In this document: positions 1-64,000 of the stretch, piece by piece
How positions within the stretch are numbered: the stretch's first letter is position 1
Layout of the letters: the number at the start of each line of letters is the position of its first letter
Position numbers and translations under genes: made by a program
From: Tistrella mobilis KA081020-065
Lineage (GTDB): Bacteria; Pseudomonadota; Alphaproteobacteria; Tistrellales; Tistrellaceae
Direction: 5' to 3'
NCBI RefSeq assembly: GCF_000264455.2
Contig: NC_017956.1
Location: 1,347,501 to 1,411,500, forward strand
DNA length: 64,000 nucleotides
The notes under the pieces: model-generated
What the model was told of the DNA's origin: nothing
What the model saw: the letters and a program-made list of their open reading frames with translations, nothing else
Databases searched by the model: none

Positions 1-1
1 G

Positions 2-316
2 ATCACCATGCTGGTGAAGTATTTCCAGCAGGATGGTGAGCAGTGGCGCCTGAACCAGACCATCCGGTCGATGGTGCAGTTCCGTCAGCACAACCTGCTG
101 AATGGGGCTTCGGGCTTCGGCACTTTCGATGTCATCTTCTGCCGCAACGTGCTGATCTACTTCGATCAGGACACCAAGCGGAAGGTGCTGGAGGATCTGC
201 GCAAGGTGATCGCGCCCGACGGCTTCCTGTTCCTGGGCGGTGCCGAAACCGTGCTCGGCATCACCGACCGCTTCCGGCCGCTGCCGGATCACCGGGGCGT
301 TTACGTCCCGGCCTGA
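2..316 (+). CDS. cheR: Chemotaxis methyltransferase CheR, C-terminal part (truncated by window edge)
   Basis: This is the 3' end of an S-adenosylmethionine-dependent CheR methyltransferase, which adds methyl groups to glutamates of chemoreceptors in the cytoplasm. The visible part contains FDVIFCRNVLIYFD, the typical CheR stretch after the SAM-binding core, followed by FLFLGGAE and a short tail. The reading frame is open to the window edge, so the Met at base 8 is probably internal and the N-terminus lies outside. A strong hairpin follows 47 bases after the stop and separates the gene from convergent ctrA. Family is clear; whether other che genes lie upstream cannot be seen. Confidence 0.9.
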   Translation: MTMLVKYFQQDGEQWRLNQTIRSMVQFRQHNLLNGASGFGTFDVIFCRNVLIYFDQDTKRKVLEDLRKVIAPDGFLFLGGAETVLGITDRFRPLPDHRGVYVPA

Positions 317-362
317 TCCGGCGCCCGCCGGGCGGCACACCACAGGCAAAAACGACACAGAA

Positions 363-398
363 AAAACCGCCGGTGGAATGTCTTCCGCCGGCGGTTTT
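363..398. terminator. Bidirectional intrinsic terminator between cheR and ctrA
   Basis: Perfect 11-bp inverted repeat AAAACCGCCGG / CCGGCGGTTTT with a 14-base loop. It has A-runs on the left and T-runs on the right, so it can end transcription of both convergent genes. Confidence 0.85.
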
Positions 399-441
399 CT
401 TTGGGGAGTGCCGACGCGGCAGCCAGGCGGCTGCTGGTCGC

Positions 442-1173
442 TCAGGCGGCGTCGGTGCGCCGACGGCCCGATCCGTCGTCACCACTGCGGCTGCCCAGTT
501 CCGGGTCCTTCAGCACATAGCCGCGGCCCCAGACGGTGTGGATGTAGTTGTCGCCATGGGTGGCGCTGGTCAGCTTTTTGCGCAGCTTGCAGACGAAGAC
601 GTCGATGATCTTCAGCTCGGGCTCGTCGATGCCGCCATAGAGATGGTTCAGGAACATCTCTTTGGTCAGCGTCGTGCCCTTGCGCAGCGACAGCAGTTCC
701 AGGATGGCGTATTCCTTGGCGGTGAGATGGACCGGCCGCTCGTCGACCGTGACCGACTGCTTGTCCAGATCGACCGTCAGCCGGCCGGTGCGGATCACCG
801 ACTGGGCATGGCCGCGCGACCGGCGCACCACCGCCTGGATGCGCGCGACCAGTTCCGCCATATCGAAGGGCTTGGTGACATAGTCGTCGGCGCCGACGCC
901 CAGGCCCTTGATCTTCTTGTCGGTATCGGTCAGCCCCGACAGGATCAGCACCGGCGTCTGAACCCGGGCGGCGCGCAGCCGGCGCACCACCTCGTAGCCG
1001 TCCATGTCTGGCAGCATCAGATCCAGGATCATGAGGTCGTAGTCATAGAGCCGCCCGATCTCGAGGCCCTCTTCGCCGAGATCGGTGGTGTCGCAGACGA
1101 ACCCTTCCTTCTTCAGGGCGAGTTCGATCGAGCGGGCAGTCGACGGATCGTCTTCGACGAGCAGAATACGCAT
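442..1173 (-). CDS. ctrA: Cell-cycle response regulator CtrA
   Basis: OmpR-family response regulator of 243 residues: receiver domain (about 1-120) and winged-helix DNA-binding domain (about 125-225). The phosphoacceptor is Asp51 in [13 protein letters not shown], with acidic pocket VEDD near residues 7-9 and the switch lysine in YVTKPFD. The winged helix ends with [10 protein letters not shown]. The length, the sequence [12 protein letters not shown] and the flagellar context identify CtrA, the master regulator of cell cycle and motility genes in alphaproteobacteria. The protein ends in Ala-Ala; in Caulobacter a terminal AA is needed for ClpXP proteolysis, so regulated degradation is possible here. 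The RBS GGAAGAGG lies about 10 bases before the ATG. Confidence 0.93.
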
Positions 1174-1421
1174 GGATCAGCAACCTCTTCCGATCGGCGG
1201 CAATCCGCCAGTCCCGCACGTGGTCTGGCGACCATGGCGCGCTGGAACGACCCTTCTTATGTCGTCCCACGGTATCACGTCAGGATTGTGATGAAAATCG
1301 GACAGACGGCTTTGCGAGCACTTCTCAGGGTGTAGGATCGCTTATCGGGATATCGTCCGCGGATCCGAAATGAAAAGAGGCGGCGGCAGATGGAGAGGCG
1401 GCAGATGAAAGGGCCGGGTCG

Positions 1422-2759
1422 ATGCAGGATCTGATCCGCTCTCTGGCGGGCACGATCGAGGCGCTCGACAGCTACGTGGTGCGCGGGCGCATCGTGGCGG
1501 TGCGCGGGCTGATGGCCGAGGCCAGCGGCGTGGCTGCGCGCACGGCCCTTGGCGACCATGTCCGCATCCGGCTGCGTGACGGCGGCAGGCTTGCGGCCGA
1601 GGTGGTCGGTTTCCGCGACGGCCGTGCCCTGCTGATGCCCTTCGGCCCGCTCGACGGCGTGGCGCTGGGGGCCGAGGTGGAGGCGAGCGGCGGCGAGGCG
1701 ACCATCCGCCCCTCCGGAGGCTGGCTCGGCCGGGTGATCGACGGCTTCGGCCGGCCGATCGACGGCAAGGGACCGCTGGTGCCCGGCGCCCGTCCGCGGC
1801 CGATGCGGGCGCCGCCGCCGCCCGCCCATGCCCGCACCCGGGTCGGTGCCAAGATCGATCTGGGTGTGCGGGTGCTGAACACTTTCGTCACCTGCTGCCG
1901 CGGCCAGCGTCTCGGCATCTTCGCGGCCTCGGGCGTCGGCAAATCGGTGCTGATGGGCATGATCGCCCGCTATACCGCGGCCGATGTCTCGGTGGTGGGG
2001 CTGATCGGCGAGCGTGGCCGCGAGGTGCAGGAATTCATCGAAGGGGCGCTCGGCCCCGAGGGTCTGGCGCGCAGCGTGGTGGTGGTCGCAACCTCCGACG
2101 AGCCGGCGCTGATGCGCCGCCAGGCCGCCTATACCACGCTCGCGGTGGCCGAGCATTTCCGCGACCAGGGCGCCGATGTGCTGTGCATGATTGACAGCAT
2201 CACCCGCTTCGCCCAGGCGCAGCGCGAAATCGGCCTGGCGGCGGGCGAGCCGCCGGCGAGCAAGGGCTTCACGCCATCGGTCTTCGCCGAACTGCCCCGC
2301 CTGCTGGAACGGGCGGGGCCCGGCACCGGCCAGGGCTCGATCACCGGCCTGTTCACCGTGCTGGTCGAAGGCGACAACCACGACGAGCCGGTGGCCGACG
2401 CCACCCGCGGCATTCTCGACGGCCATATCGTGCTGGAGCGGTCGATCGGCGAACGGGGGCGCTATCCGGCGGTGAATGTGCTGCGCAGCGTGTCGCGCAC
2501 CATGCCCGACTGCAACACGCCCGAACAGAACGCCGTCGTGATCCGCGCCCGCCGCCTGCTGTCGACCTATGAAGACATGGCCGAGATGATCCGCCTCGGC
2601 GCCTATCGCGCCGGTTCGGACCCCGCGGTCGACGAGGCGATCCGCTATCACGAGGGGCTGGAGCGGTTCCTCTCGCAGGGCAAGGCCGAACGCGCGACGC
2701 TGGCCGAAGGCTATGACCAGCTCGCCCAGCTGCTCGGCATGCCGAAGCCCGGAGGCTGA
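1422..2759 (+). CDS. fliI: Flagellar export ATPase FliI
   Basis: FliI is the F1-beta-like ATPase of the flagellar type III export apparatus at the cytoplasmic face of the basal body. The 445-residue length is normal. The P-loop ASGVGKSV lies at about residues 169-176; [12 protein letters not shown] and the Walker B region VLCMID follow. The beta-barrel N-terminal domain spans about 1-100. The start has only a weak upstream purine stretch (AAAGGG), but no better in-frame start is seen. fliJ follows after 6 bases, forming a fliIJ operon divergent from ctrA. The 248-base divergent region must hold both promoters, but I recognise no clear box in it. Confidence 0.95.
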
Positions 2760-2765
2760 TCCCCG

Positions 2766-3206
2766 ATGGCGAACCCGGTCAAGGCCCTCGACGGGCTGAT
2801 CCGCCTGGCCCGCAACGGCGTCGATGCCGCCCGGCGCAACGTCACCGCGGTCGAAGACCAGATCACCGCGATCGAGGCCGACGACGCCCGGCTGGTCGCC
2901 GAGGTCGCGGCCGAAAAGGCGGCGGCAGGCAACGACCCGGCGATGATCGCCGGCTGGGTCGCCTATGCCGGCCGGGTCGACCGGAGGCGGGCAGAGATCG
3001 CCCGGCATCTGACCCTTCTGCGCAAGGCCCGCGAACGCGCGCTTGAAGACCTGGCCGAGGCCTTCCGCACCGTGAAGCGCTATGAAATCGCCCGCGACAA
3101 CCGCCTGGCCCGCGCCGCCCACGAGGCCGATCTGCGCGAAACCGACCGCATGGACGAAATCGGCATGGCCGGCTTCCGGCGCAAGGCGGCGGAGGAGGGG
3201 GAGTAG
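2766..3206 (+). CDS. fliJ: Flagellar export chaperone FliJ
   Basis: A 146-residue, highly charged, Ala/Arg/Glu-rich protein predicted to be two long helices, as expected of FliJ, the gamma-subunit-like stalk that activates the FliI ATPase and escorts export substrates. Sequence conservation in FliJ is low, so the assignment leans on position 6 bases after fliI, on length and on the coiled-coil pattern (for example AEIARHLTLLRKARERALED, about residues 77-96). No signal peptide or membrane segment. Confidence 0.8.
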   Translation: MANPVKALDGLIRLARNGVDAARRNVTAVEDQITAIEADDARLVAEVAAEKAAAGNDPAMIAGWVAYAGRVDRRRAEIARHLTLLRKARERALEDLAEAFRTVKRYEIARDNRLARAAHEADLRETDRMDEIGMAGFRRKAAEEGE

Positions 3207-3363
3207 TCGGGATGGCCCCTCGGCAAGCCGCAGGTCTCGTAAGTCCCGCCACTTTCCACCCGGAAACACTTGAACCCCACCCCGCATCTGCCTACGCTTG
3301 CGGGCGTGACGGACAACAGATCCGTCGCATACGACATCGTCGTCCAGCGTAAGGAAGATGGGC

Positions 3364-3456
3364 ATGAAAATCCGTCCCTCGCACGACTGCGTCGTCAGCC
3401 GCATCGCGTCCGGCAAGGCCACGCCCGGCGGCACCGTCATTCACAGCACAGCCTGA
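3364..3456 (+). pseudogene. groES-like N-terminal fragment (30 codons), probable relic
   Basis: A 30-codon reading frame with a good RBS (AAGGAAG about 6 bases upstream) starts MKIRPSHDCVV, has PGG near residue 22 and ends VIHSTA. This lines up with the first ~31 residues of GroES (MKxRPLHDRVVV ... AGGxxxPDTA), including Arg4, Pro5, His7, Asp8 and the Gly-Gly pair, with one residue deleted in between. The stop codon falls where GroES normally continues for another ~65 residues, and no continuation is seen in other frames. The most likely reading is a decayed duplicate of groES; expression as a short peptide is possible but less likely. The rest of the fliJ-to-3702 gap (3207-3701, about 495 bases) shows no convincing gene. 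Confidence 0.55.
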
Positions 3457-3701
3457 CCACCATCCTGCGGGATCGGGTCTTGCATGGCCCGATTGCGCCA
3501 GGGCCGGCACGTGATGCCGCCGGGTCTGCACCGGCCGGGCCACGGTGTCGGCAGGGGCCGGGGGTCCGGTCTGCCTGATCCATGCGGGGGTGCGCCCCGT
3601 TCAGGCTGCCCGATCTTCGGCAGAGAGAGACCGGCATATCCGCGCGGAGGGAGGCGGAGATGCCCGGGGTGGCGCCTTGCGCCCCCGTTCCGGCGAAGAG
3701 A

Positions 3702-4883
3702 ATGATGAAGACGATGCTCCTTCGCGCCGCGGTGATCGCGGCGCTGCTGATGCCCGCCGCCATCGCACCCATGGCGGCTTCGGCCGAGACCAGCTCAGGG
3801 CCCGACGGGTTCTGGATGACCACCCCCTATCCCGATCTGGCGGTGAAGCCGGGCGAGACCGCCTCGATTCCGCTGACCCTGCGTAATCAGGGCCTGCCGC
3901 CGCAACGCGCGACACTCGACGTCTCGGGCCTGCCCGAGGGCTGGACCTCCACGCTGAAAGGTGGCGGCCGCGAGATCGGCGCGGTGATGGTCGGCCCCGA
4001 CGACCGGGAGCGGATCACGCTGGAGGTGACCCCGCCGAAGACGGGCGCCAGGGCGCCGGTGCCGCTTGCGGTCAATGCCCGCCATGACGGCGAGACCACG
4101 ACCCTGCCGCTGACCATCCGGCTGTCGGATGCGGCGGGTGGCGGGCTGAAACTCGCCCCTGAACTGCCGGCGCTCCGCGGAACCGCGCGCACCACCTTCA
4201 GCTTCCGGATCAAGGTGACCAATCAGAGCGGCGAGGGGGGCCTGTTCAACCTGTCGGCCCAGGCGCCCGACGGTTTCCAGACCCGGTTCAAGCGCGGCTA
4301 CGGCACCGAAGAAATCACCGGCCTGCCGATCGAGCCCGGCGCGTCCGAGACCCTGACGCTGGAGGTGGTGCCGCTGCGCACCGCCCCGGCCGGCCGCTAT
4401 CCGGTCAAGGTCGCGGTGACCGGCGGCGAGGTCAGCGCCGCCACCGATCTCGGCATCGAGATCACCGGCCAGCCCGACCTCGCCATTTCGGGCCCGCAGG
4501 AACGGCTGTCGGGCGATGTGGTCGCGGGCGAGCAGACAGAATTCCCCTTCACCGTCACCAATACCGGCTCGGCCCCGGCCGAGGGGCTGGAGATGTCGGC
4601 GACCCCGCCCTCGGGCTGGAAAGTCGAATTCGCGCCGCAGCAGATCCCCAGCCTGGCCCCCGGCGCCGACGCCCAGGTGGCGGTCAGGATCACCCCGTCG
4701 GAAAAGGCGGTGGCGGGGGATTACGTGGTTGGCGTGCGCGCCGGCAGCGGCAGTCTTTCGCAATCGGTGCAGTTCCGCACCACCGTCACCACCTCCACGC
4801 TCTGGGGGATGATCGGCCTGGGCGTGATCGCCGTGGCGGTGCTGGTGTTGGCCGGCGCGGTGCTGCGCTATGGGCGGAGGTGA
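3702..4883 (+). CDS. Secreted NEW3-domain membrane-anchored protein, ABC exporter partner
   Basis: A 393-residue envelope protein. It has an N-terminal signal peptide (hydrophobic core [15 protein letters not shown], cleavage near ASA-ET), several repeated immunoglobulin-like NEW3/alpha-galactosidase-associated modules (about 40-360, with repeats such as [19 protein letters not shown]), and one C-terminal membrane helix followed by RYGRR. The body is thus expected outside the cytoplasm, anchored by the C-terminus. The start at 3702 (or 3705) is chosen because the signal peptide begins there. It is followed after 4 bases by an ABC ATPase and then a permease, a common trio whose substrate is unknown. 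The family call is good; the function is open. Confidence 0.75.
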
Positions 4884-4887
4884 AGCG

Positions 4888-5872
<985 letters not shown>

Positions 5873-5880
<8 letters not shown>

Positions 5881-6823
5881 GGGATCTCCCTTCACCGGGG
5901 TCGGCACGATCGCGCTCAAGGAAGCGGCCGACCATATGACCGGGGCGCGGCTGCATCTGATCATGCTGCTCGTGCTGCTCACCGCCGCCGGCGCGCTTTA
6001 TGGCGCGATCGGCACCATCCGTGCCGGGGCCACCGACGACACGTTTCTGTTCCTGAAACTCTTCACCACCGCCCGCCAGCCGGTGCCGTCCTTTGCCGGG
6101 CTGCTCGGCTTCCTGCTGCCGCTGGTGGCGATCGCCCTCGGTTTCGATGCGATCAATGCCGAACACGGCCGGCGGACGATGAGCCGCCTGCTCGCCCAGC
6201 CGATCTATCGCGATGCGATCCTGTTCGGCAAATTCCTGGGCGGGCTGCTGGTGATCGCGGTGGCGATGGTGACGCTCTGGCTCGGCACCACGGGGCTCGG
6301 CATCCTGTTCCTGGGGCTGCCGCCCACGGGGGCTGAGGTGCTGCGCGGCCTGGCCTATCTGGTGGCGACCATCGCCTATGCCGGGGTCTGGCTGGCGCTG
6401 GCGATGACGCTGTCGACGGTGATCCGCTCCACCGCCACCTCGGCGCTGGCGGCACTCTCCATCTGGCTGGTGCTGTCGGTGTTCTGGGGCATGATCGCAC
6501 CGGTGGTCGCCTCGGCGATTTCGCCGGTCGATCCGCTGAACCCGATGTCGCTGATCGATGCCTTCCAGACCCAGCAGGCGGTGGCGCGGCTCTCGCCTCA
6601 GACGCTTTATGGCGAGATCACCGCCATCCTGCTGGACCCGGCGGCCCGGTCGGTGGGGCCGTTGTTCATCGACCAGCTGCGGGGCGCGCTGCTCGGCGCC
6701 CCGCTGCCGACGATCGAAAGCCTCGCCATCGTCTGGCCGCAGATGTCGGGGTTGATCGCCGCGATGATCCTGCTGTTCACCGCGGCTTACGTGCTGTTCC
6801 AGCGCCAGGAGATCAGGGCCTAG
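5873..6823 (+). CDS. ABC-2 type permease (NosY-like)
   Basis: A 316-residue inner-membrane protein with about six hydrophobic segments (for example [18 protein letters not shown] near the N-terminus and [14 protein letters not shown] at the C-terminus). The stretch [21 protein letters not shown] is typical of NosY-type ABC-2 permeases. The start at 5873 gives the usual overlap with the ATPase gene. It pairs with the preceding ATPase; the gene ends the trio and converges on the MFS gene. Confidence 0.87.
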
Positions 6824-6839
6824 GATTGCCGCCCAGGGC

Positions 6840-6871
6840 GATCACGAGGCTGCGAGATCACGAGGTTGCGG
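6840..6871. repeat. 16-bp tandem direct repeat at the MFS gene stop
   Basis: Two adjacent copies of GATCACGAGGYTGCGR (6840-6855 and 6856-6871), differing at two positions. The copy boundary straddles the MFS stop codon, suggesting a recent small tandem duplication. Confidence 0.7.
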
Positions 6872-8135
6872 GCGCCCGGCCGGCCGTCGTGCCGGCCGGG
6901 CCGTCCCGGTCGGCCTCGTCGCCGGCGGTCATCTGCAGCACGGCGGCGATGGTGCCGACCACGATCAGGCTGACCCAGCCGGTGGAATAGCTGCCGCTCC
7001 ATTCAAAGCTGAGCCCGCCCAGCCAGGCACCCAGGAACGCGCCGACCTGATGGCTCAGGAACATCACCCCGAACAGCGCGCCGAAATTGGCCGGGCCGAA
7101 CAGGCCGTTGATCAGCCCGCTGACCGGCGGCACCACGCTCAGCCACAGAACCCCCATCGCGGCCGCAAAGATCAGCGTGGTCTCGACGCTCACCGGCACC
7201 ACGAAGAACACGGCGATGGCGGCGGTGCGCAGCAGATAGATCAGCGCCAGCACGTTGCGATTGCCCCAGCGCTGGCAGAGATAGCCGGCGCCCAGCGTGC
7301 CGAAGGCGTTGCAGATGCCGATCAGCGCGATCGCCTGGGCACCGACGATCGGCGGCAGGCCGCAGATGCCGATGAAATTCGGCAGATGGGTGGCGATGAA
7401 GATCAGCTGAAAGCCGCAGGCGAAGAAGGCGATGGTGGTGATGATGAAGGTGCGGTTGCCCAGCGCCTGGCCGATCGCCGCCCGGGCATTGACCGGCGGC
7501 ACGGCCCCCGCGGTGGCGGGTGCGGGGGCGGGGCCGCGCCGGAACAGCAGCGTCGCCACCGCCATCAGCGCCGCGAGCAGGGCAAGGCCGATCATGGCGT
7601 CCTGCCAGGTCCAGCGATCGATCATGCCCTGAGCGGCCGGTGCGATCACGAAGGTGCCGAGCGATCCGGTCGCGGCCAGGATCGACACCGCCGTCGCCCG
7701 CACCGCCGGGGTCGCCAGGCGCGAGACGATGCCGACCAGCACGCCATGCGATGTGCCGGCGACCGCAAGCCCGATCAGCAGCCCGCCGCCCAGATAGAGC
7801 CCGACATGGCTGCCGCTCGCGGCCAGATAGAGGCCGAGACCATAGAGTGCCGCGGCGATCAGCACCACCAGCCGGCCGCCGAAGCGGTCGCAGAGCGCGC
7901 CCATGAAGGGCTGGCCGATGCCCCAGGCCAGGTTTTGCACCGCCATGGCGAAGCCGAAGGTGGCGACGGTGATGCCGGTGCCGCGCACCATTGGCTCGAC
8001 GAACAGGCCGAGGCTTTGCCTCAACCCCATGGACAGCGACAGGATGATACCGGCGGCGACCAGCGACAGGATCAGCGCCGGGGTCCAGGATCGTGCAGCG
8101 GCGTGTGGCACGGGGGCGTCCTCCTCGTAAGACAT
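6858..8135 (-). CDS. Major facilitator superfamily transporter
   Basis: A 425-residue membrane protein with 12 predicted helices. The first half has the MFS loop motif between helices 2 and 3 (GALCDRFGGR) and begins helix 1 with PALILSLVAAGIILSLSMGL. It resembles the oxalate/formate-antiporter-like and drug-efflux branches, and the substrate cannot be told. The TetR gene lies 39 bases upstream on the same strand, so the pump is probably co-transcribed with and controlled by that repressor. Confidence 0.88.
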   Translation of the reverse strand: MSYEEDAPVPHAAARSWTPALILSLVAAGIILSLSMGLRQSLGLFVEPMVRGTGITVATFGFAMAVQNLAWGIGQPFMGALCDRFGGRLVVLIAAALYGLGLYLAASGSHVGLYLGGGLLIGLAVAGTSHGVLVGIVSRLATPAVRATAVSILAATGSLGTFVIAPAAQGMIDRWTWQDAMIGLALLAALMAVATLLFRRGPAPAPATAGAVPPVNARAAIGQALGNRTFIITTIAFFACGFQLIFIATHLPNFIGICGLPPIVGAQAIALIGICNAFGTLGAGYLCQRWGNRNVLALIYLLRTAAIAVFFVVPVSVETTLIFAAAMGVLWLSVVPPVSGLINGLFGPANFGALFGVMFLSHQVGAFLGAWLGGLSFEWSGSYSTGWVSLIVVGTIAAVLQMTAGDEADRDGPAGTTAGRAPATS

Positions 8136-8174
8136 CCCCTCAACGATAGAGCCGCACCCGGCCCTGGAAACTCA

Positions 8175-8783
8175 CTAGTCGGTATACATCAGCTCCCGTG
8201 CGGCGGCCGGCGCCACCGCCGGGCTGCCGCAGGCGACCAGCAGCGCCGCCGCGCGGCCGCCGGCCAGGGCATAGGCGGTGTCGCGGTGGATCAGCGTGTG
8301 CACGATCGCGCCTTCCAGCAGGATCATGACCTGCCGGCCGACCAGATCGGGGTCGGCAACACCGCCCGCCGTCAGCTCCTCCACCAGCCAGGCTTCGAAC
8401 CTCTTCTTGTGATCGGCGGCCATCACCACGGCAGGATGGCCGGGTTGGCCGGCCATCTCCAGCGCCGCCCGGGTAAAGCCGCACCCCCGCCATCCGGGCC
8501 GCTTCGCAGAATTGGCCAGCGCCGTGAACATGGCCAGGATCCGATCCGGCAAGGGCCGGTCATCGGGCCCCAGCCAGCTGCGGTACCGCTCCACCGTCGG
8601 CGCATCGCGCGCGGCCAGATAGGCGGCGATCAGCGCATCCTTGCTGTCGAAATGATAGTACAGCGTCCGCTTGGTGACACCGGCCCGCGCGGCGATCGCA
8701 TCCACGCTGACACTGCGCAGACCCTGTTCATAAAACAGGGCTTCGGCGGCTTCGATGATGGTGGTGCGGGTGGTGTTTTCCAT
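8175..8783 (-). CDS. TetR/AcrR family transcriptional regulator
   Basis: A 202-residue regulator. The N-terminal helix-turn-helix spans about 8-52 (SVDAIAARAGVTKRTLYYHF is the signature), and the ligand-binding C-terminal domain is variable. Position directly before the MFS gene suggests a repressor of that pump and of itself. No obvious palindromic operator was found in the 52 bases upstream. Confidence 0.9.
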   Translation of the reverse strand: MENTTRTTIIEAAEALFYEQGLRSVSVDAIAARAGVTKRTLYYHFDSKDALIAAYLAARDAPTVERYRSWLGPDDRPLPDRILAMFTALANSAKRPGWRGCGFTRAALEMAGQPGHPAVVMAADHKKRFEAWLVEELTAGGVADPDLVGRQVMILLEGAIVHTLIHRDTAYALAGGRAAALLVACGSPAVAPAAARELMYTD

Positions 8784-8835
8784 CGTTTCGAAAGCCTTCC
8801 GTTGATGACCGCGAGACGGGGGATCTGCCGGGCTG

Positions 8836-9303
8836 CTAAAGCAACGCCAACCGCGCCATCAGGGCCGGGTTCGACCAGTTCGGGCGGCGTTCCTCGAAGG
8901 TGACGCGCAGGCCGCCCGAGGTGGCGTCGAGCAGCAGGACCAGCTGGAGGAAGCGGGGCATGACTTCGCTGCCGATGTCGGCGATGACGGCGGCGGCTGC
9001 TGCTTCGGGGAGCGGCCAGGGGGTGGCGGCGAGGTGGGTCATGTAGGTGTCGAGCGCGTGGCGCGGCAGGACCAGGCGGTCGGGCACATAGCGCAGGCGC
9101 CAGAGCACCGTGGCGGGGGGACCGTCTTCCGAGAAGCGCAGCTTCAGCCGGCCGCGATGTTCGACCAGATAGTCATGGGCGATCGCCGGGTTGTCGGCGG
9201 TAACCAGATGCGCGCGCCGTTCCCCCACCGCCTGCCAGCGGCGGTCGAGCGAGCTGATCGGGTGCTCCGGGTCGGGGCCCGGCGGGGTGTCGTCGTCGGA
9301 CAT
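8836..9303 (-). CDS. Conserved-looking protein of unknown function
   Basis: A 155-residue acidic to neutral soluble protein without signal peptide or membrane helix; I do not recognise the family. It has a charged Pro-rich N-terminus (about 1-20), a middle with RYVPDRLVLPRHALDTYMTHL, and a C-terminus with LLLDATSGGLRVTFEERRPN. The coding pattern (G/C at third positions, no alternative long frame on the same strand) supports a real gene. It lies 68 bases downstream of the FliK-like gene on the same strand and could be the last gene of the flagellar operon, but nothing in it proves a flagellar role. Confidence 0.6.
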   Translation of the reverse strand: MSDDDTPPGPDPEHPISSLDRRWQAVGERRAHLVTADNPAIAHDYLVEHRGRLKLRFSEDGPPATVLWRLRYVPDRLVLPRHALDTYMTHLAATPWPLPEAAAAAVIADIGSEVMPRFLQLVLLLDATSGGLRVTFEERRPNWSNPALMARLALL

Positions 9304-9371
9304 CTCGGCGGATCTCGTGAGGACCGGCCTCGGATGAGACCGGATCAGCCATCATAGCGCGATCGGACCGG

Positions 9372-10928
9372 TCATGCGACCACGCCGCTGCCATCCGGGC
9401 GCGGCGCCGGGCGTGCATGGGCGGGCAGGCGAATCGGCGGTTCGGTTCGTATGGCAAGACCGCCTTGCAGGCCCGAGACCGCGAGCACGTCGTCCATCAC
9501 CCGTGCCAGCGCCGCGGCGGTGCCGGGCGGCAGGGCGCGGGCGGTGCGCATCACCATGTCGACCCGGCCGGGAGCCGCCAGGCCGTCGAGCTGGATGTCG
9601 CCCAGACGGCTGAGCCGGGTTTCGACCACGAAACGGCAGATGCCGTCGCCGCGCCCGCCGCCGTCCCCGGTGCCGTCATCATCCCGGCGGGGCTGGTGGA
9701 TGTGGATCTGCACCGGGATGACGGTGGCATTGGCCCAGCTCGGGATCTGGACGCTGCGCCACTCACCGCCCAAGGCCTGACCGGCGGACGTCTGGGCGCC
9801 GCGGCCGGCGCCGTCGAACTCGGACAGTACGGCACGGGCCGTGTCGGCGGCGTCCAGCTCGTTCAGCTCGTCGGCGAGTTTGTCCGCGGCCGCGGGGCGG
9901 TTGCCCGAGAGCACCTGTTTCAGCAGCACCATCAGATTGGCGGCGAAATCCCGGCCGGGTGTCGGCAGCACGGGGGCCAGCAGGCGTTCGGCTGCGGCCG
10001 GATGCAGGGTGGCGATCAGTCGCGCGGCATCGGCCAGGGACTGCCAGTCGCCCGATGCCGAGGTTCCGGGAAGCGGAACGGCAGGCGCGCCGCCGGGGGT
10101 GGCACCGCTGCGGCCGGCGGGCGGGGCTTCGGGCGCCACCACCACCGCCAGTCGCGTGCCCGGCGGCGGCAACGGCCCGGGCCGGTCGATCGACAAAAGG
10201 CCGAGGGCGGTGGAGACCAGCATCCGGCCATTGCCGTCCCGGCCCAGCACCACGCCGGTCACACGGCTCGCCTCGGGCCCGTGTTCGGGGGCCGGGCGGA
10301 CCGGCGGCGCATCGTCGGCAGGGATGCGGGCGCTGCGGCCGGCCTCGGCCAGGATCAGCGCGCGGGTGCGCTGCGCCAGTTCGCGGGCGCCGGCCAGATC
10401 CTCTCCGGCCGCGACCGGATCGGCGGCCATCGTCGATGCGGGATCGGCCGGCATGGGGGCGGTGGGCTCCGCTTGCACGGCTGTGGTCGGGGCGGCGGGC
10501 TGCGCCGGGGAGGTCGGCAGGGGGGCCGCTGCCGGAGGGGGCGCCGCCGCCGGTGCGGGCGCCGGTGCCCAGAGCGGCCGGGCCACCGGTGCCGCCCCAT
10601 CCTCTGCCGGCCACCCGCCCGTCGGAACGTTGAGCGGCTGGAACCCGGCCGCCGACGCCTGCGGCAGCGCCGGGCGCGGCAAATCGGCCTCGGGCTGGCG
10701 GGGCTGGGACGCCGGTGCCTGGGCGGGCGTCTGATATGCCGTCGGCTCCGCATGGGGGACCGTCGCGCCGGTGGTTGGGGCCGTGCCGGGCCAGGCTTGC
10801 ATGGGTGGGGTCTGCACGGACGGAGCCTGTATGGACGGGGCCGGCGTGGGAGGGGCCTGGCGTGGAGGGGAGCTGGGCCGGCGGGCTGGCGGCAGGCCGG
10901 GTCGGATCGCCGCCATGGGCCGCGGCAT
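9372..10928 (-). CDS. FliK-like protein, C-terminal part (frame 2 of a frameshifted gene)
   Basis: Open frame of 518 codons whose first ~150 residues are Pro/Ala-rich and low complexity. It then carries a module GVVLGRDGNGRMLVSTALG (about residues 226-244) and a C-terminal globular region with RFVVETRLSRLGDIQLDGL and ALARVMDDVLAVSGLQGGL, resembling hook-length-control C-domains. The same module type occurs in the upstream open frame (VVLRGRDEAGRPLVRTPLGQ), so the two frames look like halves of one gene. The Met at 10928 has no good RBS and lies in low-complexity sequence, so independent translation is doubtful. The last part ends close to the unknown gene at 9303. See the N-terminal part and the finding on the frameshift. 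Confidence 0.65.
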   Translation of the reverse strand: MPRPMAAIRPGLPPARRPSSPPRQAPPTPAPSIQAPSVQTPPMQAWPGTAPTTGATVPHAEPTAYQTPAQAPASQPRQPEADLPRPALPQASAAGFQPLNVPTGGWPAEDGAAPVARPLWAPAPAPAAAPPPAAAPLPTSPAQPAAPTTAVQAEPTAPMPADPASTMAADPVAAGEDLAGARELAQRTRALILAEAGRSARIPADDAPPVRPAPEHGPEASRVTGVVLGRDGNGRMLVSTALGLLSIDRPGPLPPPGTRLAVVVAPEAPPAGRSGATPGGAPAVPLPGTSASGDWQSLADAARLIATLHPAAAERLLAPVLPTPGRDFAANLMVLLKQVLSGNRPAAADKLADELNELDAADTARAVLSEFDGAGRGAQTSAGQALGGEWRSVQIPSWANATVIPVQIHIHQPRRDDDGTGDGGGRGDGICRFVVETRLSRLGDIQLDGLAAPGRVDMVMRTARALPPGTAAALARVMDDVLAVSGLQGGLAIRTEPPIRLPAHARPAPRPDGSGVVA

Positions 10929-13233
10929 CAGGCGTCGCCAGGACCGAAGATCCAGCCGGGCCGGGCACGCGCGGGGCGGCTGCGTCGGCCGGCAGGGCTG
11001 CGGGGGCGGGGTGCTGGGCCGGCGACCGCTGAACGGCAGGGTCTGCCGGCATGGCCGCTTCAGGCTGCGGCACCGTCGGTTGGGTCACGGCCGAGGTGGC
11101 CGTCGCGGCAGGCGCGGCGCCGGCAGGTGGAGCACCGGCGCTGGCAGCCGCGGCAGGTGGCGCCTGGACATGCGGGGCTCCGGCGGCGGGTGCCTCCGGT
11201 GCGGAGGCTGTCGTGAACGGGCTCTGCACGGGCGGTGGTGCCTGCGGCGGGCGGGCGGCGGATGGCGGGGGCTGTGCAGCCTCTGGCGACGGTGCTGCGG
11301 ACATGGCCGGCGCCGGGGGTTCCCAGGCCGGGGGCTGCGGCGAGGAGGATGCCGGGCGCCAGGCGGTTTCAGCCGTTGCCACAGCCGGCCGGCCCGGTGC
11401 CGCGGGTTGCGGCTCCGGTGCGGCTTCCGGCGTGACATGTGGCCTCTGGGCGAGGCCTGGCGATGGCGGCGCAGCCGCTGGTGTGCCGGTGGGCGCGGAT
11501 GTCGGAGACGGCAATGTCGGGCCGGCGGCGCGGGGCGCGTCGGGGAGCTGCGCCAGCCAGGCGGTTGCACTGCCCGCGGGGGCCGGCGGCTGCGGCGGTT
11601 GTGTCGATGTCCATGGCTGCGGCCCGGCCGCGGGCGCCGGTGCCCGGCCATCGGATGGCAGGGGGGCGGGCATGCGGTGCGGCAGCGGGCCGCCTGCCGG
11701 ATCGGCCTGCCAGCCCGTCGCGGGCGCGGGCGGTTGCCAGGCGCCGGCCTGCATCGGGCTGGGATCGGGTGCTGCCATATGCGGTGGCGGCGCGGCTGCG
11801 GGTGCCGCTGCACCGGGCAGGGGCGGCGCCGGTGCGGGGACGGCAGGTGCGGCCAGACCCGGTGGAGGGGCCGGCATCGATGTGGCGCCGGTCGGGGCGC
11901 CGGTCGGGCCGGCCGGCGGCCAGGATGCAGGCGGCGGCGTGCCGCCGGTTGCAGGCCATGGCGAGCCTGCCGGCGCAGGGGGAACCGGTGTAGTGCTGCC
12001 TGGTGATGCTGCGGTCGGCAGGGGTTGGGGGGGAGCGGGCTGACCTGACGGTCCCGGCGCCGGTGCGGCCTGGCCGGGGAGGGGCGCCGGTGCCGCGGCT
12101 GTCGGTCCGGGCGCGAGGGCCGGCAGTTCCACTGACAGCAGGGTGAGACCGGTGCCGGCCGGTGCGCGGGCGGCCCATTCCACCAGCCGGGCGACCGGGT
12201 CGACGCCGGTCGGCTGGGGCCGGGGCGCCGTGCCAGTGGTTCCGCCCAGGGTTGTCGCGGCCGAGGACGTGGCGGCCCGGGATGTCGCGGCGGGATGGGG
12301 CAGCGGCGGCGACAGGCGGAGCGCCAGCAGGGCGCGGTCGCGCTGCGGTGTCGCGGCCGTCTCGGGATCGGGGGCTTCCGGATCGGGGGTGGGCAGGCCC
12401 ATCGCCTCGACCAATGCGCGGCCGGCGGCATCGAGCAGGGTGACCGGCACCCGGCCGCGATGATCCGGCAGGCGGCCGACCGAGGCATGGTCCACCCGTG
12501 CCAGAACCCCGTCATCGGCGAGCAGGCCGGCGGCGAAAGAGGGTGCCGGGGCGGCAGGCGGCGCGGCCCGTGCCGAGGCGGGCGCCGAGGGGGCTGGCGT
12601 GGCCGCCGTGGCAGAGGCGGGGGCAGAGGCGAGCGCCGTGCCGTCGCGCGGCGCCGCGGTCAGGGCCAGCTGGCCGAGCGGGGTGCGGACCAGCGGCCTG
12701 CCGGCCTCGTCGCGGCCGCGCAGAACCACCGGCAGGGCGATCCGGCCGGCGGTGTCTTCGGGCGGTGTGGGCTGGCGGACCTCGGACCCGCTGGTCGTGG
12801 CCGTCGTGCGGGCCGTGCCGTCGGGGCCGGTCAGGCGGGGATCGCCGGGGCGGCCGGTCTCGGATCCCTGGAGGCCGGTGGTGCCCTGCTGGCGGACGGG
12901 CCGGCCATCGGCGGTGGTGGCGGCCCGGCCGTCGGGGCTGCGCGGATCGGGGGGCGGTGCGTCCCCGGGGCGGCGGGGAAGCTGGCCGGGCGGCTGGTCG
13001 CCGGTGCCGGGGTTGCGGCCGCCGGTTGCATCGCGCTGCACGGCGCCGTCCTGCCGGCTGCCCGTCCGGCCGGGATCGCCCGCCGGGGTCTGGGAAGCCT
13101 GGCCCTGATCCGGCGCACGTCGCTGGCCCGCGCCGTCACGTCCTGTCGCCCCCTCTCGTCCACCGGCCGGGCGGCCGTCGACGGAGGTGCGGATCAGGGC
13201 GGCTGGGATGGCAGGCGGGATGATGTCGACCAT
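9763..13233 (-). CDS. FliK-like flagellar hook-length control protein, N-terminal part (frameshifted; true coding probably 10860-13233)
   Basis: Open frame of 1156 codons, but only about the first 790 look like protein. These start MVDIIPPAIPAALIRTSVDG and contain the module VVLRGRDEAGRPLVRTPLGQ (about 175-194), then RVPVTLLDAAGRALVEAMGL and a very long Pro/Ala tract. Beyond about base 10860 the translation becomes Arg/Gly/His-rich, which is what an out-of-frame reading of GC-rich coding DNA gives, while the neighbouring frame takes over as good protein. The change fits one extra base near the C-run of the minus-strand sequence CTCCCCTCC (about 10860-10875). Removing it would give one protein of about 1286 residues, like other long alphaproteobacterial FliK paralogues. 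Confidence 0.65.
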   Translation of the reverse strand: MVDIIPPAIPAALIRTSVDGRPAGGREGATGRDGAGQRRAPDQGQASQTPAGDPGRTGSRQDGAVQRDATGGRNPGTGDQPPGQLPRRPGDAPPPDPRSPDGRAATTADGRPVRQQGTTGLQGSETGRPGDPRLTGPDGTARTTATTSGSEVRQPTPPEDTAGRIALPVVLRGRDEAGRPLVRTPLGQLALTAAPRDGTALASAPASATAATPAPSAPASARAAPPAAPAPSFAAGLLADDGVLARVDHASVGRLPDHRGRVPVTLLDAAGRALVEAMGLPTPDPEAPDPETAATPQRDRALLALRLSPPLPHPAATSRAATSSAATTLGGTTGTAPRPQPTGVDPVARLVEWAARAPAGTGLTLLSVELPALAPGPTAAAPAPLPGQAAPAPGPSGQPAPPQPLPTAASPGSTTPVPPAPAGSPWPATGGTPPPASWPPAGPTGAPTGATSMPAPPPGLAAPAVPAPAPPLPGAAAPAAAPPPHMAAPDPSPMQAGAWQPPAPATGWQADPAGGPLPHRMPAPLPSDGRAPAPAAGPQPWTSTQPPQPPAPAGSATAWLAQLPDAPRAAGPTLPSPTSAPTGTPAAAPPSPGLAQRPHVTPEAAPEPQPAAPGRPAVATAETAWRPASSSPQPPAWEPPAPAMSAAPSPEAAQPPPSAARPPQAPPPVQSPFTTASAPEAPAAGAPHVQAPPAAAASAGAPPAGAAPAATATSAVTQPTVPQPEAAMPADPAVQRSPAQHPAPAALPADAAAPRVPGPAGSSVLATPDAAAHGGDPTRPAASPPAQLPSTPGPSHAGPVHTGSVRADPTHASLARHGPNHRRDGPPCGADGISDARPGTGVPAPPARGRFAAPGAAAGVGGRVPAAQRSDGRVAGRGWGGTGGPAALGTGARTGGGAPSGSGPPADLPGAARRPDHSRASGAHRPHAGRSRIDDGRRSGRGRRGSGRRPRTGAAHPRADPGRGRPQRPHPCRRCAAGPPGPRTRARGEPCDRRGAGPGRQWPDAGLHRPRPFVDRPARAVAAAGHATGGGGGARSPARRPQRCHPRRRACRSASRNLGIGRLAVPGRCRATDRHPASGRSRTPAGPRAADTRPGFRRQSDGAAETGALGQPPRGRGQTRRRAERAGRRRHGPCRTVRVRRRRPRRPDVRRSGLGR

Positions 13234-13257
13234 GGCGTCCCGGGCGGATGCGCGGAT

Positions 13258-13298
13258 GACCCGGCAGATTTTGCCGGGTCAGGGCAATTATTGCCGGG
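13258..13298. promoter_or_regulatory. Two tandem palindromes, candidate FlbD (ftr-like) activator sites
   Basis: A perfect palindrome CCCGGCA-GATTT-TGCCGGG (13260-13278, extended by one or two bases on each side) is followed by a weaker copy CAGGGCA-ATTAT-TGCCGGG (13280-13298). The centres are 20 bp apart, about two helical turns. They lie between a sigma-54-like promoter and the start of the FliK-like gene. The identical perfect palindrome occurs upstream of fliF. That FlbD binds it is inference from context. Confidence 0.55.
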
Positions 13299-13304
13299 TG
13301 CCAC

Positions 13305-13319
13305 GCAAGTTTCGTGCAG
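13305..13319 (-). promoter_or_regulatory. Near-consensus sigma-54 promoter before the FliK-like gene
   Basis: On the minus strand CTGCACG-AAAC-TTGC matches the sigma-54 consensus TGGCACG-N4-TTGC at all fixed positions except the first two bases, where one G of the -24 GG is missing. A start point near 13293 would leave about 60 bases of leader before the Met at 13233. Confidence 0.45.
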
Positions 13320-13346
13320 AAAACGCCCCGTCGGCCCTGTATTCCG

Positions 13347-14132
13347 TCAGAGGGTCAGTTCGCCGGCGATCTTGTCGACGTCCATGGCCGCCGGGGCGTT
13401 GGGGTGGCGGATGGTCAGCGGCGTCTGGCGGCGGATGGCCTCGCGCACCAGCTTGTCGCGGCGCACGATGCCGGCAAGCCTGGGCGCGACGCCCAGGAAG
13501 TTCTGGGCGGCATTGCGCAGGGTTTCATAGGTGCGGAAGCCGCCGGCCTGGCTGTCGGCCATGTTGACCACGATGCGCTGGTCGGCCTCGGGGTTGTCGC
13601 GCAGCATCGCCTTCACGAAGGCATAGGCATCGGTGATCGAGGTCGGCTCGTCGGTGGTCACCACCAGGGCGGTGCCGGCGGTGGCGGCCAGCGCCCGCAC
13701 CGACTGATCGAGCCCGGCGGCCAGATCGATCAGCACGGTATCATACTGGCGCGCGGCCTGAACGATGCCGAGGCGCAGCATGGCGACCCGTTCCGCCGGC
13801 AGCCGGCCCAGCGAGCCGGACCCCGAGCGGCCGGGCAGAATGTCGAAGCCGCCGGCCTCGTAGCTGCTGATCGCCTCGGCAAAGCCGATCCGGCCGGTGA
13901 CGACACCCGCCAGATCGGTGGGCGGCGTCAGCCCCAGCTGAACGTCGACATTGGCGAGGCCCAGATCGCCGTCGAACAGCAGCACCCGCCGCCCGCGGCG
14001 GGCGAGCGCGCCGGCGAGCGTGATCGAGAACCACGTCTTGCCGACGCCCCCCTTGCCGGAGGCGATGGCGACGACGTTGCGGGCGCGCAGCTTCGCGGCG
14101 GGATGTATGTGAACCGAACGGTCGACGTTCAT
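13347..14132 (-). CDS. flhG: Flagellar number regulator FlhG (MinD-like ATPase)
   Basis: A 261-residue ParA/MinD-type ATPase with deviant Walker A ASGKGGVGKT (about 24-33), FDGDLGLANVDVQLGL after strand 2, and DTVLIDLAAGLD as Walker B. The MinD-like fold next to flhF identifies FlhG (FleN), which limits flagellar number and acts on the FlhF GTPase at the membrane. I see no clear DQAxxLR activator motif in the short N-terminus. Start and flhF stop overlap by 4 bases (ATGA), indicating coupling. Confidence 0.9.
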   Translation of the reverse strand: MNVDRSVHIHPAAKLRARNVVAIASGKGGVGKTWFSITLAGALARRGRRVLLFDGDLGLANVDVQLGLTPPTDLAGVVTGRIGFAEAISSYEAGGFDILPGRSGSGSLGRLPAERVAMLRLGIVQAARQYDTVLIDLAAGLDQSVRALAATAGTALVVTTDEPTSITDAYAFVKAMLRDNPEADQRIVVNMADSQAGGFRTYETLRNAAQNFLGVAPRLAGIVRRDKLVREAIRRQTPLTIRHPNAPAAMDVDKIAGELTL

Positions 14133-15451
14133 GGGCGGATCTCGGCGTCTCGGTCGAGCTTGGCGGGGCGGAGGTTCAGCGGATCTCTAAGCAAGAGTTG
14201 CGCCAACCCGGTCGCGCTCAACGGGTTCAGTCCTTCGGAAACATGAGCGGTCACGCTGGCCTCCGACAGCCGGACGCGTGCCGCGGCGGCGGCGCAGATC
14301 ACTGCGCCCAATCGCCTGGCACCGTCGAGCCGGGTGCAGATCGCCCGTCTGGGATGCAGCACCGAGAAGGCGGCCCCCTGGTCGGCGGCCTCGAACGGGT
14401 CGATCCCGGCCGGCAGCACCAGCACGGGTTCCAGTTCGGCCGCATCGAGCAGGGTGGCGAGTTCCTCGGTCTCTTCGGTGAAGAAGGGGTTCACGCCGGC
14501 GGTATCCACCAGCAGGGTCATCGGCTCTCCCGCTGCGTCGGCCCGGGCACGGGCGGCGACGCGGGCCAGTTCCCGCGACGAGCCGGCGACCAGCAGGTCG
14601 ATGCCGAGCAGGCCGGTATAGGCGGCGAGCTGTTCCACCCCACCGGCGCGGATGGTATCGGCCGTCACCACCGTCAGCCGCCGGCCCTGGGTGAGGGCGC
14701 GGGCGGCGAGTTTGGCGACGGTCACGGTCTTGCCGGCGCCGGCAAGGCCGATCAGCGCCAGCGCCTGGGGCCGGCCGGCCGTGCGGCCAAGCGGGTCGAA
14801 ACCCACCACCCGGTCCAGCGCCTGGGCCAGCGCCCGATCCGGCGCCTCGCCCGCCCGCAGCCGTTCGCGGACCATGGCCAGCAGCCGCCGGCCGGTCTGG
14901 CCGCCGACACCATGGAAGGCGAGCGCCCGTTCGATCTGGGCGAGTTCTGGCGAGACCGCCTTGGAGACGGTCTCCGGATCCTCCTCTGCCGCAGCGGCTT
15001 CCCGGCGGGCGGTCGCAGCGGCGGCCGGCGTGATCGATGCGGTTTCCTCGCGCTCGAACTCCAGCTCGATCTCGTCGTCGACATCATCGGCGCGGCTGCG
15101 AAGCCCGGGCCGCGCCGGGGGCGAGGCGGGCGGCAGATCGGGGGGCGGTGCCGCCGGCGGCACGGCGCGCGGGCCGCTGCGCAAGGGCATCTCGGCCGCG
15201 CCCGGGCGCCTGCGACCGGCAGCGGCCCGGCGTTCGGCCAGCACCGCTTCCGCGGCCGGCACGGCGGCGGGCAGGCTGGCGGGCGTGGCGACGGAGGGTC
15301 GCGCGGCCCCATCCACCGCGGCGGTCACCACCACGCCGCGGCCGTCTTCGGCCGGCACGGTGGCGACGATGATCGCGTCCTCGCCCAGCACCTTGCGCAC
15401 CTCGGCAAGCGCCTGGGCCATGTTGCGGGCCTGGAAGGTCTTCAGCCGCAT
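14129..15451 (-). CDS. flhF: Flagellar placement SRP-type GTPase FlhF
   Basis: A 440-residue SRP-family GTPase that sets the pole of flagellar assembly. The N-terminal B-domain starts MRLKTFQARNMAQALAEVRK; a Pro/Ala-rich variable linker covers about 60-160; the NG domain has the P-loop GLAGAGKT (about 233-240), TADTIRAGGVEQL, and DTAG in LLVDTAGVNPF. It is the second gene after flhA on the same strand (85 bases apart) and overlaps flhG. Length and domain order are normal for the family. Confidence 0.92.
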   Translation of the reverse strand: MRLKTFQARNMAQALAEVRKVLGEDAIIVATVPAEDGRGVVVTAAVDGAARPSVATPASLPAAVPAAEAVLAERRAAAGRRRPGAAEMPLRSGPRAVPPAAPPPDLPPASPPARPGLRSRADDVDDEIELEFEREETASITPAAAATARREAAAAEEDPETVSKAVSPELAQIERALAFHGVGGQTGRRLLAMVRERLRAGEAPDRALAQALDRVVGFDPLGRTAGRPQALALIGLAGAGKTVTVAKLAARALTQGRRLTVVTADTIRAGGVEQLAAYTGLLGIDLLVAGSSRELARVAARARADAAGEPMTLLVDTAGVNPFFTEETEELATLLDAAELEPVLVLPAGIDPFEAADQGAAFSVLHPRRAICTRLDGARRLGAVICAAAAARVRLSEASVTAHVSEGLNPLSATGLAQLLLRDPLNLRPAKLDRDAEIRP

Positions 15452-15536
15452 GGGCAGACCTCCCGGGGCCGGTTGATGGCTGTCCGGCGGTCACCGGCCC
15501 GAAGGCGTCGGAGCTGAGACGTCGACAGCAAACTCA

Positions 15537-17690
15537 TCAGATCTGGGCCACCGTTCGGATGCGGGCGCGGGAATCGATCTCGTTCTGGGACATGACCACG
15601 GTCATGGGCCGGAAGCGCTCGATGATCGAACGGACATAGGGTCTGATCATGGGGCTGGTCAACAGCACCGGTGTCTCACCCAGCATCGCCTGACGCTCGA
15701 AGCTCTGCCGGACACGCGAAATGAACTCCTGAAGCTTGGTCGGCGCCATGGCCAGCTGTTTCTCGTCGCCCTGGCCGACCAGGCTCTCGGCGAAGGCATG
15801 CTCCCAATCGGGCGACAGCGTCACGATCGGCACATAACCCTGTTCCGAAATCACCGAGGCGCAGATCTGGCGGGCGAGCCTTGCGCGGACATGTTCGGTG
15901 ATCAGCATGGCGGACTGGGTATAGCTGCAGGCCTCCGACACGCCTTCCAGGATGGTCGGCATATCGCGGATCGAGATCCGCTCGCGCAGCAGGTTCTGCA
16001 GCACCCGCTGCAGCCCGCCGACCGTGATCTGGCTGGGCACGATCTCGGCCACGGTCTTCTGGTGGTCGGGGCCCAGCTCGTCGAGCAGTTTCTGCGTCTC
16101 CAGGCGCGAGAGCAGCTCGGGCATGTACTCTTTCACCATCTCGGTCAGATGGGTGGTGAGCACGGTTGCCGGGTCGACCACGGTCAGGCCGCGGAAATGT
16201 GCCTCTTCGCGCCGGGTCTCGTCCACCCATTTGGCCGGCAGGCCGAAAGTGGGCTCGGTGGTCTCTTCGCCGGGCAGCGAGATCGGCTCACCGCGCGGAT
16301 CCATCACCAGCAGCATGGCGGGGCGCAGCTCGCCGCGCCCGGCCTCGATCTCTTTCACGCGCAGGACATAGGTGTTGGCGGGCAGCTGCATATTGTCCTG
16401 GATGCGCACCGCCGGCATCACGAAGCCCAGATCGCCGGCGATCTGGCGGCGCAGCGCCTTGATCTGCTCGGTCAGCCGGTGGCCGCGCTCTTCCGAAATC
16501 AGCGGCAGCAGGCCATAGCCCAGCTCGATGCGGACCAGATCGATGTGCAGCGCCGAGGAAATCGGCTCGTCCATCGGCACGGCCGGCGGCGGGATGTCGG
16601 CCTCGGCGGCTTCCACCGCCAGACGCTGGCTGCGCTTCATCAGCCGCCAGGTCATGAAGCCCAGCACGACCGCGAAACCCCAGAAGGGCACGGTCGGGAT
16701 GCCGGGTAGAAGCCCCATGAACAGCAGCAGGCCGGCCGCGACGCCCAGCGCCTTGGGATAGCGGCCAAGCTGGCCGATGATCGCCTGGTCGGCGGTGCCG
16801 ATGATGCCGGATTTGGTGACCAGCAGGCCGGCGCCGGTGGAGATCAGCAGGGCCGGGATCTGCGAGACCAGACCGTCGCCGACGGTCAGCAGCGTATAGC
16901 TGCGCAGCGCCTCGTTGAAGGTGATGCCCTGCTGCACCGTGCCGATGATGATGCCGCCCACCACGTTGATCACGGTGATCAGCAGGCCGGCGATGGCATC
17001 GCCGCGCACGAATTTCGCCGCACCGTCCATGGCACCGAAGAAGGTGCTTTCGTCCTCCAGCTCTTTGCGCCGGGTGCGGGCGGCGGCCTCGTCGATCAGC
17101 CCGGCGGACAGGTCGGCGTCGATGGCCATCTGCTTGCCGGGCATGGCGTCCAGGCTGAAGCGCGCCGACACTTCGGCGATGCGGCCCGAACCCTTGGTGA
17201 TGACCACGAAATTGATCAGCACCAGGATGATGAAGACCACCACGCCGATCAGGAAGTTGCCACCCATCACGAACTGGCCGAAGGCCTCGATCACCTGGCC
17301 GGCGGCCGATGTGCCCTCGTGGCCATGGCTCAGGATCAGGCGCGTCGAGGCGATGTTCAGCGCCAGGCGGAACATCGTCGAGACCAGAAGGATGGTCGGG
17401 AAAGAGCTGAAATCCAGCGGTTTCTGGATGAACAGCGTGATCAGCAGGATGACGACCGACAGGCTGATCGACATCGACAGCAGCAGGTCGAGCGTCCAGG
17501 TCGGCACCGGAAAGATCATGACGATCAGGATGCCGAGCATGCCCAGCGCCACGACCAGATCGGCACTGCCGAGCATGGCGCCAAGCCGGCCGAGCAGGCC
17601 GCCGCCGCCACCGCCCGGCCCGCCGCCCTGCGGCATGCCGCCGGGGCCGCGTCCGGTCACGGGTGTCGGAAGACCGCCTCGTTCAGCCAT
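15537..17690 (-). CDS. flhA: Flagellar export gate protein FlhA
   Basis: A 717-residue export gate component. The N-terminal half (about 50-350) has eight hydrophobic helices, the conserved cytoplasmic stretch AEVSARFSLDAMPGKQMAID, and then a large cytoplasmic domain to the C-terminus that docks export substrates and FliI-FliJ. An unusual Gly-rich N-terminus (MPQGGGPGGGGGG, about 19-31) precedes helix 1; this is likely a lineage-specific tail. Gene order after flbD matches the Caulobacter fliF operon. Confidence 0.96.
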   Translation of the reverse strand: MAERGGLPTPVTGRGPGGMPQGGGPGGGGGGLLGRLGAMLGSADLVVALGMLGILIVMIFPVPTWTLDLLLSMSISLSVVILLITLFIQKPLDFSSFPTILLVSTMFRLALNIASTRLILSHGHEGTSAAGQVIEAFGQFVMGGNFLIGVVVFIILVLINFVVITKGSGRIAEVSARFSLDAMPGKQMAIDADLSAGLIDEAAARTRRKELEDESTFFGAMDGAAKFVRGDAIAGLLITVINVVGGIIIGTVQQGITFNEALRSYTLLTVGDGLVSQIPALLISTGAGLLVTKSGIIGTADQAIIGQLGRYPKALGVAAGLLLFMGLLPGIPTVPFWGFAVVLGFMTWRLMKRSQRLAVEAAEADIPPPAVPMDEPISSALHIDLVRIELGYGLLPLISEERGHRLTEQIKALRRQIAGDLGFVMPAVRIQDNMQLPANTYVLRVKEIEAGRGELRPAMLLVMDPRGEPISLPGEETTEPTFGLPAKWVDETRREEAHFRGLTVVDPATVLTTHLTEMVKEYMPELLSRLETQKLLDELGPDHQKTVAEIVPSQITVGGLQRVLQNLLRERISIRDMPTILEGVSEACSYTQSAMLITEHVRARLARQICASVISEQGYVPIVTLSPDWEHAFAESLVGQGDEKQLAMAPTKLQEFISRVRQSFERQAMLGETPVLLTSPMIRPYVRSIIERFRPMTVVMSQNEIDSRARIRTVAQI

Positions 17691-17744
17691 CGGTAGCAGC
17701 CTTGGTCATGCATCCATCCCCCGCCACGGTGTGATCGCCCCGGA

Positions 17745-19274
<1,530 letters not shown>

Positions 19275-19388
19275 CTCGGGGTTACTCCTGCCGCCGTTAC
19301 GCCCCGGGGGGCGTCACCGGCATTCTTGAACCGGAACTCGTCGTCTTGTGGGGTCGTTCCGCACGGGCGGCGGCCCCTGGTGTCTTGG

Positions 19389-20156
19389 TCAGTCGTAGAA
19401 CTGGATCCGCTTTGCCGGGGGCAGCATCGCGTTCAGGGTCAGCTCCAGCCGGCGGGGGTTCTCCTGCCGGCCGATCGAGGTCGCCCCCGCCAGAAAGATC
19501 TGCTTGAACATCTGCTCCTCCATGGAGTTGCGTTCCAGCTTGCCCGCCAGCGGGTTGAACACCATGTTCGCCAGCACCGCGCCGTAGAAGGTGGTGAGCA
19601 GCGCCACCGCCATCGCCGGGCCGATGGTGCTGGGGTCTTCCAGATTGCCCAGCATCTGCACCAGACCCACCAGCGTGCCGATCAGCCCCATCGCGGGCGC
19701 CACTTCGGCCGAACGCTTCAGGATCTGGGCCGACTGCATATGGCGATAGGCCATCTGCGAAATGTCGCGCTTCAGGATCCGCTCCACGTCTTCCACCGGT
19801 ATGCCGTCGACCACCATGCTCAATGCCTTGTGCAGGAAGGGTTCTCCCTGCAGCTGGGCCAGCGTCTGCTGCAGGCCCAGCACGCCCTTGCGCCGGGCCT
19901 GATCCGCCAGTTCCACCACCTGCATCGCCGCCTTCGACGGATCGACCGGCTTCGACACCATGGTCTTCACCAGCAGCTTCTGGGCCCGGATCACCTCGGC
20001 CAGAGAGAAGTTGACCATGGTGATGAAGAAGGTGCCGCCGATGACGATCAGGATCGACGGGATGTCGATGAAGGCGCCGACCGAGCCGCCGAGGATGATG
20101 GCCGCCGCCACCAGAAGGAAGCCGACGATAAGGCCGATGACGGTTGCGAGATCCAT
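19389..20156 (-). CDS. motA: Flagellar stator protein MotA (PomA-type)
   Basis: A 255-residue inner-membrane protein of the MotA/PomA ion-channel family. It has two N-terminal helices (TVIGLIVGFLLVAAAIIL and SILIVIGGTFFITMVNF), a cytoplasmic domain with charged residues for the rotor contact (about 55-155) and two C-terminal helices (GLIGTLVGLVQML and AMAVALLTTFYGAVLANM). No motB partner is adjacent, so it must lie elsewhere. Its insertion between fliN and flbD is a difference from the Caulobacter operon. H+ or Na+ use cannot be told from this subunit alone. Confidence 0.9.
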   Translation of the reverse strand: MDLATVIGLIVGFLLVAAAIILGGSVGAFIDIPSILIVIGGTFFITMVNFSLAEVIRAQKLLVKTMVSKPVDPSKAAMQVVELADQARRKGVLGLQQTLAQLQGEPFLHKALSMVVDGIPVEDVERILKRDISQMAYRHMQSAQILKRSAEVAPAMGLIGTLVGLVQMLGNLEDPSTIGPAMAVALLTTFYGAVLANMVFNPLAGKLERNSMEEQMFKQIFLAGATSIGRQENPRRLELTLNAMLPPAKRIQFYD

Positions 20157-20257
20157 GAGGTCCTGGGTTCCGGTCCGGTCCGACGTGGAAGGCGGTGGGG
20201 GGCGAGGGCAGGCGCTGGAGGTTGACGTCAGAAAAGAACGGTGTGCGGACCGGAAGG

Positions 20258-20611
20258 TCAGCCGCGATCGGTCTTGATGATTTCGGTCATGGTCACACCC
20301 AGCCGGTCTTCCACGACGACGACTTCGCCGCGGGCCACCAGCCGGTCGTTCACATAGATGTCCACCGCCTCGCCGACCTTGCGGTCCAGCTCCACCACCG
20401 CGCCGCGGCCCAGCTTCAGCAGCTGGTTCACCTGCATGGTGGCCTTGCCCAGCACCGCCGAGACCTGCACCGGCACCTGATAGACGGCTTCGAGGTCGGC
20501 GGCACTGCGCGGCACGTCGGGGACCTGCTGGTCCATCTCGTCGCGCGAGGGCTCCCGGCGGCGCTCGCCGTCGAATTCCTCGAGGCTCAGATTGTCCTTG
20601 TCGTCGGCCAT
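20258..20611 (-). CDS. fliN: Flagellar C-ring switch protein FliN
   Basis: A 117-residue protein with an acidic N-terminal tail and a C-terminal SpoA domain (about 40-115): VPVQVSAVLGKATMQVNQLL, RGAVVELDRKVGEAVDIYVN, and the end VVEDRLGVTMTEI. FliN forms the lower part of the C-ring and docks FliH. It follows fliH by 69 bases in the fliF operon. FliM is not in the window. Confidence 0.93.
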   Translation of the reverse strand: MADDKDNLSLEEFDGERRREPSRDEMDQQVPDVPRSAADLEAVYQVPVQVSAVLGKATMQVNQLLKLGRGAVVELDRKVGEAVDIYVNDRLVARGEVVVVEDRLGVTMTEIIKTDRG

Positions 20612-20680
20612 CGATGATCTCCGCGCCGCGGCGCCGGTTGGAGGGACAAGAGGGGTGAAACGGAAGAAGGCGTCAGGTCA

Positions 20681-21388
20681 TCATTCGGACGGAGCATGCC
20701 CCGGCGTCAAGTGCTCCATGCCGGAACCGTGCCCCGACGCGGTCGCCTCCGCCAGGGTTTCGTCGATCCGCTGCAGGATATCCTCGCGTGAGAGCACGGC
20801 CATGCCGCCCGGCCAGACCAGCCGGGCATCGCCCGGCGCGATGCCCGGATCGGCGATCACCCGGCACTGGCCCAGAACGCCTTCCTCGGCCAGCACCGGC
20901 GCCACGCGCGCGCTCATCACCGCCTCGGCGGCGGGGTTCACGTGCAGCACCGCCTCGCCGGTCTCGGCGATGCCGGCGATGCAGTCGCGCAGCATGGTCT
21001 CGATCCGGTCCAGACGCTGTTCCTCGGTGCAGCCCAGCTTGACCGCAATCATGCGGGCCAGCCGGACCAGATCGGCGGTGGTCGCATCCAGCCGGTCGTG
21101 CCAGCCATGGATGGCCTCGGCCGACTGGCGTTCCAGCCGCTGAATGGCCTGCAGGGTTTGCTGCTCGATCGCGGCCAGCGCCTGGGCGGCACCTGCCCGC
21201 CGGCCTTCCTCGAAGGCGGCGGCCTGGGCCTCGGCGAGTTGGGCTTCCGAGAAGGTCGGCGGCGGCGGGGGCGGTGGCGGCACGGGGGCGGCTTCGACCA
21301 CCGGCTCGGGCTTCTTCTTGCGCGGCCGCCCGAAATCGATGTCGTCGTCGAAGCTGACGTCGAAGGTGAACTTCTTGTAGCCCGCCAT
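20681..21388 (-). CDS. fliH: FliH-type flagellar export stator protein
   Basis: A 235-residue soluble protein. It has a basic N-terminal patch (PRKKKPEP), a Pro-run linker (about 35-45), a long Ala/Glu/Arg-rich helix (about 50-120) and a C-terminal domain like the V-type ATPase E subunit. This is the FliH layout; FliH (FlbE in Caulobacter) regulates FliI and tethers it to FliN. Sequence conservation is low, so the call rests on architecture and on the position between fliG and fliN. Confidence 0.83.
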   Translation of the reverse strand: MAGYKKFTFDVSFDDDIDFGRPRKKKPEPVVEAAPVPPPPPPPPTFSEAQLAEAQAAAFEEGRRAGAAQALAAIEQQTLQAIQRLERQSAEAIHGWHDRLDATTADLVRLARMIAVKLGCTEEQRLDRIETMLRDCIAGIAETGEAVLHVNPAAEAVMSARVAPVLAEEGVLGQCRVIADPGIAPGDARLVWPGGMAVLSREDILQRIDETLAEATASGHGSGMEHLTPGHAPSE

Positions 21389-21432
21389 GTCTCTGCCGTT
21401 CCTCCGGGGCCGGATGCCGTGACTGCGGATCC

Positions 21433-22455
21433 TCAGTAGACCAGGACGTCGTCGCCCTTGCCGTCGGCGATGACGATTTCGCCCTTGTCGGCCAGGTCCT
21501 TGGCGACCATCACCATGTAGGCCTGGGCCTCGTCGACGTCGCGCAGCCGGACCGGACCCATCGCCGCCATGTCTTCGCGCAGCATCTTGCCGGCGCGTTC
21601 CGACATGTTCTGGACGAACAGCTCGCGGATCTTTTCCGACGCGCCCTTCAGCGCCAGCGCCAGCTTGTCCTTGTCGACCACGCGCAGCACCGTCTGCACG
21701 CCGGTGGGGGCCAGATTGCCCAGATCCTCGAACGTGAACATGAGCGAGCGGATCTTCTCGGCCGAATCCTTGTTGCGGCCTTCCAGCGCGTCCAGGAAGC
21801 GCGATTCCGCCTGCCGGTCGAGGTTGTTGAAGATCTCGGCCATCATCTCGTGGGCGTCGCGGCGGCTGGTGCGGGCCAGGTTGCTCATGAACTCGGCCCT
21901 GAGCGTGCGCTCGACCCCGTCGAGCACCTCTTTCTGGACCGGCTCCATGCGCAGCATGCGCATCACCACTTCCATGGCGAAATCATCGGGCAGGGCGGCC
22001 AGGATCCGGGCGCTGTGTTCCGGCCGGACCTTGGAGAGCACCACCGCAACGGTCTGCGGGTATTCGTTCTTCAGATAATTGGCCAGGATCTGCTCGTTCA
22101 CATTGCCGAGCTTGTCCCACATGGTGCGACCCGCGGGACCGCGGATCTCTTCCATGATCGCCTCGATCCGTTCCTTCTCCAGGCCCGATGCCAGCAGCAG
22201 GCGCTCGGTGGTCTCGAAGGTGCCGACCAGGGTGGAGGTGGACGAGATCTGTTCGGCGAAATCGACCAGCAGCCCCTCGACCATTTCGGACGAGACCTTG
22301 CCGAGCGAGGCCATGACCTGCGAAATCTCGCGGATCTCGTCGTCCTCCATCATGCGGAAGAGCTTGGCGGCGTATTCATCGCCCAGCGCCAGCAGCAGGA
22401 TGGCGGCTTTTTCGGGGCCGCCCAGCCCCCGGAGTTCACTCTTGCCACGTGCCAT
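21433..22455 (-). CDS. fliG: Flagellar motor switch protein FliG
   Basis: A 340-residue C-ring protein with three armadillo-like domains. The N-domain ([21 protein letters not shown]) binds FliF; the middle has [18 protein letters not shown]; the C-terminal domain has the charged torque ridge. The end GDDVLVY resembles other alphaproteobacterial FliG proteins. It starts 6 bases after fliF, consistent with co-translation of the two interacting partners. Confidence 0.96.
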
Positions 22456-22461
22456 GGAGGC

Positions 22462-24168
22462 TCAATCCTCTTCCCGGATCCACGAACGGATCACGGCCAG
22501 TGCTTCTTCGGGATGGCGGTCGACGATTTCGGCGATCTTGCGGATCGAGGACTGCCGCACCCGGCCCTCGACCTGGCTGATGTCGATCATCGCCTCGCTG
22601 CTTTCGATGGCGGCGGCCAGCGCCCGTTCGGCGGTGGGGCCGGCCAGGGCCGGAACCGGGTTGCCGTCGGGGCCGGGCAGGGCGGCCATGGGGGTGCCGT
22701 CGGGACCGGGGATCATGGTCACGCCACCGACGCCGCCCATGCCGCCGGCACCGGCTGCCGCACCCGCGGGCTGCGGGCCCAGCCGGCCGACCAGCGGCCG
22801 CAGCACCAGCAGGATGACCAGCAGGGCCACGATCGCCAGCACCACCATTTCGGCGATGCGCATATAGTCGCTGGTCTCCAGCCCCAGCAGGCCGGCATTC
22901 ACCACCGTCTCCTGGCTGCGGGCGAAGGGCAGGTTCACCACTTCGATCCGGTCGCCGCGCTCGTCATCGGCGCCCACGGCGGAGCGGACCAGCTGGGTCA
23001 GACGCTCCATCTCGTCGGCGGCGCGGGGCTGATAGGTCTGGGTGCCGTCATCGGCGGTGACATAGGTGCCGTCGACCAGCACGGCCACAGACAGCCGCTT
23101 GACCGCACCGCCCTCGCGGACCTCGTTGCGCACGGTGCGCGAGATTTCGTAATTGACCGTCTGGCCGTCGCGGTTGGACTGGGTGCGGTTGCCGCCCGCC
23201 CCCTGGCCCTGCTGGGCATCGGGGATGTTATTGGACGCAGTCACCGCCTCGTCGCCGGCCTCGGTCGACAGCTCGTTCTCGCGGTTCACCTGGCGGGACC
23301 GGATCACCTGGCCATCGGGGTCGAAGGTTTCCTGCGAGATGGTCACGCGGTTGTGGTCGATCTCGGCATGGACTTCGACCTGCACCCGGCCGGGGCCGAC
23401 CGATTCTTCGATCAGGCGGGTGACCTGGGCGCGCAGCTGGCTTTCGACGTTCTGGCGGACCTCTTCGGCGGCGGTGAGGGCGGCACCCGGGGCGCCTTCC
23501 GTGCCGCCGTCGCCGCGGGCGAGCAGGGTGCCGCGATCATCGGCGATCGCCACCCGTTCCGGGCGCAGCCCCGGCACGGCGGCCGCGACCAGCTGCTGGA
23601 TGGCCCGCACCTGGCCCTGGGTCAGGCTGCGGCCGCCCTTGGGGCTGACCACGATCGAGGCGGTGGGCTCGGCCTGATTGCGCGAGAACAGTTCCCGCCG
23701 CGGCAGCACGATATGGACCCGGGCGGCCGAAACCGCATCAATGGTCATGATCGTGCGCTGCAGCTCGCCTTCCAGCGCGCGGACCAGATTGACGTTCTGG
23801 GCGAAATCGGTGGTGCCAAGGCCTTCGGAGCGATCAAAGATCTCGTAACCGATCGATCCGCCCTTGGGCAGGCCGCCTTCGGCGAGCGTCAGGCGCAGCC
23901 GGGCGATCTGATCCTGCGGCACCATGATCCGGCGGCCGTCGGGGCTGAGCGTGTAGGGCACGCCCGCCTGTTCCAGTTCCGCCACGACCGAGGCCGCATC
24001 GGCAGTGTCGAGGTCGCCATAGAGCAGGCCCATGGTCGGGCTGCCCAGCCGGGTGGCCAGGAAGACCGCGAAGATCAGCAGACCGCCCGCCACGGCACCC
24101 AGTGCCGCAAGCCGCGCCGGCCCCAATCCCTTCAGTGCCTGCATCCAGGCCTTCAGCGTATCCGCCAT
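22462..24168 (-). CDS. fliF: Flagellar MS-ring protein FliF
   Basis: The 568-residue MS-ring protein from the chosen Met at 24168 (MADTLKAWMQALKGLG). One helix lies near the N-terminus (about 20-45), two ring-building motifs follow (for example VPYTLSPDGRRIMVPQDQI, about 80-98), then a Gly/Asp-rich periplasmic loop, a second helix (VVLAIVALLVILLVLRPL, about 435-452) and a FliG-binding acidic C-terminus ending SWIREED. A longer frame upstream has no protein-like content, so the shorter start is preferred. First gene of the large minus-strand operon. Confidence 0.95.
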   Translation of the reverse strand: MADTLKAWMQALKGLGPARLAALGAVAGGLLIFAVFLATRLGSPTMGLLYGDLDTADAASVVAELEQAGVPYTLSPDGRRIMVPQDQIARLRLTLAEGGLPKGGSIGYEIFDRSEGLGTTDFAQNVNLVRALEGELQRTIMTIDAVSAARVHIVLPRRELFSRNQAEPTASIVVSPKGGRSLTQGQVRAIQQLVAAAVPGLRPERVAIADDRGTLLARGDGGTEGAPGAALTAAEEVRQNVESQLRAQVTRLIEESVGPGRVQVEVHAEIDHNRVTISQETFDPDGQVIRSRQVNRENELSTEAGDEAVTASNNIPDAQQGQGAGGNRTQSNRDGQTVNYEISRTVRNEVREGGAVKRLSVAVLVDGTYVTADDGTQTYQPRAADEMERLTQLVRSAVGADDERGDRIEVVNLPFARSQETVVNAGLLGLETSDYMRIAEMVVLAIVALLVILLVLRPLVGRLGPQPAGAAAGAGGMGGVGGVTMIPGPDGTPMAALPGPDGNPVPALAGPTAERALAAAIESSEAMIDISQVEGRVRQSSIRKIAEIVDRHPEEALAVIRSWIREED

Positions 24169-24318
24169 GAGACCCGTTCCACTCCGTCTCGCAATGCCCC
24201 GATCGGGGCGCCCGACGATCCTCTTTCCGCGATGCCTGACCCCGGGTCTGGGGATCGGCACGCACGAAGAAGCCGGGCGATGCAGTGCACCGCCCACCCC
24301 TGTTTACGCGATCTTTGG

Positions 24319-24333
24319 TGAACAGAAGGTTAA
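24319..24333 (-). promoter_or_regulatory. CtrA-type binding box upstream of fliF
   Basis: On the minus strand TTAA-CCTTCTG-TTCA, followed by C, matches the CtrA consensus TTAA-N7-TTAA(C) at seven of eight positions. It lies about 150 bases before the fliF start, in the orientation of fliF. In Caulobacter fliF is a CtrA-dependent class II gene, and ctrA is in this window. Confidence 0.5.
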
Positions 24334-24335
24334 TG

Positions 24336-24375
24336 CCCGGCAGATTTTGCCGGGTGGGCGGCAAAAATTTCCGCC
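24336..24375. promoter_or_regulatory. Tandem palindromes beside the CtrA box, candidate FlbD repressor sites
   Basis: CCCGGCA-GATTT-TGCCGGG (24336-24354) is identical, including the spacer, to the palindrome before the FliK-like gene. A degraded copy with core GGCA-AAAAT-TTCC is centred 21 bp further (24357-24375). The first copy begins 2 bases from the CtrA box. In Caulobacter FlbD represses fliF from an ftr site next to the CtrA site, so the layout fits, but binding is inferred. Confidence 0.55.
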
Positions 24376-24547
24376 CGGATCATACTGTGGTTCAACGCAA
24401 TGGCAATGTCTTGTTTTTGCGAAAAATACAGAGAAATCCGCGGCGATGATGTCCGCGGACCGGGGCCGCGCCGGCAGGGGGGAGGTGGCGGGCGGAGGAT
24501 CGGTGTCTTAACGAAAGGTAAGCATTTGCCGGGATTGTGCGGTCAGA

Positions 24548-24877
24548 TCAACCCTTGCGTCCGCGGCGGGAACGGCTGGCGATCAGCCGGCTGGCCTCGG
24601 CGCCATGGGTCTGGCGCCAGCTTTCGAACTCTTCGAGGCTGAGGGCATAGCGCCGGCAGATCTCGTCGAGGGCTGCGGCACCGGCCATCACCGCCGCCAC
24701 GACCTCGATCTTCCGTCGGGCGACCCACCTGACCCCGTTGCCGGGCGGCAGGTCGAAACGCAGCGTGGTGGACCGCTTCTGCCGGGGAGGCTTCTCCGGC
24801 AGGACGAGAACATTGCCGTCGGTGGCCTCGGCAATGTCGGGCGCTGGGGATACCAGCTTCAACCTGGGTGTGGTCAT
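24548..24877 (-). CDS. sciP: CtrA inhibitor SciP (DUF1153)
   Basis: A small helix-turn-helix protein (109 residues from Met at 24877; Mets at 24910 and 24931 are possible alternatives, the former with a better RBS). The DUF1153 core is clear: LRFDLPPGNGVRWVARRKIE (about 39-58), then AAVMAGAAALDEICRRYALS and FESWRQ. In Caulobacter SciP binds CtrA and blocks its promoters in swarmer cells. Its place beside the CtrA box of fliF, between fliF and flgE, suits a role in flagellar timing. Confidence 0.85.
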   Translation of the reverse strand: MTTPRLKLVSPAPDIAEATDGNVLVLPEKPPRQKRSTTLRFDLPPGNGVRWVARRKIEVVAAVMAGAAALDEICRRYALSLEEFESWRQTHGAEASRLIASRSRRGRKG

Positions 24878-24986
24878 CGGAAGGGCGGTCTCGCAACGGT
24901 TGCGGGGCATAGGGCGACCTCGCCCGAACACCCGACACGGATCCGATGCTAGTCCGATGTGTTTAACAAAATCTGAAGGCCGGCAG

Positions 24987-25053
24987 AACGACGCCGGGCA
25001 CCACGGCCCGCGCCCCCTTTTTTCGGGGGCGGGGCGCGGTGCCCGGCGTCGTT
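24987..25053. terminator. Very long hairpin downstream of flgE
   Basis: Perfect 16-bp outer arms (AACGACGCCGGGCACC, 24987-25002, and its complement at 25038-25053) enclose further GC pairing and a loop of six T (six A on the minus strand). It starts 20 bases after the flgE stop and probably ends the fliK-flgD-flgE transcript or protects its 3' end; no T-run follows on the minus strand, so classic termination is uncertain. Confidence 0.6.
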
Positions 25054-25072
25054 GGCGTGGGTGCCGCCAGGA

Positions 25073-26776
25073 TCAGCGCTTGGTGCTGATGATTTCCTGC
25101 AGCATCTCGTCGACGGTGGTGATGATCTTCGAGCTGGCCGAATAGGCGCGCTGGGTGATGATCATGTCGGTGAATTCCGACGCCAGGTCGACATTCGAGG
25201 TCTCGAGCGAAGAGGGCGAGATCAGGCCGGCGCCGCTCTGGCCCGAGGCGCGCAGGTTGAAATTGCCCGACTTGTCGGTCTGGGCAAAGACGTTGCCGGT
25301 GCGCTCCTGCAGGTTCTGCGGGCTGGCGAAGGTCGCGATCGGCAGCTTGTAGAGCTGCTTCTGCTCGCCATTGCTGAACGAGGCGACCACGAAGCCGTCG
25401 GCGTCGATCTTCACCTCGGTCAACTCGCCCGAGGAGGCGCCGTTCTGGCTGAGGTCGCGGACCTCGTAGTCGCCGGCATACTGCCGCAGACCATCGGCCT
25501 GACCGGTGCCGAGCGGGCCGGCGGTGCCCCAGTCGATGGTGATGTCCGACGAGCCCGCACCGGCCGCCCAGTCGATATGCAGCGCGTCGGTCAGAGAAGT
25601 GGACACCGTGTTGAGCGTGCCGTCGGAATTGAAGGTGACGACGCCGGCGGCGATCTGCGCCTCGGGGGTCGGCGCGGTGGTGACGACGTCGTTCTTGTCG
25701 ACGGCGTTGATTTCAACCGCCCATTCGTTGTTGCCGACCTTCAGGAAGTTGACCATCAGATCGTGGCCGCGGCCCTGACCGTCATAGACGCGCACCGAGC
25801 GGCTGAAATCGGACGAGACGGCACCCGAGCTCATGTTGAGCGCGCTGTCGGAGGCATCATAGGTGGCGGCGACCGGGGTGCCGGCAGTGTCGAGGGCGAG
25901 GGAGCCGCTGGCTGCGGTTCCGGACACGTCCAGCGTCCGGCGCGGATCATAGGCCGAGATCGAGATCGTGCCGGCGGTGGCGGTGCCACCCAGCTCGGCG
26001 ACGAAGCTGCCGGTGCCTTCCACCAGATCGGCCAGTTCGGCCAGGGTCGAGAACTCACCCGTACCCGTGCCCGCGGTGAAGGTCACCGTGTTCACCCCGT
26101 CCGACAGGGTGATCGTCTGGCCGGCGGTGACGACGCCGGCCGCGATCAGATCGTCGGAGGTGGAGACGCCGGGGGTCGAGGTGCTGGTCGAGGTGGCGCC
26201 GGTATAGGTCTCCTGATTGGTGTTCAGGTTGACCGCGACCGTCATTTCGGTCGTCGCCACTGCCGTACCGCTGATCTGGCCGACATTCACCGTCTCAAGG
26301 CTCGAAATATCGGCCGAGGAGGTGGTGTTGGTCACGTTGCCAGCCTCGCCCGGCAGACGGCCGGCCGAATCGAGCGGCCAGCCCTGCAGGTAGAAGCCGG
26401 CGGCGTTGCGCAGATAGCCCTGCTCGTCGGGCACGAAAGAGCCGGCGCGGGTATAGAGCACCTCGTTGGTGCCCGTGGCCTTGCCTTCGACGACGAAGAA
26501 GCCGTCACCCGAAATCGCCACGTCCAGACCCGAGGTCGTGCCCTGCACCAGGCCCTGCTGGTCGATCAGCTGCTGCACGCTGGCGCGCACACCGCCCGGG
26601 GCGTAGAAGGACTCGGAACCGCTGTCGGTGACCAGGGTCTGGAAGTTGGTGGTCTTCGCCTTGTAGCCCACGGTGTTGACGTTGGCGATGTTGTCCGAGA
26701 TGACGCCCATCGCCGTGCTCTGGGCACCCAGGCCCGACACACCGGAATAGAGCGAGCCATAGAGACCGAAGCTCAT
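25073..26776 (-). CDS. flgE: Flagellar hook protein FlgE
   Basis: A 567-residue hook subunit exported through the flagellar channel. The N-terminal rod-like helix has MSFGLYGSLYSGVSGLGAQS and the SDNIANVNTVGYKA signature, then GLDVAISGDGFFVV. The middle is Thr/Ser/Val-rich beta-domain. The C-terminal helix contains ASEFTDMIITQRAYSASSKI. The ATG at 26776 has AGGAG 7-8 bases upstream; an in-frame GTG 9 bases earlier overlaps that RBS and is rejected. The gene is third after fliK and flgD, 167 bases from flgD. Confidence 0.95.
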   Translation of the reverse strand: MSFGLYGSLYSGVSGLGAQSTAMGVISDNIANVNTVGYKAKTTNFQTLVTDSGSESFYAPGGVRASVQQLIDQQGLVQGTTSGLDVAISGDGFFVVEGKATGTNEVLYTRAGSFVPDEQGYLRNAAGFYLQGWPLDSAGRLPGEAGNVTNTTSSADISSLETVNVGQISGTAVATTEMTVAVNLNTNQETYTGATSTSTSTPGVSTSDDLIAAGVVTAGQTITLSDGVNTVTFTAGTGTGEFSTLAELADLVEGTGSFVAELGGTATAGTISISAYDPRRTLDVSGTAASGSLALDTAGTPVAATYDASDSALNMSSGAVSSDFSRSVRVYDGQGRGHDLMVNFLKVGNNEWAVEINAVDKNDVVTTAPTPEAQIAAGVVTFNSDGTLNTVSTSLTDALHIDWAAGAGSSDITIDWGTAGPLGTGQADGLRQYAGDYEVRDLSQNGASSGELTEVKIDADGFVVASFSNGEQKQLYKLPIATFASPQNLQERTGNVFAQTDKSGNFNLRASGQSGAGLISPSSLETSNVDLASEFTDMIITQRAYSASSKIITTVDEMLQEIISTKR

Positions 26777-26943
26777 CAGGGGCACTCCTCAATCATGGGG
26801 GCGGGGCACGTCCGCCCGCCTGATTCTGACTTTCGGGCCGGGGTGTCTGGTCCACCGGCCGATGGTTCTGACGGGCTGCCGTCCTGGCGACCCGCCCAAG
26901 CTCTGAAGGTCGGCGCGGTCTGCGCCGTCGCTTCCCGAGATCC

Positions 26944-27723
26944 TTAAGCCGCGGCCGCTTCCTGAGCCGCGAGAAGTGTCGACTGGTCGATGAGACCGGA
27001 GTTGTAGAGCTGCTGGAGGGCCTTCAGCGTGGCGTCGGCCTCGCTGGTTGCGGCCGAGGCATCGCGGATGCCGGTCACTTCGGAGAGCGGGATTTCCACC
27101 CCGTTCACGTTCAGCACGACATTGCCGTTGGTGATGCCGACGCTGTCGACGGTGCCGGTGATGGAGGTGGTGACCGCGATCGTCTTGCCCGTGGCATCGA
27201 GCGCGGTGACGCTCATCCGGTACTGGCCGTCTTCCAGCAGCTTGCCCTCGCTGTCCTTGCCATCCCATTCATAGTTGTGCACGCCCGCCGTGGTCTCGCC
27301 CGCTTCGGAGCGGACCACCTTGCCGCTTTCGTCGATGATGTTGACGGTCACCTTTTCGGCGTTCTCGGGCAGGCGGTAGTGATAGCTGGCGCTGCCGTCG
27401 GTCATCTGGATCGTGTCGCCATTGGCGTCGACGACCTTGCCGATATACGAGGCGGCGTTTGCAACCTGCTGGCCTTCCGACAGCGAGATCAGGCTCTCCA
27501 GATTGCTGTTGGACTGGACGAGCTGCTCGGTCTGCGTGAACAGAACCAGCTGGTTGGTGAATTCGTTGGTGTCGAGCGGATTGGTCGGGTCCTGGTTCTT
27601 GAGCTGCGTGGTCAGCAGCGTCAGGAACTGATCGAAATCATCGGCGAGCTTGTTGTTGGCGATCGTCGCCTTCGACGTCGTCGCGGTGGTCGTCGTGGTG
27701 TTCGTGACGGAGCTGGTCGCCAT
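26944..27723 (-). CDS. flgD: Flagellar hook cap / basal-body rod modification protein FlgD
   Basis: A 259-residue hook scaffold. The N-terminus carries a Thr-rich export region, then the FlgD signature DDFDQFLTLLTTQLKNQDPT (about 29-48) and NEFTNQLVLFTQTEQLVQSN. The middle and C-terminal parts (about 100-220) are FlgD Ig-like and tudor-like regions with YHYRLPENAEKVTVNI and NYEWDGKDSEGK. FlgD caps the growing hook, where FlgE is added. It is 22 bases after fliK. Confidence 0.93.
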   Translation of the reverse strand: MATSSVTNTTTTTATTSKATIANNKLADDFDQFLTLLTTQLKNQDPTNPLDTNEFTNQLVLFTQTEQLVQSNSNLESLISLSEGQQVANAASYIGKVVDANGDTIQMTDGSASYHYRLPENAEKVTVNIIDESGKVVRSEAGETTAGVHNYEWDGKDSEGKLLEDGQYRMSVTALDATGKTIAVTTSITGTVDSVGITNGNVVLNVNGVEIPLSEVTGIRDASAATSEADATLKALQQLYNSGLIDQSTLLAAQEAAAA

Positions 27724-27745
27724 GATGTCCTCTGCTCCTCTCGCC

Positions 27746-30700
27746 TCAGATCCGCATGTCGACGCGGCGGCCGTCGATTGTGGCCACCTGGTCCGCCGCC
27801 AGGCCGTTCAGACTGCCGATCCCGGCCAGCGGGTCGCGATCGATATTCGTGTCGCGGTCGCGGCGCGGGGCGCCATTGCCGCGGCGGTTGCCGTCACCGG
27901 CCATTCCGTTAAAACCCTGGCCTGCGAAGTTCTGGCCCGCAAAGCCCTGGCCCTGCTGACCGGAGCCCTGCTGCCCCGCCATCTGCTGTCCCCCCGCCTG
28001 GTTGGCGAGCGAACGGTCGATGTCGTAGCGCAGCGCGCCCGGCTCGATCTTGAACCCGGCCTGGGTGAGGCTGCGTTCCAGATCGCCCGCATCGGCGGAG
28101 AGGGCATCGACGGCTTCCGGCTTTTCGGCCGAGAAGCGGGCACTGATCCGGCCCTGGGCGTCGATCTTCATTTCGACCCGGACCCGGCCAAGATCGGCCG
28201 GCATCAGGGTCATCACGAAGTGGCTCTCACCACCTGCCAGCGGCATACCACCTGCCGGAGACATGCTGCCTGCCAAGGCCGTATGCATGTGCTGTGCCAC
28301 CTGCATCGCCGGCCGGCCCGGTGCGGCATCCTGCATCGGCAGGGCCTGGGTCTGGCCGGTCCAGCCGGTGCGGAGCTGGCCGGTTTCGGGCAGGCCCATC
28401 GCCGCTGCCAGATCGCCGCCGGCCGCCAAGGGGCGGCTCGCCTCGTCGAAACTGGTCATGGCCGAAAGGGCTGCTGCACCGGCGGGAAGGGCCTGGATCG
28501 GGGCCTGAACCCTGGGATTTGCGGCCTCCCGGGCCGGTTCGGCGGCGGAACGCGGGGCAGCGGTCGGCTCGGCATCGGTCTGCCGGGCGCCGGCGGCTGC
28601 GTCCGGTCGGGCAACCATCGGCTGGACGGCCTCGTCCGTCCGGGCCGTCGCGACGGGGGCGACATCGGCTGCGGCGGGTGCCGCCGGGGCCGCCGCCATC
28701 TCCGTGCGGCCGGCCGGCGGATCCTGCCGGGGCGCGAGGTTCTGACCGGCTGCGCGGGCATTTCCTGCCGGGGCGGCAGTTTCTGCCGTCGGCGCGGCGG
28801 TCGGCACGGCAGTCCTTGCCGTCTGCGGCGCCGGGGCTGCCGGGGGTTCGACGGCCGGCGCCCGGTCGGTCTGGATCCGGTCGGCCTGGACCTCAGTAGC
28901 CGGTGCCTGAACGGTCGGTGCCCGCACGGCTGTGGCCTGCGTGGCCGGGGCCTGCATGGTGGGGGCCTCGGCGGTCCCCGGGGCGCTCCGGCCAGCGGCC
29001 GCCGGCACGGTCGCTGCCTGGGTGGTCGTCACCCGAACAGGCGCCGCCTGAACGGTGCCGTCGGTGATGGTCGCCGTCTCGGGCACGTCGCGCCCGGCCG
29101 GGGTGGTTTCCGCCATCGATGCCGCCTGCGGGGCCGGTTTCGTCTCGGCGGAGGGGGCCGTCGGGGCGGTGCGGGCATCGCCGGCGACCGGGCCGGCGTC
29201 GTTCGCCATCACCGTCGGGGCAATGATGGTCGGCTGTGCCGGCATCTCCACCTGCGGCCGCGCGGCCGGGCGGGTATCCGCCACGTCACGCGGCGCGACG
29301 GTCGGCGTCGTGTCGGCCGTCGCAAGAACCGTGACCGGGCGGTCGACGGCCGGACCATCGATCACCGGTGCCGTTTCCGAACCGGTCATGGGGGCAGCCG
29401 GGCGGCCGGCCGGGGCAGGGGCCCCGGCTGCCGCCGGCTCTGCCGAAACCAGCGCCGCATCGGGGGTGGCGTTGCGACCGGTCGGGACCGAGGTCGTATC
29501 GGTGTGGGCGGTGAAGGCGACGGTGCGGCCGGCCGGGCGCGCCAGACCGATGGGCAGGTCCATCCGCGCCACCAGCTCGCCGCCCATCATGTCCACGGCC
29601 TGGTCGGCGGCGACCGGCTGGCGGGTGCGGGTGGTGACCACGCCGTCATTGCCGGCCCGGACCGTCACCGCCAGAACGGCGTCGTCGCCCGCCGGCGGGT
29701 TGTCGAGCGCGGTCGAAACCGCGTCTTCGAAGCTGATCGCCCCCGGTACGGTGACGGTCTGCCCGACCACGGCTGCATCGGGCAGAGCGGGTGCGTCGGG
29801 CAGGGCGGGCGCTGCCGCGGGCGGCTGCGCCACGCCGGCCACCACGACCTCGTCGGGGGTAAGCGTCAGGGGTGCCGCAGCCGTCGTCGCGGGCGCAAGG
29901 ATTGCCGGTGCAGGGGCCGCGGCGCTCGCGACCGCCGCCAGCGTCGCCGGATCGATCTCGTCGTCTTCATCGGCGATGGCGCGGGGGGCGCGCGGCGCCT
30001 GGCCGGCGGGGGCCTCTGTGCCGGCCGGTCGCCCGGGCTGGAGGTCGACGCGGCCCTCGGGCATGGCCGGCGCGCTGTCCATGCGGATGCGGGCGGTATC
30101 GATCACCACCGCGGCCGCGGTCACCGCGCGGGCGGCCAGATCCTGGCCAAGCGGCAAGGACGTGGCGGTATCGGTACCGCTCGGGGTATCGGTCACCCGC
30201 GCTTCTGCGCTCGCCTGCGTCTTCGTGTCGACAAGGAACTCGGGCGCCGGGCGATCGACGGCAGCAATTGCCGGTCCCGGCAAATCCTGCCGGGGGGAAA
30301 CTGCCGGATCGGTGGCGTGGCGCGGAGGCTCCGCCGTGGGGCGCGGAGGCTCCGCCGTGGTCTCAGCGCCTGCCGCTGCGTGCGCCATGGGCGGTGTGTT
30401 CGCAGCCACCGGGGTCTGCGGCGCCTCTGCCGCCATCGGGGTGGCGGGGGCGGCGGCCGGGGATGCGGGCGTATCGGCGCCCTGGTCCGCCGTCACACCG
30501 ACCGTGCGGCCGGCCGGGGCAGGAATGGCGGGACCGGAAGCCGAGGGGGTGGCCTGCCGCTCGGGGGCGGTGGGCTGGGCCGGGGCAGAGGGCTGGGCCG
30601 GGGCACGCACCTCGCCCGCCACATCGGCGGCCGCCGTCACATGTGCGGCAAGCAGCGCCTGGAAGGCGGCTGCACTGTCGTCCGACACCGTCACGGCCTG

Positions 30701-30790
30701 AGGGGCAGCCGTGCCGCCGGCAGATCCGGTGGAACGGCCGATCAGGCCCGACAAAAGTTCGGTCAGCGATGCGGGGGCAACAGCGGACAT
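27746..30790 (-). CDS. fliK: Flagellar hook-length control protein FliK
   Basis: A 1014-residue secreted ruler protein, much longer than the ~400 residues of enteric FliK. The first ~850 residues are Ala/Pro/Thr-rich and low complexity with internal repeats (for example AEPPRPT/AEPPRHAT). The C-terminal Flg_hook domain (about 865-960) has FVMTLMPADLGRVRVEMKID and DLERSLTQAGFKIEPGALRY, and the gene ends in a Gly/Gln-rich tail. Met at 30790 is preferred over an upstream Met at 30859 because the latter lies next to the sigma-54 promoter. Heads a fliK-flgD-flgE operon. Confidence 0.92.
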   Translation of the reverse strand: MSAVAPASLTELLSGLIGRSTGSAGGTAAPQAVTVSDDSAAAFQALLAAHVTAAADVAGEVRAPAQPSAPAQPTAPERQATPSASGPAIPAPAGRTVGVTADQGADTPASPAAAPATPMAAEAPQTPVAANTPPMAHAAAGAETTAEPPRPTAEPPRHATDPAVSPRQDLPGPAIAAVDRPAPEFLVDTKTQASAEARVTDTPSGTDTATSLPLGQDLAARAVTAAAVVIDTARIRMDSAPAMPEGRVDLQPGRPAGTEAPAGQAPRAPRAIADEDDEIDPATLAAVASAAAPAPAILAPATTAAAPLTLTPDEVVVAGVAQPPAAAPALPDAPALPDAAVVGQTVTVPGAISFEDAVSTALDNPPAGDDAVLAVTVRAGNDGVVTTRTRQPVAADQAVDMMGGELVARMDLPIGLARPAGRTVAFTAHTDTTSVPTGRNATPDAALVSAEPAAAGAPAPAGRPAAPMTGSETAPVIDGPAVDRPVTVLATADTTPTVAPRDVADTRPAARPQVEMPAQPTIIAPTVMANDAGPVAGDARTAPTAPSAETKPAPQAASMAETTPAGRDVPETATITDGTVQAAPVRVTTTQAATVPAAAGRSAPGTAEAPTMQAPATQATAVRAPTVQAPATEVQADRIQTDRAPAVEPPAAPAPQTARTAVPTAAPTAETAAPAGNARAAGQNLAPRQDPPAGRTEMAAAPAAPAAADVAPVATARTDEAVQPMVARPDAAAGARQTDAEPTAAPRSAAEPAREAANPRVQAPIQALPAGAAALSAMTSFDEASRPLAAGGDLAAAMGLPETGQLRTGWTGQTQALPMQDAAPGRPAMQVAQHMHTALAGSMSPAGGMPLAGGESHFVMTLMPADLGRVRVEMKIDAQGRISARFSAEKPEAVDALSADAGDLERSLTQAGFKIEPGALRYDIDRSLANQAGGQQMAGQQGSGQQGQGFAGQNFAGQGFNGMAGDGNRRGNGAPRRDRDTNIDRDPLAGIGSLNGLAADQVATIDGRRVDMRI
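28757..28820. repeat. Three GGCA-N5-TGCC palindromes inside fliK
   Basis: Cores at 28757-28769, 28775-28787 and 28808-28820, with spacers TTTCC, GTTTC and GTCCT. They share the core of the palindromes before fliF and the FliK-like gene. They may be binding sites or a by-product of repeated Pro-Ala-Gly/Thr-Ala codons. Confidence 0.45.
30260..30294. repeat. Two GGCA-N5-TGCC palindromes inside the 5' part of fliK
   Basis: Core GGCA-GCAAT-TGCC (30260-30272) and full CCCGGCA-AATCC-TGCCGGG (30276-30294), centres 19 bp apart, about 500 bases into the fliK gene and about 570 bases downstream of its sigma-54 promoter. Same spacing class as the pairs upstream of fliF and the FliK-like gene. Confidence 0.5.
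30320..30360. repeat. 21-bp tandem duplication in fliK coding sequence
   Basis: GCGCGGAGGCTCCGCCGTGG occurs at 30320-30339 and 30341-30360, an exact period of 21 bases that encodes the heptad repeat AEPPRPT / AEPPRHA. It keeps frame and lies in the low-complexity linker. Confidence 0.75.
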
Positions 30791-30854
30791 CGGCAACGGC
30801 TTTCGACCGGGGGGCCGCACCCCGACGGTCGGGAATGCGTGCGCCCCCGGAAAC

Positions 30855-30870
30855 AGCAAGTACTGTGCCA
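30855..30870 (-). promoter_or_regulatory. Consensus sigma-54 promoter of the fliK-flgD-flgE operon
   Basis: On the minus strand TGGCAC-AGTAC-TTGCT matches the sigma-54 consensus TGGCAC-N5-TTGCW at every fixed position (-24 GG at 30868-30869, -12 GC at 30856-30857). The start point would fall near 30844, about 55 bases before the fliK start. FlbD, encoded at 17745-19274, is the expected activator. Confidence 0.85.
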
Positions 30871-30904
30871 GTCACGGGTCGGATATGCGGGTGTGCGCGA
30901 GAGG

Positions 30905-32182
30905 TCAGTCCGCCCGTCGGGCGTCGGGTGCGGCCAGCGGCAGGTCGAAGCACGAGGTGGTGCCCCGGCCCTCGGCGCTTTCAAGCGTCAGCGTGCCACC
31001 CTGCAATTCCACCAGCATGCGGCTGATGGTCAGGCCGAGCCCGGTGCCCTTGACCTGGGTTTCGGCACCGCCGTTGCGCGCCTGCTCGTAGGGGCGCATC
31101 AGCCGTGCCAGATCTTCCGGCGCGATGCCGGGACCTTCATCGCTGATCGCCACGATGAAGCGATCGTTCTGCACCCGGTTGTCGACGGTGATCGACCCGC
31201 CGGGCGGGCTGTATTTGATGGCGTTCGACAGCAGGTTCAGCATCACCTGCTTGAGCGCGCGGTCGTCGGCGACGATCTCGGGCGAGGGGCGCAGCGGTGT
31301 CCAGGCGATCCGCACCCGCTTTTCGATCGCAAGCCCGCCGACCACGCGAATGGTCTGCGACAGCACCGGATTGGCGGCCATGGCGGTTGGTGTGACGTCG
31401 TATTTGCCGGCCTCGATCTTGGCCATGTCGAGCAGGTCGTTGATGATCGAGAGCAGGTGCTTGCCGCTGCCGTGGATCGAGTTCAGATAGCCCAGATAAG
31501 TCTCGTTGCCGATCGGTCCCAGAACCTGCTGTTCCATCAGCTCGGCAAAACCGATGATCGCGGTCAGCGGCGTGCGCAGTTCGTGGGTCAGCGTGGCCAG
31601 GAACAGCGATTTCTGCTGAAAGGCGCCTTCGGCGGACAGCCGCTGGGCGTAGTTTTCCTCGGCCAGCCGGACCAGTTCTTCCGCCTGCTGTTCCAGAAGG
31701 CTGCTCTGATGGGTCAGTTCGGCCTCGTGTGCGGCCAGGCGGTCGGCCTGATCGAGGGCGGTCGCCACTGTCACGCCCAGATCCATCACCGCGCACAGGG
31801 CGTCGAGCTGTCGCTGCAGAATGGCGGTGGCGTGGGCATCCATGCGCGGGCAGCCGTCCAGCGCCAGAACGGCGATCGTGGTGCCGTCTTTCGCCCGGAT
31901 CGCGGCCAGCAGCAGATCCTCATCGCCTTCGCTGCTCAGCTGACGTGTCACCCGGTCGAACAGGTCCTGGGAAGCGGAGCTGCCACGCCCATCGGCCTGT
32001 GTGCCCGCAAGGACACGCGGGCCGCGTTCATCCAGCCCGACCAACAGACCGGCGGTTGCGTCGAGCGCCGAGGCCGCCGCCGTTACGAGCTGGCTCAACG
32101 CCGGCGCAGACTCCGATCCGAGAACCCGATAGCGGCGCAGCGTCTCGATTTTCCGCCGGTCGGTGGTCAGGTCGAACGTCAT
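30905..32182 (-). CDS. Soluble GAF-type sensor histidine kinase
   Basis: A 425-residue kinase with no membrane helix. The N-terminal GAF-like sensor (about 10-140) starts IETLRRYRVLG; a coiled coil covers about 145-190; the HisKA domain has the phosphoacceptor His200 in LATLTHELRTPL; the ATPase domain has NLLSNAIKYSP, SDEGPGIA and GTGLGLTISRM. AGGAGAG one base before the ATG at 32182 sets the start. No response regulator is adjacent, so it is an orphan. It lies directly upstream of the fliK promoter on the same strand; a role in motility or cell-cycle phosphorelay is possible but not shown. Confidence 0.88.
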   Translation of the reverse strand: MTFDLTTDRRKIETLRRYRVLGSESAPALSQLVTAAASALDATAGLLVGLDERGPRVLAGTQADGRGSSASQDLFDRVTRQLSSEGDEDLLLAAIRAKDGTTIAVLALDGCPRMDAHATAILQRQLDALCAVMDLGVTVATALDQADRLAAHEAELTHQSSLLEQQAEELVRLAEENYAQRLSAEGAFQQKSLFLATLTHELRTPLTAIIGFAELMEQQVLGPIGNETYLGYLNSIHGSGKHLLSIINDLLDMAKIEAGKYDVTPTAMAANPVLSQTIRVVGGLAIEKRVRIAWTPLRPSPEIVADDRALKQVMLNLLSNAIKYSPPGGSITVDNRVQNDRFIVAISDEGPGIAPEDLARLMRPYEQARNGGAETQVKGTGLGLTISRMLVELQGGTLTLESAEGRGTTSCFDLPLAAPDARRAD

Positions 32183-32309
32183 CTCTCCTGCGCGGCCCGG
32201 TCGCCGCCCGCGGTGGCGCGCCCGTTCCACAGTGCAGGGCGCATGATGTGTCCTGGTTAACCCGTGGTGACGGTCCTGTCCACAGCATTCCGCGTGACGA
32301 ATATGGGAC

Positions 32310-33128
32310 TCAGCGACCACCGATGTCTTCGGGCATATCCGTGTACGCCTGCTGGTGGTATTCCACCCGTGATAGCAGAGCGACCATGCGCCGGTCGTGG
32401 ATGCCGGCGGCGTCGAGCGCCCCCACGCAGGCCCGCAGATAGTCGGCCGACGAGCCGAGTTCGCCTGCGGCATGGGCGATGATCCGGGCGGTCTGATCTT
32501 CCGTCAGCCGGCCGGCATAGCGTTCATGGGCGGGGTTGATCACGAAAGTCAGGGCCGGCACGGGCCCGTCGGGTGTCTGGGCCGATACCCAGCGCGGCAA
32601 GTAAGAGGCGGTCAGCATCTCGCGCCGCCAGATCAGGGCAAGTTCGGCGCGCCAGTCGGCCGGATCGGGCATCAGGGTCATGGCGGTGCACGAGCCGCCC
32701 CGGTCGAGCGCCAGCATCAGCCCGGGCTGATCGGGCGTGCCGCGGCCGAAGGGCATCCACAGGCAGAAGCTGCGGTGCAGCCCCACCACCCGCGCACGCC
32801 GCCGCTCGGTGATCGCCACGCAAGGGTTCCACATCAGCGAGCCATAGCCGAACAGCCGCGGTGCGCCGCCCGCGAAAGCGCCGGGCGGGGCGGTGTCGAG
32901 CATCTCTTCCAGCGACTGCGCCAGCTCGGCATCGTCCAGAATGTGGATGTGCGGATAAAGCCGGGCGAAGCGGCGGCGGATCTCGTCGGCCTGCAGCATT
33001 TCGCGGGTGACGCCATGCGGCCCGCCGCCGGCGAGCGGCCCATCCGCCGTTCCGGAGCCGGTGGTGGCTCCCGAAGCGGCGGTGGTCTCGGAAAGGGCGG
33101 CCGCACGCCCGTTGTCGGGTGAGGTCAT
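32310..33128 (-). CDS. chaC: ChaC-like gamma-glutamylcyclotransferase
   Basis: A 272-residue cytoplasmic enzyme of the ChaC family, which cleaves glutathione to 5-oxoproline and Cys-Gly. The glycine-rich substrate loop LFGYGSLMWNP lies at about 93-103, followed by VVGLHRSFCLWMPFGRGT and PGLMLALDRGGSC, all typical of ChaC. The C-terminal VEYHQQAYTDMPEDIGG resembles family ends. The first ~40 residues are low complexity, so a later start (for example Met41) is possible. Divergent from the acetoacetyl-CoA synthetase gene, with 261 bases between them. Confidence 0.88.
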   Translation of the reverse strand: MTSPDNGRAAALSETTAASGATTGSGTADGPLAGGGPHGVTREMLQADEIRRRFARLYPHIHILDDAELAQSLEEMLDTAPPGAFAGGAPRLFGYGSLMWNPCVAITERRRARVVGLHRSFCLWMPFGRGTPDQPGLMLALDRGGSCTAMTLMPDPADWRAELALIWRREMLTASYLPRWVSAQTPDGPVPALTFVINPAHERYAGRLTEDQTARIIAHAAGELGSSADYLRACVGALDAAGIHDRRMVALLSRVEYHQQAYTDMPEDIGGR

Positions 33129-33389
33129 GCCGTGGCGTCACCGATGATGGCCGGCGGCCTGCGGAAGTGTGGCGCAGGCCCCGTGGAGAATGACAGTATA
33201 GCGACGCAGCGACCTTTTGTCTCGGCGCGCCGCAGCGGCGAACGCAATTGATCGGCATGCGAAATAATACAACAGTCTTGCGTATCTTGCCTCTCAGAGG
33301 CTAACACTTGGACGACACGAACGGCCCCGGGCAGGGAAACGGCCGGTGAAGACCGGCACAGCCGAGGGCCGCGCCCCAGGAGGAAGCAC

Positions 33390-35417
33390 ATGCCCATGCG
33401 TATCGAAGAGGGCGCCGAACTCTGGCGCCCCTCGGCCGAGACCGTCGAGGCCGCGCGCATCACAGATTTCATGCGCTGGCTCGCGGCCGAGCGCGGCGTC
33501 GAAACCGGCGATTACGAGGCGCTTCGCCGCTGGTCGGTGACCGAGCCCGCGGCCTTCTGGCAGGCGCTGATCGACCGCTTCGGCATCCGCTTCTCCAGCC
33601 CGGCCGAAACCCCGATCGCCTCGGAAGAGATGCCGGGGGCGGTGTGGTTTCCGGGGGCCATGATCAACTATGCCCGCGTCGCCTTCGATCAGGCCCGGCC
33701 GGGCGAGGTCGCGATCTTCCATCAGTCGGAAGTCCGCCCGCTCCGGGCGCTGACCTGGGACGATTTCGAGGTGAAGGTGCGGGCGTTGATGGGCCGGCTG
33801 CGCGCCATGGGCGTGAAGCCCGGCGACCGGGTCGCGGCCTATCTGCCCAACACGCCCGAGGCGGCGATCGCCTGCCTGGCGGCGACCGGCGTCGGCGCCA
33901 TCTGGTCCAGTTGCTCGCCCGATTTCGGCACCCGATCGGTGCTCGACCGTTTCGGCCAGATCCGGCCGAAAGTGGTGTTCGCGGTGGACGGCTATGCCTA
34001 TGGCGGCCGGCAGTTCGACCGGCGGGCGGTGGTGAAGCAGATCTTCGACCATCTGCCCGATGCCGAGCATCTGGTCTTCCTGCCCTATCTGAACCCGGCC
34101 GATCGCAGCCTGCCTGTCGAGAGCGCCGTGCTCTGGGATGATCTGGTCGAGGGGCCCGAGGCGATGGCCCTTGCCGCGACCCAGGAATTCGAAGAGGTGC
34201 CGTTCGAACACCCGCTCTGGATTCAGTATTCCAGCGGCACCACCGGCCTGCCCAAGGGCATCGTCCACAGCCATGGCGGCATCGTGCTGGAGCATGTGAA
34301 GAGCCACGGCCTTGCGGGCGATCTCAATCCGGGCGACCGCTTCATGTGGTTCACCACCACCGGCTGGACGATGTGGAACAGCCAGCTGTCGGGGCTGCTG
34401 GTCGGCGCGACGCTGGTGATCTATGACGGCAACCCGGCCTGGCCCGACCCCTATCCGCTCTGGCGGTTGATCGAGAAGACGAAGCTCAACGTCTTCGGCA
34501 CGTCGGCCGCCTGGCTGACCGCCCAGGCCGCCGCCGGTGCCGAGCCCGGTGCCATGTTCGACCTGTCGGCCCTGCGCTCGATCGGCTCCACCGGCTCGCC
34601 GCTACCGCCCGAGGGCTATGCCTTCGTCTACGAAAAGGTGAAGCGGGATCTGTGGCTGAACGCGATCAGCGGCGGCACCGACACCTGCGCCGCCTTCGTC
34701 GGCGGATCGGTCATCCTGCCGGTCAATGCCGGCGAGATGCAGGCGCGGGCGCTCGGCGTCGACGTCGCCGCGCTGGATGACGAGGGCCGCGAGCTGATCG
34801 GCGAGGTGGGCGAGCTGGTGATCCGTCGGCCGATGCCCTCGATGCCGGTGATGTTCTGGAACGACGAGGGTGGCAGCCGCTATCGCGAAAGCTATTTCGA
34901 GATGTATCCCGGCTGGTGGCGCCACGGCGACTTCCTGAAGATCACCGAGCGCGGCACCGCGGTGATCTATGGCCGGTCGGACAGCACGCTCAATCGTCAC
35001 GGCATCCGCATCGGCACCGCAGAGGTCTATCGCGTGGTCGACAATCTGCCCGGCGTGCGCGACAGCCTGATCGTGAACCTGGATCTGCCCCATGGTCGGT
35101 TCTTCATGCCGCTTTTCGTGTCGCTGGAAGAGGGGGCGAGCCTGGACGAGGCGCTGCAGAACCGGATCCGCCGCGAGATCCGCGAGGCCTGCTCCCCCCG
35201 CCATGTGCCCGATGTGATCGTCGAGATCCCCGACGTGCCTTATACGCTGACCGGCAAGAAGATCGAGGTGCCGGTGCGCCGCATCCTGATGGGGGCGCCG
35301 ATCGAGAAGGCGGCCAATCCGGGGGCCATGCGCAACCCGGAAAGCCTCGACGTCTTCGTCGCCTATGCCGACGAGGTTCGCCGCCGCATCCGCGAGGCGG
35401 AAGAGACGGCAGCCTGA
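33390..35417 (+). CDS. aacS: Acetoacetyl-CoA synthetase (acetoacetate--CoA ligase)
   Basis: A 675-residue AMP-forming ligase that activates acetoacetate with ATP and CoA in the cytoplasm, feeding ketone bodies or PHB breakdown products into central metabolism. The adenylation motif YSSGTTGLPKGIVHSHGG lies at about 280-297; TTTGWTMWN, GGTDTCAAFVGG and the hinge region YGRSDSTLNRHGIRIGTAEV are as in acetoacetyl-CoA synthetases rather than acetyl-CoA synthetases; the acylatable Lys is in LTGKKIEVPVRR. GGAGGAAG lies just before the ATG. Single gene followed by a hairpin. Confidence 0.93.
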   Translation: MPMRIEEGAELWRPSAETVEAARITDFMRWLAAERGVETGDYEALRRWSVTEPAAFWQALIDRFGIRFSSPAETPIASEEMPGAVWFPGAMINYARVAFDQARPGEVAIFHQSEVRPLRALTWDDFEVKVRALMGRLRAMGVKPGDRVAAYLPNTPEAAIACLAATGVGAIWSSCSPDFGTRSVLDRFGQIRPKVVFAVDGYAYGGRQFDRRAVVKQIFDHLPDAEHLVFLPYLNPADRSLPVESAVLWDDLVEGPEAMALAATQEFEEVPFEHPLWIQYSSGTTGLPKGIVHSHGGIVLEHVKSHGLAGDLNPGDRFMWFTTTGWTMWNSQLSGLLVGATLVIYDGNPAWPDPYPLWRLIEKTKLNVFGTSAAWLTAQAAAGAEPGAMFDLSALRSIGSTGSPLPPEGYAFVYEKVKRDLWLNAISGGTDTCAAFVGGSVILPVNAGEMQARALGVDVAALDDEGRELIGEVGELVIRRPMPSMPVMFWNDEGGSRYRESYFEMYPGWWRHGDFLKITERGTAVIYGRSDSTLNRHGIRIGTAEVYRVVDNLPGVRDSLIVNLDLPHGRFFMPLFVSLEEGASLDEALQNRIRREIREACSPRHVPDVIVEIPDVPYTLTGKKIEVPVRRILMGAPIEKAANPGAMRNPESLDVFVAYADEVRRRIREAEETAA

Positions 35418-35423
35418 GGCAGA

Positions 35424-35449
35424 GGCCCCGCCATTCCCGTGGCGGGGCC
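35424..35449 (+). terminator. Hairpin after acetoacetyl-CoA synthetase
   Basis: Perfect 10-bp stem GGCCCCGCCA / TGGCGGGGCC with loop TTCCCG, 7 bases after the stop. No T-run follows, so it may be a weak or factor-assisted terminator. Confidence 0.55.
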
Positions 35450-35564
35450 GTCCCCTCGTCGATATTCATGGTTTCTTATCTGATACGACGACATATTTCT
35501 TCCGAGGTTGCCGGTTGCATGAGAACGAGAACGACATGCGAAGCTGGCTGATCGGGAGGAATGG

Positions 35565-36503
35565 ATGGTCATGTCGAACATCTTCGCCGGCAAGACGGCA
35601 ATTTCTCTACCGTCCTTGTTCGCAGCTCTTCCGGTGGCGGTCGTTCTGGTGGATCGTCATGGAAATATCCTCGCCGCCAATCCCGCGACATCAGTTCTGC
35701 AGGGCCACTCACCCGAGGCGGTGGTGGGGCGCAAGGTGTCGGAGTTCCACCAGGATGCGACGCGCAATCTGGCCCGCGACGGCTGGCTGGCCGAGGCCGG
35801 ACTGACGCTTCCGGATCACGAGATGGTTTTTGACGGTCGGCATTATCAGGTATCGGTCCGTCCGGTCAGAGACGACAACGGTAATGTCACGGCCTTCGTG
35901 ATCGCCTTCACGGACATCAGCCGGCTGAAACGTGTCGAACAGCGCCTGTCGGAAGCCAACCGGCGCCTGAAGGCGCGGGTATGGGAAGATCACCTGACCG
36001 GCATCCCGTCCCGCCGCTATCTGGATGCGGCGCTGGCGCGTGAGATCCGCCGTGCCCGTCGCAGCGGGCAGACCCTCTCGGTGGTGATGGCCGATATCGA
36101 CCGGTTCAAATCCTATAACGACCGCTATGGCCATCCGGCCGGCGATGACTGCCTGCGACTGGTGGCGCAGGCTGCGGCGGCGGCGCTGGGGCGGGGAGAA
36201 GATGAACTCTGTCGCTATGGGGGCGAAGAATTCGTCGCCATCCTGCCTGGCAGCGATCTGGACGGTGCTGCCCGCGTGGCGGAGCGGATGCGCCAGGCGG
36301 TGGCCGATCTGGCCATCCCCCATGATGACGTGCCGTCGGGTCATGTGACGATCAGCCTGGGTGTGGCCGGCCTGCCTCCCCGGGACATCGGCAGCCAACG
36401 CGACCGTGACGCCCTGATCGCCGCAGCTGACCGCGCCCTTTATGCGGCCAAGGCTGCCGGCCGCGACCGGGTGGCGCGGGCAGGGCAAGACAGCGCCGAT
36501 TGA
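35565..36503 (+). CDS. PAS-GGDEF diguanylate cyclase
   Basis: A 312-residue soluble enzyme making cyclic di-GMP from two GTP. A PAS sensor spans about 15-125 (VVLVDRHGNILAANPATSVL), and a GGDEF domain spans about 140-305. The active-site loop is GGEEF (219-223), so it should be active, and the product-inhibition I-site RGED (210-213) lies exactly five residues upstream. GGAGG 5 bases before the ATG at 35565 favours this start. Cyclic di-GMP could affect the flagellar programme encoded nearby. Monocistronic; LysR gene follows 40 bases later. Confidence 0.93.
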   Translation: MVMSNIFAGKTAISLPSLFAALPVAVVLVDRHGNILAANPATSVLQGHSPEAVVGRKVSEFHQDATRNLARDGWLAEAGLTLPDHEMVFDGRHYQVSVRPVRDDNGNVTAFVIAFTDISRLKRVEQRLSEANRRLKARVWEDHLTGIPSRRYLDAALAREIRRARRSGQTLSVVMADIDRFKSYNDRYGHPAGDDCLRLVAQAAAAALGRGEDELCRYGGEEFVAILPGSDLDGAARVAERMRQAVADLAIPHDDVPSGHVTISLGVAGLPPRDIGSQRDRDALIAAADRALYAAKAAGRDRVARAGQDSAD

Positions 36504-36543
36504 AGCCGCTTGCATGGCAGCGGCGGCGCCCTAGACTGCCGCC

Positions 36544-37446
36544 ATGGTCGATTTCCGCAGCCTGGAGAGCTTCGTCTGGATCGCCCGCCTCGGCAGTTTT
36601 CGGGCGGCGGCGGACAAGCTGAATGCGGCACAACCCTCGGTTTCGGCGCGTATCGCCAAGCTGGAGCAGGAGCTGGGTGTCCAGCTCTTCGATCGCAGCG
36701 CCCGCAATGTGACGCTCACCTCGAAAGGGCGGGTGCTGCTGGACTATGCCGAACGGCTGCTGGGGCTCAGGGCCTCGATGCTGTCGGCTGTGGCCGATAT
36801 TTCGGGGCTGGGCGGCACGATCCGCATGGGGGCGGCCGAAACCATCGTCCACACCTGGCTGCCGCGGCTGATCGAGCGGATCCACAAGCATTACCCGGGT
36901 GTGACGCTGGAACTGGAGGTCGATACCTCGCTCAACCTGCGTGACGGCCTGGTCAATCGCGGGCTGGACATCGCCTTCCTGCTGGGACCGGTCAGCCAGC
37001 CGACGGTGCAGAACCGGCCGCTCTGCCACTATCCCCTGGCCTGGGTGGCGAGCCCCCGGCTGGGGCTGCCGCGCGACGGTGCGGTCACGCTCGACACCCT
37101 CGCCAACTGGCCGATCATCACCTATCCGCGGCTCAGCCGGCCCTATATCGCCATTCAGGACATGATGCACGGCCTGCCCGGGCGCCGGCCGCGGATCTAC
37201 GGCTCCAGCTCGCTCGCCACCATCGTGCGGATGACCCTGGACGGCATCGGGATCAGCGCCATCCCGCCCCGGATCGTGCGCGAGGAACTGGCCTCCGGCG
37301 CCCTGCATCTGGTGGAAACCGATGCCGCCGCCACGCTGCCGGGGATGGATTTCACCGTATCCTGGCAGGCCCAGGCCGACACGCCGCTGGCCCGTGCCAT
37401 TGCCGAAGCCGCGATCGAGACCGCGGCAGGGGATGCCGAGGCGTGA
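36544..37446 (+). CDS. LysR family transcriptional regulator
   Basis: A 300-residue LTTR. The winged helix-turn-helix occupies about 1-65 (GSFRAAADKLNAAQPSVSAR), and the effector-binding domain about 90-290. It lies on the same strand before ccpA, but the intergenic FNR box suggests that ccpA has its own promoter. Targets and inducer are unknown; LysR genes are often divergent from their target, which is not so here. Confidence 0.92.
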   Translation: MVDFRSLESFVWIARLGSFRAAADKLNAAQPSVSARIAKLEQELGVQLFDRSARNVTLTSKGRVLLDYAERLLGLRASMLSAVADISGLGGTIRMGAAETIVHTWLPRLIERIHKHYPGVTLELEVDTSLNLRDGLVNRGLDIAFLLGPVSQPTVQNRPLCHYPLAWVASPRLGLPRDGAVTLDTLANWPIITYPRLSRPYIAIQDMMHGLPGRRPRIYGSSSLATIVRMTLDGIGISAIPPRIVREELASGALHLVETDAAATLPGMDFTVSWQAQADTPLARAIAEAAIETAAGDAEA

Positions 37447-37483
37447 GATCCGGCCCCGACGGCCAGGATGTCGCATGCAGCGT

Positions 37484-37497
37484 TTGATCCAGATCAA
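37484..37497 (+). promoter_or_regulatory. Perfect FNR/FixK-type operator upstream of ccpA
   Basis: TTGAT-CCAG-ATCAA matches the FNR/FixK/Anr consensus TTGAT-N4-ATCAA at all ten positions. A class II activated promoter would start near 37532, about 47 bases before the ccpA start, implying induction at low oxygen. Confidence 0.85.
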
Positions 37498-37578
37498 AGT
37501 CGGCGGCAACCGGCTGTCGTCTCCTTCCTTGTAACGGTTCCAAAGAAACCGGTTCCGGATCCAAGTGAGGAGAAGACG

Positions 37579-38613
37579 ATGCGTCGGTTGATGTCAGCCG
37601 CCGTGATGGCGGCGTTCGCCCTGCCGGGCGTGCCGGCCATGGCAGACGAGTTGCGGGAAACGGCTCTCGGTCTGTTCGCAACGGTGCCGGCCAGGGTGGA
37701 GCAGGTGCGTGGCGCGCCGGTGACCGCCGAACGGGTGGAGCTGGGGCGGAAACTGTTCTTCGAGCCCCGGCTGTCGCGCAGCCATGTGATCAGCTGCAAC
37801 ACCTGCCACAATCTCGGCACCGGCGGGGCCGACAATGTCCCCACGTCGATCGGCCATGGCTGGCAGAAGGGGCCGCGCAACTCGCCCACGGTCTATAATG
37901 CCGCCTTCAACGTCGCCCAGTTCTGGGATGGCCGTGCCGCGGATCTGCGCGAGCAGGCCAAAGGTCCGGTTCAGGCGGGCGTAGAGATGAACAGCACCCC
38001 TGAGCGGGTGGTGGCTACCCTGAAAAGCATTCCCGACTATGTCGCCGAATTCGCCGGTGCTTTTCCGGGGATGGCCGATCCGGTGACTTTCGACAATATG
38101 GCATTGGCGATCGAGGCCTTCGAGACCACGCTGATCACGCCCGGCGCGCGGTTCGACCGTTTTCTGGGCGGCGATGATGCGGCATTGGACGCGACCGAGC
38201 GCCGCGGATTGCAGGTCTTCATCGATAGCGGCTGTGCGGCTTGCCATAACGGCCCCAATGTCGGTGGCCAGGACTATTTCCCGTTTGGTGTGGTCGAGCG
38301 TCCGGGCGCCGAGGTCCTGCCCCAGGGAGACAAGGGCCGGTTTGCGGTGACCAACACTGCCGACGACGAATATGTCTTCCGAGCGGCGCCGCTGCGTAAC
38401 GTCGCGCTGACCGCGCCCTATTTCCACAGCGGCCAGGCGTGGGAGTTGGAACAGGCGGTGGCGATCATGAGCACCGCTCAGCTCGGCACCGAAATGACCG
38501 ATGAGGACGTGCGCGCTGTCACCGCCTTCCTGCACACGCTGACCGGCACGCCGCCGGTGGTGACCTATCCGATCCTGCCGGCCAGTACGGCAACGACGCC
38601 GCGGCCGGAATAG
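37579..38613 (+). CDS. ccpA: Di-heme cytochrome c peroxidase
   Basis: A 344-residue periplasmic enzyme that reduces hydrogen peroxide with electrons from cytochrome c. A signal peptide covers about 1-22 (VMAAFALPGVPAMA). The two heme-binding motifs are CNTCH (73-77) and CAACH (219-223), the spacing typical of the CcpA/MauG family. NVAQFWDGRA and APYFHSGQAWELEQAVAIM are family signatures. The RBS GAGGAG sets the start at 37579; a longer frame reaches back through the FNR box and is rejected. Converges with the metallopeptidase gene 15 bases away. Confidence 0.93.
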   Translation: MRRLMSAAVMAAFALPGVPAMADELRETALGLFATVPARVEQVRGAPVTAERVELGRKLFFEPRLSRSHVISCNTCHNLGTGGADNVPTSIGHGWQKGPRNSPTVYNAAFNVAQFWDGRAADLREQAKGPVQAGVEMNSTPERVVATLKSIPDYVAEFAGAFPGMADPVTFDNMALAIEAFETTLITPGARFDRFLGGDDAALDATERRGLQVFIDSGCAACHNGPNVGGQDYFPFGVVERPGAEVLPQGDKGRFAVTNTADDEYVFRAAPLRNVALTAPYFHSGQAWELEQAVAIMSTAQLGTEMTDEDVRAVTAFLHTLTGTPPVVTYPILPASTATTPRPE

Positions 38614-38628
38614 GGCGGCGGGGGCGCT

Positions 38629-39705
38629 TCAGCCCGCCTCGCGGATCAGGTCGTGGACGAAGCGCAGCTTGTCGATCACGGCCGGGGCCAGCACGAAGGG
38701 ATAGAGATCCTGCTGGCCCATGCTGCGGTTCAGGCTGTTGACGGCATAGGTCAGCGGTAGCCAGGCCTCGATCAGCGGTGCGAAATCGCGCTGGCGGTAG
38801 GCGTCGAAATCATAGGCGACGTCAGTAGGGGCGGCGGGGTCCAGGATGTTCTGCGGCTTCAGGCGGATGCCGAAGGCATGCGCCGTTTCCAGCGTGTCGA
38901 CGATGTGCAGGTAATGCGCCCAGGTCTCGGCGAAATCCTCCCAGGGGTGAGAGGCGGCATAGGTCGACACGAAGCGTTCCTGCCAGTCGGCCGGCGGGCC
39001 TTCGGCATAGTTGCGGGCCAGCGCTTCGGCATAGTCGCAGCTCTCGTCGCCGAACATCGCCCGAAACCGGTCCAGCCGGCTGAGGGACGGGTCGGCGTCG
39101 CGGATCAGCCGGTTCCAGTAATAATGGCCGATCTCGTGGCGGAAATGGCCGAGCAGGGTGCGGTAGGGTTCGCCCATGTCGCGGCGGATCCGCTCGCGCT
39201 CGGCATCATCGGCCTCGGCGACGTTGATGGTGACCAGCCCTTCGGCATGACCGGTCATCACCCGCGGCGCCTCGGGATCGACATCGGCCAGGAAGTTGAA
39301 GGCAAGCCCGCCGATCGGATCTTCCCATTTGGCCGCGACCGGCAGGCCCAGGCGGAGCAGGGCGTAGATCAGCCGGTGCTTGGCGACCTCCAGCCTCTGC
39401 CAGGCGGCGAGATTGGCCGGCACGGCAAGGTCCGGCACGGTGCGGTTCAGCCGGCAGGCCTTGCACCAGGCATGCGGGCTGCTGGTCGGGATCAGCCAGT
39501 TGCAGGCGTCGTGGGTGGCATTTGCGCAGAAGCGGAACATCTGATCGGGCATCGCCAGCGGCCGCCAGCGCCCGCCGGTTTCAGGCTCCAGCGCACTCAG
39601 CGTGGTGGCATCGGGCAGATAACCCAGCCGGTGCCCGCAGCGCAGGCAGGTTGTGTTCTCGAAGAACAGGGTCTGGCTGCAGTTCTGGCAGGAAAAAAGT
39701 TTCAT
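38629..39705 (-). CDS. Zinc-ribbon putative zinc metallopeptidase
   Basis: A 358-residue protein with an N-terminal zinc ribbon (Cys6, Cys9, Cys20, Cys23) and a metallopeptidase-like domain with HEIGH (190-194) in FRHEIGHYYWNRLI. It belongs to the putative zinc-binding metallopeptidase family formerly DUF2248. No signal peptide, so probably cytoplasmic. An additional Cys pair (CKAC, 81-84) may bind metal. Substrate unknown. Met at 39705 is chosen because the ribbon starts there; the longer frame upstream is not protein-like. Confidence 0.82.
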   Translation of the reverse strand: MKLFSCQNCSQTLFFENTTCLRCGHRLGYLPDATTLSALEPETGGRWRPLAMPDQMFRFCANATHDACNWLIPTSSPHAWCKACRLNRTVPDLAVPANLAAWQRLEVAKHRLIYALLRLGLPVAAKWEDPIGGLAFNFLADVDPEAPRVMTGHAEGLVTINVAEADDAERERIRRDMGEPYRTLLGHFRHEIGHYYWNRLIRDADPSLSRLDRFRAMFGDESCDYAEALARNYAEGPPADWQERFVSTYAASHPWEDFAETWAHYLHIVDTLETAHAFGIRLKPQNILDPAAPTDVAYDFDAYRQRDFAPLIEAWLPLTYAVNSLNRSMGQQDLYPFVLAPAVIDKLRFVHDLIREAG

Positions 39706-39841
39706 TCGGGCGGGGCATCCGATCTTGTCGCGCAACCGGTCCGCTGCACACGGATTGCGTGCGGCAGACCGGTCATCCGCAACGATATGAGAGACGCGCG
39801 AAGTGTGTCCAAGCCTTTTCTGATCGGGATGCCGTGTGGCT

Positions 39842-42004
39842 TCATCCAAGTCCGCGGCAGAGATTGGCGATCATGCGCGGGCCCGCCTCGTCCTGAAGGC
39901 TGAGCAGGCTTTCGGGGTGGAACTGCACGGCGCGGATCGGCCGCTCGCGGTGGCGCAGTGCCATCACGATGCCGGCCTCGTCGACGGCGGTCGCCTCCAG
40001 GCAGTCGGGCAGTTCGGCGGCGAACAGGGAATGGTAGCGGCCGATGGTGATCTGCTCCGGCAAGCCCTCGAACAGCAGATCGGGGACAAGGACGCGGATG
40101 CGCGACGGCTTGCCGTGCATCGGTACCGGCAGACGGCCCAGCCGGCCGCCGAAATACTCCACGATGCCCTGCAGGCCCAGGCAGACGCCGAAAATCGGGA
40201 TGCGGGCGGCGGTCAGCAGGTCGAGCGTGGCGTTCATGCCGAAATCCGCCGGCGATCGGGGCCCAGGGGAGAGCACGGCCAGATCGGGGGCAAGGCGGGC
40301 GGGCAGGTCGGCCGCGAGCGGCGCGCGCCAGGTGACGGTTTCCGCGCCGGTCGCCTTCAGATAGGCCGAGAGCGTGTGGACGAAACTGTCCTCGTGGTCG
40401 ACCAGCAGGATCCGGCGGCCCTTGCCCGGACGGGGCGGCAGGGTCTCGCGGCGCTCCTGATCCGGACGCTCAAGCACGTCGATCATCGCCGAGGCCTTGA
40501 GCACGGTTTCGGCCTCCTCCGCGGCCGGTTCGCTGTCGAAGAGCAGGGTGGCGCCGGCGCGGACCTCGGCCACGCCCGCCTTCACCCGGATGGTGCGGAG
40601 TGTGAGGCCGGTGTTCATGTCGCCGTCGAAGCCGATGCGGCCGATGGCGCCGCCATACCAGGCGCGCGGGCTCTTCTCCATCCGCTCGATCCAGCTCATC
40701 GCCGCACGCTTGGGCGCGCCGGTTACCGTCACCGCCCAGCAATGGCTGAGGAAGGCGTCGAGCGCGTCATAGCCGTCGGCCAGCATGCCCTCGACATGAT
40801 CGACCGTGTGGATCAGGCGGGAATACATCTCGATCTGGCGCCGGCCGACGATGCGCACGCTGCCCGGGACCGAGACCCGCGACTTGTCGTTGCGGTCGAC
40901 ATCGGTGCACATGGTCAGTTCGGCCTCTTCCTTGGCCGAGGCGAGCAGGGTGCGGATGCGTTCGGCATCTTCGATCGCGTCGCGGCCGCGGGCGATGGTG
41001 CCGGAAATCGGGCAGGTCTCGATCCGCCGCCCGGTCACCCGGACATACATCTCGGGGCTGGCGCCGATTAGATGCTCAGACCGGCCGAGATTGATCAGAA
41101 AGCCATAGGGGGCGGGGTTGCGGCGGCAGAGGCGCCGGAACAGTTCCGATGGCGGTGTCGTCGCCGGGCGGCGGAAGACGCGGCCGGGCACCACTTCGAA
41201 CAGATTGCCGGCGGCGAATTCGGGCAGGGCGGCCTCGACCATCGCGGCGTATTCGCCCGGGCCCATGTCGTCGGCCGCGGCATTGGCGGCAGGCGGCGCC
41301 GCGACGTCGGCATGCACCTCGCGCGGCAGATCGTCGGTGGAGGTGCCGTCGACGGTGAAGTCGTAGGCGATCGACCAGGCCCGGCGGGCGGCATGGTCGA
41401 CCGAGATCACCCGGTCGGGCAGGTAGAGCACGATATCGCGATGATCCGACATCCGCTTGCGAGCCAGGGGGATACGCTCGAAGGCCAATGCGATGTCGTA
41501 GCCGAAGGCGCCATAGAGGCCCAGATGCGGATCCTCGGGGCTCGCGAACAGATCGATGATCGCGCGGATCGCCGAGAAGGCCGAGGGCTGGCGGCTGCGG
41601 TCCTCTTCCGGAAATTCGGCCGGGCCGTCGAGAATGCGGGCGGTGACCTGGTCTTCGTCGATCATCAGCCCGGTGACATGGGGGTGATCGCCCAGCGCCC
41701 GGGTGATCGCCGGCAGCAGCACCCGGCCGCGGGCATTCAGCGCCCGGATTTCGACCTCGGCACCGGCAAGCCCGGTCATGCGCGCGGTAAAGACCAGCGG
41801 CGGATCGGTGAAGCCCAGATCGAAACGGACATAGCGGCCCGGATAGTCGTAAGAGGACGCAAGCAGCACGCCGGGCCGGGTGTCGAGCGCATCGATCAGC
41901 GGCTGGGTGGCACCGTCATGGGGCAGGGCCTCGACATGGCGGCGCACGATCACGCCGCCGGCGGTGCGCCAGCTGGACGGGGCGGGGATGGTCTCGGCGG
42001 TCAT
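39842..42004 (-). CDS. trpE(G): Fused anthranilate synthase TrpE(G)
   Basis: A 720-residue fusion that makes anthranilate from chorismate and glutamine, the first step of tryptophan synthesis. The TrpE part (about 1-500) has GASPEMYVRV, CPISGTIARGRD and VTVTGAPKRAAMSW; the TrpG glutaminase part (about 525-720) has the nucleophile in FGVCLGLQG and HPESLLS near the end. Such fusions are usual in Rhizobiales and Rhodospirillales. RBS AGGAGAG precedes the ATG at 42004. Fusion rules out p-aminobenzoate synthase as the simple reading, although phenazine-type relatives exist. Confidence 0.92.
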   Translation of the reverse strand: MTAETIPAPSSWRTAGGVIVRRHVEALPHDGATQPLIDALDTRPGVLLASSYDYPGRYVRFDLGFTDPPLVFTARMTGLAGAEVEIRALNARGRVLLPAITRALGDHPHVTGLMIDEDQVTARILDGPAEFPEEDRSRQPSAFSAIRAIIDLFASPEDPHLGLYGAFGYDIALAFERIPLARKRMSDHRDIVLYLPDRVISVDHAARRAWSIAYDFTVDGTSTDDLPREVHADVAAPPAANAAADDMGPGEYAAMVEAALPEFAAGNLFEVVPGRVFRRPATTPPSELFRRLCRRNPAPYGFLINLGRSEHLIGASPEMYVRVTGRRIETCPISGTIARGRDAIEDAERIRTLLASAKEEAELTMCTDVDRNDKSRVSVPGSVRIVGRRQIEMYSRLIHTVDHVEGMLADGYDALDAFLSHCWAVTVTGAPKRAAMSWIERMEKSPRAWYGGAIGRIGFDGDMNTGLTLRTIRVKAGVAEVRAGATLLFDSEPAAEEAETVLKASAMIDVLERPDQERRETLPPRPGKGRRILLVDHEDSFVHTLSAYLKATGAETVTWRAPLAADLPARLAPDLAVLSPGPRSPADFGMNATLDLLTAARIPIFGVCLGLQGIVEYFGGRLGRLPVPMHGKPSRIRVLVPDLLFEGLPEQITIGRYHSLFAAELPDCLEATAVDEAGIVMALRHRERPIRAVQFHPESLLSLQDEAGPRMIANLCRGLG

Positions 42005-42366
42005 GCGGCGGGCTCTCCTTTGCCGTGGAACAACCGGATGGTCCGGCCGGATGGGCGGGAGAGCGGGCAGGGGTTGCGGCCCGCCCGCGTGCGGGCATGG
42101 GCGGCAGTCTCGGCCGGACCCCCGTCTTCCGGGGCGGCCGTGCGGTCGGTCAGACGCGCGTGATCGGCGACCCCGGTCGAACGGGGCCCCGCCACTGGCG
42201 GCCATGGATGGCCGGATATGCGCGCATCGTGATCATGACCTGAAGCATTGCCGCAATCGGGGCGCCCCGTCAACGCCTGGCATGCGGCAACCCGTCGCGG
42301 GCAGGGGCGGGAGGATCTTTCCGATTCGGGCTTGTGGAATCTGCGTATCTGCATATATTCAAAGAT
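42005..42366. other. Divergent intergenic region trpE(G)/bigR
   Basis: About 360 bases. The bigR side holds a promoter and operator candidate (42332-42367). The trpE(G) side contains a 28-codon minus-strand frame starting near 42237 with a single Trp codon and a GC-rich short inverted repeat (GCCCGC-GT-GCGGGC near 42079), but no convincing Trp-rich leader or attenuator. Confidence 0.5.
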
Positions 42367-42367
42367 A
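42332..42367 (+). promoter_or_regulatory. bigR promoter with overlapping operator-like dyad
   Basis: TTGTGG (42332-42337) and TATATT (42354-42359) are 16 bases apart, a plausible -35/-10 pair. The dyad TATCT-N12-AGATA (42346-42350, 42363-42367) brackets the -10 box, as expected of an autorepressor site. The start point would fall within one or two bases of the bigR ATG at 42367, implying a leaderless mRNA. Confidence 0.5.
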
Positions 42368-42708
42368 TGAAGATTGAAGCCATGACAGAGACCGCCGAGC
42401 GGGTCGCCGAGTTGATGAAGACGCTGTCGCATCCGAAGCGTCTGCTGATCCTGTGCAACCTGGTGGAAGGCGAACGATCGGTCGGCGACCTCGCCCGGCT
42501 GACCGATATGCGCGAGACCGCAGTGTCGCAGCAGCTGGCCCTGCTGCGCCGGGAGGGCATCGTCGCCCCCCGGCGGGAAGCCCAGAGCATCCTCTATCGC
42601 CTGGCGCGGCCGGATGTTGCGGAACTGCTCGGCTTTCTCTACGCAACCTATTGCACGCCTTCGGAAACCACCGAAGGTGCGGCACCCATCACGGAGAGCG
42701 TGGCATGA
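42367..42708 (+). CDS. bigR: Sulfide/persulfide-sensing ArsR-type repressor BigR
   Basis: A 113-residue winged-helix repressor. The helix-turn-helix has LTDMRETAVSQQLALLRREG. Two cysteines, Cys30 (LLILCNLVEGE) and Cys96 (LYATYC), match the thiol pair of BigR/YgaV that forms a disulfide or polysulfide bond and releases DNA. It heads the operon pmpA-pmpB-persulfide dioxygenase, the same gene company as BigR in Agrobacterium and Xylella. The alternative Met at 42382 would shorten it by five residues. The stop overlaps the pmpA start (ATGA). Confidence 0.88.
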   Translation: MKIEAMTETAERVAELMKTLSHPKRLLILCNLVEGERSVGDLARLTDMRETAVSQQLALLRREGIVAPRREAQSILYRLARPDVAELLGFLYATYCTPSETTEGAAPITESVA

Positions 42709-43142
42709 CGCCCGAGATGATCCAGAGCTGGAGCATTGCCCTGATCGGCGGCGTGCTGATCGGGGCGGCCGCGGTCTGGCTGATGGCGGCCCAGGGGCGG
42801 ATCATGGGGGTGAGCGGCATCCTGGCCGGCCTGCTGCCGCCGAAGCCTGCGGCGGGTGGCGATCGCGGCTGGCGCATCACATTCGCGCTGGGGTTGATCG
42901 GTGGTCCGCTGATCGTCCAGGCGGTGACCGGCGCCCCGGCGATCGGCGCCCCGGTGGTGTCGCTGCCGCTCCTGGTGGTGGCGGGACTGCTGGTCGGCTT
43001 CGGCACGGTGATCGGCTCGGGCTGCACCAGCGGCCATGGCGTCTGCGGCCTGTCACGGCTGTCGCCGCGTTCGCTGGTCGCGACCGGCACCTTCATGGCC
43101 ACCGGTGCGTTGACCGTTCTGGTTATGCGCCACCTGATCTGA
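42705..43142 (+). CDS. pmpA: YeeE/YedE-type sulfur-compound transporter subunit PmpA
   Basis: A 145-residue membrane protein with about four helices. The signature [20 protein letters not shown] near residues 103-122 contains the cysteines thought to guide sulfur compounds in YeeE (thiosulfate) channels. It pairs with PmpB, the other half of a split YeeE-like unit. The start is set by the 4-base overlap with bigR; a longer frame starting inside bigR is a shadow. Confidence 0.88.
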
Positions 43143-43208
43143 ATCTGATCAGGCCAAAATATTGAGACAACACGCTATCCGCACACCCTGCGGATCAAGG
43201 AGACGCTT

Positions 43209-43670
43209 ATGCTCAGGCTCGCCTCAGGGTTGATCACCGGTCTGATCTTCGGTGCCGGTCTGGCGCTTGCCGGGATGACCGATCCGGCGGTGGTGCTGGG
43301 CTTCCTGGATGTCGCCGGTGCCTGGAATCCGGCACTCGCCTTCGTGATGGGCGGGGCGGTGATCGTGACCTTCATCGGCTTCCGCATCCTGCGCGGCCGC
43401 CGCCATCCACTGCTCGGCACCGGCTTTTCCTGGCCGACCGCAACCGCGATCGACCGGCGTCTGGTCGGTGGTGCGGCGATCTTCGGCATCGGCTGGGGGC
43501 TCGCCGGCTATTGCCCGGGCCCGGCGATCGCCTCCCTCGCCGGCGGCCGGATCGAGGTGGTGATCTTCGTGGCGGCCATGCTCGCCGGCATGATTGCCGC
43601 CCGCTTCATCTCCGCCGCGCCGGCTTCGGCGTCTCCGGCCTCCGCGTCCCCCGCTGCCCTGAAGAGGTGA
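43209..43670 (+). CDS. pmpB: YeeE/YedE-type sulfur-compound transporter subunit PmpB
   Basis: A 153-residue membrane protein, second half of the split YeeE-like transporter. It has GLIFGAGLALAGMTDPAVVL near the N-terminus and GWGLAGYCPGPAIASLAGG (about 97-115) with the conserved cysteine. About four helices and a low-complexity Ala/Ser tail. The next gene starts 4 bases later. Confidence 0.87.
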   Translation: MLRLASGLITGLIFGAGLALAGMTDPAVVLGFLDVAGAWNPALAFVMGGAVIVTFIGFRILRGRRHPLLGTGFSWPTATAIDRRLVGGAAIFGIGWGLAGYCPGPAIASLAGGRIEVVIFVAAMLAGMIAARFISAAPASASPASASPAALKR

Positions 43671-43674
43671 TCCG

Positions 43675-44583
43675 ATGTCCGCGACCGCGTTCCAGCCCGA
43701 TTTCGCCATCCCTGCCGCCGTGGCGCCCGAGGTCGAGAGCTTCTTCGACCCGGCCACCTTCACGGTCACCCATGTGGTCGCCGATCCGGCGACGAAGCGG
43801 GCGGCCATCGTCGATCCGGTGCTCGACTACGACCCGGCCTCGGGCCGGACCTCGACGCAGTCGGCCGATGCGGTGATCGCCCATGTCCGTGCCCGGGGCC
43901 TGACCATCGACTGGATCCTGGAGACTCATGTCCATGCCGATCACCTGTCTTCGGCGCCCCATATCCGGGACGCCCTGGGCGGACGGGTCGGGATCGGCGC
44001 CAATATCCGCACCGTGCAGAAGACCTTCGGCGACGCCTTCAATGCCGAGCCCGGCTTTGCCCGCGACGGCAGCCAGTTCGATCATCTGTTCGCGGATGGG
44101 GAGCGGTTCGCCATCGGCTCGATCGAGGCGGTGGCCCTGCACACGCCCGGCCATACGCCGGCCTGCATGACCTATGTCATCGGCGATGCCGGCTTCGTGG
44201 GCGACACGCTGTTCATGCCCGATTACGGCACCGCGCGCTGCGATTTCCCCGGCGGCGATGCCCGGGTGCTCTACCGCTCGATCCGGCGCCTGTTCGCGCT
44301 GCCCGGCGAAACCCGGCTGTTCATGTGCCACGACTATCTGCCCGAGGGGCGGAGCGACTATCGCTGGGTCACGACCGTGGCGGAAGAGAAGGCGCGCAAC
44401 ATCCATGTCCACGAAGGCATCTCCGAAGACGATTTCGTGGCCATGCGCCAGGGCCGCGACGCCACCCTGTCCATGCCCCGGCTGATTCTGCCCTCGGTGC
44501 AGGTGAACATGCGGGCCGGCGAGATGCCACCGGCCGAAGCCAATGGCGTCGCCTATCTCAAGATCCCGGTGAACCTCTTCTGA
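43675..44583 (+). CDS. blh: Persulfide dioxygenase-like metallo-beta-lactamase protein (Blh/ETHE1)
   Basis: A 302-residue MBL-fold enzyme. The iron-site motif THVHADH is at residues 84-90 (His85, His87, Asp89, His90), followed by LHTPGHTPACMTYVIG and GDTLFMPDYGTARCDFPGGD. These are hallmarks of ETHE1-like persulfide dioxygenases, which oxidise glutathione persulfide to sulfite; Blh of the BigR regulon is of this type. No rhodanese domain is fused. Cytoplasmic. The RBS GAGGTG overlaps the pmpB stop region. Confidence 0.9.
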   Translation: MSATAFQPDFAIPAAVAPEVESFFDPATFTVTHVVADPATKRAAIVDPVLDYDPASGRTSTQSADAVIAHVRARGLTIDWILETHVHADHLSSAPHIRDALGGRVGIGANIRTVQKTFGDAFNAEPGFARDGSQFDHLFADGERFAIGSIEAVALHTPGHTPACMTYVIGDAGFVGDTLFMPDYGTARCDFPGGDARVLYRSIRRLFALPGETRLFMCHDYLPEGRSDYRWVTTVAEEKARNIHVHEGISEDDFVAMRQGRDATLSMPRLILPSVQVNMRAGEMPPAEANGVAYLKIPVNLF

Positions 44584-44652
44584 GGAAAGCCTGGATTATC
44601 GCCGGAAACCAATGGGTCCCGACCGGGCCCGCAGATGACGGAAGATGAAAAC

Positions 44653-44853
44653 ATGAAGGCGAATGTCGGCGGTCTCGACCGCGTGCTGCGCATCGTCGTG
44701 GGCCTGGCCCTGCTGTCGATGCTGCTCTGGGGCGACGAGGGCTGGAAGTGGTACGGGCTGATCGGCCTGCTGCCGCTCGCCACCGGCCTGGTGCGCTGGT
44801 GCCCGGCCTATACGCTGTTCGGCATCCGCACCTGCCCGCTGGCGCGGCGCTGA
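44653..44853 (+). CDS. DUF2892 inner-membrane protein
   Basis: A 66-residue protein beginning MKANVGGLDRVLRIVVGLAL, a standard DUF2892 start, with two helices and a C-terminal ...CPAYTLFGIRTCPL containing two cysteines. The family often sits with rhodanese or persulfide genes (as in YgaP). GGAAG 8 bases before the ATG at 44653 supports this start over an ATG at 44635. Function unknown, probably linked to sulfane sulfur handling. Confidence 0.85.
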   Translation: MKANVGGLDRVLRIVVGLALLSMLLWGDEGWKWYGLIGLLPLATGLVRWCPAYTLFGIRTCPLARR

Positions 44854-44892
44854 CCGCATAAACCCGCCCCCCGCCTGAAGGTCGACCTCGCC

Positions 44893-46647
44893 ATGGCCCG
44901 TTTCCGTCCGGCCGCGCTCGACTGGCTGCGGCGCTATGACGGCCGGACGGCCGGCGCCGACGGTCTTGCCGCAGTCATCGTGACCATCATGCTGGTACCG
45001 CAGAGCCTGGCCTATGCCATGCTGGCGGGCCTGCCGCCGGCAGCGGGGCTTTATGCCTCGATCCTGCCCCTGATCGCCTATGCCGCCTTCGGCAGCAGCC
45101 GGACGCTGGCGGTGGGGCCGGTGGCGGTCATCTCGCTGATGACCGCGGCCGCCACCGCCGAAGCCGCCGCGGCGACCGGCATCGCGCCTGCCGCAGCGGC
45201 CCTGCTGCTGGCAGGGCTGTCGGGGCTGATGCTGCTCGCCATGGCGGCGCTGCGCCTGGGCTTCGTCGCCAATTTCCTCAGCCATCCCGTGGTCGGCGGT
45301 TTCATCACCGCCTCGGGCCTGCTGATCGCGCTGGGCCAGACCGGCCATCTGCTGGGTGTTTCCGCCCGCGGCGACACCCTGCCGGCCATTCTGACGGCAC
45401 TTTACGACGGGCTGCTCACCCGCGGCATCAACCTGCCGACCCTGGTGGTGGGCGGGCTGTCGCTCATCTTCCTGTTCTGGTGCCGCAAGCGGCTGAAGCC
45501 GCTGCTGGTCAAGGCCGGCTTCGGGCCGCGTGCGGCCGATGCCGTCGCCAAGGCCGCCCCTGCCGTGGCGGTGCTCGCCTCGATCCTGGCGGTGGGGCAG
45601 CTGGATCTGGCCGCCGCGGGGGTGAAAGTCGTGGGCGTGCTGCCCGCGGGCCTGCCGCCGCTGACCCTGCCGCCGCTGGATGCCGATGCCGTGCTGGCCC
45701 TGCTGGGCCCTGCGGCGCTGATCTCGCTGATCGGCTTCGTGGAAAGCATTTCGGTCGCCCAGACCCTGGCCGCCAAGCGCCGCCAGCGGATTTCCGCCGA
45801 TGCCGAGCTGGTCGGGCTGGGGGCGGCCAACATCGCCGCCTCGGTCACCGGCGGCTATCCGGTCACCGGCGGTTTCGCCCGGTCGGTGGTGAATTTCGAC
45901 GCGGGGGCGGAAACCCCGATGGCGGGCGTGTTCACCGCGGCCGGCATCGCGCTCGCCGCCCTGTTCCTGACCCCGGCCTTCCGCGACCTGCCGCAGGCGG
46001 TGCTGGCGGCGACCATCATCGTCGCCGTGCTGTCGCTGGTCGACCTCAAGGCGCCGCTCAGGGCCTGGGCCTATTCCAGGGCCGACGGCATCGCCATGGC
46101 GGTGACCATTCTGGGCGTGCTGCTGGCGGGGGTGGAGGCCGGCATCCTGGCGGGTGTAATCGCCTCGCTCGCCCTGTTCCTGCGCCACAGTGCCCGGCCG
46201 CATATGGCGGTGGTGGGACAGGTGCCGGGCAGTGAACATTTCCGAAATGTCGATCGCCATCGCGTCGCCGTTTCGGACACCGTGCTGACGGTGCGGATCG
46301 ACGAAAGCCTCTATTTCGCCAATGCGCGGGCGCTGGAAGACCGGATCTCGTCGCTGGTCGCCTGCCGGCCCAGCCTCCGCCATGTGGTGTTGATGTGCCC
46401 GGCGGTGAATCTCATCGACCTCTCCGCCCTGGAAAGCCTGGAGGCGATCAACCGCCGCCTCGCCGAGGGCGGCATCAGCTTCCACCTGTCGGAAGTGAAG
46501 GGGCCGGTGATGGACCGGCTGGCCCGCAGCCATTTCCTGGACGAGCTGACCGGTCGGGTGTTTCTCAGCCAGCATGCGGCGATGCAGGCGCTGGATCCGG
46601 AGATGACCCGGGCCGCTGACGGACTTGTGCGGGATGCCGCTTCCTGA
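44893..46647 (+). CDS. SulP family sulfate/anion transporter with STAS domain
   Basis: A 584-residue inner-membrane transporter. The N-terminal part has the SulP signature VPQSLAYAMLAGLPPAAGLY (about 35-54), about 12-14 helices follow, and a cytoplasmic STAS domain covers about 440-560 (LTVRIDESLYFANARALEDR, VNLIDLSALESLEAIN). As the last gene of the sulfide operon it could import sulfate or export the sulfite/sulfate produced by persulfide oxidation; direction is inference. A hairpin follows the stop. Confidence 0.92.
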   Translation: MARFRPAALDWLRRYDGRTAGADGLAAVIVTIMLVPQSLAYAMLAGLPPAAGLYASILPLIAYAAFGSSRTLAVGPVAVISLMTAAATAEAAAATGIAPAAAALLLAGLSGLMLLAMAALRLGFVANFLSHPVVGGFITASGLLIALGQTGHLLGVSARGDTLPAILTALYDGLLTRGINLPTLVVGGLSLIFLFWCRKRLKPLLVKAGFGPRAADAVAKAAPAVAVLASILAVGQLDLAAAGVKVVGVLPAGLPPLTLPPLDADAVLALLGPAALISLIGFVESISVAQTLAAKRRQRISADAELVGLGAANIAASVTGGYPVTGGFARSVVNFDAGAETPMAGVFTAAGIALAALFLTPAFRDLPQAVLAATIIVAVLSLVDLKAPLRAWAYSRADGIAMAVTILGVLLAGVEAGILAGVIASLALFLRHSARPHMAVVGQVPGSEHFRNVDRHRVAVSDTVLTVRIDESLYFANARALEDRISSLVACRPSLRHVVLMCPAVNLIDLSALESLEAINRRLAEGGISFHLSEVKGPVMDRLARSHFLDELTGRVFLSQHAAMQALDPEMTRAADGLVRDAAS

Positions 46648-46649
46648 TC

Positions 46650-46671
46650 CTGTTGCCGCAAGTTGCAACAG
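46650..46671 (+). terminator. Small hairpin after the SulP gene
   Basis: CTGTTGC-N8-GCAACAG, perfect 7-bp stem two bases after the stop codon. There is no T-run, so termination is only possible, not clear. Confidence 0.35.
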
Positions 46672-46793
46672 ACCACACGTGGCGATGCCTGGAGAACATC
46701 AATAATGTCGCCCTTGGAGCAGTGATCGTCACTGCAAGAGGGCGAGGAAACTGCACCTCGTCTTCGTTTCCACCGGAGAAGAAGGTGTCGATT

Positions 46794-48440
46794 ATGACGA
46801 ATACCATTGCGGACCTGAAGGCCCTTGCGGTCACGTCTTCCAACATGGAAGTCGAGGTGCTGGGCTACCACGCCGTTGCCGATGGCGGCGGCGGTCTGTT
46901 CGCCTGGCAGGCGGGTGCCACCGCCACCGATGACGGTGGACTCTGGATCGAAAGCACGGTCGCGACCGGCGGTCTCTGGCAGCGGATCGTGGACAGCGCC
47001 GCCCCGGTCAGCGTGCGCTGGTGGGGTGCCCGCGGCGATGGCAGCACCGACGACACCGCAGCCATCCAGGCGGCGCTGGATGCGGGTTTTTCCGCCGTGC
47101 ACCTGCCGGCCGGCACCTATCCCGTCTCGGCGACGCTGACCGTGCCGGCCGGTACGATCGTCACCGGTGACGGTTCGGGTGCCTTCCGTCCGGCCAATGC
47201 CCGCACCACCATCGTCAAGACCAATGGCGACACCGCCGGCGATGCGGTGATGGAGACGGGGCAGTCCTGCACCATCCGCGATCTGAAGCTGCAGCCGCAT
47301 AACGAGGCGGCGGTGACCTACGAACGTGCGGTCTATCCCTCCGGCACGGGCAACACCTCGATCGGTCTGCGGACCGGCTCGGCCAACACGGTCGAGGACG
47401 TGGTCTCCCAGGGGTTCGCCGATTCGGCGCTGGTTCTGGGCACCACCACCAAGGTGATGCGCTGCCACATCTTCCGCTCGCGCCGGGGCATCACCACCAG
47501 CGGCTCGGACGGCATGATCACCAACAGCGTGACCATGTTCTGCCACGAGGCGGGCATCCTGCTGACGACCAATTACTGGATCATCACCAGCTGCCGCATC
47601 GAATGGAATGCCACCTACGGCATCCAGTCGAACAGCGGCGAGCACACCTTCACCGCCAATCTGTTCGATCGCAACGGCTGGGCCGGCCTGTACCTGAACG
47701 GCGGCTGGGGCAATGTGGTCACCGGCAACTACTTCTCGCGCAACGGCGCCGGCGGCGACGGCAGCATGGGCCGCTGGAACTGGGCGATCCCGGGCCACAA
47801 CGCCTATCTGGCACCGCCGACCGTCGCCGACAGCTGCCATATCAAGATCTACTATCAGCGCGATTGCACCATTACCGGCAACCGCTATCGCGCTGGCGTC
47901 GATGACGGCGGCAGCGGCGCGATGGCACCGGCCTATGTCTACAACATGGATGGTACCGCGGGCGTCACCTCGAACATCACCATCTTCGCCAATGCCGGCG
48001 AAACCGCCTCGGGCGGCGGCTTCGGCGGCTATGCCGCCAGCTATCCGGGTGGGTCGGGTGTGTTCGGGGGCACCGACACCTCGGCACAGCAGCTGGTCTA
48101 TGGCCGGCCGGTGCGCCTGGGCTCGGTGACCATCCCCGGCATGTCGACGCCGCGTCAGCCCTATGGCCTGCCGCAGGCGGCCTCGGTCGACGTGCCGATC
48201 GGCACTGCGATCGGCGGGCGGATCAAGGTCTGGACCAATGCCTGGAACAGCACCCCGTCCTACGCGGAAGTCACCTTCGCCCGCGCCTCGGGCAGTGCGA
48301 CGACGGCCACGGTGGCGATCGACAACGTCATCGGCACCAATGTCAGCACCGCGGTCATTTCGACCGATCCCGCGGTCATGACGGTGACCTTCGCAGGCAC
48401 CCGCTTCTACAATCTCTCCTACGACCTGCACACGATGTGA
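46794..48440 (+). CDS. Right-handed beta-helix (pectate-lyase-3 type) protein
   Basis: A 548-residue protein with the pectate-lyase-3 start motif WWGARGDGSTDDTAAIQAAL (about 78-97) and many short turns of Gly/Asn/Thr-rich coils, as in tailspikes and polysaccharide lyases. No signal peptide is visible. A glycine-rich segment (GGGFGGYAASYPGGSG) precedes a C-terminal beta-domain. No phage genes surround it, so a host surface-polysaccharide or secreted role is likelier than a tail fibre. GGAGAAGAAGG precedes the ATG at 46794. Tail-to-tail with hxsA. Confidence 0.78.
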   Translation: MTNTIADLKALAVTSSNMEVEVLGYHAVADGGGGLFAWQAGATATDDGGLWIESTVATGGLWQRIVDSAAPVSVRWWGARGDGSTDDTAAIQAALDAGFSAVHLPAGTYPVSATLTVPAGTIVTGDGSGAFRPANARTTIVKTNGDTAGDAVMETGQSCTIRDLKLQPHNEAAVTYERAVYPSGTGNTSIGLRTGSANTVEDVVSQGFADSALVLGTTTKVMRCHIFRSRRGITTSGSDGMITNSVTMFCHEAGILLTTNYWIITSCRIEWNATYGIQSNSGEHTFTANLFDRNGWAGLYLNGGWGNVVTGNYFSRNGAGGDGSMGRWNWAIPGHNAYLAPPTVADSCHIKIYYQRDCTITGNRYRAGVDDGGSGAMAPAYVYNMDGTAGVTSNITIFANAGETASGGGFGGYAASYPGGSGVFGGTDTSAQQLVYGRPVRLGSVTIPGMSTPRQPYGLPQAASVDVPIGTAIGGRIKVWTNAWNSTPSYAEVTFARASGSATTATVAIDNVIGTNVSTAVISTDPAVMTVTFAGTRFYNLSYDLHTM

Positions 48441-48447
48441 GGTCAGA

Positions 48448-48477
48448 CCCGCCGGCCTGGTGCCGGCGGGTTTTTTT
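48448..48477 (+). terminator. Strong intrinsic terminator
   Basis: CCCGCCGGC / GCCGGCGGG 9-bp stem with a 5-base loop and seven T directly after it, 7 bases past the beta-helix gene stop and just before the hxsA stop on the other strand. Confidence 0.93.
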
Positions 48478-48482
48478 CTGCC

Positions 48483-49091
48483 TCACATGCCGGTGATGCC
48501 AAGCTTCACCAGCGTGTCGCCATCCAGTCGTCCGGTAACCGGCAGGCGGCTGTCGCCCTGGAAGGTTCTGATCGCAGATCTGGTCCTCTCTCCCAGAATG
48601 CCGTCCGCCGGCCCGGCATCATAGCCGCGGGCATTGAGGGCGATCTGCGCCCGCAGAACCATGTCGCGCAGCTCCTGACGGGTGGCCGCGACGGCATTGC
48701 CGGCCGCCGGGCCGGACGTGGTGGCCGAAGACCTGTTGCCGGAAGAGGTCTGGCCCGGTGCGGTGTAGAGCGGTGCCGTGTAGCTGGGGGCCGGGTAGGT
48801 CGGCACCGTATAGCCGGGCGTGCTGCGATAGCTGCTGGATGAATAGTGCGAGCGGTGGCTCGAATGGCTGCGATGGCTTGAATGGCTGCGGTGGCCGGCA
48901 AAGCGGTTCAGGCCGGCACCTGCCGCATCGAACGGGTTGTCGAATACGGGAACAGGCAGGCCTCCGTCCGGGCCGAATTCGGGTGCGGGGCCGCGCGCGG
49001 CAAGTGCCGGTTGTGGCAGAAGGCCTGACAGCATGGCCGGCAGGGACAGCCCCGCCAGAGCCGTGACGGTCTTTTTGATCAGACGGGACAT
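48483..49091 (-). CDS. hxsA: His-Xaa-Ser repeat protein HxsA (substrate of the Hxs system)
   Basis: A 202-residue exported protein. Signal peptide about 1-31 (ALAGLSLPAMLSGLLPQPALA); then a short linker; six consecutive His-Xaa-Ser tripeptides at residues 67-84 (HRS HSS HRS HSS HRS HYS); a Tyr/Pro/Thr stretch with YTVPTYPAPSYTAPLYTAP (about 94-112); a Ser/Gly linker; and a C-terminal peptidoglycan-binding-1-like domain (about 138-200, ALNARGYDAGPADGILGERT). This layout is that of HxsA of the His-Xaa-Ser system. The repeat is presumably modified by the two radical SAM enzymes before or after export. The start overlaps the hxsC stop by 13 bases. The nature of the modification is unknown to me. 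Confidence 0.88.
   Translation of the reverse strand: MSRLIKKTVTALAGLSLPAMLSGLLPQPALAARGPAPEFGPDGGLPVPVFDNPFDAAGAGLNRFAGHRSHSSHRSHSSHRSHYSSSSYRSTPGYTVPTYPAPSYTAPLYTAPGQTSSGNRSSATTSGPAAGNAVAATRQELRDMVLRAQIALNARGYDAGPADGILGERTRSAIRTFQGDSRLPVTGRLDGDTLVKLGITGM
48840..48893 (-). repeat. Coding repeat for six His-Xaa-Ser tripeptides
   Basis: 54 bases made of alternating CAY-CGC-AGC/TCG and CAT-TCN-AGC units, about 18-bp period, encoding HRS HSS three times with the last unit HYS. Synonymous differences between copies (AGC versus TCG, CAC versus CAT) show the peptide, not the DNA, is conserved. Confidence 0.85.
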
Positions 49092-50305
49092 GACGGTCCT
49101 GTTCCCTGATGGGCAGTTGGTGGCCAGTGATCGAACGGCCTGACATCGCGCCCGATCCATCGGGCGTCGGCCGAGGTGAAAAAGCCGGCGCAGTCCTGCC
49201 GGGCGGGGCAGGGGGCGCAGAGCGGCGCAAAATCGTTCTTCCAGTCCGAAATGGACGCCCGGGCGACGGCGAAAAGATCGGCAGGAAGCGCGCAGAGCGG
49301 CAGGTTGTAGATCGAGACCGTCATGCCCAGAGCCGTCAGCCGATGAACGGCGCGGGAGAGGGCATCGGCATAGTCGGCCGGATCGATCCAGATCTTCGCG
49401 CGATTGCGCCGGGCGAAGCCCATCGGCTCCAGCCCCATGAAAGCGATGTGGGCTGCAAAGGGCAGTGCGCGATAGATGAAGCGGGCAAGCGCTTCCAGAC
49501 GCGCCACGGTCTGTCGGGTCAGGACCACACGGATCTCCACCGTCGCGCCAATCGCTGCAAGATTGTACAGGCCCGCCATGGTCTCGGCGAAGGCGCCTTC
49601 GGCCTGCACCACATGGTCATGCAGGCTGGCGATGTCGCCATAAAGGGGGATGCCCCAGGTCACTGCCTCGGGGGCGGCACCGGCCATGGCGCGTGCCAGG
49701 CCGGGATCGGCGAAACGCCGGCCATTGCTCAGCACATGCAGGGAGGTCGCCGGCAGATGCCGGCGGGCGGTCCAGATCACCTCGATCAGGCCGTCATCGA
49801 GCAGGGTCGGCTCGCCGCCGGATATGCCGAGTTGGGTCTCTTCGGGGTCGATCAGCGTGATGATCCGCGTCAGATGTTCGACGCGGTGCGTGTCGTCGAC
49901 CTCACGCGGGGGCTGGGAGCACATGAGGCAGAGGCTGTTGCAGCGTTCCGTGGCGAGCAGTGTGTTCGCATGCGAGCCGCGCCGCCAGAGTATGGTGACG
50001 AGTCCGCCTTCAGGCGTGAGCCCGACGACGTCGCCCGGTGCCACCAGATCCCGTCGGCTTCCGCCGCCCCACCAGGGTCCTTCATAGCCGGTCGGTGGCG
50101 CGGCATGGCCGGCCCCGAAGACGCCGGCGGCGAGAGCCTCGACGCCGGCGGGAAGACGCCCGCCGGACAGATCATCCTGCCAGAGCAGACAGTGATCGAT
50201 TGGTACCCGGCCTGCGGCGAGGACATCGAGGTCCGCGATTTTGGCGACGTCGATGGCGACCGGAGGACCGGTGCGGATCAGGCGCTGATGCAGGGGCAGG
50301 GACAT
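49079..50305 (-). CDS. hxsC: Hxs system radical SAM maturase HxsC
   Basis: A 408-residue radical SAM enzyme. The [4Fe-4S] motif is CNSLCLMC (Cys122, Cys126, Cys129), the SAM contact region is GISGGEPTL, and an accessory cluster is likely at the C-terminus (Cys363, Cys366, Cys372, perhaps Cys406). The N-terminal ~110 residues form a separate domain. It lies 18 bases after hxsB and overlaps hxsA, so it is made together with its probable substrate. The RBS GGAGAGG is 9 bases from the ATG. Called HxsC by motif order, length and operon position. Confidence 0.88.
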   Translation of the reverse strand: MSLPLHQRLIRTGPPVAIDVAKIADLDVLAAGRVPIDHCLLWQDDLSGGRLPAGVEALAAGVFGAGHAAPPTGYEGPWWGGGSRRDLVAPGDVVGLTPEGGLVTILWRRGSHANTLLATERCNSLCLMCSQPPREVDDTHRVEHLTRIITLIDPEETQLGISGGEPTLLDDGLIEVIWTARRHLPATSLHVLSNGRRFADPGLARAMAGAAPEAVTWGIPLYGDIASLHDHVVQAEGAFAETMAGLYNLAAIGATVEIRVVLTRQTVARLEALARFIYRALPFAAHIAFMGLEPMGFARRNRAKIWIDPADYADALSRAVHRLTALGMTVSIYNLPLCALPADLFAVARASISDWKNDFAPLCAPCPARQDCAGFFTSADARWIGRDVRPFDHWPPTAHQGTGPSCPV

Positions 50306-50323
50306 GGCGTGCAGCCTCTCCGA

Positions 50324-51784
50324 TCAGTCGAGGCGGATGTTGCCGCTGAGATCGGCGGGCTGTCGTCGACCGACCCAGGCTGCGAAGATCCGGTTGACCT
50401 CGGGGTCGTTCGCTGCGATCCGGGCGAAGAGCAGGCGAAACAGCGCCTTGTGGCGCGCGCAGTGATCGCTGAAAGCGCGATGGCCCACCGGGTCGCCTTG
50501 CGTGGCCAGATGGTGAACCGGGTCATTGCCGCAATAGGGCAGAAAGGCGCAGCTCCAGCATCCGGGCAGGCTTTCCGCCAGACCGGCGGCGAGGAGGGCG
50601 CGGAGGGTGCCGCTGCCGGCAAGCTCCCGGAACGGCGTGTGAACGTCCCCGATCCTCAGCCGATGATCCCCGTTTGCCGCCAGCATCCGCGCCTCGTCCG
50701 AGACATAGACGCCGCCATCATGGTTATAGACCAGCACGCCGTGCCCGGCACCCGCGGGGGAGCGGAGATCGACATAGCCGCCGCCGAAGGGGGTGAGGAT
50801 GTGGGTCAACAGGATGGCGGCATAAGCTTCTTCGATGTGCCGGCCGGCACGGCAATGTTCGATGCAGCGATCGAGCGCCCGGCGATAGAATTCGATGAAG
50901 CCGGCGACGGACGGGGCGAGGCCGGGTTGGCGTCGGGCGAAGCCGTAGGGGGCGACCGGCCGCAGAAACACCGACCGGAAGCCGAGATCGACATAGGCGT
51001 CGACGACGTCGTCGGGCCGGTCCAGTGCATCGCCGGTGATGGTGGCAATCGCGGCAACGGCCTCCGCCCCCAGAATCTCGCGGGCGCGGTCCAGTGCGCG
51101 TCGGGTGGCATCGAACGCGCCACCGTCGGGCCGTCGGCGATGGCGGTCATGCAGCGCAGCCGGGCCGTCGATCGAGGTCGAGAGCGCGATTTCATGCTCC
51201 AGGCAGAAGCGAAGCATGTCGTGATCGAGGCGCTGCAGGGTGGAGACCATCGAGAAAGTGAGCGGTCGTCCGTCCGTTCCCGCGCGCTCCCGGGCAAGTG
51301 TCACGATCTGCCGGACCCGATCGAACGCCAGCGCCGGTTCGCCACCCTGGAATTCGATGGTGAGCGAGGGGGCGGGGCTTTCAAAGATCCGGTCGACCGC
51401 AGCTCGGGCCGTCTCTTCCGACATGTCGAAGCCGGCGGCGGAGGGGCCACGGCGCGAGACCTGGCAATAGTCGCAGGCATGGTCGCAGCGCAGCGTCACC
51501 ACGCAGATATGCAGCGACGGCCCCTCGGCGACGAAACGCTTCCGGGTCGCAAGCTGAGCGGCAGTGATCCGCATGGTGGTGGGGGCGAGCGGGTCGTGCA
51601 GGAAGCCACGGGCGAGCAGGTCGTCCCGGATATCGGGCGCGAGTTCGGCAGGATCCTCGATCAGGCGGCGGAAATCCGTCTGGCTCAGAAACGCGAAATC
51701 ACCACCATCATGGGTGACGAGAACCTGAGCCGGTGGGAAGGTCAGCCGCTCGAAACGCAGGGGCATGAGGTCGAGGCTGTTCAT
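50324..51784 (-). CDS. hxsB: Hxs system radical SAM maturase HxsB
   Basis: A 486-residue radical SAM enzyme with a C-terminal SPASM-like extension. Core motif CDHACDYC (Cys100, Cys104, Cys107), FQGGEPAL (about 145-152), and C-terminal cysteines 409, 412, 418 and 442 (GCWSCAFLPYC ... HC) for auxiliary iron-sulfur clusters. This is the arrangement of peptide-modifying maturases. The N-terminal ~90 residues may bind substrate. It overlaps hxsD by 4 bases (ATGA). Its reaction on HxsA is inferred from the operon. Confidence 0.9.
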   Translation of the reverse strand: MNSLDLMPLRFERLTFPPAQVLVTHDGGDFAFLSQTDFRRLIEDPAELAPDIRDDLLARGFLHDPLAPTTMRITAAQLATRKRFVAEGPSLHICVVTLRCDHACDYCQVSRRGPSAAGFDMSEETARAAVDRIFESPAPSLTIEFQGGEPALAFDRVRQIVTLARERAGTDGRPLTFSMVSTLQRLDHDMLRFCLEHEIALSTSIDGPAALHDRHRRRPDGGAFDATRRALDRAREILGAEAVAAIATITGDALDRPDDVVDAYVDLGFRSVFLRPVAPYGFARRQPGLAPSVAGFIEFYRRALDRCIEHCRAGRHIEEAYAAILLTHILTPFGGGYVDLRSPAGAGHGVLVYNHDGGVYVSDEARMLAANGDHRLRIGDVHTPFRELAGSGTLRALLAAGLAESLPGCWSCAFLPYCGNDPVHHLATQGDPVGHRAFSDHCARHKALFRLLFARIAANDPEVNRIFAAWVGRRQPADLSGNIRLD

Positions 51785-52113
51785 CCTGGTATCAGCGCAG
51801 CCATGGCCGTCCTGAAAACGGCGTCGCGCATCCCGGCAGTGCGATCACGCAACATGACCCGCAGGGATTGATCTGTCAGTCGTTCCAGAAAGCGGGCGAT
51901 GAGTGCTGCATCCACCGGCACCCCATCGGGGAGCCTGCGGGCGAAGGCCACCAGCCGGGTGTCCTCAGGTGCGTCGGGCACCAGCCAGATCAGCGCGTCC
52001 GCCGCCATTTCATAGGCGGTGTGAAGAACGGCTTCGGCTGGATAGGCGATGTCGAGCCGGAGAAGTTGCTCCGGCTCGACGGTCGTTGCGATCTTGCTGG
52101 CGGGTGAAGGCAT
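51781..52113 (-). CDS. hxsD: Hxs system small protein HxsD
   Basis: A 110-residue soluble protein, first gene of the hxs operon, with a YPAEAVLHTAYEMAADALIW core (about 24-43) and an Arg-rich C-terminus (LRVMLRDRTAGMRDAVFRTA). Length and position match HxsD. A role as a carrier or recognition partner for the radical SAM enzymes is a guess. The 113 bases upstream (52114-52226) are unusually AT-rich for this window and must hold the operon promoter; no clear -10/-35 pair was found. Confidence 0.8.
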   Translation of the reverse strand: MPSPASKIATTVEPEQLLRLDIAYPAEAVLHTAYEMAADALIWLVPDAPEDTRLVAFARRLPDGVPVDAALIARFLERLTDQSLRVMLRDRTAGMRDAVFRTAMAALIPG

Positions 52114-52226
52114 GGCAAGGAGGCCCTTGGCAGCAGAGCATCTTGTGACGCTAATCCTGCATGGTCACTCTTTGCAATTGAAAATACGAATTCACGGCAT
52201 AGTTACAGCCTAAAGTAGTTAGACGT

Positions 52227-53711
52227 TCACCGCGCCAGTACCGTCGCGGCCTGTTTGGTGGTCTGAACCGCGCCGGCGACGCGGCTGACCGCGTCGGTGA
52301 TGCCGTCCAGGCTGCGGGTGACGGTGTCGACTGCGGCGGCGGTGGTGTGCATATTGGCCGACAGGTCGCGGGTGACGACGCTCTGTTCCTCGACCGCGGC
52401 CGCGGTGGTGGTGACATGGTCGCGGACGGTGAGGATCGAGCCGCGGATGGTGCGCAGCGCTTCCGCCACCTCGCCCGACAGCCCCTGCATGCCTTCGATT
52501 TCGGTCGAGATGCGGGTGGTGGCGTCGGCCGACTGGTTGGCGAGGGTCTTGACCTCGGTTGCGACCACCGCGAAGCCGCGGCCGGCCTCGCCCGCGCGGG
52601 CGGCTTCGATCGTGGCGTTGAGCGCGAGCAGGTTGATCTGGCCGGCAATGCCGCGGATCACCTCGACCACGCCCTCCATCGAGCGGGCGACACCGTCCAG
52701 GCGCTGGGCGGCCTCGTCGGCGCGCGTGGCCCGGTCGACCGCGCCATCGGTCGCTTCCCGCGACTTCACCATGCTCTGCGAAATCTCGGCGATCGAGGCT
52801 GCCAGTTCTTCCGTCCCCGCCACCATCATCTGAACCGCGCCGCTGGTCTGGCCGGCGGCCGTGGCGGCCGCGCCGGCCTCGTTGGTGGAGCGGTCGACCG
52901 CGTGGTCGATCTCGGCGAAATTGTTGTCGATCAGAGTCTTGAGATCGGTCAGCATGCCGATCTGCCGGGTGATGTCGGTGGCGTATTTCACCACCTTCAT
53001 CGGCCGGCCATCGGCATCCAGGATCGGGTTGTACGAGGCCTCGATCCAGACCGTACGGCCGCCCTTGCCGATGCGCTTGAACTGCCGGGCCTGGTACTCG
53101 CCGCGCCGCAGCGCCGTCCAGAATGCCTTGTAGTCCGCCGAGTCCCGTTCGGCGGGCTCTACGAACATGGCATGCTGGCGGCCCTGGATTTCGTCCAGGC
53201 GATAGCCGATGACGTTCAGGAAATTGTCGTTCGCCCACAGGACCTTGCCGTCCAGGTCGAACTCGATCACGGCCAGCGCCTTGCGGATCGCCCGCATCTG
53301 CCCGTCGAGGTCGGCGGCCGCGGTCTTCTCGGCGGTGATGTCGGTGGCGTATTTGACCACCTTCACCGGCCGGCCCGCGCCATCGAGCACCGGGTTGTAC
53401 GAGGCCTCGATCCAGACGACCTTGCCGCCCTTGCCGATCCGGCGAAACTGACGTGCCTGATACTCGCCCCGGCGCAGCGCGTCCCAGAAGGCGGTATAGG
53501 CCGGGCTCTCGCGCTCCGCCACATCCACCAGCATGCGGTGGTTCTGGCCCTTGATCTCGTCGAGCGTATAGCCGACGAGGGTCAGGAAATTGGCGTTGGC
53601 ATCGAGTATCCGGCCATCCATATCAAACGTGATCATGGCCTGGGAGCGGTTGATGGCGGCAATCACTGCCTCGGCATCGCTCCGTCGACGCGGCGACAGG
53701 AAATCGAACAT
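52227..53711 (-). CDS. Soluble methyl-accepting chemotaxis protein with two PAS domains
   Basis: A 494-residue cytoplasmic chemoreceptor without membrane helices or HAMP. PAS1 (about 18-125) and PAS2 (about 140-247) are near duplicates, both with [10 protein letters not shown] and a WIEASYNP strand; the signalling domain (about 260-490) has the hairpin tip [23 protein letters not shown] domains of this type often bind heme or flavin and sense oxygen or redox. GAGGG before the ATG at 53711 supports the start over an in-frame GTG at 53726. Confidence 0.92.
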
Positions 53712-53952
53712 GTGGTCGTCCCTCACGATCTGGGCTTTGATGGTCTGTACGACATCTTTGACGGTGCCCCGGGTCTGGGTCGCGAAGGTTGAAGGGAAGT
53801 CTCATCTTCGCAGCGCATCTATGAAACAGGTGCGGAGCAGGCGTGAGGACATGATGACGCTGATCATCTTAAATTTTCATTAGCAACAGCCGCCGACTGT
53901 TCTGAATTTTCAGCGGTAACGCAAAATGCACCAGTTCATCAACCGAAAGAAG

Positions 53953-53975
53953 AAAAAGGGGGCTGGTCCCTTTTT
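53953..53975. terminator. Orphan terminator-like hairpin
   Basis: AAAAAGGG-GGCTGGT-CCCTTTTT: 8-bp stem flanked by A and T runs, so it could work in both directions. No gene ends near it on either strand. Confidence 0.6.
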
Positions 53976-54044
53976 GTCTTGTCCCGCTGGCGTGCGTGGA
54001 CGGCCACTCAAGCCGCGCCTTGCCCGGACACTATGCAACTGTCA

Positions 54045-54071
54045 TGACTGATCGAAAATTCCGATCAGTCA
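54045..54071. promoter_or_regulatory. Perfect inverted repeat, operator candidate for the TRAP/amidase operon
   Basis: TGACTGATCG-AAAATTC-CGATCAGTCA, 10-bp arms, 115 bases before the DUF1445 start. Size and symmetry suit a dimeric repressor; no regulator gene for it is in the cluster. Confidence 0.5.
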
Positions 54072-54186
54072 CCATCCAAACGAATCATTGGACCCGCTCA
54101 GTCGGGACGGCGTAGCCTGACGGACACGGAGATGCCATGGGAGGGCGTCTCCGGCCCCCAGTTGACGACAGGACGGACGGGACGAG

Positions 54187-55014
54187 ATGGCGGCAGGCAC
54201 CAGGCATGCGGCGACGGGAGAGCTGTGCGTCGACCGCGCGGATCCGGCGATCTGCCGGGCGGCGATCCGCAGCGGCGCCTTCACCGGGCAGACGGCGGGG
54301 CTCGCCCCCGGTTTCGTGCAGGGCAATGTGATCATCCTGCCCGCTTCTTATGCCGGGGATTTCCTGCGCTTCGCCCAGGCCAACCCCAAGCCCTGCCCGC
54401 TGCTGGCGGTGGGGGAGCCGGGCGATCCGATGCTGCCCGGGCTGGGCGCCGATATCGACATCCGCAGCGACGTGCCGCGCTATCGCGTGTTCCGCGACGG
54501 CGTCGCCGCGGCCGGGGAACCCACCGATATCGGTGATCTCTGGCAGGATGATTTCGTCACCTTCGTGATCGGCTGCTCCTTCTCGTTCGAAGAGGCGCTG
54601 ATCCAGGACGGGCTGGAGGTGCGCCATGTCGCCCGCGGTCGCAATGTGCCGATGTATCGCAGTTCCATTCCGCTGACGTCCGCCGGCCGTTTCGGCGGCG
54701 GTATGGTGGTGTCGATGCGGCCGTTCAGGGCGGCCGACGCCATCCGCGCGATCCAGGTGACGAGCCGCTTCCCGGCGGTGCACGGCGCGCCGGTCCATCT
54801 GGGCGACCCGGTGGAAATCGGCATCACCGATCTGGCCCATGCCGATTTCGGGGACGATCCGATCATGGAGGCGGGGGAGATTCCGGTCTTCTGGGCCTGC
54901 GGCGTCACGCCCCAGGTGGCGGTGGAAGCGGCGAAGCCGCCGATCGCCATTGCCCATGCCCCCGGACATATGCTGATCACCGATCTGCGCAATGCGCGGC
55001 TGGCGGTGATCTGA
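54187..55014 (+). CDS. DUF1445 putative hydro-lyase (YcsI / D-glutamate cyclase-like)
   Basis: A 275-residue cytoplasmic protein of the YcsI/DUF1445 family, related to mammalian D-glutamate cyclase. Visible family features: [20 protein letters not shown] (about 44-63), [13 protein letters not shown] (about 126-138), [12 protein letters not shown] and [12 protein letters not shown] role in lactam or 5-oxoproline-type chemistry is possible by relation to D-glutamate cyclase; bacterial substrates are not established. First gene of a six- or seven-gene plus-strand cluster with a TRAP transporter and an amidase. Confidence 0.82.
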
Positions 55015-55098
55015 GCAGACGACAGAACCACGAGGCACCGCGATGAGATCGTGCGGCAACGCAACCGCCCGACGACTGACACAGGAGTTCAGGATCAG

Positions 55099-56175
55099 AT
55101 GACCAGCATCAGCAAGGCCCTTCTCGCCGGTGTGGCGCTTCCGGTAACCGCTCTCGCCATCCTGGCGGCGCCGGCTTCCGCCGCCGATATCCCGTCCGCG
55201 AAGCTCAGCTTCGTGGGCAGCTGGAGCGGGCTCAGCCTGCACAAGAATTTCGAGAAGCCGTTCTGGTCCGAGACCCTGCCCGCCGACAGCAAGGGCGCCG
55301 TCGAGGTTCAGGTCACGACCTTCGACCAGATGGGCCTGGCGGGTGCCGAGGTCTACCGCCTGCTGTCGCGCGGCGTGTTCACCATCGGCGCCACCGTCGC
55401 CGACTACTCGATCGAGGATGCGCCCGAGATCGAGGGCCTGGACATGCCGATGATCGCGCCGGGTGTGGCCGATGCGAAGAAGGTGGTGGAGGCCTATCGC
55501 CCGACCCTGAACGAGGCCTTCGGCAAGCGTTTCAATGCCGAGATCCTGGCGATCGTGCCCTATCCCAGCCAGATCGTGTTCTGCAATGCGCCGATCGAGA
55601 GCCTGGCGGACCTCAAGGGCAAGAAGGTCCGCGCCAGCGGCCGCACCACCGCCGAATTCCTGAACGCCATCGGCGCCGAGGGCATCACGCTCGCCTTCTC
55701 GGAAGTGCCGGCCGCCCTTCAGCGCAAGGTCGTCGACTGCGCCGTCACCGGCTCGCTGTCGGGCTACAGCTCGGGCTGGCACGAGGTCTCGACCCATCTT
55801 CTGCCCATGCCGCTCGGCGGCTGGGACTATGTCGTGACCGCGGTCAACAAGGACAAATGGGCCGAGGTCGACCCGGCGACGCAGAAGTTCATCCAGCACG
55901 AGATCGCGACCAAGTTCGAGACCCCGGTCTGGAACGCCGCTGTGGGCGAGACGGTCGAAGGCATCGCGTGCCTCACCGGCAAGGGCAGCTGCACCCGCGG
56001 CGAGCCCGGCAAGATGACCCTGGTTCAGGTCACCGACGGCGACCGGGAGCTTGCCCGCAAGGTGCTGACCGAGACCATCCTGCCCGGCTGGGCGGGGCGC
56101 GTGGATCCGGCGGTGGTCACCGCCTGGAACGACGGCGTCGGTGCGGTCACCGGCCTCACGGCGGCGAAGAAGTGA
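55099..56175 (+). CDS. dctP: TRAP transporter substrate-binding protein (DctP type)
   Basis: A 358-residue periplasmic binding protein. Signal peptide about 1-28 (LPVTALAILAAPASA). The conserved arginine region is in KKVRASGRTTAEFLNAIG, and FSEVPAALQRKVVDCAVTG is the DctP signature for the ligand cleft. Ligand is probably a small organic acid, or here an amide, judging from the neighbours. The ATG at 55099 is preceded by CAGGA; the longer frame is rejected because the signal peptide begins here. Confidence 0.92.
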   Translation: MTSISKALLAGVALPVTALAILAAPASAADIPSAKLSFVGSWSGLSLHKNFEKPFWSETLPADSKGAVEVQVTTFDQMGLAGAEVYRLLSRGVFTIGATVADYSIEDAPEIEGLDMPMIAPGVADAKKVVEAYRPTLNEAFGKRFNAEILAIVPYPSQIVFCNAPIESLADLKGKKVRASGRTTAEFLNAIGAEGITLAFSEVPAALQRKVVDCAVTGSLSGYSSGWHEVSTHLLPMPLGGWDYVVTAVNKDKWAEVDPATQKFIQHEIATKFETPVWNAAVGETVEGIACLTGKGSCTRGEPGKMTLVQVTDGDRELARKVLTETILPGWAGRVDPAVVTAWNDGVGAVTGLTAAKK

Positions 56176-56233
56176 TCGCAGCCGTCGCGTAAGATCAGTC
56201 TCCAGCCATCAGCCGCCGCAGGAACCCGACCCC

Positions 56234-56842
56234 ATGGCCAGAACCGCCTCTACCGCTCCGCTCGTCCGAACCCTCGATTGCCTTCTGGGCATCTCGACCA
56301 GGATCAGCCGGGCAGGGGTCTGGGCCTGCGGCGCGCTGCTGTTTGCCGCCGTGGCGATGATCGTGATCGAGATCGTGCTTCGCGCCTTCGGCTCGTCGCT
56401 GCACGGCGCGCATGAACTCTCGGGCTATGTGCTGGCCATCGTCACCTCCTGGGGGCTGGCCTGGGCGCTGATCGAAAAGGCGCATATCCGGATCGACGTG
56501 ATCTATATGCGGGTCGGCCCCCGGCTGCGGACCGTGCTCGACCTGATCGCGATCCTGATGATGGCGCTGTTCGTGGTGGTGCTGCTCTCCCAGGTCTGGG
56601 AACTGGTCGCCGGCACGCTGAAGCGCGGCTCCACCGCCAACACGCCGCTGCAAACCCCGCTCTGGATCCCGCAGATGCTGTGGATGGCTGGCCTGGTCTG
56701 GTTCGCCTTCACGGTCTTCGTGCTCGCCGCCCGCACCCTGCTCGGCGCGCTGACCGGCGATCGCGATGCCGTGGCCCGCGTCTGGGGCAATCGCAGCATT
56801 GAGGACGAGATCGCGGAGAACGACCACTCGACGCGCGGCTGA
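56234..56842 (+). CDS. dctQ: TRAP transporter small permease (DctQ type)
   Basis: A 202-residue inner-membrane protein with four helices and the DctQ stretch IEKAHIRIDVIYMRV after helix 2. It forms the membrane complex with DctM. The start at 56234 removes a basic, non-protein-like upstream stretch that overlaps dctP. The cytoplasmic C-terminus (GNRSIEDEIAEN) is charged. Confidence 0.88.
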   Translation: MARTASTAPLVRTLDCLLGISTRISRAGVWACGALLFAAVAMIVIEIVLRAFGSSLHGAHELSGYVLAIVTSWGLAWALIEKAHIRIDVIYMRVGPRLRTVLDLIAILMMALFVVVLLSQVWELVAGTLKRGSTANTPLQTPLWIPQMLWMAGLVWFAFTVFVLAARTLLGALTGDRDAVARVWGNRSIEDEIAENDHSTRG

Positions 56843-56911
56843 CCGGCCGCCGCTCATCCGTCGCCCTTAGCTTCGTTCCGCCCGTCCGCATTCTCAGGGG
56901 AACCTCGTCCC

Positions 56912-58198
56912 GTGCTCGGCATCGCCCTTGTCGTCCTGCTCGTCCTGCTTCTGCTCAGCGTGCCGATCGCGGCCACGCTGGTGGGGCTCGGCCTGTTCCT
57001 CGACCAGACCTTCTCGTTCTTCCCGCTCTACAAGGCGATGGGCGAGGTGTTCTGGAGCGCGAGCAACAGTTTCCTGCTGATCGCGGTGCCGCTTTTCGTG
57101 CTGCTGGGCGAGATCCTGGTCCGGGCCGGCATCGCCGGGCGCACCTATGCGGCCCTCGACAAATGGCTGTCCTGGATGCCGGGTGGGCTGCTCCACGCCA
57201 ATATCGGCACGGCGACGCTGTTCTCCGCCACCTCGGGCTCGTCGGTTGCGACCGCGGCGACGGTGGGCTCGGTCGCCATGCCCCAGGCCAAGGCGCTGGG
57301 CTATGACGACCGGCTGTTCGCGGGCTCGATCGCGGCCGGCGGCACGCTCGGCATTATGATCCCGCCCTCGATCAACCTGATCGTCTACGGCTTCCTGACC
57401 GAAACCTCGATTCCGCGCCTCTTCCTCGCCGGGCTGATCCCGGGCCTGCTGCTCGCGGCCCTGTTCATGGCGACCGCGGCCGCCGCCTGCACGCTCCGCC
57501 CCGAGCTTGGCGGCCCCCGCCGCCCGGCGCGCTGGTCGGAACGGTTCCGGGCGCTGCCCGATCTGCTGCCGGTGCTGGGCCTGTTCGCGGTGATCGTGGG
57601 CTCGATCTATGCCGGCTGGGCGACGCCGACCGAGGCGGCGGCGCTGGGCGTGGTTGCGGCACTGGCGCTGTCGGTCGCCAACCGCAGCTTCAACCTCCGC
57701 ATGCTGAAAGAGGCGGTGGAAAGCGCGGTCAAGACCACGGCGATGATCATGCTGATCATCATCTCGGCCTATTTCCTCAACTTCGTGCTCGCCGGCGCCG
57801 GCGTCACCCGCCAGCTCGCGGCCCTGATTGACGGGTTGGGCTTCGGCGCCTATGGCATGCTCGCCTGCATCATCCTGCTCTATGTGATCCTGGGCTTCTT
57901 CATCGAGACCCTGTCGCTGATGGTCATCACCATCCCGATCGTAGCCCCGGTGGTGATCGCGCTCGGCTTCGATCCGATCTGGTTCGGCGTGCTGCTGATC
58001 CTGATGATCGAAATGGCGCTGATCACGCCGCCGGTCGGGCTCAACCTCTATGTCGTTCAGGGCGTGGGCGGGGGCATCTCGCTCAACCGGGTGATGACCG
58101 GCGCGCTGCCCTTCGTCGCCGCCATGCTGGTGATGGCGCTGCTGCTGGTGCTCTTCCCCGGGATCGCCCTCTATCTGCCGGGGGCCATGGCGGGCTGA
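56912..58198 (+). CDS. dctM: TRAP transporter large permease (DctM type)
   Basis: A 428-residue inner-membrane protein with about 12 helices, a GTG start, and DctM features: SATSGSSVATAATVGSVAMP (about 106-125), GTLGIMIPPSINLIVYG and PTEAAALGVV. It carries the substrate with sodium symport in the family. It is the last TRAP subunit; DUF2848 follows 89 bases later. Confidence 0.93.
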   Translation: MLGIALVVLLVLLLLSVPIAATLVGLGLFLDQTFSFFPLYKAMGEVFWSASNSFLLIAVPLFVLLGEILVRAGIAGRTYAALDKWLSWMPGGLLHANIGTATLFSATSGSSVATAATVGSVAMPQAKALGYDDRLFAGSIAAGGTLGIMIPPSINLIVYGFLTETSIPRLFLAGLIPGLLLAALFMATAAAACTLRPELGGPRRPARWSERFRALPDLLPVLGLFAVIVGSIYAGWATPTEAAALGVVAALALSVANRSFNLRMLKEAVESAVKTTAMIMLIIISAYFLNFVLAGAGVTRQLAALIDGLGFGAYGMLACIILLYVILGFFIETLSLMVITIPIVAPVVIALGFDPIWFGVLLILMIEMALITPPVGLNLYVVQGVGGGISLNRVMTGALPFVAAMLVMALLLVLFPGIALYLPGAMAG

Positions 58199-58287
58199 TC
58201 CCGCCTGCCGCTTTTCCCCGGCCTTCCAATCGCAGACATCCGCCAACCTCCGGGCCCGATCGCCCGTTCAGAGGAGACGCCCCCCTC

Positions 58288-58968
58288 ATGTCCGTCATCA
58301 GCCTCGACACCACCGAAGGCACCTGCCGCATCGACGTCACCGAGCTGGTCATTGCCGGCTGGGCCGGCCGCGACCGCCATCACGTGGAGGAACATATCCG
58401 CGAACTGGAAGCGATCGGCGTGCCCCGCCCGTCGCGGGTGCCGCTGTTCTACCGGCTGTCGGCCCAGATGCTGACCCAGGACGAGAGCATCGAGGTTCTG
58501 GGCCCCGACAGTTCGGGCGAGGCCGAGGCGGTGCTGGTCGGCGATACCGACGGCACGATCTGGGTGACGGTCGGCTCCGACCATACCGATCGCCGTGTCG
58601 AGGCCTATTCGGTCGCCGTCTCCAAGCAGATGTGCCCCAAGCCGGTCGCCCGCGACGCCTGGCGTTTCGACGAGGTCGCCCCCCACTGGGACCGGCTGAT
58701 TCTGCGCTCCCGCGCCTTTTTCGGCGGTGAGGCCGTGCTCTATCAGGAAGGCCCGGTGAACGGATTGCTTGACCCGCGGGAGCTGGTTCGGGACTACAAT
58801 GCCGGCCGGGACGGTCTGGCCCCCGGCCAGGCGATGCTCTGCGGCACGCTCGCGGTCATCGGCGGCATCCGCCCGGCCGACGCTTTCGAGGTCCAGCTGG
58901 AGGACCCCGTGCTTGGCCGGCGGATCACGCACCGCTATACCCCGAAGATCCTGCCCGTGGTCGCCTGA
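58288..58968 (+). CDS. DUF2848 family protein
   Basis: A 226-residue soluble protein of the DUF2848 family, recognised from VPLFYRLSAQMLTQDESIEV (about 51-70) and SDHTDRRVEAYSVAVSKQMC. The family is usually found beside amidases and TRAP genes, as here, and resembles fumarylacetoacetate-hydrolase-like folds. Function unknown; an enzyme of the same catabolic route is likely. Confidence 0.78.
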   Translation: MSVISLDTTEGTCRIDVTELVIAGWAGRDRHHVEEHIRELEAIGVPRPSRVPLFYRLSAQMLTQDESIEVLGPDSSGEAEAVLVGDTDGTIWVTVGSDHTDRRVEAYSVAVSKQMCPKPVARDAWRFDEVAPHWDRLILRSRAFFGGEAVLYQEGPVNGLLDPRELVRDYNAGRDGLAPGQAMLCGTLAVIGGIRPADAFEVQLEDPVLGRRITHRYTPKILPVVA

Positions 58969-59033
58969 TCCCGCGGCGCCGGGGCTTCGTAACAGGTTCG
59001 CCTTCATAACAGTCCGACGAGGAAGCGCGCGAG

Positions 59034-60392
59034 ATGACCTATCCGACCCCTCTGTCCCGGATCGCGGCCGGGTTCAACGACGGCAGCGTCTCGGCCCTGA
59101 AGCTGGCCGAGACCGCGCTCGCCCGCATTCATGACGAGGGGTTCGCGCCGGGCGCGCAGATCTTCACCCGCGTCTATGACGCCTCTGCGCGCGCCGAGGC
59201 CCTGGCCGCCGACCACCGCCGCGCGGCCGGGCTGTCCCAGGGGCCGCTGGCCGGCCTGCCGATCTCGATCAAGGATCTGTTCGATGTGGCGGGCGAGACC
59301 ACCATGGCGGGCTCGGTGGTGATGAAGGATGCCGCCCCGGCCATGGCCGATGCCCCGATCGTGGCCCGGCTGCGTGCGGCCGGTGCCGTGATCACCGGCA
59401 AGACCAACATGACCGAATTCGCCTTTTCGGGCGTCGGGCTCAACCCGCATTACGGCACGCCCGGCAATGTCTTCGATGCCGACCGCATCCCCGGCGGCTC
59501 GTCGGCCGGCGCCGGCATCTCGGTGGTGAAGGGCATGGCGGCCGCCGCCATCGGCACCGATACCGGCGGCTCGATCCGCATCCCGGCCAATTTCGCCGGC
59601 ATCGTCGGCTTCAAGCCCTCGCAGGCGCGGGTGCCGCTGGAAGGCGCGCTGCCGCTGTCGTCCACCCAGGATTCGATCGGCCCGCTGGCCCCCACCGTCG
59701 CCTGCTGCGCGCTGGTCGATGCCGTGCTGGCGGGCGAGGCGCCGCGCATCCTGCGCCCCCGCGCGCCCGAGACGCTGACCTTCGCCGTTGCCCGCGGCCT
59801 GCCGATGGACGGTGTCGACGACCAGGTCGCCAATGCCTATGACGCGGCCCTGAAGCGGCTCCGCGATGCCGGCGTCCGGCTGATCGAGCTGGAACTGCCC
59901 GAGATCGCCGAGGTGCCGCAGCTGAACGCGGCCGGCGGCTTCTCGGCTGCCGAAAGCTGGGCCTGGCACCGCGCGATCATCCAGACCGGCGCCGAGCGCT
60001 ATGATCCGCGGGTGCTGTCGCGCATCCGCCGCGGCGAGGCGATGGGGGCGGCCGATTACATCGACCTGATCAAGCGCCGCCGCCGGATGGTCGCCGCCGC
60101 CGATCTGGCGCTCCGCCCCTTCGACGCGCTGCTGATGCCGACGGTGCCGATCGTGCCGCCGCGGATCGCGGATCTGGCCGATGATGCCGATTACACCCGG
60201 CTGAACCTGCTGGTGCTGCGCAACCCGACCTTCGGCAATGTGCTCGACCTCTGCGGCGTCACCCTGCCGATCGCAGAGCCGGGCGCACTCCCGGCCGGGC
60301 TGATGCTGCTGGGCCGCAACGGCGCCGATCACGACCTGCTCGACGTGGCGGCCGGTGTGGAGGCGCTGGTCGTCCGCACCCGCGCTGCCTGA
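59034..60392 (+). CDS. Amidase signature family hydrolase
   Basis: A 452-residue amidase. The Ser-cisSer-Lys triad is visible: Lys80 in PISIKDLFDVAG, Ser156 in GGSSAG, and the nucleophile Ser180 in GTDTGGSIRIPA, with the usual 24-residue spacing. Not the tRNA amidotransferase, since gatB/gatC are absent and the context is catabolic. It probably hydrolyses the amide brought in by the TRAP transporter, releasing ammonia. A 24-base gap separates it from the membrane gene. Confidence 0.9.
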   Translation: MTYPTPLSRIAAGFNDGSVSALKLAETALARIHDEGFAPGAQIFTRVYDASARAEALAADHRRAAGLSQGPLAGLPISIKDLFDVAGETTMAGSVVMKDAAPAMADAPIVARLRAAGAVITGKTNMTEFAFSGVGLNPHYGTPGNVFDADRIPGGSSAGAGISVVKGMAAAAIGTDTGGSIRIPANFAGIVGFKPSQARVPLEGALPLSSTQDSIGPLAPTVACCALVDAVLAGEAPRILRPRAPETLTFAVARGLPMDGVDDQVANAYDAALKRLRDAGVRLIELELPEIAEVPQLNAAGGFSAAESWAWHRAIIQTGAERYDPRVLSRIRRGEAMGAADYIDLIKRRRRMVAAADLALRPFDALLMPTVPIVPPRIADLADDADYTRLNLLVLRNPTFGNVLDLCGVTLPIAEPGALPAGLMLLGRNGADHDLLDVAAGVEALVVRTRAA

Positions 60393-60415
60393 GCGGCCCT
60401 GGCTCCCCCCGCGCC

Positions 60416-61234
60416 ATGGAAACGCTGCTCGCCGACCTCTCGGTCCAGCTGTTGCCGATCGCGGCCCGCGTGGTTGCGACCGCGATCGTCGTCATGGGCG
60501 TCTCGCTGCTGGTTCAGCATGCGGGGCCCGCCCTCGGCGGTATCGCCGCCGGGCTGCCCATCGTCATGGGCCCCGGCTTCTTCTTCCTGATCGGCCACCA
60601 CCCGCCGGATTTCCTGCATGATGCGGCGGTGGCGACGCTGATGGCGCTGGTGGCGACCCTGATCTTCGTCGCCTGCTTCATCGTGGTCGCGAAACGGGCA
60701 GGGCCCTTCGCCTCGGTCGGCGCGGCCATCCTCGCCTGGTGCGTGGTGGCCGCGGTGACCGCGGCCCTGCCGGTGGAACTGGTGGTGGCGCTGCCGCTCT
60801 ATGTCGTGGTCGCCATCATCGCGCTCCGCTTCTGCCGCCACGCCGCCGGCGACGGCCCGGCCCCGCGGGGCGCGCGGCGCATCGCCGACCTTGTCCTGCG
60901 TGGCATCCTGGCCGGCACGCTGGTTGCCAGCGTCTCGGTGGTGGCGGCCCTGGCGGGGCCGGTCTGGGCCGGGCTGCTGATGGGCTTCCCGATCGGCATG
61001 ATCACCATCTCGCTGACCGTCCACCAGCGCTATGGCGGCGAAACCGCCCGCCAGACCATGCTTGCGGCGCTCGGCGGCATGAGCAGCCTTGCCGTCTTCA
61101 CTACCGTCATGGCGCTTGCCGTCACCTCCACCCCACCGATGACCGCCTGGGTGCTGTCGCTGGCGGCCTCGCTGCTGCCGCCCATGGGGCTGGCGGCCCG
61201 GCAGATCCGGCGGGGCCGATCGAACGGGGTTTGA
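60416..61234 (+). CDS. Integral membrane protein of unknown function
   Basis: A 272-residue protein with about eight hydrophobic helices in two similar halves (GGIAAGLPIVMGPGFFFLIG and AGLLMGFPIGMITISLTVHQ both carry a Gly-Pro-Ile turn), suggesting an internal inverted or direct duplication. Family not recognised. Close linkage to the amidase suggests export or uptake of a pathway product, but nothing proves it. The last five codons overlap a triple repeat. Confidence 0.65.
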   Translation: METLLADLSVQLLPIAARVVATAIVVMGVSLLVQHAGPALGGIAAGLPIVMGPGFFFLIGHHPPDFLHDAAVATLMALVATLIFVACFIVVAKRAGPFASVGAAILAWCVVAAVTAALPVELVVALPLYVVVAIIALRFCRHAAGDGPAPRGARRIADLVLRGILAGTLVASVSVVAALAGPVWAGLLMGFPIGMITISLTVHQRYGGETARQTMLAALGGMSSLAVFTTVMALAVTSTPPMTAWVLSLAASLLPPMGLAARQIRRGRSNGV

Positions 61235-61272
61235 ATCCGAATGGGGTTTGAAGTCGAACAGGGTTTGAATAC
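61222..61272. repeat. Three tandem 17-bp direct repeats
   Basis: GAACGGGGTTTGAATCC, GAATGGGGTTTGAAGTC and GAACAGGGTTTGAATAC in a row (61222-61238, 61239-61255, 61256-61272). The first copy overlaps the end of the membrane gene; the third ends 86 bases before the OYE start. Likely regulatory iterons or a small expansion. Confidence 0.75.
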
Positions 61273-61358
61273 ATCGTGATGTGGACGCCGGGCTTGGCAC
61301 CGCCGCCCGGTCGTTCCATCCTCTCCGCGATCCCGTTCGATGCCTCGCGGAGAGACCG

Positions 61359-62516
61359 ATGTCCGACAAGCCTGCCGCTTCTGCCCCCGCTTCTGCGCCT
61401 GCATCCACGCCTGTGCCGAGTGCCATTCCGGCGCCGGGGCGGGATCCGCAGCTGTTCAAGCCGATCAGCTTCCGCAGCGTCACCGCGCGCAACCGGATCA
61501 TGATTGCGCCGATGTGCCAGTACAGCGTGCCGGACGGGCTGGTGGGTGACTGGCATCTGGCGCATCTGGGCGGCTTCGCCAAGGGCGGGGCGGGCATCGT
61601 CTTCGCCGAGGCGACCGGTGTGCTGCCCGAAGGGCGGATCACGCCCTGGTGCCCGGGGCTGTGGTCGGATGCGCAGGAGACGGCCTTTGCCCGCGTGGTC
61701 GATTTTGTGGCCGGGCAGGGCGCGGTGCCGGCGATCCAGCTGGCCCATGCCGGGCGCAAGGCCTCGACCGATGCGCCCTGGCGGGGCGGCGGGCTGCTTG
61801 CCCCCGATCAGGGCGGCTGGCAGCCGGTGGGGCCGACCGATGCCGCCTTCTCACCCGCCCATGCGGTGCCGACGGCGTTGACCGAAGACGGTATCCATCG
61901 CATCGCCGATGCCTTCGCGGCCTCTGCCGCCCGCGCCCGTCGGGCCGGCTTCCGGATCATCGAGGTCCATGGCGCCCATGGCTATCTGCTGCATTCCTTC
62001 CTGAGCCCCCTGTCCAACACCCGCGACGATGCTTTCGGCGGCGATGCCGACCGGCGGATGGCGGCGCTGATGCTGGTGCTGGATGCCGTGCGGTCCGAAT
62101 GGCCGGCGGAGCTGCCGCTGTTCCTGCGGCTCTCGTGTTCCGACTGGGTCGAGGGCGGGCTCGATATCGCGGCCTCGGTCGAGATCGCGAAGCGGGTGAA
62201 GGCGCGCGGCGATGTCGACCTCATCGACTGCTCGTCGGGCGGCGGTGATCCGCGCCAGAAGCTGCGCGCCTATCCCGGCTATCAGGTGCCCTTCGCCGAG
62301 GCGATCCGGCGCGAGGCGGGCATCGCCACCGCCGCGGTGGGGCTGATCACCCAGCCCGAACATGCCGAGGAGATCATCGCCAATGGCCGTGCCGATCTGG
62401 TGGCGCTGGCCCGCGTGACCCTGGGTGACCCGCATTGGCCGCTCCGCGCCGCCAAGGCGCTGGGGGCGGAGCTGCCCTGGCCGGACCAGTACAGCCGCGG
62501 CATCCTGCAGCTCTGA
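61359..62516 (+). CDS. Old Yellow Enzyme family NADPH dehydrogenase (YqjM-like)
   Basis: A 385-residue FMN enzyme, TIM barrel. A low-complexity Ala/Pro N-terminus (about 1-28) precedes LFKPISFRSVTARNRIMIAP and MCQYS; the active region has EVHGAHGYLLHSFLSPLSN, and the C-terminal flavin contact has GLITQPEHAEEIIANGRADL. It resembles YqjM/xenobiotic reductases, which reduce alkenes or N-oxides. RBS GGAGAG before the ATG at 61359. Monocistronic, ended by a hairpin. Confidence 0.9.
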   Translation: MSDKPAASAPASAPASTPVPSAIPAPGRDPQLFKPISFRSVTARNRIMIAPMCQYSVPDGLVGDWHLAHLGGFAKGGAGIVFAEATGVLPEGRITPWCPGLWSDAQETAFARVVDFVAGQGAVPAIQLAHAGRKASTDAPWRGGGLLAPDQGGWQPVGPTDAAFSPAHAVPTALTEDGIHRIADAFAASAARARRAGFRIIEVHGAHGYLLHSFLSPLSNTRDDAFGGDADRRMAALMLVLDAVRSEWPAELPLFLRLSCSDWVEGGLDIAASVEIAKRVKARGDVDLIDCSSGGGDPRQKLRAYPGYQVPFAEAIRREAGIATAAVGLITQPEHAEEIIANGRADLVALARVTLGDPHWPLRAAKALGAELPWPDQYSRGILQL

Positions 62517-62529
62517 CGGCAGCTTCCGG

Positions 62530-62551
62530 CCCGACCGCTCCGGCGGTCGGG
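62530..62551 (+). terminator. Hairpin after the OYE gene
   Basis: CCCGACCGC-TCCG-GCGGTCGGG, perfect 9-bp stem 14 bases after the stop, no T-run. Confidence 0.5.
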
Positions 62552-62567
62552 ATCGGGCTGTGTAGGA

Positions 62568-62591
62568 GTTATGTTATACTGTTGCATTAAC
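62568..62591 (+). promoter_or_regulatory. Zur-like operator before the zinc transporter operon
   Basis: AT-rich imperfect dyad: ATGTTATA (62571-62578) and TGTTGCAT (62580-62587) around a central C, bordered by GTT and AAC. ATGTTATA is the usual half-site of alphaproteobacterial Zur boxes. It lies about 55 bases before the small gene that heads the azt operon. Confidence 0.5.
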
Positions 62592-62644
62592 GTAGGCGCG
62601 GGCGTAAGCAGAAGGGGTTCCGCCTCCTTCCGGACCTTGAGCCC

Positions 62645-62806
62645 ATGGACCTGCATCGCCCCGTCGCCACGCCGCCCGTTCCCCATCCGCCGCCGGGGCA
62701 GGCGCTGATGCGCAGTGCGCTCGGGGTCGGCGTGTTGCGCCGGCTGCTGATTGCGGCCATTCCGGTCGCCCTGCTCTGGCTGGCGGTGATGGGGGCGATC
62801 CGGTGA
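62645..62806 (+). CDS. Small single-helix membrane protein (53 aa) upstream of aztA
   Basis: 53 codons: a Pro/His N-terminus (MDLHRPVATPPVPHPPPGQA) and one hydrophobic helix (LLIAAIPVALLWLAVMGAI). The stop TGA overlaps the aztA ATG by one base, so translation is likely coupled. The family is unknown; it may be an accessory of the zinc transporter. The RBS is weak. Confidence 0.5.
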   Translation: MDLHRPVATPPVPHPPPGQALMRSALGVGVLRRLLIAAIPVALLWLAVMGAIR

Positions 62807-63564
62807 TGATGTCCCCTGCCGCCGGTGGGCGGCTTTCTCCCATATCGGTGCCGGGACCGCAGGTGGTGTGCACCGACCTGACCCTCGGCTACGGATCCGG
62901 CCGGCCGGCGGTAGAGGGGGTGAGCCTGACGCTTGCCTCCGGCAGCCTGACCGCCATTGCCGGGCCGAACGGGGCCGGCAAGTCCACCCTGCTCAAGGCC
63001 CTGACCGGACAGCTCACCCCGGAAGCCGGGCGGATCGATCTCGGGGGGCTGGACCGGCGTGCCCTCGGCTATCTGCCGCAACAGACCGAGATCGACCGCA
63101 GCTTTCCGATCTGTGTGGCCGAGATGGCGGCGATGGGGCTCTGGCAGCGGCTTGGGCCGTTCCGGGCGATCGGCCGCAGGCAGGGGGCGGCAGTGCTCCA
63201 GGCGCTCGCAACCGTGGGTATTGCCGATCTGGCCGACCGGCCGATCGCGGCGCTCTCGGGCGGGCAGATGCAGCGCCTGCTCTTCGCCCGGCTGCTTTTG
63301 CAGGACGCCCGGCTGATCCTGCTCGACGAGCCCTTCGCCGCGATCGACGAGGCGACGGCGGCCGAGCTGATCGGGGTGATCCGCGGCTGGCATGAAGAGG
63401 GCCGCACCGTGCTGGCCGTTCTCCACGATCTGGACGCGATCCGCGCGCATTTCCCCGACTGCCTGCTGATCGCAGGGCGGATGATCGCCGCCGGCCCCAC
63501 ACACCGCGTGCTGACGGCCGAGACCCTTGGCAGGGCCCGGCTTGCCCAGGCGCGGCATTCCTGA
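62806..63564 (+). CDS. aztA: Zinc ABC transporter ATP-binding protein AztA
   Basis: A 252-residue ATPase. P-loop GPNGAGKS, family-specific LGYLPQQTEIDRSFPICV and MAAMGLW, signature LSGGQMQRLLFARLLLQDAR, Walker B LILLDEPFAAID, and H-loop VLHDLD. These place it with AztA of zinc importers rather than with ZnuC proper. In-frame GTG (62803) and ATG (62809) are alternative starts. AztB follows 18 bases later. Confidence 0.88.
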   Translation: MMSPAAGGRLSPISVPGPQVVCTDLTLGYGSGRPAVEGVSLTLASGSLTAIAGPNGAGKSTLLKALTGQLTPEAGRIDLGGLDRRALGYLPQQTEIDRSFPICVAEMAAMGLWQRLGPFRAIGRRQGAAVLQALATVGIADLADRPIAALSGGQMQRLLFARLLLQDARLILLDEPFAAIDEATAAELIGVIRGWHEEGRTVLAVLHDLDAIRAHFPDCLLIAGRMIAAGPTHRVLTAETLGRARLAQARHS

Positions 63565-63582
63565 AGCGAAGGCGCATTCACC

Positions 63583-64000
63583 GTGATCCACGATCTGCTG
63601 ATCGGTCCCTTCGCCGACTATGCCTTCATGCGGCGCGCCCTGGTCGGCTGTCTGGCGCTGGCGCTGGGCGCCACGCCGATCGGCGTGTTCCTGACCCAGC
63701 GCCGGATGAGCCTGACCGGCGACGCCATGTCCCATGCCATCCTGCCCGGGGCCGCGATCGGCTATCTGGCCGCCGGGCTGTCGCTCGCCTGGATGACGCT
63801 GGGTGGCCTGATCGCCGGGCTGGTGGTGGCGGTGCTCTCAGGCCTCGTGGCCCGGCGTACCGGCGGGCGCGAGGATGAAAGCCTCGCTGCCTTCTACCTG
63901 CTGTCGCTGGCGGCCGGTGTGCTGATCGTGTCGCTGCGCGGCAGCAATGTCGATCTGCTGCATGTGCTGTTCGGCTCGGTGCTGGCGCTGGACGATGCCG
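63583..64000 (+). CDS. aztB: Zinc ABC transporter permease AztB (truncated by window edge)
   Basis: Open from a GTG at 63583 to the window end, 139 codons. It starts VIHDLLIGPFADYAFMRRAL and shows RRMSLTGDAMSHAILPGAAI, the signature of metal ABC permeases of the ZnuB/AztB group, then three more helices. It pairs with the ATPase just upstream. The binding protein aztC would be expected beyond the edge. Confidence 0.9.
   Translation, partial: MIHDLLIGPFADYAFMRRALVGCLALALGATPIGVFLTQRRMSLTGDAMSHAILPGAAIGYLAAGLSLAWMTLGGLIAGLVVAVLSGLVARRTGGREDESLAAFYLLSLAAGVLIVSLRGSNVDLLHVLFGSVLALDDA

Follow-up and report, generated by a model that had tools for sequence, protein, structure and literature searches.

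Four protein families, HxsA (TIGR03979), HxsB (TIGR03978), HxsC (TIGR03977) and HxsD (TIGR03976), define the Hxs system and are credited to Haft and Basu (PMC9062424, excerpt). The system has been named for years and its four-gene set was already known; our search of the open-licence literature found no paper reporting an Hxs product or an HxsA modification for any member. Among other radical SAM maturases, the triceptide enzymes HaaB, YhhB, FxsB/MscB, GrrM/OscB and XyeB resemble HxsB in having a SPASM-type tail without the cysteines of auxiliary cluster I (AuxI). Their substrates pair an aromatic residue with the residue at i+2, as H-x-S does in HxsA, and excerpts of the published work describe His and Ser as each used by a triceptide member. 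Hxs departs from triceptide systems by adding HxsD and a further radical SAM enzyme, and by having as its substrate a large exported protein rather than a short precursor. The QhpD/PeaB, Nif11 and PapB maturases are nearest to HxsB in both sequence and tree, yet they keep AuxI, and PapB links a Cys sulfur whereas the Hxs tract has no Cys.

The hxsDBCA operon

Profile searches identify the minus-strand operon at positions 48483-52113 of the window (the whole 64-kb stretch of DNA analysed) as this named NCBIfam system (Table 1). It has the same four genes and the same H-x-S tract as known Hxs systems, but its HxsD lies below the cut-off. The initial annotation had described a complete His-Xaa-Ser maturation system, an identity borne out by the curated profiles and by the recurrence of this gene set across genomes. 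In the profile search that it suggested, HxsA, HxsB and HxsC pass their cut-offs and HxsD does not; with HxsD regarded as divergent, "complete" is a fair description. When both the window and the same-species locus were left out of an HxsD profile, that profile still recovered the annotated open reading frame (ORF) with an E-value of 2.6e-8, the next best in the window being 0.43. The four ORFs, the CDHACDYC and CNSLCLMC motifs, the 4-base HxsD/HxsB overlap and the peptidoglycan-binding-like domain of HxsA (a PG_binding_1 match) were found as previously claimed, and the extra C-terminal cysteines noted in both radical SAM proteins amount to four invariant residues each. The further claim that HxsC and HxsA overlap by 13 bases depends on the HxsA start: it is correct for ATG 49091 but not for the first ATG, 49160. 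We favour 49091 because AGGA stands five bases upstream and a signal peptide, read by eye, lies downstream. Between the window and the same-species operon, dN/dS ranges from 0.075 to 0.234 across the four hxs genes.

Table 1 Features of the hxsDBCA operon, in window positions.
Feature	Position	Strand	Details
hxsD	51781..52113	-	110 aa, small protein; TIGR03976 35 bits, cut-off 50 not reached
hxsB	50324..51784	-	486 aa, radical SAM/SPASM-type enzyme; TIGR03978 522 bits, cut-off 370
HxsB SAM-cluster motif C100-x3-C104-x2-C107	51464..51487	-	invariant, 31/31
HxsB residues 362-368 SDEARML, Cys site of AuxI-bearing SPASM enzymes	50681..50701	-	31 homologues aligned
HxsB C409, C412, C418, C442, auxiliary cluster II set	50459..50560	-	31/31
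hxsC	49079..50305	-	408 aa, radical SAM enzyme, beta-rich N-terminal domain; TIGR03977 372.8 bits, cut-off 267.9
HxsC SAM-cluster motif C122-x3-C126-x2-C129	49919..49942	-	38/38
HxsC C338, C363, C366, C372, enough for one putative auxiliary cluster	49190..49294	-	38/38
hxsA, likely start	48483..49091	-	202 aa, no cysteine; TIGR03979 135.4 bits, cut-off 121.65
Probable HxsA signal peptide, MSRLIKK...QPALA	48999..49091	-	translation read by eye
Six H-x-S units of HxsA, HRSHSSHRSHSSHRSHYS	48840..48893	-	
PG_binding_1 domain of HxsA	48501..48662	-	PF01471 59.4 bits, cut-off 23

The four invariant C-terminal cysteines of HxsC would suffice to bind a cluster, and the AlphaFold2 model of this enzyme has a pLDDT of 88.7. 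HxsD was modeled with a pLDDT of 80 as a strand-helix-strand-strand-helix protein. A fold search gave no support for its identity as a RiPP recognition element (best Foldseek E-value 0.3; best VIA-align hit a designed protein, with Z 6.2 and rmsd 2.2 over 60 aligned residues). HxsD is absent from 9 of the 82 loci with an intact region upstream of hxsB; an HxsD over the cut-off is thus no requirement for an Hxs system.

The H-x-S tract of HxsA is strictly conserved

The probable signal peptide and the PG_binding_1 domain fit an HxsA that is exported and binds peptidoglycan. As had been claimed, its tract holds six unbroken units (HRS HSS HRS HSS HRS HYS). No other stretch of the window, in any of its six reading frames, has two or more consecutive units, and in 20,000 shuffles of 225 HxsA residues the longest run never exceeded 2. 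We considered 86 loci, two of which are duplicates (L088 repeats the contig of L015, and L098 that of L019), and called HxsA by three consecutive H-x-S units; L078, L090, L091, L097 and L100 lack HxsA by this rule. The longest run spans 5 to 9 units in all 81 proteins, and none has an interrupted unit in which His alone or Ser alone is lost and the run continues, although calling HxsA by this rule favours H and S from the outset. Across 71 distinct tracts the residue between H and S is not fixed (S 200, R 148, Y 59, A 18, T 3, M 2, Q 2, V 2, G 1), and AGY and TCN serine codons are mixed in 63 of them. The window tract uses AGY four times and TCN twice, so a recent DNA duplication alone does not account for it. 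The strict H and S, the variable residue between them and the mixed codons therefore point to selection that holds H at position i and S at i+2.

Cys thioether chemistry is rejected for this substrate: the 202-aa HxsA has no Cys, and none of the 81 HxsA has one within 40 residues of the tract. Tyr or Phe in place of His, in register inside the tract, was likewise found in 0 of 81. Aromatic-x-S triplets in register are confined to the sequence following the tract, within four units (YYS 26, YRS 2, YSS 1), and may be chance in a linker rich in Tyr and Ser. HxsA is short (at most 20 residues after the first tract) in 14 of 81 loci; that of the window is of the long, peptidoglycan-binding kind.

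HxsB lacks auxiliary cluster I

All 31 aligned HxsB homologues lack the AuxI cysteines and keep those of the SAM cluster and of cluster II. Position 362 is S in 26, T in 3 and A in 2, whereas the same position is Cys in 15/15 comparison enzymes, and P422 stands where an AuxI Cys would be. The cluster II cysteines match in spacing C408, C411, C417 and C440, the AC2 set in the excerpted PapB report, according to which PapB keeps AuxI.

The comparison set, 26 SPASM enzymes, is small, plasmid-rich and named by annotation. AuxI cysteines are missing in 11/11 sampled members of GrrM, XyeB, YhhB, HaaB and FxsB, families that NCBI describes as cyclophane-forming, and are kept in the 15/15 others (DarE, Nif11 1/1, QhpD 4/4, AnSME 5/5, CtpM, CbpB and two less well named), as well as in 8/8 PapB-profile matches below the cut-off. 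These counts exclude L134, a YhhB that departs from its family at the C-terminal end, near an insertion sequence, and L117 (QhpD), L122 and L124 (both AnSME), which had not been taken from the correct strand; L115 and L160 are one and the same protein. The FxsB proteins come from plasmids; a scan of 120 genomes for FxsB gave no match in any of them, the controls among them. The loss of AuxI in HxsB, a signature common to the sampled cyclophane formers, is new here and forms no part of a published definition of triceptide maturases.

A phylogenetic tree, which took 17 of the 31 HxsB rows, places HxsB apart from the known cyclophane formers, as one clade of all 28 AuxI-less rows was rejected (AU p 0.00586). 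The QhpD/PeaB, Nif11 and PapB maturases are its nearest neighbours there at a node support of only 94/85, and its best outside NCBIfam matches are the thioether enzyme PapB (105 bits), then Nif11 and QhpD; AnSME is also a detectable relative (E-value 4e-19). The nearest outside relative of HxsB, from locus L020, scores 277 bits with TIGR03978, below the cut-off, and keeps AuxI. It adjoins a 136-aa ORF with FTDNFTDNYSDNDHYTDSYTNSNG, aromatic-x-Asp repeats; should this pair make such cyclophanes, AuxI loss would not be the deciding feature.

A row of His-Ser cyclophanes is the favoured product

The initial annotation proposed that HxsB and HxsC modify the His/Ser tract of HxsA. We share this inference, and it is sharper because HxsB has the cluster signature of the sampled cyclophane-forming families. 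By analogy with these, HxsB probably joins His to Ser in each H-x-S unit, which would leave an exported, peptidoglycan-binding protein bearing three-residue cyclophanes in a row. Excerpts of published work describe three-residue cyclophanes with His C2-Cbeta(Ala), His C2-Cbeta(Arg) and Phe C4-Cbeta(Ser) bonds, all from i to i+2. HxsB would work like the triceptide maturases but is not filed as a member, and its own cross-link is predicted.

Gene identities, cysteine signatures, repeat conservation and the phyletic pattern are direct results, whereas we infer the bond, order of events, location and role as follows. HxsA would be synthesised with its signal peptide, six H-x-S units and C-terminal peptidoglycan-binding domain. 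Before export, HxsB, whose SPASM-type tail carries auxiliary cluster II only, would abstract a hydrogen from the Ser beta-carbon, and this carbon would bond the imidazole ring (probably C2) of the His two residues before. The resulting three-residue cyclophane would lack 2 H, a predicted mass shift of -2.016 Da per modified unit, and repetition down the tract would give a stiff cyclophane row. HxsC, with one putative auxiliary cluster of its own, would make a second change. HxsD probably assists, because several lineages are without it. After export the product would stay at the cell wall, possibly as a metal binder.

Several points count against the cyclophane reading: the third residue varies among the precedents and is strictly Ser in Hxs, HxsB lies outside the clade of known formers, and the second enzyme and HxsD are left unexplained. 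Moreover, in SuiB and similar C-C formers the electron passes to AuxI, according to the excerpted report, and therefore an AuxI-less enzyme needs another acceptor. Alternatively, HxsB and HxsC could alter single residues, without a cross-link, by oxidation of Ser (to formylglycine or aminomalonate), hydroxylation or inversion of an alpha-carbon. The strict requirement for Ser suits chemistry on its hydroxyl carbon, the related AnSME is described by NCBI as modifying peptidyl-serine, and one published title names a peptide-modifying radical SAM enzyme that forms aminomalonate. Yet His is conserved no less strictly than Ser and its place is always two residues ahead, which Ser-only chemistry would not need, and the sampled AnSME (5/5, and 1/1 similar protein) keep the AuxI that HxsB lacks; we regard single-residue change as unlikely.

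A metal-binding His ladder is another alternative, with the tract unmodified or lightly modified and the two enzymes acting elsewhere on HxsA or on another target. Exported His-rich proteins are often metal-binding, and a peptidoglycan-binding domain suits a wall scavenger or sensor. However, none of the 81 HxsA has a His replaced within a running tract, although Cys, Asp, Glu or Met could serve metal, strict Ser is left without explanation, and almost every locus pairs HxsA with two radical SAM genes (HxsB in 85 of 86, the exception, L091, being cut by a contig end). These observations make such a ladder quite improbable. A thioether system of sactipeptide or ranthipeptide type is suggested by PapB as best outside match, but HxsB lacks the AuxI that PapB requires, removal of AC1 abolishing the thioether in the excerpted report, and such a system seems extremely improbable.

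If HxsB does make His-Ser cyclophanes, then a conserved envelope protein, and not only small secreted peptides, is a target of radical SAM peptide chemistry, and the missing AuxI predicts the reaction from sequence. More tentatively, at somewhat under even chances, HxsB may be an independently arisen cyclophane synthase whose loss of AuxI parallels that in the GrrM and XyeB/YhhB/HaaB/FxsB lineages, with Hxs giving an exported cell-wall protein a rigid His-Ser cyclophane row, perhaps a metal-binding ladder. AuxI loss would then be a sequence mark of cyclophane chemistry.

Distribution and gene neighbourhood

The system is patchy: of 398 Pseudomonadota genomes sampled, 15 have an HxsC above the cut-off. 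The D-B-C-A order of the window is that of Pseudomonas and Stenotrophomonas loci. Clusters of neighbouring ORFs are nearly all confined to one of these two genera and the remainder are small mixed sets without a clear partner; we found no conserved extra partner gene and no conserved neighbour pointing to a role, metal or redox included. In the Klebsiella and Roseomonas neighbourhoods, which contain resistance genes, insertion sequences and transport genes, the only metal gene in the plasmid context of hxs is a chromate transporter ~11 kb away, inside a resistance island. The hxs set is also plasmid-borne, including on a conjugative Klebsiella plasmid, and the role of Hxs is therefore of practical interest.

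Genes of the hxs operon

The initial annotation had assigned four genes to HxsA-D, of which HxsA, HxsB and HxsC scored above the curated NCBIfam cut-offs, whereas HxsD scored below. A profile built from 67 HxsD sequences, with those of the window and the same-species locus (the hxs operon of another genome of this species) left out, found the window's HxsD at E 2.6e-8, with the runner-up at 0.43. The genome encodes a single HxsA and a single HxsC above cut-off, five weaker HxsC matches being other radical SAM proteins. The hxs genes are under purifying selection, as evidenced by dN/dS against the same-species genome (HxsA 0.075, HxsB 0.103, HxsD 0.177, HxsC 0.234). The same-strand gene 113 bases upstream of hxsD encodes a chemotaxis protein and might be co-transcribed with hxsD.

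Positions of the hxs genes, their neighbours and related genes of other loci.
Feature	Locus	Positions	Strand	Remarks
hxs operon	window	48483-52113	minus	four genes
hxsD	window	51781-52113	minus	NCBIfam HxsD 35 bits, cut-off 50
hxsB	window	50324-51784	minus	NCBIfam HxsB 522 bits, cut-off 370
hxsC	window	49079-50305	minus	NCBIfam HxsC 372.8 bits, cut-off 267.9
hxsA	window	48483-49091	minus	NCBIfam HxsA 135.4 bits, cut-off 121.65; likely start 49091
PAS-PAS-methyl-accepting-chemotaxis protein gene	window	52227-53726	minus	
beta-helix protein gene	window	46653-48440	plus	convergent with hxsA; Pectate-lyase-like and NosD-like Pfam matches
ORF of 136 aa	L020	4776-5186		directly before the radical SAM gene
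radical SAM gene	L020	5235-6659		
HxsA-like gene	L129, Calothrix plasmid	6285-7013		

The AuxI signature of HxsB

Seven cysteines are invariant in HxsB (31/31 aligned). The last four (C409, C412, C418, C442) show the spacing of the PapB AC2 set (C408, C411, C417, C440), and the HxsB sites corresponding to PapB AC1 are occupied by Ser (26), Thr (3) or Ala (2) at residue 362 and by Pro in all 31 at residue 422. A PapB AC1 variant is described as forming no cross-link (PMC10470005). For comparison we took 26 further SPASM-type enzymes from genomes and plasmids, a small set named by annotation. Cysteines of AuxI are missing at all three sites in 31/31 HxsB and in 11/11 enzymes whose families NCBI labels as cyclophane-forming (GrrM 3, XyeB 1, YhhB 4, HaaB 1, FxsB 2; one FxsB, annotated without the word cyclophane, passes TIGR04269 with 478 bits against a cut-off of 370). 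They are kept at all three sites in the 15 other enzymes (AnSME 5, QhpD 4; Nif11, DarE, CtpM, CbpB, AnSME-like and unnamed one each), and also in eight further sub-cut-off matches to the PapB profile. At the AuxI place the AuxI-less enzymes except GrrM share, by eye, D-x-[LA]-[RK]: DEAR in HxsB, DTLR in XyeB and HaaB, DVLK or DTLR in YhhB and DELK or DTLK in FxsB.

A maximum-likelihood tree of 43 rows, including 17 of the 31 HxsB, is only a guide because several end branches are long. HxsB forms one clade (support 100/100) whose nearer neighbors are QhpD/Nif11 (support 94/85, not firm) rather than the cyclophane formers, and the AuxI state requires three changes. A single clade of all 28 AuxI-less rows was rejected (AU p 0.00586).

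The His-Xaa-Ser tract of HxsA

The 202-aa HxsA of the window contains no cysteine. Its six H-x-S units come after a signal peptide (by eye) and FAG, and are followed by a linker rich in Tyr, Pro and Ser and then by a PG_binding_1 domain (59.4 bits). No other run of at least two units occurs in any of the window's six frames, and shuffling the protein 20,000 times never gave more than two.

An HxsC alignment scan of named genomes matched 326 stretches, 256 of them encoding a relative; the best 80 of these 256, the window and five further loci form a set of 86, the family's nearest part. By the rule of three consecutive H-x-S, HxsA was called in 81, with longest runs of 5 units in 5, 6 in 64, 7 in 10, and 8 and 9 in one each. 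None of the 81 has a unit losing His alone or Ser alone inside a continuing run; since the rule itself selects H and S, in-run invariance is partly definitional, unlike the lack of single-unit breaks. The central position varies freely (S 200, R 148, Y 59, A 18, T 3, M 2, Q 2, V 2, G 1 in 71 distinct tracts), and both kinds of Ser codon occur in 63/71 tracts. In 74/81 the first unit is preceded by a triplet made of a hydrophobic or aromatic residue, then Ala, then a third residue (such as YAA, YAG or FAG), possibly a recognition element. Beyond the first tract, 67 HxsA, the window's included, extend for more than 60 residues and the other 14 for at most 20; in the short-tailed loci examined hxsA is the first gene of the operon.

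The plasmid of the cyanobacterium Calothrix encodes an HxsA-like protein with HGS, then HSS units and HYS, and a differing C-terminal part. It has no NCBIfam match at E 1e-20, and its gene adjoins HxsB, HxsC and HxsD-like genes.

Predicted chemistry

Three-residue cyclophanes join residue i to i+2, as reviewed in PMC11002830, which describes Phe C4 linked to Cbeta of Ser for MscB, His C2 to Cbeta of Ala for HaaB and ScaB, and His C2 to Cbeta of Arg for YhhB. The H-x-S unit unites the His and Ser halves of these precedents. Taken with an AuxI-less tail, a tract strict in His and Ser but free at its middle residue, and the lack of Cys, they favor a His-Ser cyclophane within the units as the most likely product of HxsB, which we predict at somewhat better than even odds. 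Because the SuiB electron is reported to pass to AuxI (PMC9012708), an AuxI-less enzyme would need another acceptor.

The nearest outside relative of HxsB, the enzyme of locus L020 (TIGR03978 277 bits, below cut-off), could count against AuxI loss as a signature of cyclophane chemistry. It retains the AuxI cysteines and has no adjoining hxsA or hxsC, and the preceding 136-aa ORF, which has no Pfam match, carries FTDNFTDNYSDNDHYTDSYTNSNG and looks like a substrate of the aromatic-x-Asp/Asn type. The pair is possibly an uncharacterised peptide system.

In HxsC seven cysteines are invariant (C122, C126, C129, C338, C363, C366, C372; 38/38 aligned). The predicted model of HxsC (pLDDT 88.7) comprises a beta-rich N-terminal region and a radical SAM core, with SkfB as the best Foldseek match (E 2.4e-8) and a VIA-align Z of 16.0 to viperin (rmsd 3.3, 215 aligned). 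As the core scores alike against SkfB, viperin, AnSME and many others, the fold is uninformative on the reaction.

A text search of the open-licence literature for Hxs names found no published HxsB chemistry. A clustering paper credits Haft and Basu for Hxs and terms the maturation putative (PMC9062424); Pseudomonas genome (PMC8446631) and Vibrio (PMC6537148) papers mention Hxs briefly, and the passages on Hxs in all three report no product.

Occurrence of hxs loci

The spread of Hxs is patchy. HxsB was found at E 1e-60 or better in 7/385 sampled genomes of the class (above cut-off in 5/385) and HxsC above cut-off in 15/398 of the phylum, while neither search matched any of 14 control genomes. 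No neighbor gene recurs around hxs loci across lineages. HxsD was detected in 73/86 loci. In four of the remaining 13 the contig ends near or within hxsB; in the nine with the region intact, all from Caulobacteraceae or Roseomonas-like genomes, a filter-free six-frame search gave at best E 3, so HxsD is dispensable in some lineages. One uncultured alphaproteobacterial genome (L019, L098) has its hxsB divided between two reading frames that overlap, the result of either a frameshift or a sequencing error.

Of the 497 plasmid records that match HxsB of the window, not all of them with a true HxsB, 321 are from Klebsiella. Klebsiella pneumoniae plasmid pKN-LS6 (NC_021654; L127/L150), a conjugative IncF plasmid, carries hxsDBCA flanked by IS1 and IS66-type genes, with catA1 and an integron nearby; the annotated hxsD start is the end of the IS1 gene. 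Plasmids of Agrobacterium (L128), Mesorhizobium (L130) and Roseomonas mucosa (L151) carry hxsB-hxsC-hxsA without an annotated hxsD, the third gene of the last being annotated merely as a peptidoglycan-binding protein.
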